From: Gemmatimonadaceae bacterium
GTDB lineage: Bacteria > Gemmatimonadota > Gemmatimonadetes > Gemmatimonadales > Gemmatimonadaceae
Assembly (NCBI GenBank): GCA_025927495.1
Contig: JAICLH010000008.1
Span: 1 to 37,467, forward strand
Length of the DNA stretch: 37,467 bases
Reading direction: 5' to 3'
Shown: positions 1 through 37,467 of the stretch, one piece after another
How positions within the stretch are numbered: position 1 is the first letter of the stretch
How the letters are laid out: the number at the start of each line of letters is the position of its first letter
Notes under the pieces: model-generated
The model's database searches: none
Told to the model about the DNA's origin: nothing
Seen by the model: only the letters and a program-made list of their open reading frames with translations
Program-made: the position numbers and the translations under genes

Positions 1-2
1 GC

Positions 3-221
3 AGAAATGAGCAGGCAAAGCAGGCGCTCGAGCGGGCCATCGATGCGGCATCTAAGCACCAAATCAATGAAGTAGTCATCAAGGCCGAGCAGAGTCTCTC
101 TGAGATAGCAGCTGGATCCAACCACTCTGAAAAGACCTCGAGTGCCGAGCCATCCCAGCGTGTTACGGAAGTCGCGGATGCAATCCACGAGATGCGGACA
201 CTCGCGGGTGTAGCCGGGTGA
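3..221 (+). CDS. C-terminal fragment of a hypothetical protein (truncated by window start)
   Basis: Open frame from base 3 (RNEQAKQALERAIDAASKHQINEVVIKAEQSLSEIAAG...AGVAG) to TGA 219-221; a hairpin follows 10 bp downstream. Confidence 0.5.
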   Translation, partial: RNEQAKQALERAIDAASKHQINEVVIKAEQSLSEIAAGSNHSEKTSSAEPSQRVTEVADAIHEMRTLAGVAG

Positions 222-408
222 TGAAGAAAGGGGCCGCGAGTTGCAGCTCGCGGCCCGAATCGAAAACCGTAGAGTTCGCGGTTTCGTGGCAGATTCCGCT
301 GCCGGCGTTAACCGCGCAATCCTGACTCGGCGCCGTGGGGGAGGCGCAGGCGGCAAGTGCCGCGGAAGCGATGACGAGAGCAAGCAGGGTAAGGCGACGG
401 CGAACCAT
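163..408 (-). CDS. Small putative lipoprotein
   Basis: MVRRRLTLLALVIASAALAACASPTAPS with lipobox LAAC and an SD-like GAGG upstream. The 3' end is doubtful because the frame runs through hairpin 231-256. Confidence 0.4.
   Translation of the reverse strand: MVRRRLTLLALVIASAALAACASPTAPSQDCAVNAGSGICHETANSTVFDSGRELQLAAPFFITRLHPRVSASRGLHPRLP
231..256 (-). terminator. Perfect 10-bp stem hairpin, terminator-like
   Basis: GGGCCGCGAG-TTGCAG-CTCGCGGCCC; read on the minus strand it is followed by CTTTCTTC. Confidence 0.6.
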
Positions 409-479
409 AGTAACCTCGCGGACAGAGTGAGTGGTGTCACGACGTCCGGCAAGGTATGTTGGCGCGTCCTGAGGTAAAT

Positions 480-515
480 GCACATTTTAGGACAGCGATG
501 TGCACTTTTAGGACA
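480..515. repeat. Tandem direct repeat upstream of the AraC-type gene
   Basis: GCACATTTTAGGACA (480-494) and GCACTTTTAGGACA (502-515), 22 bp start to start. Confidence 0.7.
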
Positions 516-517
516 AC

Positions 518-1318
518 GTGGCGCCAACCGTGGAAGTACTCGCCCGCCTTCCTTCCCATCTCTCGTCTCACCTCCGCGTCGCTCTCGAGAATGAGCATGT
601 CCTAACCGTCGTCGACGATTGGGACACACTCTCGAAAACAGTGCGATCGCGAGCGATCGACGTCCTCATCATTGATCCTCGCGTCGATGGAGCAATCGAG
701 ATCGAAGCTCTGAAAAAATTGATCGGCCGGCATCCGACACTTCCGGTGGTCGTGTACACGCTCCTTTCACCGGAGCTGTTGCGCGCAACAGTCGAGTTGG
801 CAAACCTCGGCGTCCGTCATTTGATCCTTCGCGGCTTCGATGATGAGCCGCGACGATTGCGCGAGTTGCTGGAACGAGTGCCGGCGCAGCAGTTGAGTGA
901 CATCGTCCTGCAAGGACTCGCGCCGCGGTTGCAAGCCGCGCCGCCCATGCTGCGAAGAGCAATCACGAAGTTGTTCGACATGCCGCATACGTTTCGCGGC
1001 GTGGAAGACCTGGCCGGCGCAGCGGGCATGACGCGCCGCAACTTGGACCGGTGGCTCGACCGACTCGGCCTGGCGTCGGCTCGAATGCTGATTCTGGCTG
1101 CACGTCTCACACGCGCCGTGCACTACATGCGGGACCCAGGCTATTTGCTGGACGACATCACGAAGAAACTCGGCTATGGAAGCAGCCGACTGTTCGCGCG
1201 ACAGGTTCGCGCAGCAACTGGACTGACTCCGTCGATGCTGCGGCAACGCGGCGAGCCGGAGAAGTTGATTCGAGAACTAACGGCGCAGTTGAGCCGACCC
1301 GGAGCACACGAAGCATGA
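518..1318 (+). CDS. Transcriptional regulator: receiver-like N-terminus plus AraC-type HTH
   Basis: GTG start; N-terminal alpha/beta segment (IDVLIIDPRVDG, VVVYT); C-terminal AraC HTH signature (LLDDITKKLGYGSSRLFARQVRAATGLTPSMLR). Confidence 0.75.
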   Translation: MAPTVEVLARLPSHLSSHLRVALENEHVLTVVDDWDTLSKTVRSRAIDVLIIDPRVDGAIEIEALKKLIGRHPTLPVVVYTLLSPELLRATVELANLGVRHLILRGFDDEPRRLRELLERVPAQQLSDIVLQGLAPRLQAAPPMLRRAITKLFDMPHTFRGVEDLAGAAGMTRRNLDRWLDRLGLASARMLILAARLTRAVHYMRDPGYLLDDITKKLGYGSSRLFARQVRAATGLTPSMLRQRGEPEKLIRELTAQLSRPGAHEA

Positions 1319-1713
1319 AGATCTACGACGAACGCGCGCGCGTACTGGTGGTGGACGACGAACCGTCCATCTGTCGCGCCCTGTCCATCGCTCTCTCGCG
1401 GGCCGGATATGAAGTCCGGGCCGTCGAGTCGGGCGAGGTCGGCGCGACGCTCGTCAGGTCGGAACACTTCGACTGCCTCATCACCGACTTACGCATCCCC
1501 GACATGCGCGGTGACGTGCTCTTCGAGCTCGCGTCCTCCCTGCAGCCGCACCTCCGCAATCGGACGATCTTCACGACCGGCGACGCGAGCGAGCGGGCGC
1601 AGGACCTGCTCCAGGCCTGCAGCTGCACGGTCTTGCAAAAGCCGTTCGATCTCGAGGAGCTTCTGAGCGTCGTGAGCCGATTCACCCGCAGACTGAGCGA
1701 GGCGAGCGCCTGA
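1315..1713 (+). CDS. Single-domain response regulator (receiver)
   Basis: ATGA overlap with the preceding gene; RVLVVDDEPS, LITDLRIPDM, IFTTG, LQKPF receiver motifs. Confidence 0.9.
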   Translation: MKIYDERARVLVVDDEPSICRALSIALSRAGYEVRAVESGEVGATLVRSEHFDCLITDLRIPDMRGDVLFELASSLQPHLRNRTIFTTGDASERAQDLLQACSCTVLQKPFDLEELLSVVSRFTRRLSEASA

Positions 1714-1733
1714 GGTCTCGCTTGCGACCAGCA

Positions 1734-1763
1734 TTGACTTGACAGCCCGGTCGACGCTACATT
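1734..1763 (+). promoter_or_regulatory. Possible sigma70-type promoter
   Basis: TTGACT (1734-1739), 18-bp spacer, TACATT (1758-1763). Confidence 0.3.
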
Positions 1764-1792
1764 ACACCCGCTTAAACACCAGCGAACACCAG

Positions 1793-1821
1793 GGACCTGG
1801 CTTAGAGCCGAGGTCCTTTTT
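1793..1821 (+). terminator. Intrinsic terminator
   Basis: GGACCTGGCT-TAG-AGCC(G)AGGTCC followed by TTTTT. Confidence 0.8.
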
Positions 1822-1949
1822 CACATCTCGAAAGTGCTTGTGCTCGGGCGAGTGCTCGGGCGCGCCTACCGCGACGGCGAAAGTTCGCGGGTCACATCGT
1901 CGGTAGGTACGGATGCATCCGGACTCCACCGACACGTCAGGAGATTCGT

Positions 1950-2162
1950 ATGCGTACCACCGGCACGGTCAAGTGGTTCAACGACAGCAAAGGTTTTGGC
2001 TTCATCACCCCAGAGAACGGACAGAAAGATTGCTTCGTTCACCACTCGGCCATCCAAGGCACAGGCTTCAAGACGCTGAGCGAGGGAGAGCGCGTCGAGT
2101 TCGACATCGTTCAAGGTGCCAAGGGTCCGGCAGCTCAGAACGTCACCAAGCTCGGCTCCTAA
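1950..2162 (+). CDS. csp: Cold-shock protein (CspA family)
   Basis: 70 aa: [35 protein letters not shown]...; RNP1/RNP2 motifs. Confidence 0.97.
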
Positions 2163-2192
2163 TAGCGGGCGGCGAGTAATCGCCAACACGGC

Positions 2193-2232
2193 GCGGGGCT
2201 GCTGCCTTCGGGCAGCAGCCCCGCGTCGTCTT
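2193..2232 (+). terminator. Intrinsic terminator of csp
   Basis: 14-bp perfect stem GCGGGGCTGCTGCC-TTCG-GGCAGCAGCCCCGC, then T-rich GTCGTCTTTCT. Confidence 0.9.
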
Positions 2233-2233
2233 T

Positions 2234-2830
2234 CTACAGTCGCCACTGCTCGAGCGTTGCGACCGCACGCTCCAGGGCGACTCGTTGATCGCTACGCGAC
2301 GCCGTCCGAAGCAGGCCTCTGTACGTTCTTATCGCGATCTGGAGCGCCCCGCGATCGCCCTCTGTAGACGCGAGGCTCGCGGCGTTGTCGGCAAGATTCG
2401 CTTGCGCGAGCTCGTCCGTGGGAAAGCGCTCGACCACGTGTCGCCAGCGATCGACGCGATCGCGCAAGGTCCCCTCGCTCAACGCCCAAAGATGCCACGC
2501 ACCACGGTTCGTCGGGTCGGCCGCAATGGCTCGGTCCGCGAGAGCCTTGACGGCGTCGGGGCCTCGTCCAGACAGCCAGTACGCATTGGCAAGGCGCACG
2601 AGTGCCCGAGCGTCGTCCGGTCTCGACGCGACCACATACTCGTAGACCGGACCGGCGACCTCTGGGATGTCCTCAAACGGCTCGACAGCCTTCATGAGCA
2701 CATCGACGTCGGAACACGACACGCACACCGATTCGAGTTGTCGCAGTAGGCTCGCCACGTCGCTGGTTTCCTGATAGTCTTTCACAGCGGATGCGATGGC
2801 GGCGGCGGGCTCGATTGAAGGCGCGATCAT
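2234..2830 (-). CDS. TPR-like repeat protein
   Basis: TPR-type helical repeats (ALVRLANAYWLSGRGPDAVKALADRAIAADPTNRGAWHLWAL). Confidence 0.7.
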   Translation of the reverse strand: MIAPSIEPAAAIASAVKDYQETSDVASLLRQLESVCVSCSDVDVLMKAVEPFEDIPEVAGPVYEYVVASRPDDARALVRLANAYWLSGRGPDAVKALADRAIAADPTNRGAWHLWALSEGTLRDRVDRWRHVVERFPTDELAQANLADNAASLASTEGDRGALQIAIRTYRGLLRTASRSDQRVALERAVATLEQWRL

Positions 2831-2872
2831 GATTAGATTAAGATACCGATTGGCGAGAGGCCGTGTCAGCCC

Positions 2873-3142
2873 GTGACTGAACCTGCTCCGAAGTCGTCTA
2901 CGGCGTCAGAGGTGCCAGAGATCCCGCCGCAGACCGACCTCCAGAAGCTTACCGCGCTCGTTCAGCATCAGCTCAACAACCCACTCGCCGCACTGCTCGC
3001 GGAAACGCAGCTTCTGGCGATGGAGTCAACGCTAGACGCACAGCACCGCGTCGCGGTGGAGCGGATCATCGAGCTTGTTCGACGCATCATCGGAACCGTG
3101 CGCTCGCTCGATGAGGTCGTCGAAGAGCGGTTGGTTCGTTGA
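2873..3142 (+). CDS. Stand-alone HisKA/DHp-like domain protein (89 aa)
   Basis: H-box-like segment LVQHQLNNPLAALLAETQLL; no HATPase domain in this or the following sequence. Confidence 0.65.
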   Translation: MTEPAPKSSTASEVPEIPPQTDLQKLTALVQHQLNNPLAALLAETQLLAMESTLDAQHRVAVERIIELVRRIIGTVRSLDEVVEERLVR

Positions 3143-3606
3143 TCCGGCGGGCGGGACCGGTACGAGCCCGGCGGTAGTCTGGGGCCGCACTTCGGAGCGG
3201 CGCAAAGGTTGCGCGAGAGCCGATAGTAGGTGATAATCGAGGTGGCCGAGGGCAGAGCCCTCGCGGCCACAACGCATGGCAGGGTCCGTGCGGCACGCGT
3301 TCTATCCGGCCTTTGCCGTTGGACGCTGCCGCATCCGCGGTTCCAGAACGCAGCGAAGGGCGCGTTGCGGAAATCGCGGGAAAGTAGAATCACGACGTCG
3401 TGTGTCGCGCTCGAGCGCGCCGACGGTGATATCCGGTTCGGACTCGCCAATAGACCGAGCTCCATACAAACGTCGAGATCGCACAGCACCGGTCGCGTTT
3501 ACCGGACACGTGCATCTCGCGAGAGACGTAGCAACGGCGTAATGGGCACCACATCGGTGGGCGCCACAAACGCGATTCCAAATCACTCCATGACACGCAT
3601 TGGTGC

Positions 3607-5169
3607 ATGAACGATCGTCGACGCCCTACCCGGCGCGGTCGCGGTCCGCGCCCGCAGAATCGCGGCGCTGGACCACGCGATACGCAATCCGAACCCAGTC
3701 CTTATCGTGATGACGTTGGGCTGCCCATTAATGGCGAATCGGGAGGGCCCTATCCCGTGGCTAACGGAGAGGGCACGGGCGATGGCTCGGGTGGACCTCC
3801 ATCCGAACCGACCGCCGATTCGATGCCCAACGTACCGCCGGCGAATCCGCCCGGCGCGTCACCCGGTACAGGCGGCGGTGTGACGGGCGGATCAGCGCCC
3901 GCGACAAATCAGGGCGGCGGCGGCGGTCAACCTCATCAAGGCCCCCGTGACGGACGATTCCCCAACAACGGCAGGCGAGGCAGGCGGGGGCGCGGACGCG
4001 GCGGTCCTCGTCCCGATCATCACAATGGCGGCCCTCCGCAGCCCATCGTCGCGGATGGCGCGGTGACCGGGTGGTTCGACTCATCGCGTGAGGGAGGCTT
4101 TGTCCGTCGCGCTGACGACAGCTACCTGCCGATGCCCGGCGATCCGTTCGTCGCTCCCTTCATGGTGCGCCAGTTCGCGCTTCGTCGCGGCGATCTGATC
4201 GAGGCCACGACCGGGCGCGATCATCGCGGGCGCACGACGTTAGTCGAGCTGCAGCGTGTGAACGGTGAGGATCCGACGAGCGCCCAACGTCGGCCCGATT
4301 TCAGTTCGCTGATTGCCTCCTATCCCGAACGAAAGTTGGTGCTGGAAACGGGCAGGGCGGCGAAAGGTGGTCCCGAGCTCACGCGTCGCGCGATCGATCT
4401 CATCGCACCAATCGGCTACGGGCAGCGCGCGTTGATCGTCGCACCCGCACGCGCCGGAAAGACAATGCTGCTGCAGGCAATCACGGAAGGCATCGCAATC
4501 AATCATCCGGAAGCGGTCCTGCTGGTGCTGCTCGTAGATGAGCGGCCGGAAGAAGTGAGCGAGATGATTTCCTGGGGTCGCGGAGAAGTTGTGGCATCGA
4601 GCTTCGATCAGCCGGCCGAGCGCCACGTGGATGTGGCCGACATGGTGCTGGAGCGGTCGCGGCGGCTCGTCGAAAGCGGGAAAGACGTGGTGATCGTGCT
4701 CGATTCGCTCACGCGACTTGCACGCGCGCACAATACGGTCGAGCGCGGCACTGGCCGCACGTTGAGCGGCGGACTCGACGCCACGGCAATGGCGAAACCG
4801 AAAGCGTTCTTTGGATCCGCGCGTTCAGTGGCGCCGCAGCACGGCGGCGGATCGCTCACCATCATCGCGACAGCGCTGGTCGAGACGGGCTCGCGGATGG
4901 ACGACGTGATCTTCGAGGAGTTCAAGGGCACGGGCAACTGCGAGATCAAGCTCGATCGGTCGTTGGCCGAGAAGCGTATCTATCCGGCCATCGACATTGC
5001 GACCAGCGGCACGCGTCGCGAGGACAAGCTGTTCCGGCCTGACCAGATCGACGCGGTGTTCACGCTGCGTCGTGGCCTGCAGCAGATGCCGCCGCAGTCC
5101 GGCATGGAATGGTTGATCAAGCGTATCGCGGCGACGCCCAACAACGACGCGCTGTTGTCGGGGCTCTGA
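3607..5169 (+). CDS. rho: Transcription termination factor Rho with Gly/Arg/Pro-rich N-terminal extension
   Basis: P-loop APARAGKTMLLQ, LLVDERPEEVSEM, DSLTRLARAHNTV, GGSLTIIATALVETGSRMDDVIFEEFKGTGN. Confidence 0.97.
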   Translation: MNDRRRPTRRGRGPRPQNRGAGPRDTQSEPSPYRDDVGLPINGESGGPYPVANGEGTGDGSGGPPSEPTADSMPNVPPANPPGASPGTGGGVTGGSAPATNQGGGGGQPHQGPRDGRFPNNGRRGRRGRGRGGPRPDHHNGGPPQPIVADGAVTGWFDSSREGGFVRRADDSYLPMPGDPFVAPFMVRQFALRRGDLIEATTGRDHRGRTTLVELQRVNGEDPTSAQRRPDFSSLIASYPERKLVLETGRAAKGGPELTRRAIDLIAPIGYGQRALIVAPARAGKTMLLQAITEGIAINHPEAVLLVLLVDERPEEVSEMISWGRGEVVASSFDQPAERHVDVADMVLERSRRLVESGKDVVIVLDSLTRLARAHNTVERGTGRTLSGGLDATAMAKPKAFFGSARSVAPQHGGGSLTIIATALVETGSRMDDVIFEEFKGTGNCEIKLDRSLAEKRIYPAIDIATSGTRREDKLFRPDQIDAVFTLRRGLQQMPPQSGMEWLIKRIAATPNNDALLSGL

Positions 5170-5211
5170 GCGCGCGGGCCCGCGGGCGGCAGGCCACGCG
5201 CGCTGGCAGCG

Positions 5212-6600
5212 TTAGGCAGCCGGTTTCGCGAGCTCGTCCCAGAGCATCGCGATGGCGCGCGTTCCTTTCACGAAATTCTCGTCGCTCATCCACTCGTTAG
5301 GCGCGTGGGCGTTTTCGCCCGGAAGCCCGAAGCCGATGAGCAGCACCGGCACGTCGAGGATGCGCTCGAAGTCGCCGACCACGGGAATCGAGCCGCCTTC
5401 TCCGGTGATCACCGGCTCGCGACCGAAAGCGCCCGCGAGCGCGCGGCGCGCCGCGTCGACGAGCGGACCGCTCATTTCGGCGCGCCACGGTAGCCCGCCG
5501 TGCAGCGCATTCACGGTGACGGTGACGCCGCGAGGCGCCACGCGCTCGACGTGCGCCGTGAGAACGCGCTTGATGGCGTCGGGTGTTTGGTCGGGCACGA
5601 GCCGACAACTCACCTTCGCCATGGCCTTACCGGGTAAGACGGTCTTCGCTCCTTCTCCGGTATAGCCGCTGAGAAGTCCGTTCACCTCGCATGTCGGGCG
5701 CGTCCAGATTCGCTCGAGCGTCGTGCGGCCAGCTTCACCATCGAGCGCAGGCGCGCCGACTTCCTTGCGGAAGCGCTCGTCGTCGAACGGCAGGGCGCGC
5801 ATCTCTTTCAGCACGCGCGGCTCCCAGTCGCGTACGTCGTCGTAGAAGCCGGGAATCACGACGTGCCAGTGCTCGTCGTGGAATGTCGCGATGATGCGCG
5901 CGAGTGCGGTCGCCGGATTGACGACGGCGCCGCCGTAGATGCCCGAGTGCAAGTCTGACGCGGGCCCCTGCACCTCGATCTCGAAGTACGCGAGTCCGCG
6001 CAGCGATGACAAAATGGACGGCAGCCCCGGCGCAAACATGGATGAATCGGAGATGACGCAGTAGTCGCAGCGCAGTCGGTCGCGATGGCGCTCGATGAAC
6101 GGCGCGAGGTTGCCGCTCCCGACCTCTTCTTCGCCCTCCGCCAGCACGACCACATTGACCGGCAACGCGCCTCGCGTGGCCAGGTGTGCCTCGAGCGCCT
6201 TGACGTGCAGGAAGAGCTGGCCTTTGTCGTCGACCGACCCTCGCGCGTAAATGCGCCCATCGCGGACAGCAGGTTCGAAAGGCGGAGTGGTCCACAGGTC
6301 GAGCGGCTCGACGGGTTGCACGTCGTAGTGCCCGTAGATGAGCACGGTCTTGGCTCCGGCCGGTGCGCCGCGCCATTCGCCGAGTACGACCGGGTGACCA
6401 CCAGTTGGCAGAATTTCAGCCTTCAGTCCGGCCGTTCGCATCGACGTCGCCAACCACTCGGCGGCGCGAGTCATGTCGCCGCGATGCTCGGAGCGCGCGC
6501 TCACGCTCGGGATGCGAAGAAACGCGAACAACTCGTCGTGGATGCGCCGGTCGTGCGTGGCGAGATAGTCGGAGAGCTCGGAGGCTAGTGCGGTTGTCAT
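5212..6600 (-). CDS. M20 family dipeptidase/metallopeptidase
   Basis: YGHYDVQPVEP, GRIYARGSVDDKGQ, AEGEEEVGS motifs; start assigned at MTTALASELS. Confidence 0.93.
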   Translation of the reverse strand: MTTALASELSDYLATHDRRIHDELFAFLRIPSVSARSEHRGDMTRAAEWLATSMRTAGLKAEILPTGGHPVVLGEWRGAPAGAKTVLIYGHYDVQPVEPLDLWTTPPFEPAVRDGRIYARGSVDDKGQLFLHVKALEAHLATRGALPVNVVVLAEGEEEVGSGNLAPFIERHRDRLRCDYCVISDSSMFAPGLPSILSSLRGLAYFEIEVQGPASDLHSGIYGGAVVNPATALARIIATFHDEHWHVVIPGFYDDVRDWEPRVLKEMRALPFDDERFRKEVGAPALDGEAGRTTLERIWTRPTCEVNGLLSGYTGEGAKTVLPGKAMAKVSCRLVPDQTPDAIKRVLTAHVERVAPRGVTVTVNALHGGLPWRAEMSGPLVDAARRALAGAFGREPVITGEGGSIPVVGDFERILDVPVLLIGFGLPGENAHAPNEWMSDENFVKGTRAIAMLWDELAKPAA

Positions 6601-6703
6601 GGAGAAGTCGTTGAACTCGTTGAGCCAACAGGGTGGGTCGCCGGTCATGAGCAAACATTCCCGCGCGCCGCGGCCGGAGGCAAGTGCGGCCGCACATCGG
6701 CAG

Positions 6704-8239
6704 TCAGGGTGTGAAACCCTTGGGTGGCCACGAGCCGTGCCACCGCTCGAGTAGCCAGATGCGCCGGCGAGTGCGCACCTCGGTGCCGCGCCGCAACTCT
6801 ACCACATCGAGCATTCGGGCGTCGTCGAAAAAGGTGCGCAGCCGTCTGACCACTGGGCCGACGGAGTCCGCCGATTGGATCTCGAACGCGAGCAAGAGGT
6901 CGTCGCCACGGTGGGCGCGATCGGGGAATCCGGGCCACAAATCGTACTGGTTAGGCCGGCCCTCGATGTTGAGTGAGAACGTTTCAGGGTGCGACGGCAG
7001 GTGGAACGCGATCTCCGACGCTTCCTGGTAGCGGTCGCCACCGAGCCACACGCGCGCACCCGTGCGTGCCGTTTCGTCGTCGGCCAAGGTCTGCATGCGG
7101 ACGGCGAGGGTGTCCCAGCCCGTACCGCGTGCGGTGGGATCATCGCGCGCGGTGATCGGCAGCACGGGCGTGATGGACTGCACGTAGATGCCCGCCGCCA
7201 TGATCGCGCCTAACGCGCAGGCGGCGGTGATCCATCGCTTCCAGGTGCGGCTCTGCGTCGTCGCGGCATGGGCGGCGAGGAGCACAATGGCCGGAACGTA
7301 GGCCGGAGCCTGCCAGTTCGCTTCGCCAGGGTGTCGCCAGGCACCAATGCAAAAGAACAGAAACACGGTGGCGGAAACCGCGGCCAGCAACACGCGCCGC
7401 GGTTCGCGGCTGCGAGCGCCCTGCACGACCACGGTCGCGAACAGCGCCAGGAGAATTGGCGACACGAGCGCGAGCTGCCCGCCGAGGAGCGAGCTCTCGC
7501 GCGACAACGGCGTGCCGTGTCCCGACGCGAAGCCATGGCCGAGCTGAAAGGCGAACGACACCCACTGGTGTCGGGCATTCCAGACGATGACCGGCAAGAA
7601 GATGAGCAGGGCGGCGATGGCGGCGACGTACGGTCCGGCGGTGCGCAGCTGTCGTCGGAGGGATGCGAGCGCGACGCACGCGATGAGGACACCGACGGGC
7701 AGGAGCACCGCATTGTACTTGGAGACGAACGCAATGCCTAACGCAACGCCGGCGGCGAGCCACCATTGGGTGGCGACGCGACTCCCCGGCTCCGCCTCGA
7801 TGGCGTGGTCGAGCGCCAGGAGCGTGAGGGCGAACGCGAACAGCAGCGGAGCATCGGGTGTCGCGAGCACGAGGCCGGCGGCCGCGAGCGGCATGCAGCA
7901 GAGCGCAACGGCGGCGACGAACGCAGCGCGGTCGCCGGCAAGCCGGCGAGCGAGTAGTACGAGCATCACCGACGCCGCCCAACCGGCGCACACGCTGCCG
8001 ATGCGGACGCCGAGCGGCGTGACGCCGAAGAGCGCGGTGCCTAACCGGATCAGGACCGCGACCGCCGGCGGGTGGTCGAAGTAGCCGCCGGCCAGGTGCC
8101 GCGACCACTCCCAGTAGTAGGTCTCGTCGGGCGGGAGGGTGATGATGACGGCAAACGCGCCGCGGATCGCCGCCGCCGCCGTCACGATGAGCATGGCCAG
8201 TGAGGTCCCGCTTGGCCGGCGCGTGGTGCGATCCGTCAC
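6704..8239 (-). CDS. Glycosyltransferase family 39-like (ArnT/PMT-type) membrane protein
   Basis: LPPDETYYWEWSRHLAGGYFDHPPAVAVLIRLGTALFG and many TM segments; GTG start overlaps the upstream TGA. Confidence 0.85.
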   Translation of the reverse strand: MTDRTTRRPSGTSLAMLIVTAAAAIRGAFAVIITLPPDETYYWEWSRHLAGGYFDHPPAVAVLIRLGTALFGVTPLGVRIGSVCAGWAASVMLVLLARRLAGDRAAFVAAVALCCMPLAAAGLVLATPDAPLLFAFALTLLALDHAIEAEPGSRVATQWWLAAGVALGIAFVSKYNAVLLPVGVLIACVALASLRRQLRTAGPYVAAIAALLIFLPVIVWNARHQWVSFAFQLGHGFASGHGTPLSRESSLLGGQLALVSPILLALFATVVVQGARSREPRRVLLAAVSATVFLFFCIGAWRHPGEANWQAPAYVPAIVLLAAHAATTQSRTWKRWITAACALGAIMAAGIYVQSITPVLPITARDDPTARGTGWDTLAVRMQTLADDETARTGARVWLGGDRYQEASEIAFHLPSHPETFSLNIEGRPNQYDLWPGFPDRAHRGDDLLLAFEIQSADSVGPVVRRLRTFFDDARMLDVVELRRGTEVRTRRRIWLLERWHGSWPPKGFTP

Positions 8240-9492
8240 GCGATGCCGCGGAGCCGGGAGACGCCAAACATTGCGAGGGCGGTCGCGATCCATATCCATG
8301 CAATCCACGACACGCGCTCGAGCGGCGACATGGTGCGCAGAATGTTCCACGCGACGGCCGGGAGCGTCGCAACGACGAGCGCACCGTACCCACCCGTGTC
8401 CGGCGTGCGGCGCGCGACGACCTCGACTGCGCGACGACGCGCCGCGTGCAGTCGGTCCGCGATGGCTTCGCCTAACGAATCGGCAGACATCGCGCGCCAT
8501 CCGGGAATGTGCATCACGCTCCACGCGACCGCGGTTCTGCCCCAGCCGTGGTTGTCGGACCCGGCGACCAGCGCGAGATCGAGACTGTCGGCCAGGTGGA
8601 TGATGCGCGTGCGGTCGACCTGGCCCTGTTCGATGCCGCGCGGCGAACCATCGGACAACTCGATGGCAATCGCGCCGCGCAGTCCGGCGGAATCCGGCGC
8701 CGGCAGTCGGTCGAGCCTGTCGGGAATCGTCTGCACGATCACGGGGTCGCGCACGGAAAGGTCAGGATGTACGGCGCGTGCGCCCTGCGCATCGCCTGCA
8801 AGCAATGCAGCCCCACTATCGCTCGCGCCGAGCGTGAGGAGGTGATTGTGATTCGCGACGTACTCGATTCCGGGCAGCGAGGTGAGGCCGTCGCCGGCGC
8901 GCGGCGGATTGTCTCGCGCTGCCTCGCGCGCGCCGGCAAAGCGACTGTGGTCGGTGATGTAGGCGACGTCGAAGCCGGCATTGCGATGCCAGGCGCGATT
9001 CGCCTCCGGCGTGAACGACGACCGGCCATCGTGCGAGAAGCGTGTGTGACTATGCACGTCGATGCTCAGTGCATTGGCATCGTCGAGCGTCAAGCGCGCC
9101 ATGGGTCGCGGCGCGACGATACCCAAGAAGTAGAAGAGCACCAGGCCGGCGAGTGCGACGAGCGCGCATCGCAACTCGCGAACGAGCGTGGTACCGAACC
9201 GGCGCCAACGCAGCTCGCGCCAGACGATGTAAAGTGCGGCGAGCGACACGAGTAGCGCGACGGTCTGGCTCACGCTCAGCAGCGTGAGCGCATCCATCAC
9301 ATCGCAGATCGGCGCGAGGACCACATAGGCCGGTGAGAGCGCGAGATGCGCGCCCGGTGCAGGAGAAAGCGTCTCGAGGTCGATGAGCGGCGGAAGGGCA
9401 AGCGGCCAAGCAGCGAGGATGACGAGCGTGACGATGATCGCGCCGAGGCGCCCCGGATCGCGCCGCTTCGAGGCGACTACATTGGAAGGCAT
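8236..9492 (-). CDS. Membrane-anchored PHP-domain phosphoesterase-like protein
   Basis: N-terminal TM segments, then DVHSHTRFSHDG, AYITDHSRF, VAGSDNHGWG; C-terminal TM segments. Confidence 0.75.
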   Translation of the reverse strand: MPSNVVASKRRDPGRLGAIIVTLVILAAWPLALPPLIDLETLSPAPGAHLALSPAYVVLAPICDVMDALTLLSVSQTVALLVSLAALYIVWRELRWRRFGTTLVRELRCALVALAGLVLFYFLGIVAPRPMARLTLDDANALSIDVHSHTRFSHDGRSSFTPEANRAWHRNAGFDVAYITDHSRFAGAREAARDNPPRAGDGLTSLPGIEYVANHNHLLTLGASDSGAALLAGDAQGARAVHPDLSVRDPVIVQTIPDRLDRLPAPDSAGLRGAIAIELSDGSPRGIEQGQVDRTRIIHLADSLDLALVAGSDNHGWGRTAVAWSVMHIPGWRAMSADSLGEAIADRLHAARRRAVEVVARRTPDTGGYGALVVATLPAVAWNILRTMSPLERVSWIAWIWIATALAMFGVSRLRGIA

Positions 9493-9570
9493 GGTGGGAT
9501 TATATGACGGACGGGGCCGAATGGCAGTGAGTGAACCGCTGGATCAGGATCGCAGCGGAAAGGTGTTGGC

Positions 9571-11617
9571 ATGAACCGATTGGCGCGCGAGACGAGTCCG
9601 TATCTGCGGCAGCATGCCGAGAATCCGGTCGACTGGTATCCGTGGGGAGCGGAAGCGCTTGGTCGCGCACGGAGTGAAGGCCGGCCGATTCTCCTGAGCA
9701 TCGGATACGCCGCGTGCCACTGGTGTCACGTGATGGCGCACGAGTCGTTCGAGGATCCGGAGACGGCGGCACTCATGAACGAGTTGTTCGTGAACATCAA
9801 GGTGGATCGCGAGGAGCGTCCCGATCTGGACGCGATCTACATGAGTGCCGTGCAAGCGATGACCGGGCACGGCGGCTGGCCGATGACGGTGTTCCTGACA
9901 CCGGATGGTGTGCCGTTCTACGGCGGCACGTATTATCCGCCCGACGACAGACAGGGGATGCCGTCGTTTCGTCGCGTGCTGTCATCGGTGGCGACAGCAT
10001 TTCGGGAGCGGCGCGGCGATGTCGAGGCGGCGGCCGGTCAGGTGCGGACGATGTACGCGCGGATGGCGGGGGCGCAGGGTGCGAGCGGCGCGCCGACAGT
10101 GGCGCTGCTGGCGAACGCGGCGCGGGGTGCAGCGCGGCGATTCGATGAGCGGTACGGCGGGTTCGAGGGTGCGCCCAAGTTTCCGCACGCGATGGCGCTC
10201 GAGTTCGCGCTGGTGGCCTGGCGGCGCGGGCTGCTGCCTAACGGCATGATCGTGGCGCGGGACTCGTTTCTGGCGATGAGCCGCGGCGGCATTCACGATC
10301 AGATCGGCGGCGGGTTCCACCGGTACAGCGTGGACGCGCGGTGGCTGGTGCCGCACTTCGAGAAGATGCTGTACGACAATGCCCTGCTCTGCCGGTTAGG
10401 CGTGCATTTGTTTCAGGTGACGCGCGACCCGGAGATCCGGGAGGTGGTGGAGGATCTCATCGCCTGGGTGGGCGCGGAGATGACGGCCCCAGGCGGCGGC
10501 TTCTACGCCTCGTTGGATGCCGACAGCGAGGGCGAGGAAGGCCGCTACTACGTCTGGAGCGCCGCCGAGCTCGAGTCGTTGTTAGGCACAGACGCCGGCC
10601 CGGCGGCGGCGCACTGGGGCGTCACGCGCGCCGGGAACTTCGAGGGACGCAACATTCTGCACGTGGCGGCGGATGCCGATGCCACCCTCGCGCGCGTGGG
10701 CGGCAGCCTCACGCGCGAGGAGCTGCATGGCCTCGTGCGCCGCGCCCGCGCGGGACGAAAAGATTCTCGCGTCATGGAACGGGCTCATGCTGCGCGCGCT
10801 TGCCGAAGCTGCCCGCACACTCGAGCACGATGGGGCGCGCGCACTCGCGCTGCGCAGCGGAACGTTCCTCCTCCGTGAGCTCGTGCACGATGGGCGCGCG
10901 ATACGTGTCTGGAACGCGTCGCCCGGCGCGCCGCACGCGCCGGGCTTCCTCGATGACCAAGCCGCAGTCGCGTTGGCGGCGATCGCGATGTACGAGCTCA
11001 CGTTCGATGAATCGTGGGTGGCGCAAGCCCGGCGCATGACCGAGTCGATGCTGCGATGGTTTTGGGACGACCACACCGGGACGTTCTTCGACACCGCACA
11101 CGATCACGAAGCGCTTATCACCCGCCCCCGCGAGACGACCGACAACGCGACGCCCTCCGGGACCTCGCTCGCCGTGGAACTGCTTCTACGGTTAGGCGAC
11201 CTCCTCGACATACCGTCGTGGCGTCAGCGCGCGGTGGACGTTGTGTCGAGCATCGGCCATGCGGTCGAGCGCTATCCGCTTGCGTTCGGCCACTTGCTCA
11301 CGGCTGCCGATGTCGCCGTGTACGGACCGGTCGAGGTCGCGTTGTTAGGCGATCCGTCGAGCATCGGATTCCTGGCGTTGCAGCGCGTCACGTCCGAGCA
11401 GTACGTGCCCGGCTTGGTGTTGGCCGGCGGCCGAGCCGATGGCGACATTGCGCTCCTACGCGACCGGAAGCCGATCAACGACGCGGCGACTGCGTTCGTC
11501 TGCCGGCACTACGCCTGCGAGGCGCCCACTACGCTGCCCGAGACGTTGAGCGCGCAACTGGAGCTCGCTGCGGATGCCCCACCCCCCGATTCCGTTGGGC
11601 ATACGCAGAGCGGCTGA
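9571..11617 (+). pseudogene. Thioredoxin-domain/YyaL (DUF255, SPATA20-like) protein with apparent internal frameshift near 10745
   Basis: Frame 1 (9571-~10755): [29 protein letters not shown]...[26 protein letters not shown]; continuation in another frame to 11617: [24 protein letters not shown].... Confidence 0.85.
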
Positions 11618-11623
11618 GACGGC

Positions 11624-11812
11624 TCACAGGTCGCCGCACGTCATCAGGATGGCGTGACACTGACTGCAGATCAGCTTGCACCTGAGCCACGCGAGATCCG
11701 TTGACCCGCACAGGTCGCACGATGGAAGCTCCGGATCCGGCGGCGCCGGACGCGGTGCGGCCTCTTGCTCGTCGTCCGGCGTGGGCGATTGGACCTGATC
11801 GGTGTCTGACAT
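11624..11812 (-). CDS. Small zinc-ribbon-like protein
   Basis: 62 aa with CDLCGSTDLAWLRCKLICSQCHAILMTCGDL. Confidence 0.6.
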   Translation of the reverse strand: MSDTDQVQSPTPDDEQEAAPRPAPPDPELPSCDLCGSTDLAWLRCKLICSQCHAILMTCGDL

Positions 11813-11942
11813 TCTTCTCGTGCGCGCGCCATGCCGATGCTGCGCGCGTTAGGCGTTAACGCCATGCTGCGGCGAGGTCAACCGTGAGGATAGTTTCGTA
11901 AACGTACGCACCCGATGCCGTCGCATGAAACGCGCGGATGCA

Positions 11943-11975
11943 ACGCGCCCGCGCGATGCGATCGCGCGGGCGCGT
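11943..11975. terminator. Perfect 15-bp stem hairpin, probable transcription end
   Basis: ACGCGCCCGCGCGAT-GCG-ATCGCGCGGGCGCGT; lies just 3' of the minus-strand gene ending at 12000; weak T tract. Confidence 0.5.
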
Positions 11976-11999
11976 CGTGTCTCTCGAATCCAGTGCTTG

Positions 12000-12320
12000 C
12001 TAGCGCCAGTGTCCTTCCACCCAATACCAGCCACGCCGATCGTGGGCCCAGTGCCCCGGCCGCCACGCGCGATACCCGCGATCCGCCACAACCCATCGGC
12101 CGGGCATCCAAACGTAGCGCCGCGTGTCCCAATTCCAGCGGCCAGGGATCCATACGTAGTTCAGTCCGGGCGCTGCGCCGATGACCTCGACACGCTCGAC
12201 GGGCGGCGACTCCCGCACGTAGACGCGGTCGCCGCGCGGACTCGACGCACATGCGGCGACGCCGAGAAGCGTCGCGGCGAGCGCGACCGTCATCACTTTT
12301 CGCTTCGCTTGTTCGATCAT
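12000..12320 (-). CDS. YXWXPGXW-repeat lipoprotein
   Basis: Lipobox VAAC; repeated YVWIPGRWNWDTRRYVWMPGRWV...WRPGHWAHDRRGWYWVEGHW. Confidence 0.8.
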   Translation of the reverse strand: MIEQAKRKVMTVALAATLLGVAACASSPRGDRVYVRESPPVERVEVIGAAPGLNYVWIPGRWNWDTRRYVWMPGRWVVADRGYRAWRPGHWAHDRRGWYWVEGHWR

Positions 12321-12457
12321 CTCGTCCGTCCTTTGCGCTCGGAAGCGCATCGATTTCGTCCGTAGAAATGCAAAGACCGACCCACCAAGCGGGCCGTTCT
12401 TTGGTTGGACGAGCGGCGTCAACGAGCGTTAATGACGGACGCGCCCGGTAGCAGGGG

Positions 12458-13504
12458 TCATTTCGCCTGACTGGGACCGGGACCATGCGGGCGCGCGGAC
12501 TTGAACAGTCGGAACAAGTAAGTGATCGACGGGAAGAGCACGATGGCGCCGAGCGCGAGCGCGATAAGAAAGAGTCCCAGTGTTCGTGACGGAGCAGCGG
12601 AGTTGCCGATCGTGAATGTCGGCGGAATCAGATAGGGATATTGCGCAGCGGCCCATCCCCACAGGATGAACGCGACCTGCGCGGCGGCGGCGACGCGGGC
12701 CAGACGCCACTTTCTGATCCAGAGCGCTACGATGGCGACAATTGCGGCGATGCCCGTCAACACATGCAGCGGCGGCGCCCACGCAGATTCAATGAGGCCG
12801 GCGCTGACGCGCGGCGCGTGCGATCGCGCGAGTAACAGCGCGAGAAACGCGGTCACGAATACGGCGATCGCCGCGGCAAGCGCGCGTCGACGAAAATCTT
12901 CTCGCAGCTCCGGGTCGTCCGCTTCGACCGTGAGGTAGGTGGCGGCGAGAAAAGCGAACAGGCACAACGCGAGCGCGCCGACCGCAATGGTAAATAGAGA
13001 CAGCCACGGCGACACGTATAACGACGCGAACGAGTCGCCCGCGCCGCCGTGAGCGAGCCGATCGAGCATGGCACCGACGCTTCCGGACGCGATGGCGCCG
13101 ATGCACACGCCGAGCAGCACCGGTGTGAGCAGGCTCGCGATGGCGAATACACGGCCCCACCGCCGCTGCGGCGCGTCATCGCTGCTGCCATAGCTCCGGA
13201 ACGCGAACGCGGAGCCGCGCAGCACGATGCCGATCAACATGAGCGTGAGCGGAATGTGCAGCGTGATCGCGAGGCCGGCGTACACTGCGGGAAAGCACGT
13301 GAAGAGCAGGACGACGACGAGGATCAGCCACACGTGGTTGGCTTCCCAGATTGGTCCAATGGCTTCCGCGATCAGCGCGCGTTGTTCGCTGCGTCGGGGA
13401 CCGGTGGCGAGGAGGTCCCATACGCCGCCGCCGAAATCGGCGCCGCCGAGCAGCACGTATGCGGTCAGAGCGACCAACGCGACGAACGCGATCGCGGTTG
13501 CCAT
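12458..13504 (-). CDS. cydB: Cytochrome d ubiquinol oxidase subunit II
   Basis: YVLLGGADFGGGVWDLLATGPRRSEQRALIAEAIGPIWEANHVWLILVVVLLF. Confidence 0.95.
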   Translation of the reverse strand: MATAIAFVALVALTAYVLLGGADFGGGVWDLLATGPRRSEQRALIAEAIGPIWEANHVWLILVVVLLFTCFPAVYAGLAITLHIPLTLMLIGIVLRGSAFAFRSYGSSDDAPQRRWGRVFAIASLLTPVLLGVCIGAIASGSVGAMLDRLAHGGAGDSFASLYVSPWLSLFTIAVGALALCLFAFLAATYLTVEADDPELREDFRRRALAAAIAVFVTAFLALLLARSHAPRVSAGLIESAWAPPLHVLTGIAAIVAIVALWIRKWRLARVAAAAQVAFILWGWAAAQYPYLIPPTFTIGNSAAPSRTLGLFLIALALGAIVLFPSITYLFRLFKSARPHGPGPSQAK

Positions 13505-13515
13505 GCGCGGTTCCG

Positions 13516-14850
13516 TTAGGCGGCGACGGGCGCCATCGCCCCCTCGCCTTCACGCGTGATCGGGCTCCGGATCACGAGGTCGTAGAGGAGCCACACGACC
13601 ACCACGCCGAGGAAGCAATACAGCGCGCTGATCACGAGAAAGGGTACGATGAGACCGGGCATCGGCGTCACCGAATCCGCGGTCCGCATCACGCCGTAGA
13701 TCACCCACGGTTGTCGTCCGACCTCGGTAACGGTCCAGCCGGCTTCGATGCACAGGAGCCCCATTGGCGTTGCGGCGGCCACGGCGCGCATGAGCCACCG
13801 GTTGGCCGCGAGATCGCGTCGCCGCAAAGTTTCGATGACCACCCACACGCCGAGCAGCGCGAGATAGGTGCCAAGTGCCACCATTATCTGGAAGGCGACG
13901 TGAACGATTGGAACGGGCGGCCAGTCCCGCCGCGGCACGGCATCGAGTCCGCGGACTAACGCGTGCGGGTCATGGAACGCGAGCAGTGACAGTCCGTTAG
14001 GAATCTCGATCGCCCAACGCGTTCGTTGGGCGGAGACGTCAGGAATTCCGCCGATGCGCAGCGGCGCGCCGGACTGGGTGCGAAATTGACCTTCCATCGC
14101 CGCGAGCTTCGGCGGCTGCCAGCGTGCGACGTATCGCGCGCTGATGTCGCCCGTGATGGGCTGCACGATCGCGGCCGGCACCCCGACAATGAGCGCCACC
14201 ACGAGCGCGCGCCGATGAAACGCATTGCGGCGGTCGCGCAGCAACATGAAACCGTGGATACCAGCGACCGCGAACCCCGTGGCTGCATACGCGGCCAGCA
14301 GCATGTGCAGGACTTCGGGAAATGCGGCAGGCGTCAGCATTGCGGCGATGGGATCGACGTCAACCGGCGCGCCGTTCTGCAGTCGGAATCCCACGGGCGA
14401 ATTCATCCACGCGTTGGCGATCACGACGAACAACGCGGACGCGGCCCCGCTCACCGCAACGAGGGCGCCGGCGGCGATGTGCGCCCGCGGCGAGATGCGC
14501 TGCCAACCATACAGATACACGCCGAGAAAGATGGCCTCGGCAAAAAACGCGAAGCCCTCGAGGGAAAACGGCATGCCGATGATGGCGCCCGCGAATCGCA
14601 TGAAGCCCGGCCACAGCAAGCCGAGCTCGAAACTGAGCACGGTTCCCGAGACCGCGCCGACCGCGAAGAGAATCGCCGTGCCTTTCGCCCAACGCCGGGC
14701 AAGCTCGAGGTACATCGCGTCGCCGGTGCGCCGCCACCGCGCTTCCGCGATGATCATGAGCACCGGCATCGCGATGCCGACGACAGCGAACAGGATGTGA
14801 AAGCCGAGCGACACCGCCATCTGTGACCTGGCGGCGAGGACGTCACCCAT
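13516..14850 (-). CDS. cydA: Cytochrome ubiquinol oxidase subunit I
   Basis: SQMAVSLGFHILFAVVGIAMPVLM, SFELGLLWPGFM, EGFAFFAEAIFLGVYLYGW, VEVGRQPWVIYGVMRTADSVTP-like region. Confidence 0.96.
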   Translation of the reverse strand: MGDVLAARSQMAVSLGFHILFAVVGIAMPVLMIIAEARWRRTGDAMYLELARRWAKGTAILFAVGAVSGTVLSFELGLLWPGFMRFAGAIIGMPFSLEGFAFFAEAIFLGVYLYGWQRISPRAHIAAGALVAVSGAASALFVVIANAWMNSPVGFRLQNGAPVDVDPIAAMLTPAAFPEVLHMLLAAYAATGFAVAGIHGFMLLRDRRNAFHRRALVVALIVGVPAAIVQPITGDISARYVARWQPPKLAAMEGQFRTQSGAPLRIGGIPDVSAQRTRWAIEIPNGLSLLAFHDPHALVRGLDAVPRRDWPPVPIVHVAFQIMVALGTYLALLGVWVVIETLRRRDLAANRWLMRAVAAATPMGLLCIEAGWTVTEVGRQPWVIYGVMRTADSVTPMPGLIVPFLVISALYCFLGVVVVWLLYDLVIRSPITREGEGAMAPVAA

Positions 14851-15896
14851 CAGACCGACTCGAACTCGAGCTCCAGATCGAGGGCTGGCGCGCGTTGTGT
14901 GAGGGCGTCGACCGCAATGCGATCCACTCCGGCCTGGGCGAAGCTCCGCACGGCGTCGAGCCGCACATCACCGGTCACCTGCGTGTACACGCGCGACGAT
15001 GCAATCTCCACACATTCGCGCACGTGCGACGGTGTCATGCCATCGAGGAGCACGGCATCCACGCCGGCGGCCACGGCGCTACGCACTTCGGCCGGCGAGC
15101 GGCACGCGATCTCGATGCGCGTGTGGTCCGACGCGAGGTCGCGCGCCCGCCGCACGACCATGGCCACATCGCGATTCATCGCGGTGAGATGGCTGTCGCG
15201 AATGTGCACGACGTCCAGCCCATCGCGCTTCATGCCTGACGCACCACCGGCTCGGGCGGCGTAGTGCTCGAGCTCGCGCAGGCCCGGCGTGGTCTTCCAC
15301 GTGTCGACGATGCGGGCCGAGGTCCCGCGCACGGCCTCGACATAGGACGCGGTGAGCGTCGCGATGCCGGACAGGTGGCGGAGGAAGTTGAGCGCGACGC
15401 GCTCGGCCGATAGAATCGCATGCGACAGCGCGGTGATGCGCACGACCGGCGCGCCATCGGTGACGCGGCCGCCGTCGTCGACGTCCACGCGGAGTGCGGC
15501 ATTGGAATCGAAGAGCCGGAACGCCGCGACGGCTAACGGAACGCCCGCGAGGATGCCGGATTGCCGCGCGACGATCGTCGCGTGCGCGCGCCGTGCGGAC
15601 AAGACACTCGCCGCCGTCGCGATGTCGTGATAGGCGCCGTCTTCGAGCAACGCCGCGCGAAGACAGGCCTCGAGTTGTCGATCAGATAGCGGGAACCCGA
15701 GGTGATCGTCTTCGGCCACCGCCGCGCCGGTCTGGGGCGTCACCGCACGCGAGGTCCGTCGATCTCGCGAGGAGCGTGGAATCTGGGATTCGAGGCCGCG
15801 GTCGCTGTTACGACGCGGTTCGATGGAGCGCCGGCGGTCGCTGTGGAACCGTCCTTCCTCCGGCTCAAACATCCCGGGTGTGGTCATGTGCCCCAC
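14850..15896 (-). CDS. NadC-like (quinolinate phosphoribosyltransferase fold) protein; N-terminal start uncertain
   Basis: EDGAYHDIATAASV, RIVDTWKTTPGLRELEHYAARAGG, HIRDSHL; TGATG overlap with cydA. Confidence 0.8.
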   Translation of the reverse strand: MGHMTTPGMFEPEEGRFHSDRRRSIEPRRNSDRGLESQIPRSSRDRRTSRAVTPQTGAAVAEDDHLGFPLSDRQLEACLRAALLEDGAYHDIATAASVLSARRAHATIVARQSGILAGVPLAVAAFRLFDSNAALRVDVDDGGRVTDGAPVVRITALSHAILSAERVALNFLRHLSGIATLTASYVEAVRGTSARIVDTWKTTPGLRELEHYAARAGGASGMKRDGLDVVHIRDSHLTAMNRDVAMVVRRARDLASDHTRIEIACRSPAEVRSAVAAGVDAVLLDGMTPSHVRECVEIASSRVYTQVTGDVRLDAVRSFAQAGVDRIAVDALTQRAPALDLELEFESV

Positions 15897-16214
15897 CTCC
15901 CCCTCTGCGCTGGAATCTGCAAGCTGTCCATTGCCGGTTGCGGATGCAAGACGCGCGCGCGCCGACTCCGCTTGCCGCGCCCCATCACCGGTTCCAAGTT
16001 ACGCCCGGCAGATCAATCGGCAGGGAACGCAGGGCATTCCGTCGCAGTTCGTGCAAATGATCCCTTACTCCTCACGACCATCGCGCTTGCCGGCGTCGTG
16101 GAAAAGTCGACCCCCCGGCGGCGCTAGGCAGGGCCGAGTGAGCAAAACGCAACTGGCCTGGCTGAGCAGGCGCGGCCTCGACGTGGGTCGCGCTCTCGCC
16201 GCTAGATTCAACGC

Positions 16215-17534
16215 GTGACTTCCCGCATCAGCACGCAGGTCCAGAAATTCAGGTCGGGTGAACCCGGCAAGTTGAGCGTCCTCATGGCGACCGCTTTTGT
16301 CGACATGGTGGGCGCGCTCATGATCTTGCCGCTGATGCCGTTCTATGCGGAAAAGTTCGGGGCGAGCGACTTCATGGTCATGGTGCTCGTCTCGGCGTTC
16401 TCGGCGATGCAACTGGTGAGCGCGCCGCTGTGGGGCCGCGTGTCCGATCGATACGGCAGGAAGCCCGCGCTCCTCATCGGCCTCGGCGCGTCAGCGATCG
16501 CGTACGTCGTTTTCGCGTATGCCGATTCCTACTGGCTGTTGCTGCTGTCGAGGGCCGTGCAAGGCGCCGGGGGCGGGACCACCGCCGTGATCCAGGCGTA
16601 CGTCACGGACAGCGTCGAACCGCGCACTCGCGCGAAAGGATTGGGGTGGCTGTCGGCGGCGACCAACGCCGGTGTTGTGTTAGGCCCGGCGCTCGGATCG
16701 TGGTCGAAGCAGTTCGGGGGCGACCACGGTCCTGGTCTCGTCGCGGCGGTCCTCTGCGTGCTGAACGTCATATTCGCGGCCAGGTTCCTCGTCGAGTCGC
16801 GCGTGGTTTCAGCCGCGGATCGCGCGCGGCCCAGGAGCGGCAACACGACGGTCAAAGCCGTGGCGCGCGTTGCGTCGTGGCATCACATGGGCGAGCCGGC
16901 ATCCCGTCTCGTTTGGATGTACTCGATCGGCATCGGCGCGTTCTACGGCGTCAATGCCCTGATCACCCTGTATCTCGGTCGCGCGTTCAACGTGACGGCC
17001 GAGTCGATCGGTCCGTTCTACTCGTACATCGGCGCGCTCAACATCTTTTTCCGGCTCATTGTGTTAGGCAAGGCGGTCGACACGCTGGGCGAGATGCGCA
17101 CGTCACGATTCGGCGCGTCGATCCTGGCGCTGGGGCTCGCGGCCATCCCGCTCACGGCGCCGGTGGCCATCCCGCACCTGAGGTATCTGACGATCGCGCT
17201 CGCGCTCGCGCTGATTCCACTCGGCACGGCGCTCAACTTCCCGTGCGTGACGGCCACGTTGTCCCGCGTCGTGAACGACGAGGACCGAGGTCTGTACATG
17301 GGCGTGCAGCAGACGTACGGCGGCCTTGCACGCGTTCTCTATCCGTTAGCCGCCGGTGCCGCGTCGGATCACTTCGGCGTCGGCGCGCCATTCTGGTTGT
17401 CCGCGTTGCTCGTCGCCAGCACGATCCTCATCGGCAAGAACCTGGATCGATTTACGCGCACGACAGGGGAGCATCCCGTTCAATCGTCCACCGTTAGCGA
17501 GGCTGTCAAGGAAACGCCCGTGATCGCTGAATAG
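16215..17534 (+). CDS. MFS transporter (drug/H+ antiporter type)
   Basis: APLWGRVSDRYGRKPALLIGL motif A; about 12 TM segments. Confidence 0.9.
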   Translation: MTSRISTQVQKFRSGEPGKLSVLMATAFVDMVGALMILPLMPFYAEKFGASDFMVMVLVSAFSAMQLVSAPLWGRVSDRYGRKPALLIGLGASAIAYVVFAYADSYWLLLLSRAVQGAGGGTTAVIQAYVTDSVEPRTRAKGLGWLSAATNAGVVLGPALGSWSKQFGGDHGPGLVAAVLCVLNVIFAARFLVESRVVSAADRARPRSGNTTVKAVARVASWHHMGEPASRLVWMYSIGIGAFYGVNALITLYLGRAFNVTAESIGPFYSYIGALNIFFRLIVLGKAVDTLGEMRTSRFGASILALGLAAIPLTAPVAIPHLRYLTIALALALIPLGTALNFPCVTATLSRVVNDEDRGLYMGVQQTYGGLARVLYPLAAGAASDHFGVGAPFWLSALLVASTILIGKNLDRFTRTTGEHPVQSSTVSEAVKETPVIAE

Positions 17535-17661
17535 CTGCGACGCCGCGGGCCTTCGCCGCTCCAGTAGGTCTCACGTATGTTGTCTGTTCGTGTCCGGCCT
17601 CGTCCGCTCTCACCGTCGTGAGACTTTCATCTTCGCTGGGGTGGATTCCCCAGACCTCGCC

Positions 17662-19341
17662 TTACTGAATCACCACCGCCTCCGCGCGGGACCAGCGGCC
17701 TTCCGCCCACCGCGCGATGAGCGTGATTGCGAGCACGAGCGCGATCAGCACCACGCTGAAGGCCGCCGCCGTGCCGAATGCGAAGTTGCGCAGCTGCGAA
17801 AGGATCTCCATTGAGATCGGGCGATTCGCCTGCGTAAAGAGGACGATGCTGGCTACGAATTCGCCGACCGCGGCGATGGCGGCGAGCATCGCGCCCGCAA
17901 CGAGGCCCGGCCGCGACGCGGGCAGCACAACCCGCCGCATGGTCAGCCACCAACTCGCGCCTAACCCTCGGGCCGCATCCTCGAGCGACGGGTCCATCTG
18001 TCGCAGCGATCCCTCGGTCGCGCTTGAGACCAACGGCACGCCGCGCACGAAGTACGCGAGCGGCAGAATCCAGAACGTTCCGACGAGCAGCACGCGCGCG
18101 CCAGCGAGCGACGTGCGATCGAACGTCGAGGCGAGGCCGAGGCCGATCGCCGTGCCCGGAATTGCCCACGGCAGCGCGACGAGCGTCGCCAAGAGCCATC
18201 GCATGCGGAATCGTCGTAGCACCAGCAGATACGCAGCCAGCAGGCACACGACGATGTCGAGCACCGTCGCGATCGCCGTCATCGAGACGCTGTTCCAGAT
18301 CGGAACCCAGAGGTCGCTGTTGGTCGCGAGCCGCCGGAAATTGTCGAATGTGTATTCCGGCGGCAGCACCTGCGTCGTCCATGTGCCGTCGCGAGCGAAC
18401 GCCACGAGGACGACCATCGCGTGCGGTAGCACGAGGATCACCACCAATATCACGCCGGCGATCGGCGCCAGAGCGCGCGCCGAGCGCGAATGGAGGCGCG
18501 TGCGCACGACCGAGCCTTTCGAGGACACGGCATACGTGCGACGTCGCTCGAACCAGCGCAGCAGAATGAGCGCCGCGATCGCGCCGACGGCGAGCACCGT
18601 CGTCTCGACATACGCGAGGCCCATGGCGCCGTTGAGCTTGGAGGCGACGATCTGCGTGGACAGCACACGCAGTCCGCCGCCGAAGATGTAAGGCGCCGAA
18701 AAGCTGCCGAGCGCGCTCATGAACACGAGCAGCATCGATCCGGCGATCGCCGGGGTCAGCAGCGGCAGCGTGACCCGGCGCAGGCGGAACGACCGTGACG
18801 CGCCTAACCCGGCGGCGGCTTCGTCGAGCGACGTGTCCAACCGCTCGAGACCCGCCGAGACGAACAGAAAGACGTACACGTACATCGTGTATGCATGAAC
18901 GAAGATGATCGCCCCGGCGCCGTTGAGCGTCCACGGCGCGTGGTCGAGTCCCAGCAGTGCCTGCACGCCTCGCGTCACGACGCCGCTCTCGCCATAGAGA
19001 AAGAGGAACGCGACGACGCCGACGAGTGGCGGGAGCGCCGCCGGGAGCGTGGCCACAGCGCTCAAGATGCGACGGCCGCGAAACTCGACGCGCGTGAGGA
19101 GAAAGGCCAGCGGCAAGCCGACGGCGACCGAGGCGATGACGGAACCCACCGAAATAATCAGGGTGGTGCGCAACGCCTCGATATCGGTCGGACTCGATGC
19201 AAACTGGCGCCACGACCGCAGACCATGCTCGAAGCTTCCGACGATGATGGACGCGTTCGGATAGACGACCGTCCACAGGAGCACGAGCAACACCGGGAGG
19301 GCGAACAGCCACGTGCCCTTCTCATCCGCGCGCTGGCTCAC
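17662..19341 (-). CDS. Fused ABC transporter permease (Fe3+/thiamine FbpB/ThiP type)
   Basis: Two permease halves with EAA-like loops (LDEAAAGLGASRSFRLRRVTLPLL; LEDAARGLGASWWLTMRRVVLPAS). Confidence 0.9.
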   Translation of the reverse strand: MSQRADEKGTWLFALPVLLVLLWTVVYPNASIIVGSFEHGLRSWRQFASSPTDIEALRTTLIISVGSVIASVAVGLPLAFLLTRVEFRGRRILSAVATLPAALPPLVGVVAFLFLYGESGVVTRGVQALLGLDHAPWTLNGAGAIIFVHAYTMYVYVFLFVSAGLERLDTSLDEAAAGLGASRSFRLRRVTLPLLTPAIAGSMLLVFMSALGSFSAPYIFGGGLRVLSTQIVASKLNGAMGLAYVETTVLAVGAIAALILLRWFERRRTYAVSSKGSVVRTRLHSRSARALAPIAGVILVVILVLPHAMVVLVAFARDGTWTTQVLPPEYTFDNFRRLATNSDLWVPIWNSVSMTAIATVLDIVVCLLAAYLLVLRRFRMRWLLATLVALPWAIPGTAIGLGLASTFDRTSLAGARVLLVGTFWILPLAYFVRGVPLVSSATEGSLRQMDPSLEDAARGLGASWWLTMRRVVLPASRPGLVAGAMLAAIAAVGEFVASIVLFTQANRPISMEILSQLRNFAFGTAAAFSVVLIALVLAITLIARWAEGRWSRAEAVVIQ

Positions 19342-20399
19342 GCGACCACCGCCACAGGCTCGCGCGTGACGCGGACCCAGACGGTATCGCCGGGCTGCAC
19401 GTCGCGCACGGTGCTGTGGAGCTCGAGATCGACGTCGCCCGCCACGCCCACGCGATAGGCCAGCAACGCGCCCGCGAAGCGCCGCTCCTGCACGACACCC
19501 GGCCACGCGTCCGGCCCGTTAGGCGGAGAGAAACCGAGTGCATCGGGACGCAACACGGCCGTCGCCGGGCCGCGCGACGGCAGGTCAGGTGCGGGAGCCG
19601 CGCGCAGCGTCCGGAGATCGCCGCCTAACTGAATGGCGATGCGGTCCCCGTCCAGTGTGCCCGGCACGAGCGTCGACCGGCCGATGAACGCCGCCACGTC
19701 GCGATTCGCCGGACGATCGTACAGCGCCTCGGCGGTCCCCACTTGCAACAGGCGGCCGGCGGCCAGCAGCGCCACGCGATCGGCCACGGCGAAAGCGTCC
19801 TCCTGATCGTGCGTCACGAACAGCGCCGTCACACCGAGGCGGCGGAGCGTCGACCGGAGCTCCTCGCGGGTGCTTCGGCGCAACGTCGGATCGAGATTGG
19901 ACAACGGCTCGTCGAGCAACAGCACCGGCGGCTCGATGATTAACGCGCGAGCGAGCGCGACGCGCTGCTGCTCGCCGCCCGACAGCGATTGGATGGCCCT
20001 GCCTTCGGCATCGGCGAGACCGACGCCGGCGAGCGCCTCGGCCGCGCGCGACATCCGCTCGCTGCGCGCGACACCGCGCGCCTCGAGGCCGAACGCCACG
20101 TTCTGCCCAACGGTCAGGTGCGGAAACAGCGCGTAGTGCTGAAACACCATGCCGAACTGACGGCGTTGCGGCGGCAAGCTGGTGATGTCGCGACCGTCGA
20201 GCACCACCGCGCCGCCATCGGGAATCTCGTACCCCGCGACCATGCGCAGCGTCGTGGTTTTGCCGGAGCCGCTGGCGCCGATGAGCGCAACGAGCTCGCC
20301 CGCGGCAATCTCGAGTGACACGGCGTCCACCGCTGCACGTGCCTCGCTGAATCGGCGAGTCAGCCGATCGAGCACGAGATGCGGCGTCGCGCCGCTCAC
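19338..20399 (-). CDS. ABC transporter ATP-binding protein
   Basis: Walker A GASGSGKTTT, LSGGEQQRVALARAL, LLLDEPLSNLD; GTGA overlaps with neighbours. Confidence 0.95.
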   Translation of the reverse strand: MSGATPHLVLDRLTRRFSEARAAVDAVSLEIAAGELVALIGASGSGKTTTLRMVAGYEIPDGGAVVLDGRDITSLPPQRRQFGMVFQHYALFPHLTVGQNVAFGLEARGVARSERMSRAAEALAGVGLADAEGRAIQSLSGGEQQRVALARALIIEPPVLLLDEPLSNLDPTLRRSTREELRSTLRRLGVTALFVTHDQEDAFAVADRVALLAAGRLLQVGTAEALYDRPANRDVAAFIGRSTLVPGTLDGDRIAIQLGGDLRTLRAAPAPDLPSRGPATAVLRPDALGFSPPNGPDAWPGVVQERRFAGALLAYRVGVAGDVDLELHSTVRDVQPGDTVWVRVTREPVAVVA

Positions 20400-21448
20400 C
20401 GCGAGCTGTTCCGGATGTGCGAGTCCCAGTACTGCATCCACTCGTCGAGATGCTGCTCCAGCATCGCGCGATCGAGGGGCATGGGTTTGATCTGGTCGCG
20501 CGCCGCACGAATCCAAGGAGGCAGCGAGTCTGCCGGAATATCGGTACGCACCGGAATGCGATAAAAGCGCTCGGCAGCGTCGAGCAGCGCGCGCTGGGAC
20601 GTGACGAACTCGTAGTATTGGCGCGCGATCGCCGGATGCTTTGCGCCTTTCACCAACGCGATCGCGTCGACCAACAACGGCGTCCCGCTGGCGGGTATCG
20701 TGTACTTCACCGGGATGTGGTATCGATCGCGCAGCATCGCCAGGTCCGGCATGTCGAACAGGGTGATCAGTCCTTCCTGCCGGCCGAGCTTCTGGTACAG
20801 AATCGTGGGGTTGAGCGTGTACTCCTTGGTCTGCGCGTCGAGCCGCTTGAGCCAGGCGTAGCCCTGGTTAGGCGTGCCGGTGTCGCGAATGCTGCGCAGG
20901 ATGATCGCGCCGAAGATCGCGCGCATGCTGCCGGACGCGATCGGATCGCGGATCAGCACCTTGCCCTTCCATTTCGGATCCAGCACGTCGTCCCAATCTT
21001 TGGGCGCGGCCGAATCGCTCACCGCCTGGCTGTTGTAGCCGATCACCTCGGGGGTGAGGTACGTGCCGTACCAGAGGTCGTTGGGATCGTGGCTGTCAGC
21101 GGGCACTGCGTTAGCCCACGTCGGATGATAGGGCGCGAGCAGTCCTTCGCGGCCGGCGCGCTCGAAAATTTCCTCGGGTGCGCCGAACCAGATGTCGGCT
21201 TGCGGATTCGCTTTCTCGCTGCGCAGCCGGTCGATGATGTCCTGCGATCCCATATCCACCGACTGCACGTCGATGTCGGGATGCGCCGCCTCGAATTCCT
21301 TCTCGTAAAACGACAGCAGGTCATTCCCGTGCGGCGAGTACACGGTGAGCACCGTGCGATGCGGACCCCGCTGGCACGCCGCGACGACGAGCGACGCCAG
21401 CACCGCGCTGACGAGCTGCGCAACGCGCCGCCGCCGGATGGGCATCAC
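20396..21448 (-). CDS. Extracellular solute-binding lipoprotein (Fe3+-type)
   Basis: Lipobox VVAAC; VLTVYSPHGNDLLSFYEKEFEAAHPDIDVQSVDMGS...ADIWFGAPEEIFE. Confidence 0.88.
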   Translation of the reverse strand: MMPIRRRRVAQLVSAVLASLVVAACQRGPHRTVLTVYSPHGNDLLSFYEKEFEAAHPDIDVQSVDMGSQDIIDRLRSEKANPQADIWFGAPEEIFERAGREGLLAPYHPTWANAVPADSHDPNDLWYGTYLTPEVIGYNSQAVSDSAAPKDWDDVLDPKWKGKVLIRDPIASGSMRAIFGAIILRSIRDTGTPNQGYAWLKRLDAQTKEYTLNPTILYQKLGRQEGLITLFDMPDLAMLRDRYHIPVKYTIPASGTPLLVDAIALVKGAKHPAIARQYYEFVTSQRALLDAAERFYRIPVRTDIPADSLPPWIRAARDQIKPMPLDRAMLEQHLDEWMQYWDSHIRNSSR

Positions 21449-24060
21449 CGAGGTGTCGGTGCGCCGTCCGCGGCGCCGACCGCGCGCGGCGCCTCACCCA
21501 CGCCTAACAGATTGAGGAAGAGCCGCGATGCGCCGGGATTCCCCGCCGGCAGCTGCCGGAACAGGGACAGCGTGGTGTACACGTACGTGCCCGCGCCCAG
21601 CCGCGTCTCGAGAATCGCGCCCGAGTTGGGCGGCTCGCCGGGATCGTTCATCGACAGCGGCGTAGTGTAGTGCGAGTCGATCGTCGACGGCATGTACAAC
21701 GACCGCTCCTGCACCCACCCCGTCCAGTCGTCCGCCGTAATACGGTTGGGCCACGTGAGGACCGGATCGTTCGGCACGAGGATCCGGACCGGCGCGTTCT
21801 CGTCGGTCACACGGTTGGCCGGGCGTGCGAGTGAAATGGGATACGGCAGGCGACCCGGCGCCGTCATCTCGTACTGGCCGTACTGCACGACCATCGTCCC
21901 ACCATGCCGCACCCAGTCGAGCAGCCGCGCGTTCGCGGCCGCGAGCTCCGGGTGTGCCTCGTACGCGCGCGTGCCGATCACCACGGTGGTGAACGGTGAC
22001 AGGTCGACCGTCGTCAAACGTGCCGGATCGATGACCGTGAGTGGAACGCCTAACTCCTGGAGCATCGGCGCCACGTTGTCGCCCACGCCGCGCACGTACG
22101 CGACGTCGAGACGCGGCGGCAGCGTCGCGTCCACCGCCTCCACGGTGACCGCGGCACGACGATAGAGCTTCTGTGGCCGAATGTGCGCGTACTCGATGGC
22201 CTCGTATCCGATCGCAAACGTATCGCCACCGCTGCGCGCGAGCGCGGCAATCTCGTAATGCCCGGGTGTCAGTTGACCGGTGATCGAAAACGACACCGTC
22301 GCGGTCGCGTCGAAGCCGCCGAGGTGCGCGGTGCGCGAGCTCGAATCGGCGTGCAGGCCGGTCGGCAGTGTCAACGACACCTGCACGTCGCGCGGTTGGG
22401 TTACCCCGGCGGTCAGGTGTACCTGCACGGTTCGGTTCAGCGGCGTGTTGGCGCGCGCGAGCTCCATCGTATGATCGAGTGTCACCGCGACCGCGGGTAC
22501 GACCATGAGCGGTCGTTCGACGGCGCCCCGTACCGGGTCGCCGTATCGGCGCACGACGGGGACGTCGGTCACGACCTGTCCTCCGTCTAACGCAACGCGG
22601 ACGCGGACGCCCGCGTCGCGCACATCGTCGGACCGGCCATCGATCGGCACGCTGAACATGTCGCCGCGGCGCGGCGTCGCCAGCCACCACGGTTGCGACA
22701 GCGAGTCGCCGCGTACGTACACGGTATCCGTACGCGCGCTGTCGGGGGCGATCACCGCTTCGTGACCGGTGGGTGCCGACCCCGCGCCGCGAGTCAGCGC
22801 GGCGTCCATCGGAGAAGCCGACTCGATGGACACGCGCCCGCTGCCACGATTGTAGACGGTGACCTCGACCGGGATCGAGTCGCCTAACGCGACCTCGTCG
22901 CGCTGCACCGTGGCCTCGATGGCAATCCCGCGCGCCATGAGCAGCGCCCGCGTCACACGCTGGAGGCCGTCGCTGACCGACACGAGGACGTCGCCGTTCA
23001 TCGACTGCCTTGCCGCCTGTGCGTCCGCCGCGAGCTGCGCGAGCGCTGCGTGTGCCCGCTCGAGCGCGGGCACCCCGGTCGCCGGATCGTAGAGGCTGAG
23101 CGACCGCCGCGCGTCCGATGTGGCAGCGACGAGCCGCTCCACCGCGGTCTTGTCCGCGGGACGGGTGACTAACGGAAGCAGCCGCCGCCACGTAGTATCG
23201 ATGCCATCGAAGATCGAGCGCTCGCGCTTGGCATCCGCAGGCGCCCCCCGAGCGCGCGACGCCTCCCGGGCGAGGGAGCCGGTCTGCGCACCCAGACGCG
23301 CGATCACACCGAATCCCTGCGACTTGTGCTGCGACCGGCTCTCCGCCGCGATCTCGGCGAATGACTTGCCTAACACCGGGTCGAGTTCACCGGCGTTGTA
23401 GGTGAACGTCGCCCCTTCGCCGTTGAAATAGGACCGCGCGCGATAGAATTTCAGCGGCGCCCAGGCGCCGTACCCGGCCGTCGCCGACCGCGGAAACCGC
23501 ACCGTGTCCATCGCCGCGTCGTACGCTTCGCGCGCGACGATGCCCGCGACCTGGTGTTGGCCATGGCCGTCACGCGGTGTGCCCGAGAACACCGAGACGA
23601 TCACCTGCGGCCGGAAGGCGCGGACGACCGTCACGACATCCTCGAGCACCGAGTCGTGCGGCCAGTGCTCGAACGACTCGGCGCTGGTCTTGGAAAACCC
23701 GAAGTCGTACGCCCGGGTGAAGTACTGATGGGCGCCGTCGATCCGGCGTGCGGCCAACAATTCCTCGGTGCGAATGACGCCTAACGCGTCGCCCAGCTCG
23801 TCGCCGATGAGATTCTGGCCGCCGTCGCCGCGGGTGAGCGAGAGATAGGCGACGTCGACGTGATGCCCCCGCGTGAGCCAGGTGATGAGACGGGTGTCTT
23901 CATCATCCGGATGGGCGCCGATCACGAGAACCCGCACCGCCACCGGCAATCCTTCGACGAGTTGTCCGAGCGCGGCGGCGCCGCGGTCCTGCGCCTGCAC
24001 TGGATGCAGGGCTCCCACGGCGGTCAGAGCAAGCGCAACGATGGCGTGGCGTACGTGCAT
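21445..24060 (-). CDS. PIG-L/LmbE-family deacetylase with long C-terminal region
   Basis: VLVIGAHPDDEDTRLITWLTRGHHVDVAYLSLTRGDGGQN; signal peptide; HGQHQ motif; ATGA overlap with the solute-binding gene. Confidence 0.9.
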   Translation of the reverse strand: MHVRHAIVALALTAVGALHPVQAQDRGAAALGQLVEGLPVAVRVLVIGAHPDDEDTRLITWLTRGHHVDVAYLSLTRGDGGQNLIGDELGDALGVIRTEELLAARRIDGAHQYFTRAYDFGFSKTSAESFEHWPHDSVLEDVVTVVRAFRPQVIVSVFSGTPRDGHGQHQVAGIVAREAYDAAMDTVRFPRSATAGYGAWAPLKFYRARSYFNGEGATFTYNAGELDPVLGKSFAEIAAESRSQHKSQGFGVIARLGAQTGSLAREASRARGAPADAKRERSIFDGIDTTWRRLLPLVTRPADKTAVERLVAATSDARRSLSLYDPATGVPALERAHAALAQLAADAQAARQSMNGDVLVSVSDGLQRVTRALLMARGIAIEATVQRDEVALGDSIPVEVTVYNRGSGRVSIESASPMDAALTRGAGSAPTGHEAVIAPDSARTDTVYVRGDSLSQPWWLATPRRGDMFSVPIDGRSDDVRDAGVRVRVALDGGQVVTDVPVVRRYGDPVRGAVERPLMVVPAVAVTLDHTMELARANTPLNRTVQVHLTAGVTQPRDVQVSLTLPTGLHADSSSRTAHLGGFDATATVSFSITGQLTPGHYEIAALARSGGDTFAIGYEAIEYAHIRPQKLYRRAAVTVEAVDATLPPRLDVAYVRGVGDNVAPMLQELGVPLTVIDPARLTTVDLSPFTTVVIGTRAYEAHPELAAANARLLDWVRHGGTMVVQYGQYEMTAPGRLPYPISLARPANRVTDENAPVRILVPNDPVLTWPNRITADDWTGWVQERSLYMPSTIDSHYTTPLSMNDPGEPPNSGAILETRLGAGTYVYTTLSLFRQLPAGNPGASRLFLNLLGVGEAPRAVGAADGAPTPR

Positions 24061-24144
24061 AGGTCCGAGGCACCGAGTGATGAACGAGCGCCGCCACCGC
24101 TTTGGGCCGTGTCGGGCCAACGTCTAACGGACGCGCACCGGCGC

Positions 24145-26916
24145 TCAGCCCCGCGCCGCTCCGGCCGTGCCGACCGGGTCGGATACAGCGAGCGCGTCGG
24201 TGACGATCTTCGTCTGCTGTTCCGTGTGCGAAGTCGCGTAGCCCTCAGCCGGACTCGCGCGCTCCGGACGACCAATGTATCGAATCGGCAGCGTGTTCCC
24301 GACCGCCGCACGCAACCGCGGCGCCACGAACGACCACGCCCCCATGTTCTTCGGCTCTTCCTGCGCCCACACCACTTCCTCGAGCGCCGGATACCGGTCG
24401 ATCACACGCGCGATCTCCTCGTGCGGCCATGGATAGAGCTCGTCCACGCGTACCAATGCAATTCCGCCGTTTTTCGCGGCCTGCCCAGCGAGATCATAGT
24501 AGAGTTTGCCGGTGCACAACACCACTCGCCGAACGCGCTCGAGCCCCTGCGCCGCCGCGTCGTCGATCACTGTCCGGAACCGGCCCGATGACAGATCCGA
24601 CAGATGCGACGCCGCCTGCGGCAGCCGCAACAAGCTCTTCGGCTGCATGAGGACGAGGGGTCGCCTGTCGCTTGCCAGCGCCTGGCGACGCAAGATGTGG
24701 AAATACTGCGCCGGCGTCGACGGGTACGCGATGCGCATGTTGTTCTCGGCCGCCAGCTGCAGGAATCGCTCGAGGCGCGCGCTCGAATGCTCTGGTCCGC
24801 CGCCCTCGTAGCCGTGCGGCAGCAGCAGCACGACACCAGAGTCCTGTCCCCACTTCGCGCGGTCCGAGGCGATGAACTGATCGATGATCGGCTGCGCAAC
24901 GTTGGCAAAATCGCCGTACTGCGCTTCCCAGATCACGAGCGTCCGCGGTGCGACCACGCTAAAGCCGTACTCGAACGCGAGCACCGCCATCTCGGAGAGC
25001 GGCGAATTGTACACCTCGAAGCGTCCGGTCGCGCCGGGGATGTGCTGCAACGGCGCGTACGAGGTGCCGCGCTCGTAGTCGTGCAGCACCGCCTGGCGAT
25101 GGGAGAACGTGCCGCGTTCGCTGTCCTGACCGGTGAGGCGAACCGATACGCCCTGCATGAGCAGCGACCCCAACGCGAGCGCTTCGGCGTGACCCCAATC
25201 GATGCCGCCGGCATCGCCTAACGCAGCGCGGCGCCGCTCGAGCAGCTTCGCCAGCTTGGGGAGCGGCTTGAAGTCGGACGGCCAGGCGAGCAGTCGGTCG
25301 TTCAGCGAGCGGAGGACATCGGGCCGTACGCTCGTGTCGACCGATGCGAGGTCAGGCGCTGCGCCGTGGTGGCCGTTCCCGTTCTCCGCCGGCGCCGGCG
25401 CCGCCTTCACCTGCGTGAGGATGCGGTCGAACGCAGCCTGCACCTCGGCGTCGAGGGCTTTCACATCGTCGTCGCTGAGCAGGCCTTCGCGCACCAAGCG
25501 CCCGGCCCACACTTCGCGCGGCGTTTGGTGCGAGCGAATCGCTGCGTAGAGCAACGGCTGCGTGAATGCCGGTTCGTCGGTCTCGTTATGTCCGTGCCGC
25601 CGGTAGCCCACCAGGTCGATCAGAAAATCCTTGCCGAAGCGTGCGCGATAGGCGAGACCGAGCCACACGGCCGCGATGCACGCCTCGGCATCGTCGCCGT
25701 TCACGTGCACGATAGGTACCTCGAAGCCCTTGGCCAGGTCGCTCGCATAGTAGGTCGAGCGGCCGTCGCGGGGATCGGTCGTGAATCCGACCTGGTTGTT
25801 CGAGATGATGTGGAGCGTTCCGCCCGTGCGATATCCGCGCAGGTACGACAGGTTGAAGGTCTCGGCGACGACGCCTTCGCCGGGAAACGCGGCGTCGCCG
25901 TGCACGAGCACCGGGAGTACGCTCGCCTCGTTGGGCGACGCATCCGCGGCTGTGCTCTCGGACCGCGCCTGCTGGAGCGCGCGCGCCACGCCTTCCACCA
26001 CCGGGTTCACCATCTCGAGGTGACTCGGGTTAGGCAGCAGCACCACGTGCACGGATTCGCCGGTCGACAGCTCGCGCACGGTCCGGGCGCCGAGGTGGTA
26101 CTTGACGTCGCCGGTGTCGTTCGGCGTGGACGTGCTCGCGTGCTTGCCCTCGAAGTCCTCGAAGATGGCCGCGACCGGCTTGTCGAGCACGTGCGTGAGC
26201 ACGTTGATGCGCCCGCGGTGCGCCATGCCGATCACGACTTCCTGCGCACCAGCGCGGGCCGCTCCATTGATGGCGGCGTCGAGCATCGGAACGAGCGCAT
26301 CGGTGCCCTCGATCGAGAACCGCTTGTAGCCCTGGTAAGCAAAACCGAGGAACCGCTCGAGGCCATCGACTTCTGTTAGGCGGCGGAGAACGACCTTCTT
26401 TTCATCGGGGCTGAGCGTGCGGCGCATCTCACCGCCTTCGATGGCGCGCCGAAACCAATCGCGCTCTGCTTCTTCCTCGATGTGCTCGAACTCAAAGCCG
26501 ATCGTCGACGAATAGATCCGGCGTAGCCGCGCGACGGCTGCCGCCGCCGTCTCGTCTTCGTCAAAGCCGAGTGCAGCACCAGGAATCGTCTCCAGATCGG
26601 CGCTCACGATGCCGTGAAACTCCGGCTTGAGCTCGGCCGCGCTGAGGGGCGGGCTGCCGAGCGGGTCGAGCTGAACGTCGAGATGCCCGTACTGCCTGAT
26701 CGCCTGAACGAGACCAGCAGCTCCGGCCACCTTGCGCAAATACCCGGGATCGGTTGCGCTGGCCGAGACGCCGCCCGGGGCGCCGGCAATGCTTTGCGCG
26801 ACGGAAAAGAACTGTCGCCACGACGAATCGACGGATGCGGGATCGCGCAGGAACGACTCGTACAGTCCCGCGATGTAGCCGTCGTTGAACGCGCTTGTGA
26901 TCGGGAGAGAACTCAT
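24145..26916 (-). CDS. sucA: 2-oxoglutarate dehydrogenase E1 component
   Basis: MSSLPITSAFNDGYIAGLYESFLRDPASVDSSWRQFF; GMAHRGRINVLTHVLDKP; HGDAAFPGEGVVAETFNLS. Confidence 0.96.
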   Translation of the reverse strand: MSSLPITSAFNDGYIAGLYESFLRDPASVDSSWRQFFSVAQSIAGAPGGVSASATDPGYLRKVAGAAGLVQAIRQYGHLDVQLDPLGSPPLSAAELKPEFHGIVSADLETIPGAALGFDEDETAAAAVARLRRIYSSTIGFEFEHIEEEAERDWFRRAIEGGEMRRTLSPDEKKVVLRRLTEVDGLERFLGFAYQGYKRFSIEGTDALVPMLDAAINGAARAGAQEVVIGMAHRGRINVLTHVLDKPVAAIFEDFEGKHASTSTPNDTGDVKYHLGARTVRELSTGESVHVVLLPNPSHLEMVNPVVEGVARALQQARSESTAADASPNEASVLPVLVHGDAAFPGEGVVAETFNLSYLRGYRTGGTLHIISNNQVGFTTDPRDGRSTYYASDLAKGFEVPIVHVNGDDAEACIAAVWLGLAYRARFGKDFLIDLVGYRRHGHNETDEPAFTQPLLYAAIRSHQTPREVWAGRLVREGLLSDDDVKALDAEVQAAFDRILTQVKAAPAPAENGNGHHGAAPDLASVDTSVRPDVLRSLNDRLLAWPSDFKPLPKLAKLLERRRAALGDAGGIDWGHAEALALGSLLMQGVSVRLTGQDSERGTFSHRQAVLHDYERGTSYAPLQHIPGATGRFEVYNSPLSEMAVLAFEYGFSVVAPRTLVIWEAQYGDFANVAQPIIDQFIASDRAKWGQDSGVVLLLPHGYEGGGPEHSSARLERFLQLAAENNMRIAYPSTPAQYFHILRRQALASDRRPLVLMQPKSLLRLPQAASHLSDLSSGRFRTVIDDAAAQGLERVRRVVLCTGKLYYDLAGQAAKNGGIALVRVDELYPWPHEEIARVIDRYPALEEVVWAQEEPKNMGAWSFVAPRLRAAVGNTLPIRYIGRPERASPAEGYATSHTEQQTKIVTDALAVSDPVGTAGAARG

Positions 26917-27182
26917 GGAGCCGAAATGTAAAGGAAGGAAACGTCGGGCGGGATAACCGGATGGCGATGCGAAATGTGCAGGGTGCGCAGCCATCGGAGA
27001 ACTTCGGTCCGTCGCGCAAGGATCTGATCTCTCCAACCCCGCTCGTGCCTTTACCTTGGCCGCCAATCGATCGTCCTGGCCACGTAGGGTCGTTAGCGAA
27101 CGGACTGGCAGCGCGGACTAGACCACGTTTGCCGAGTACCAAGGCGTGGAGATCAGGGGCGGCGGCGTGACGGTGCGGGGCC

Positions 27183-27211
27183 GTTGCAATTCACCATGCA
27201 GGTTGCAATTC
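27183..27211. repeat. Direct repeat GTTGCAATTC x2, candidate upstream activator site
   Basis: GTTGCAATTC at 27183-27192 and 27202-27211 (19-bp period), about 83-111 bp 5' of the -24 element. Confidence 0.6.
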
Positions 27212-27250
27212 GCTACCGCAAAACCACCCACAAAGCTTCGCAGGCGGATC

Positions 27251-27277
27251 CTAAGCCGTTGTATTACAACAGCTTAG
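27251..27277. promoter_or_regulatory. 27-bp near-palindrome upstream of the pilin promoter
   Basis: CTAAGCCGTTGTATTACAACAGCTTAG; arms match except for one pair and the central base. Confidence 0.65.
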
Positions 27278-27291
27278 TATAGCAGTCGAAG

Positions 27292-27308
27292 CTGGCACCT
27301 ACCCTGCT
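27292..27308 (+). promoter_or_regulatory. Sigma-54-like -24/-12 promoter
   Basis: CTGGCACCTACCCTGCT: GG (27294-27295), 10 bp, GC (27306-27307), close to YTGGCACGN4TTGCW. Confidence 0.7.
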
Positions 27309-27384
27309 TACTCCCTGGCCAAACCCACGCTGTCACCGAATCGCGAGGTTGCTCGCGAACAACCGATCCCGGAGGATCACTCTC

Positions 27385-27771
27385 ATGCGTTTCACCGGAA
27401 AGAAGGGCTTCACGCTGATCGAGCTGCTGATCGTTGTGGTCATCATCGGCATCCTCGCGGCGATCGCGATTCCGAAGTTCTCGAGCACGAAGGAGAAGGC
27501 GTACGAGGCCTCGATGAAGTCGGACCTCAAGAACCTGGCGACGTCCGAGGAGGCGTACTACTCGGATAAGAACAGCTACTCGACGGACACGACCCAGCTG
27601 AACTTCAACACCTCGACCGGCAACGTTCTGGTGATCTCGACCACCGCCGCCACGACCGGTTGGAGCGCGACGATCACGAACCCGCGCGTCACGAGCATCA
27701 CGAGCTGCAAGATTGGCTCGGGCACGGACACCACTGGTATCGGTGTCGACGGCGTGGTGGTCTGCCAGTAA
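27385..27771 (+). CDS. Type IV pilin-like / type II secretion pseudopilin-like protein
   Basis: GGAGG SD 27371-27375; class III prepilin signal MRFTGKKG^FTLIELLIVVVIIGILAAIAIPKF. Confidence 0.93.
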   Translation: MRFTGKKGFTLIELLIVVVIIGILAAIAIPKFSSTKEKAYEASMKSDLKNLATSEEAYYSDKNSYSTDTTQLNFNTSTGNVLVISTTAATTGWSATITNPRVTSITSCKIGSGTDTTGIGVDGVVVCQ

Positions 27772-27796
27772 GGTTTACGCCGCAGCATGAGAGAAT

Positions 27797-27827
27797 GGGC
27801 CAGGCGAAAGCCTGGCCCGTTTTCTTT
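27797..27827 (+). terminator. Intrinsic terminator of pilin gene
   Basis: GGGCCAGGC-GAAA-GCCTGGCCC then GTTTTCTTTT. Confidence 0.95.
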
Positions 27828-27839
27828 TGCCCCCGAGCG

Positions 27840-28328
27840 CTACGGGGGCCCTTGCGTGTGCCGCGCCGTTAGCGCGTTAGTCACCCGCTCCACCGTCGCG
27901 TCGTTGGGCGTAACGAGGACGGCAATGAGGTTGCCGGAGATGATGTAATGCGGTGTGTCGAGCGTTGGAAGGCCATGCAGCGTGGTATCGAGGCCGGCAG
28001 CGTCTCGCGTGCGCGCTCCGCGTCCAGAGTAGAGGTACACCGTGAGCGTGCCTCGACCGAGGTGCAGCACGTGTCCCGGTTCGTGAAGCTCCGGCCGGTG
28101 GACGACCTGCCCCGAATCGGAAATCCCGAGACCCGCCTCTCGTATCCGGCGCATGACCTCGGGCACGGACCACGCGTCGCGCGCCACCGCGACGCTGTCC
28201 GTGGACTGCGACTCCACGGCGGCTGTGCCTGGTTGTGCAGTCGCGTTTGCGCCGCGCGAAGACGAGGCGTCGCCGTGGCCACACGCGAAGAGCATCAGCG
28301 CCAACGACAGCGCGCACGGTGCGCGCAT
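27840..28328 (-). CDS. Hypothetical lipoprotein
   Basis: MRAPCALSLALMLFACGHGDASSS lipobox; C-terminal domain YIISGNLIAVLVTPNDATVERV. Confidence 0.65.
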   Translation of the reverse strand: MRAPCALSLALMLFACGHGDASSSRGANATAQPGTAAVESQSTDSVAVARDAWSVPEVMRRIREAGLGISDSGQVVHRPELHEPGHVLHLGRGTLTVYLYSGRGARTRDAAGLDTTLHGLPTLDTPHYIISGNLIAVLVTPNDATVERVTNALTARHTQGPP

Positions 28329-28347
28329 TCGGGAACTGCGCACGTGC

Positions 28348-28761
28348 TCAGTCGTCGCGCACCACTCGCAGCGGAACCTCCATGTCGCGCGCGCGCCGCC
28401 GCGCGGATCTTGTCGTGGCATCGAGCACGGTTCGCTCGACGACCGCGCTGTCGACCGCTGGAAGGTACAGGAACCCGGCGATCGTACGTCCGTCCACCAA
28501 GTGCGCTTCTTCCGGCCGGCGCGTGAGACTCACGGCGACGATTGGCAGGTCGTCCCGGCTGGATCCGCGTTGCCACTCGTGACGAGGAGATGTCGCGAGT
28601 AAGTCGTAATCACAAATCACGACGTCCGGCCGCGCGGCGCGTGACGCATCCAGTCCTTCACGCAGGCCGACCACCGACTGGCATTCGATGCCGGCGCTTC
28701 GCATGATCGAGCAGATGTGCTCACCCAGAAAAACGTGCCGCGAGATACACACAGCGCGCAT
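28348..28761 (-). CDS. Receiver-like domain protein
   Basis: MRAVCISRHVFLGEHICSIMRSAG...PDVVICDYDLL...PIVAVSLTRRPEE. Confidence 0.5.
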   Translation of the reverse strand: MRAVCISRHVFLGEHICSIMRSAGIECQSVVGLREGLDASRAARPDVVICDYDLLATSPRHEWQRGSSRDDLPIVAVSLTRRPEEAHLVDGRTIAGFLYLPAVDSAVVERTVLDATTRSARRRARDMEVPLRVVRDD

Positions 28762-28843
28762 GATGCGGCAATATAGCGACGATTGTTCTGGCAATCGTCC
28801 GAGTTCTGAAACAGAGTTCTCTCCGTCGTGAAGCGACCCGACA

Positions 28844-28866
28844 GGGCGGGCGGTTCTGGCCCGCCC
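28844..28866 (-). terminator. GC-rich hairpin downstream of the DsrE-like gene
   Basis: GGGCGGGC-GGTTCTG-GCCCGCCC, extendable by CCGAC/GTCGG with one bulged base. Confidence 0.5.
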
Positions 28867-28883
28867 GTCGGTGTGACGTCGCT

Positions 28884-29555
28884 CTACGATGCGTAGCAGT
28901 ACGAGCAGCCGTGTTCCTGAGCGCGGTTCACACCCCAGACGCCACTCGGCAGCAGCGTGAACCCGGGAATGAGTCCGGCAACCCATTCTTGTTTCGCGGT
29001 GGCTTTGTCGACACCGATGGCATCGGCGCGCATACCGCTGTAGACGGTGAGCGCCACGTTGCAACATCCGAAGTTCACGCCACGCTGCATCAGCTTTTCG
29101 ATCGCCATGCCGGGGAACATCAGCTCGCTTTCCTTCGCGTTGTAAAACGGATTGCGTTCGGCGGGCGCCTTCGTTGCCGGATCGTTGATCTTGAACGCCT
29201 CGCCGAGCTTGTACTTCTTCCAGATTGGATCGGTGAACGCGAGCGGAATCGCTTCATGGCGCATGACCACGACTGCGTTCAGGTCGCTATCGGCGAGATT
29301 GCTCGACGCTTTGTTGGTGTCGAGGAAGATCATCGACCAGATGAGCGAGAAACCGTTGTTCCAGCTGACCGCATCGTAGAGCTGGCGGTGTTTGCCGTGC
29401 ACATCCGGCCATTTCTCGACGTCCGGGGAGACCGCATCGACGGCGGCATTCAGCCGCTGGGGCAACGCGCCACCCAAGCCTAACGCGATGGATGCGGCGG
29501 CGACCTTGCCCAGAAAATCCCGGCGGGGCGTGGTCGAGGAAGAATCGTCGATCAT
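28884..29555 (-). CDS. Tat-exported DsrE/DsrF-like protein
   Basis: Twin-arginine signal TTPRRDFLGKVAAASIALGLGGA; VVVMRHEAIPLAF...MQRGVNFGCCNVAL; C-terminal CSYCYAS. Confidence 0.6.
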   Translation of the reverse strand: MIDDSSSTTPRRDFLGKVAAASIALGLGGALPQRLNAAVDAVSPDVEKWPDVHGKHRQLYDAVSWNNGFSLIWSMIFLDTNKASSNLADSDLNAVVVMRHEAIPLAFTDPIWKKYKLGEAFKINDPATKAPAERNPFYNAKESELMFPGMAIEKLMQRGVNFGCCNVALTVYSGMRADAIGVDKATAKQEWVAGLIPGFTLLPSGVWGVNRAQEHGCSYCYAS

Positions 29556-29617
29556 GTGCTGCCTCCTGAGCGAGGTTGGTGTCGGGAGAAGCGGCGGCGG
29601 CGGATACTCGTGCAACG

Positions 29618-30547
29618 TCAATGGCGCGCGGTGTCCGGAGCGGCAGCGTGGCGCGTCGGATATGCGACATCCGGCGGGGCGTCGCCGTTAGGCCAATCGT
29701 TTTCCTTGCCCGCGAAATCCGGACGCGGGTGCGAAATGACGAACGACGCGACGTCGAAGGACTGTTGGTCGTCGAGCGACCCGGGCCGATCGAACGGCAT
29801 GTTGAACCGGATGAACGCCGCGGCCGTGCGGAGTCGGCTCATGCCCGCGCCGATGTTGAACGAGTGGCGTCCCCAAAGCGGCGGCGCGACGGCTGTACCC
29901 TCGCCATCGGCGCCGTGACACCGGGCGCACTGCGCACCGAAGATCGCGCGGCCACGCGTCGTGTCGCCGGCGAGCGGCGTGAGCTTCACGAGACCCTGTC
30001 CTTCGACGGCGGCGCCGACGGGAACGCCACGCGACAGCCACGCGAAGTAGACGACCACGTCGCGCATGTCGGCGCTGCCGACCGGCAGTGCGCGTCCGTT
30101 CAAGCTGCGACGGAAGCAGTCGTTGATGCGGTCCTCGATCGTGTACGCTTTGCCGCTCCGCGCATTGTACGTCGGATAGCGCGCGTAGACGCCGACGAAC
30201 GGCGAGGCGTGCGCCCGGCGTCCGTCATCGAGATGGCAGCTCACGCAGCGCAGACGGCTCACCGCGAAGGCGGGCAGACTATCGCGCGTCGCGGCGAGCA
30301 GGGCATGCCCCCGCCGAATCGACGCGCCTAACGCACCGGCTGGGATCTCGCTGTCGTTCGGCGGCCGCAACGGCACGACGAGCGCACTACGCGGCGCGGG
30401 AGTCGCCGATCTGGCCGGCGCGGCCGCGGAAGCCTTCCCGCCGGGTGGATCCGCCCCTCGACACGCGACAGCCAATGCGGCCGGCATGCTGAGCCACACC
30501 GCAGAGCGAACGAACTGGCGGACCGGCAGCAGAGTACGCAAGCGCAC
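29618..30547 (-). CDS. Diheme cytochrome c, thiosulfate dehydrogenase (TsdA)-like
   Basis: Two CXXCH motifs (CVSCH, CARCH); TIEDRINDCFRRSLNGRALP, PPLWGRHSFNIGAGMSR, FIRFNMPF, PDFAGKENDWPNGDAPPDVAYP. Confidence 0.8.
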   Translation of the reverse strand: MRLRTLLPVRQFVRSAVWLSMPAALAVACRGADPPGGKASAAAPARSATPAPRSALVVPLRPPNDSEIPAGALGASIRRGHALLAATRDSLPAFAVSRLRCVSCHLDDGRRAHASPFVGVYARYPTYNARSGKAYTIEDRINDCFRRSLNGRALPVGSADMRDVVVYFAWLSRGVPVGAAVEGQGLVKLTPLAGDTTRGRAIFGAQCARCHGADGEGTAVAPPLWGRHSFNIGAGMSRLRTAAAFIRFNMPFDRPGSLDDQQSFDVASFVISHPRPDFAGKENDWPNGDAPPDVAYPTRHAAAPDTARH

Positions 30548-30661
30548 CGTCTCGAATGCGCGTCACGGGCATCCCTCGCCATGCGGCGTGAGAGACCCGT
30601 GACACCTCTGCCGATCCTAGTGCGACCCGGCTCAAAACGCCAGAGCGGGCCCGACCGCACG

Positions 30662-31876
30662 TCAACTGACCGCCGACACCACCCGCGCATCGTCCTTAAG
30701 CGCGCTTGCTCGAGACGCGAGCTCCCAGCTGAACGTGCCGAGCGCACCGGGCTCGCGCCCGAAGTGGCCGTAGGCAGCAGTCGGATAATAGATGGGCTGC
30801 AGCAACTCGAGGTCGCGGATGATTCCGTACGGCGTGAGGTCGAACGCCGAAGCGACGCGCACTTCGAGCTCGGCGCGCGACAACTCAGACGTTCCGAAGG
30901 TCTCGACCATCACCGACACCGGTCGAGCCACGCCGATCGCATAGGCTACCTGTACCTCGCAACGCTCGGCGAGACCGGCGGCCACGACGTTCTTGGCCAC
31001 CCAGCGCGCGGCGTACGCCGCGGACCGGTCCACCTTGGAGGGATCCTTGCCGCTGAACGCGCCGCCACCGTGACGCGCCGCGCCGCCGTAGGTGTCGACG
31101 ATGATCTTGCGGCCCGTTAGGCCCGTGTCGGTTGCCGGCCCGCCCTCCGAAAACGCACCGCTCGGGTTCACGAGCACCGTGTCACGCCAGCCCCTCGGCA
31201 GCATTGACTCCGGAACGACCGCAGGGATGATCTGCTCGATCACGTACTCGCGAATCACCGGCTGCGTGACGGTGGGTGCATGCTGAGTGGAAACGACGAT
31301 GCGCGTCACGTCGGTGGGACGTCCGTCGCGATAGCGCACCGACACCTGTGACTTGGCGTCGGGGCGAATCCACCGCGCGTCGCCTGCCTTGCGCCGTCGC
31401 GCGAGCTCTTCGACCAGTCCGTGCGCGTACGTGATCGCCGCAGGCATGAGCGATGGCGTCTCGCGCGTCGCATAGCCAAACATGAGCCCCTGATCGCCGG
31501 CGCCCTGTTGGTCCGCCGCGGTTTTCTTGTCGACCGCGGAGCCGATTTCGGTGGACTGCGGCTGCAGCCGCACGTCGATGCGCGCGCTCTCGTGGCCGAA
31601 CCGCTCGTCGAATCCGTCGTAGCCCGTGTCGAGAATCACCTGCCGCGCCACACGCTCGACTTCATCGCGATCCACGGCCGCAGCGCACCGCGTCTCACCT
31701 GCAATGCAGACGAAGTTGTGCGTCACGAGCACCTCGCACGCGACGCGAGATCGCGGGTCGCGCGTGAGGTGCAGGTCGAGAACGGCGTCGCTGATGCGAT
31801 CAGCAAGCTTGTCTGGATGACCTTCGGACACGGACTCACTGGAAAAGACGAATGAATCGGAACGTGCGGGTGTCAT
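30662..31876 (-). CDS. metK: S-adenosylmethionine synthetase
   Basis: FSSESVSEGHPDKLADRISDAVLD, GAGDQGLMFGYA, GGGAFSGKDPSKVDRSAAYAARWVAKN. Confidence 0.97.
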   Translation of the reverse strand: MTPARSDSFVFSSESVSEGHPDKLADRISDAVLDLHLTRDPRSRVACEVLVTHNFVCIAGETRCAAAVDRDEVERVARQVILDTGYDGFDERFGHESARIDVRLQPQSTEIGSAVDKKTAADQQGAGDQGLMFGYATRETPSLMPAAITYAHGLVEELARRRKAGDARWIRPDAKSQVSVRYRDGRPTDVTRIVVSTQHAPTVTQPVIREYVIEQIIPAVVPESMLPRGWRDTVLVNPSGAFSEGGPATDTGLTGRKIIVDTYGGAARHGGGAFSGKDPSKVDRSAAYAARWVAKNVVAAGLAERCEVQVAYAIGVARPVSVMVETFGTSELSRAELEVRVASAFDLTPYGIIRDLELLQPIYYPTAAYGHFGREPGALGTFSWELASRASALKDDARVVSAVS

Positions 31877-31918
31877 GATCTGGCTCCTCGATGTGTGCAA
31901 CCCCCGGCCACCAGACAC

Positions 31919-31959
31919 AAAAAACAATAAGCCCGGTGGGCGGATACCGCCCCCGGGCT
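31919..31959 (-). terminator. Strong intrinsic terminator between the histidine kinase and metK (possible attenuator)
   Basis: Minus strand: AGCCCGGGGGCGG-TAT-CCGCCCaCCGGGCT-TATTGTTTTTT. Confidence 0.9.
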
Positions 31960-32067
31960 GTTTGCACAGATCAGGCGAGCGGTTTAGCGGAATTTCTTAC
32001 GCGGCCGCAATCGCTTCAAATCGCCGCGGAACTTGTGCTGGTAAGTTCGCCGGGCCGTCGCGCGCTG

Positions 32068-33357
32068 TCAACGTGTCAAAGGCAGACGTACGCGGAACAC
32101 ACTGCCTTGGCCCAGCGTGCTTTCGACGCCAAGCGACCCGCCCAGAAGTGTCAGCAACTGACGCGACACGCTGAGGCCGAGTCCGGTGCCACCCGCGCGC
32201 CGCGTCGAGTGCTGCTCGACTTGGCTGAACGGCTGGAAGATGCGATCGAGATGCTCCGGCGCGATGCCGATTCCGGTGTCGCGCACATCGATCATGAGAT
32301 CATCGCCTGCCGCGCGCGCGGACATCGTGACTTGCCCATGCTCGGTGAACTTGATCGCGTTCGACAGCAGGTTCACGAGCACTTGCTGGAGCTTCATGCA
32401 GTCTGTCGTAGTCGACAGGTCGCGGTCGCCGAGCGATGGGACGGGATCGACGACCACGGCTAGCGATTTGGCGGCGGCGAGTGGCGCGACCAAGGCAGCG
32501 GCAGAGTCGAGAATCGCTGCGATGCTCGCAAACTCGAGTTTGACGCTCTCACGCCCGGCTTCGAGCCGAGAAAATGTGAGCAGCTCATCGATGAGGCCGA
32601 GCAGATGCAACGCGCTCGCTTCGATGCGAGACAGGTGCTGTCGCTGCAGCTCCGTCACGGGTCCGCTGATCCCGTCGGCCAACAACTCCTGGTAGCCGAG
32701 TATCGACGTGAGCGGCGTGCGCAGCTCGTGGCTCATGACCGCGAGAAAATCGGCTTTGGCGCGCATGGCGGACTCGGCGTCGAGGCGTGCGCGCTGCTCC
32801 GCGGAAAACAAACGCGCACGCTCGAGCGCCTGCGCGCACTGGGCGGCAAACGCGAGCAGCATCGCGCGCTCTTCCGGCGGGAACGAGCGATCTTCGGGGA
32901 AGTTGAAGCTCACGACGCCGCGCAACAAGCCGCCGAACACCAACGGGAGTCCGGCATACGCCGCCAGGTGCACCTGACCGATGATCGGTGCGACGCGCGG
33001 ATAATGCTGCTCCCACTCGGAGAACGAGTCGAGGAAGACTGGTGCGGCGCCACGAACGACTTCGCCGCCGGGCGTGCCCGTATCGACCGGGTAGCGCATC
33101 CACGACCGCACGAGGTGCTCTGGATAACCCATCCAACACAGGACACGAAACGTCCGATCGTCGTCGTCGAGGAGGACGACATCGCCGGCTGTCGCGCCGA
33201 AGGCGGGCAGCGCTTCGCGCAAGACGACGGCACCGACCTGCTCCTCACTCAGCGTGCTCGAAAGCGCCGCGGTGAGGTGTTGCAGCGTCGCCGCTTGAAC
33301 GGCCGCGCGACGAGCGATCGCGAGTAGCTGGACGGGATCGTCGCTGAACTCGTCCAT
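32068..33357 (-). CDS. GAF-domain sensor histidine kinase
   Basis: GAF-like N-terminus; H-box AVMSHELRTPLTSILGYQELL; VLVNLLSNAIKFTEHG; DTGIGIAPEHLDRIFQPF. Confidence 0.95.
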   Translation of the reverse strand: MDEFSDDPVQLLAIARRAAVQAATLQHLTAALSSTLSEEQVGAVVLREALPAFGATAGDVVLLDDDDRTFRVLCWMGYPEHLVRSWMRYPVDTGTPGGEVVRGAAPVFLDSFSEWEQHYPRVAPIIGQVHLAAYAGLPLVFGGLLRGVVSFNFPEDRSFPPEERAMLLAFAAQCAQALERARLFSAEQRARLDAESAMRAKADFLAVMSHELRTPLTSILGYQELLADGISGPVTELQRQHLSRIEASALHLLGLIDELLTFSRLEAGRESVKLEFASIAAILDSAAALVAPLAAAKSLAVVVDPVPSLGDRDLSTTTDCMKLQQVLVNLLSNAIKFTEHGQVTMSARAAGDDLMIDVRDTGIGIAPEHLDRIFQPFSQVEQHSTRRAGGTGLGLSVSRQLLTLLGGSLGVESTLGQGSVFRVRLPLTR

Positions 33358-33547
33358 GGCTACCGGATCATCCCGATCCGATGCCGTGCGCTGCCGCGGT
33401 CCGGTCACGAACGGCGTTGATCACGATGTACGACATTGTGAGAAAGAATATACCCCGCATCGCCGGCAACGCATCTGTCGCGCATCGCCTCGCGCTTTCC
33501 GCGATCGCGCGAACAGGATAGTTTCCTCGCTCCTCCAGACCGACTCG

Positions 33548-34816
33548 GTGGCGACCGACTCTCACGATCCGTACGCGGCGCTGCGCGTACGTGACTTCCG
33601 CCTGTTTCTGGCCGGTCGTATGCTCTCCACGACCGGTCAACAGATGTTGGACGTCGCCATCGGCTGGGAACTGTACGAGCGGACGCACTCGGCGCTGGCG
33701 TTGGGACTGGTCGGCCTGGTTCTCGTCGCGCCGATCGTGGCGCTCGCCCTGCCGTCGGGCCACCTCGCGGACCGACACGAGCGACGGGGGATCGTACTCG
33801 TCACGCAACTCGTGCTGGCACTGTGCTCGCTGGTGCTCGCGGGTCTGTCGTTCGAGCGCGGGCCGGTGCCGCTCGTGTACGCGGCGCTCTTCGTCATCGG
33901 GGTTGCATTGGCCTTCAACCGGCCGGCCACGGCCGCGATGCTGCCGCAGCTGGTGCCGGCAGAGGATTTCGCCAACGCGGTGACGTGGAGCAGCAGCGGA
34001 TTTCAGATCGCGTCGGTGGTGGGGCCTGCGTTAGGCGGCGCGATCATCGGCATCCGGCGTCGTGCGGGGCCGGTGTACGTCGTGGATGCGGCGCTCGCGC
34101 TGGCGTTCTTCGTGTGCGCCTGGGCAATTCGGGCTCGGCGCGTCGAGCGGGCCGGCGAGTCGAGGGCGATGTCGATATCGAGCCTCGTGGCGGGCGTGGT
34201 GTACGTCTGGCGCACGAAGGTGATTCTCGCGGCGATCACGTTGGACTTGTTCGCGGTGCTCTTCGGTGGCGCGACCACGCTGCTGCCGATTTTCGCGAAG
34301 GACATCCTGCACGTGGGACCGGCCGGATTCGGATGGTTGCGGGCGGCGCCATCGATCGGCGCGTTTTTGATGGCGATCGCGATCACGCATCGGCCTCCGA
34401 TGCGGCGCGCGGGGCGCAGTCTGCTCGTGGCCGTGGCGGGATTCGGCGCGGCGACGATCGGTTTCGGGTTGTCGCGGTCCTTCGCGCTGTCGATGACGCT
34501 CTTGCTGATCGCGGGAGGGCTGGACAACATCAGCGTCGTGGTGCGGCACACGCTGGTCCAGCTGCGTACGCCGGATGCGATGCGCGGGCGCGTGTCGGCG
34601 GTGAACGGCGTGTTCATCGACACGTCGAACGAGTTAGGCGGATTCGAATCAGGCGTGACGGCGGCGTGGCTCGGGCCGGTGGTCTCGGTGGTGGCGGGCG
34701 GCGTCATCACAATCATCGTCGTGCTCGTCGTGGCACGGTTGTGGCCGGAGTTGCGCGAGATGGGCAATCTCGCGGCCGAGGATTGGGGACCGGAGCTCGA
34801 GGCAGGCAACGGCTAA
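33548..34816 (+). CDS. MFS transporter (EntS-like)
   Basis: DFRLFLAGRMLSTTGQQMLDVAIGWELYERT, PSGHLADRHERRGIVL; GTG start. Confidence 0.9.
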   Translation: MATDSHDPYAALRVRDFRLFLAGRMLSTTGQQMLDVAIGWELYERTHSALALGLVGLVLVAPIVALALPSGHLADRHERRGIVLVTQLVLALCSLVLAGLSFERGPVPLVYAALFVIGVALAFNRPATAAMLPQLVPAEDFANAVTWSSSGFQIASVVGPALGGAIIGIRRRAGPVYVVDAALALAFFVCAWAIRARRVERAGESRAMSISSLVAGVVYVWRTKVILAAITLDLFAVLFGGATTLLPIFAKDILHVGPAGFGWLRAAPSIGAFLMAIAITHRPPMRRAGRSLLVAVAGFGAATIGFGLSRSFALSMTLLLIAGGLDNISVVVRHTLVQLRTPDAMRGRVSAVNGVFIDTSNELGGFESGVTAAWLGPVVSVVAGGVITIIVVLVVARLWPELREMGNLAAEDWGPELEAGNG

Positions 34817-34829
34817 CGAGGACGGGAAC

Positions 34830-35192
34830 ATGCGCTTTCTCATCCGTCTGATCATCACCGCGGCGGCGCTGTGGGTGGCGACGCGCGTCATCATCGGCAT
34901 CAGCTATGAGGGCGGTTGGCTGGGGCTCCTTGGGGTGGCGCTCGTATTCGGGGTGTTGAACGCGATCGTGCGCCCGGTGCTCAAGTTCTTCACGTTCCCG
35001 CTGTTCCTGATCACGTTGGGCTTGTTTACCTTCGTGCTCAACGCGTTCATGCTGTGGCTCGCGAGTCCCGTGGCGGCAGCGTTTGGTCTGCGGTTCCAGG
35101 TTCGCGGGTTCGCGGCGGCGTTCTGGGGCGCGCTGGTGGTGAGCGTCGTGAGCTTCCTGCTCTCGATGCTGATCCCGGACCGCGAGGAGTAG
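34830..35192 (+). CDS. Phage holin family (YvlD-like) membrane protein
   Basis: About 4 TM; GVLNAIVRPVLKFFTFPLFLITLGLFTFVLNAFMLWLAS. Confidence 0.9.
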   Translation: MRFLIRLIITAAALWVATRVIIGISYEGGWLGLLGVALVFGVLNAIVRPVLKFFTFPLFLITLGLFTFVLNAFMLWLASPVAAAFGLRFQVRGFAAAFWGALVVSVVSFLLSMLIPDREE

Positions 35193-35221
35193 TAGACCGC
35201 CTATAGACGCGCTCACTAACG

Positions 35222-36382
35222 TCAGGGACGGGCGGCGACCTCGACCGGGATGCCGCCGTTCGCCGTGCGCAGCAGGCGACGCAGTGCGACGCCGGTTTCT
35301 TTGCCTAACGATCGATCGGCGCGCATCACCACGACGTGCCAGTCGCGGGCGTCGGCGCGCAGGAGCCGTCCCAGTTGGGCATAGGCGTCGCGGACGTTTT
35401 CGCGATCACCGACGCGCACACCATAGGGCGGGTTGGTGACGATCCATCCCGTCTGCTCCGGCAGCGTGACCGACGCGAGGGGCTGCTGCGTGAACGCGAT
35501 GTCGGCGGCGACGCCGGCGCGATCGGCGTTGTCGCGTGCGGCGGCGATCGCGCCGGCGTCGCGATCGGAGCCGTGAATGGCGGCTGGCGCCGCGGGCGCC
35601 GCGGCGCGGAGCGCCGCGTCGACCATGCGGCGCCAGCGTTGGGCCGAGAATTCGGGCCACGTCTCGAACGCGAAGCGGCGGCGCGCGCCGGGCGGGAGGC
35701 GCCGCGCGATGAGCGCGGCCTCGATCGGGATCGTGCCGGATCCGCAGAACGGGTCGACTAACGGAGCGCGGATGTCCCAGGCGCCGGCAAGGAGCATGGC
35801 CGCGGCCAGCGTCTCCCGCATGGGCGCCTTCGCGGTGCGCAGGCGATACCCGCGCCGATGCAGCAGGTCGCCCGACGCGTCGGCGCTGAGGAGACACGTG
35901 TCGTGCGTGATGCGGACGATGACTAACGCACGCGAGGCGCCGGCCGCATCGGCCGCGTCGTCGTGCTCCGCGGAGCCGGCACCGGTGACGCCCGCGATGC
36001 GTCCGCCGATGGCGCCGGCAACGCGCTCGGCGATAGCGCCGGTGTGATAGAGCCGCGACTTGTGCGCGGTGACGCGGACGCGGACGACGCTGCCCGGCGG
36101 GATGTACCGCTCCCACGCGAGCGAGCGCGCGCGCCGCTCGAGCTCGCCTAACGCACGCGCGCGGAACGAGCCGAGGCGCACCACCACCCGGCTGGCCGTG
36201 CGGAGCCAGAGGTTGGCGCGCCACACCGCCTCGATGCCGCCCCGAAACGCGACGCCGCCGGCGTCGGTCGCCTGCGGCGCGAGCGACAGCGCCGCGAGCT
36301 CGCCGGCGACGAGCCGCTCGAGGCCGGGCGCGCAGATCGCGAACACATCGAGCGACGCGTCCCGCGAGCTACCGGCGGCCAC
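35222..36382 (-). CDS. THUMP-domain class I SAM-dependent RNA methyltransferase (RlmL-N-like)
   Basis: CAPGLERLVAGELAAL; VDPFCGSGTIPIEAALIARR; IVTNPPYGVRVGD. Confidence 0.92.
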   Translation of the reverse strand: MAAGSSRDASLDVFAICAPGLERLVAGELAALSLAPQATDAGGVAFRGGIEAVWRANLWLRTASRVVVRLGSFRARALGELERRARSLAWERYIPPGSVVRVRVTAHKSRLYHTGAIAERVAGAIGGRIAGVTGAGSAEHDDAADAAGASRALVIVRITHDTCLLSADASGDLLHRRGYRLRTAKAPMRETLAAAMLLAGAWDIRAPLVDPFCGSGTIPIEAALIARRLPPGARRRFAFETWPEFSAQRWRRMVDAALRAAAPAAPAAIHGSDRDAGAIAAARDNADRAGVAADIAFTQQPLASVTLPEQTGWIVTNPPYGVRVGDRENVRDAYAQLGRLLRADARDWHVVVMRADRSLGKETGVALRRLLRTANGGIPVEVAARP

Positions 36383-37082
36383 GTGCCGCCGTGCGGGCCG
36401 ATCTGGCGCGACGAGGTTGCATCTTTTTCGCCGGTGCGGACGAGGCCTTGCGCGTACGACGCGTCTTGGGCATCGCGCGCGCGGCAGGCTGCTCGAGGCT
36501 CCGCCAGAGATACCACGACGCGATCGTGCGGTGGGGCGCCCACGCGGCGCCGATGGCCAGCACGCGGTCGCTGTTAGGCATCCGCCGCAAGCGGTACGCG
36601 AGCTGGATCGCCTTCCGAATACCGAGGTCGAGGTCGGGCAATACGTCGGGCCGTCCGAGGCGAAACATCAAGAACATGTGCGCGGTCCACCGGCCAATGC
36701 CTTTGACGCGCGTGAGCGCCGCAATAACATCATCGTCGGCCAGCTCATGCAGGCGATCCACCGGCAGGTCGCCTGTATCAACACGTTGCGCCAGGTCACG
36801 GAGGTATCCGATCTTCTGGCGAGAGAGGCCGGCCGAGCGCAACTGTTCGTCGGTGGCCGCGAGCAGCCCCGCGGCGGATGGCGTGCCCTCGAAGAGAGCC
36901 ACCACGCGGCCATGTATGGTCGCGGCGGCGCGTCCCGACAGCTGTTGATAGACGATGGCGCGCAGGATGTGGTCGAAGTGGGATCCTTCGCTGCGAGCGG
37001 CAAACCGACAGGGGCCGACGTCCGCGATGACACGGGCGAGGATGGGATCGCGGCGCAGATGGATGATCGCGTGGTCGTGCAT
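36369..37082 (-). CDS. DNA-3-methyladenine glycosylase II-like (AlkA family)
   Basis: FDHILRAIVYQQLSGRAAATIHGRV; LTRVKGIGRWTAHMFLMFRLGRPDVLPDLDLGIRKA (HhH-GPD); basic C-terminal tail. Confidence 0.93.
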   Translation of the reverse strand: MHDHAIIHLRRDPILARVIADVGPCRFAARSEGSHFDHILRAIVYQQLSGRAAATIHGRVVALFEGTPSAAGLLAATDEQLRSAGLSRQKIGYLRDLAQRVDTGDLPVDRLHELADDDVIAALTRVKGIGRWTAHMFLMFRLGRPDVLPDLDLGIRKAIQLAYRLRRMPNSDRVLAIGAAWAPHRTIASWYLWRSLEQPAARAMPKTRRTRKASSAPAKKMQPRRARSARTAARGRR

Positions 37083-37214
37083 GGGCTGGAATCTATGTCA
37101 CAACGGAATCGCGGGGCGAGCAGGCATCCGTCGAGAGTCGAGAAGGGAACTTGTCGGCGCAACCGGTGCTAGTCAGCTAGTGAGGTGCATCAGAAATTAT
37201 GATAGCGGAGGTGA

Positions 37215-37467
37215 GGGAATGGGGAAGCGCTCGCTCTCGCTCGCTTGGGGAAGCGCTGCGCTGGGGGAAGCGGCGGCGACGCCGCCTGAGGGGTGGAACA
37301 ACATCAATGGTCTGCACGACGTGAGTGCCATGCGCGCGAGCCTCGGCGATTCGAGACGCTCCACCCAGGGACAACTGATGTCCTTCCACCCCTCAGGCGG
37401 CGTCGCCGCCGCTTCCCCCAGCGCAGCGCTTCCCCAAGCGAGCGACAGCGAGCGCTTCCCCATTCCC
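37215..37467. repeat. Long inverted-repeat element (84-bp arms, 85-bp spacer), possibly a MITE/REPIN-like unit; right edge at window end
   Basis: Arm 37215-37298 is the reverse complement of 37384-37467 with one mismatch; each arm holds three GGGGAAGCG units and a GGCGGC-GAC-GCCGCC hairpin. Confidence 0.9.

Follow-up and report, generated by a model that had tools for sequence, protein, structure and literature searches.

What does a relative of an NAD-synthesis gene do directly in front of the genes for a cytochrome bd oxidase, when the residues that bind its substrate have been replaced? The question is raised by the window, the whole stretch of 37,467 nucleotides analysed here (contig JAICLH010000008.1 of a Gemmatimonadaceae bacterium), in which the original prediction had described such a NadC-like gene. 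The open reading frame at 14850-15896 (reverse strand) encodes DTWKTTPGLRELEHYAARAGGASGMKRDGLDVVHIRDSHL, letter for letter as the original prediction quoted it; we refer to the gene as nadC'. Its start is most likely ATG 15887 and not GTG 15896, since a GGAGG (overlapping GTG 15896) lies 7-8 nt upstream of this ATG, and the start codons of three orthologues, also ATG, fall at the same place in the alignment; with this probable start, nadC' occupies 14850-15887 (reverse strand) and encodes 345 amino acids. Residue numbers of the product (P0001) nevertheless refer to the 348 amino acids counted from GTG 15896. The nadC' stop codon (TGA, 14852-14850) shares bases with the cydA start codon (ATG, 14850-14848), which bears out the reported TGATG overlap (14848-14852, reverse strand); the same overlap is present in genome G099. 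The oxidase genes follow on the reverse strand: cydA, encoding subunit I, at 13516-14850 (PF01654, 481.6 bits), and cydB, encoding subunit II, at 12458-13504 (PF02322, 247 bits).

By domains and score the nadC' product is a member of the NadC family (QAPRTase, a type II PRTase): it matches PF01729 and PF02749, and scores 233.7 bits against TIGR00078, above the equivalog cut-off of 198.4. An AlphaFold2 model has the complete QAPRTase fold with a core pLDDT of about 95 (residues 5-55 are below 50), and the solved structure closest to it is 1x1o (TM by target 0.94), with other QAPRTases next. Like ModD, nadC' is a NadC-derived paralogue encoded outside the NAD operon, but ModD belongs to molybdate operons and nadC' adjoins cydAB. 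We rejected a ModD identity because the score against TIGR01334 is 70.6 bits (cut-off 178.85); the canonical NadC of the same genome scores 87.8. We found no molybdate transport genes linked to nadC' in the window; beside it lie cydAB and the genes of an MFS transporter and of a 2-aminoethylphosphonate/sulfate-like ABC transporter that falls below the modB and modC cut-offs. Nor is the product a nicotinate phosphoribosyltransferase (PRK08662, 18.7 vs 243 bits), and the profile scan matched it to no membrane or heme-protein family.

To describe the active site we use M. tuberculosis QAPRTase numbering, in which the chain number of 1qpn is the paper number minus 1; mutagenesis primers place Arg105, Arg139, Arg162, and Lys172 of that enzyme in AER-TMLN, DTR-KTL, VNHR, and LIK-DNH, respectively (PMC4065032). 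In nadC' (all coordinates on the reverse strand), DTRK is replaced by DTWK at 15294-15305 (R139>W, residue W200; K140 is kept as K201), NHR by GMK at 15228-15236 (N160>G, H161>M, R162>K; residues 221-223), and KDNH by RDSH at 15189-15200 (K172>R, N174>S, with H175 kept; residues 233-236). The ungapped alignment behind the original prediction (R139>W, NHR at 160-162 to GMK, K172>R) was correct, but its account of the losses was incomplete, having overlooked E201>A (residue 264, 15105-15107), N223>G (residue 286), G250>D (residue 310), and G270>D (residue 330, 14907-14909). A further change, H274>Q (residue 334), is harmless, Gln being the residue of the porcine enzyme at this position. Retained are R105 (R166), K140 (K201), H175 (H236), D222 (D285), and G249.

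These changes fall on residues of known function. No activity was detectable in M. tuberculosis QAPRTase carrying R105A, R139A, R162A, K172A, or H175A, and Arg105 is supplied to the site by the other subunit (PMC4065032); in the porcine enzyme with bound NAMN, contacts to the ribose come from Glu201 and Asp222, and those to the phosphate from Gly249, Gly250, and Gly270 (PMC3633916). The quinolinate site of nadC' reads W, K, R, H, and R at positions 139, 162, 172, 175, and 105 (the last from the partner subunit), with R139 lost outright; at the PRPP/ribose site the contact Glu201 is Ala and Asp222 is kept. The loss of E201 and of the phosphate-contact G270, added to the quinolinate-residue losses, therefore means that the damage extends to the quinolinate half and the PRPP half of the site alike. 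Neither error nor chance is the cause: among 57 canonical NadCs of the family, R139 and K172 never vary and the conservation of H161 is 98%, yet four independent genomes all have W200 and R233. From these residues we conclude that the nadC' product very probably lacks QAPRTase activity.

The housekeeping NadC of this genome is not nadC'. A second QRPTase match, C63, scores 193.9 bits (136.2 for nadC'), has DTRK, NHR, and KDNH intact, and is preceded on the same strand by nadA and nadB; a third match, C2, is weak (24 bits). Because a complete canonical nadB-nadA-nadC operon lies elsewhere in the genome, nadC' is a paralogue, as the original prediction had supposed in placing it outside housekeeping NAD synthesis; the second canonical nadC that it proposed to look for is there, together with nadA and nadB, and nadC' is not the only NadC of a prototroph. 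In one member of the same genus, G098, the canonical NadC (L070) has VSHR where other genus members have VNHR. From NadC, nadC' differs in the substitutions listed above, in being a paralogue of an intact NadC, and in a predicted disordered tail of 55 residues.

Close relatives of nadC' are confined to the same genus among the 179 family and 164 order genomes searched. They are found in G100 (86% identity), G099 (86%), G097 (83%), and G096 (53%), in every case directly upstream of cydA. A search of 395 phylum genomes with a degenerate DNA pattern for DTWK returned just three genus members and one chance frame in G236. Apparent second NadCs in G026, G039, and G087 were rejected, being pieces at contig ends, a split gene, or a duplicate piece of contig that also has nadA and nadB. 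In the G096 copy the site is destroyed in another way, with CDGPN for DTRK (R139>P, K140>N), STS for NHR, and RENH for KDNH. The common ancestor of the five paralogues had probably already lost activity, to judge from the alignment, since K172, E201, N223, and G270 are altered in all five.

Selection has treated the parts of the protein differently. Over the whole gene, dN/dS is 0.10-0.16 between the four close paralogues and 0.33-0.44 against G096 (0.06-0.10 for CydA in the same four genomes); for the core it is 0.06-0.08, compared with 0.09-0.17 for the true NadC in the same genome pairs. Six of 17 ligand-site positions vary among the four paralogues, and none of 17 among the four true NadCs, whereas outside the ligand site 41 of 266 positions vary in the paralogues and 59 of 266 in the true NadCs (the numbers in this pocket-versus-body comparison are small, with p values of 0.02-0.06). 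Constraint is gone from the pocket of nadC' and retained on its body. Conserved-residue losses common to both branches are concentrated in the C-lobe (15/58) and nearly absent from the N-lobe (1/28, p 0.016), which contains Arg105. The Arg-rich N-terminal tail (15723-15887, reverse strand; residues 1-55, predicted disordered) is weakly constrained: dN/dS is mostly 0.3-0.5 over the first 59 residues of the product. The tail includes a stretch, RRTSRAVTP, that is common to the divergent G096 copy (L010, 761-925) and absent from canonical NadC; it is possibly a short binding motif.

The gene therefore has three marks expected of a pseudoenzyme: lost catalytic residues, an intact paralogue, and a scaffold under purifying selection. 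The explanation we prefer, and hold to be reasonably likely, is that nadC' encodes a catalytically dead but conserved NadC pseudoenzyme, acting non-catalytically through its surface and most plausibly with NadC. Some of the residues speak against this: K140, R105, H175, and D222 remain, and in this branch of the paralogues R162>K and K172>R are conservative changes, which would leave room for some ligand binding. The same residues bear on the strongest competing reading, that nadC' still encodes an enzyme, namely a phosphoribosyltransferase whose substrate is a different aromatic acid (perhaps a monocarboxylated one) and whose pocket was reshaped by R139>W and H161>M/V. The strong purifying selection, the fixation of W200, K201, R233, H236, D285, D330, and R166 in four genomes, and the basic residues still present at positions 162 and 172 would all suit such an enzyme. 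However, its PRPP contacts are broken (Glu201 is Ala, and Gly270 is Asp), the pocket varies among close orthologues, and the G096 orthologue at the same locus has a wholly different pocket. Of the two outcomes that the original prediction had allowed, lost activity is thus the likely one, since R139A, R162A, and K172A each inactivate the M. tuberculosis enzyme (PMC4065032) and the PRPP-site Glu is gone; a changed substrate, which we consider unlikely, is the weaker candidate because even close orthologues differ at positions of the former pocket.

The position of nadC' next to cydA has an ordinary explanation in the gene order of the family. In at least 12 genomes from three other genera (for example, G149, G139, G137, G109, and G036), a canonical nadC has the same orientation as cydA and ends within ~70 bp of it, and in genera g3, g19, and g9 a canonical nadC lies 0.5-2.7 kb upstream of cydA. 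G109 and G149 have nadB-nadA-nadC-cydA-cydB in one run; loci with nadBAC leading into cydAB are L107, L030, L112, L104/L121, and L096. A gene for a putative BMP-family lipoprotein (BMP as read from sequence) diverges from nadBAC-cydAB in G109, from nadC'-cydAB in G097 of the window genus, and from cydAB alone, without nadC', in G098 of the same genus and in genus g5; in the window and in G100, an MFS gene stands at the outer end, where others have the BMP gene. In our reading of this series (BMP-nadBAC-cydAB, BMP-nadC'-cydAB, BMP-cydAB), nadB and nadA were lost from the operon first and nadC' later, in some lines. The linkage that the original prediction had noticed is accounted for by the nadBAC-cydAB order in Gemmatimonadaceae, an order that ties de novo NAD synthesis to the bd oxidase; the literature searched held nothing relevant on this order, on nadC-cydA linkage, or on NadC pseudoenzymes.

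The phylogeny is compatible with this history. The five paralogues form one clade (100/99), on long branches, placed with the rest of the family, and a branch with support of 100/99 separates this clade from the nadBAC NadCs of the window genus and g5. Two old lineages would account for this tree: NadCs of a nadBAC type in g1/g5, and a family-type NadC of which the cyd-linked copies are a remnant. When a within-genus duplication is forced, the likelihood is 25.6 lnL units worse (AU p 0.058); the two-lineage history is thus favoured but not proven by the sequences, and a within-genus duplication, not firmly rejected, counts against our preferred explanation.

If nadC' is a leftover, it could be a functionless remnant of nadBAC-cydAB that is being lost, its frame kept open merely by translational coupling to cydA. 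The gene order in related genera, the absence of nadC' from G098 and g5, the long branch to the paralogues, and the dN/dS of 0.33-0.47 against G096 are all what such decay would leave. But coupling preserves an open frame and not residues, and cydA manages without nadC' in G098; pure decay or coupling is disfavoured by the core of nadC', where constraint is tighter than in the true NadC that these genomes also encode, and we regard this reading as somewhat less likely than a changed substrate.

The gene order also bears on the role tied to the bd oxidase operon that the original prediction had suggested, read here as that of an accessory or assembly factor for cytochrome bd. The gene is co-oriented with cydAB and directly adjoins it in all five carrier genomes, with the TGATG overlap read in two of them (the window and G099). 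This coupling does not count as evidence for an oxidase role, since in other genera a canonical nadC occupies the same place, and G098 and g5 have the BMP gene and cydAB without nadC'; the bd oxidase genes persist without it, as G098 shows. As the product also matches no membrane or heme-protein family and its fold is a plain QAPRTase fold, we consider the oxidase factor improbable. A second, weakly active QAPRTase isozyme is the least credible reading: the score above the TIGR00078 cut-off and the retained K140, R105, H175, and D222 agree with it, but the M. tuberculosis enzyme has no detectable activity once R139 alone is replaced (PMC4065032), and nadC' has lost E201 too.

We return to the conserved pseudoenzyme. 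The operon-remnant history that we infer for it is as follows. An ancestral nadB-nadA-nadC run would have led straight into cydAB; in the window genus, NAD synthesis would have come to be supplied by a nadBAC operon at another place, the nadB and nadA on the cydAB side would have disappeared, and the leftover nadC copy would have lost its quinolinate- and PRPP-contact residues, its product keeping the fold and still being selected as a protein. That the product has some non-catalytic role seems likely to us. The most plausible form of this role, although as yet only a tentative proposal, is a hetero-oligomer with the housekeeping NadC, since Arg105 from a partner subunit completes QAPRTase sites and nadC' keeps both Arg105 and its N-lobe; the product could complete the sites of NadC or tune them, in the manner of HisZ with HisG. 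Any such partnership would be dispensable, because nadBAC is intact in G098, where nadC' is absent.

HisZ, an inactive HisRS paralogue that activates the phosphoribosyltransferase HisG, serves here as an analogy: it too is a dead paralogue, retained because it regulates an enzyme that uses PRPP, but its fold is unrelated, and the partnership demonstrated for HisZ is a proposal for nadC'. There are precedents for dead or inactive paralogues associated with enzymes of the PRPP type: HisZ is described as the regulator of HisGS (PMC9734150), and one of the two APRT isoforms of T. brucei as inactive (PMC8836349). It is conceivable, though rather doubtful, that nadC' is a regulatory pseudo-subunit of NadC that is made together with the cytochrome bd oxidase, so that NAD synthesis would be adjusted to respiration at low oxygen; the literature searched describes no bacterial control layer of this HisZ-like kind over de novo NAD synthesis.

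With the cyd linkage explained, what remains of interest is that one genus has conserved the scaffold of a probably dead NAD enzyme: a clean natural case in which selection no longer guards the catalytic site of a core enzyme of NAD synthesis but holds its scaffold all the more tightly. The gene is also an annotation trap: the product passes the NCBI NadC equivalog cut-off, so a genome with nadC' alone would be called a quinolinate-pathway NAD producer, and databases would probably mislabel the product as a working enzyme.

Two other loci of the window deserve mention. An ABC transporter set at 17662-21448 (reverse strand), comprising a substrate-binding protein, an ATPase, and a fused double permease, resembles 2-aminoethylphosphonate/sulfate-type transporters, with all scores below the curated cut-offs. 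At 9571-11617 (forward strand), a DUF255/YyaL-like thioredoxin-domain gene is split across overlapping frames (9571-10878 and 10673-11617), which, read from the sequence, is a frameshift or assembly error; the corresponding gene in G097 has a longer open frame (L005, 6280-8058).
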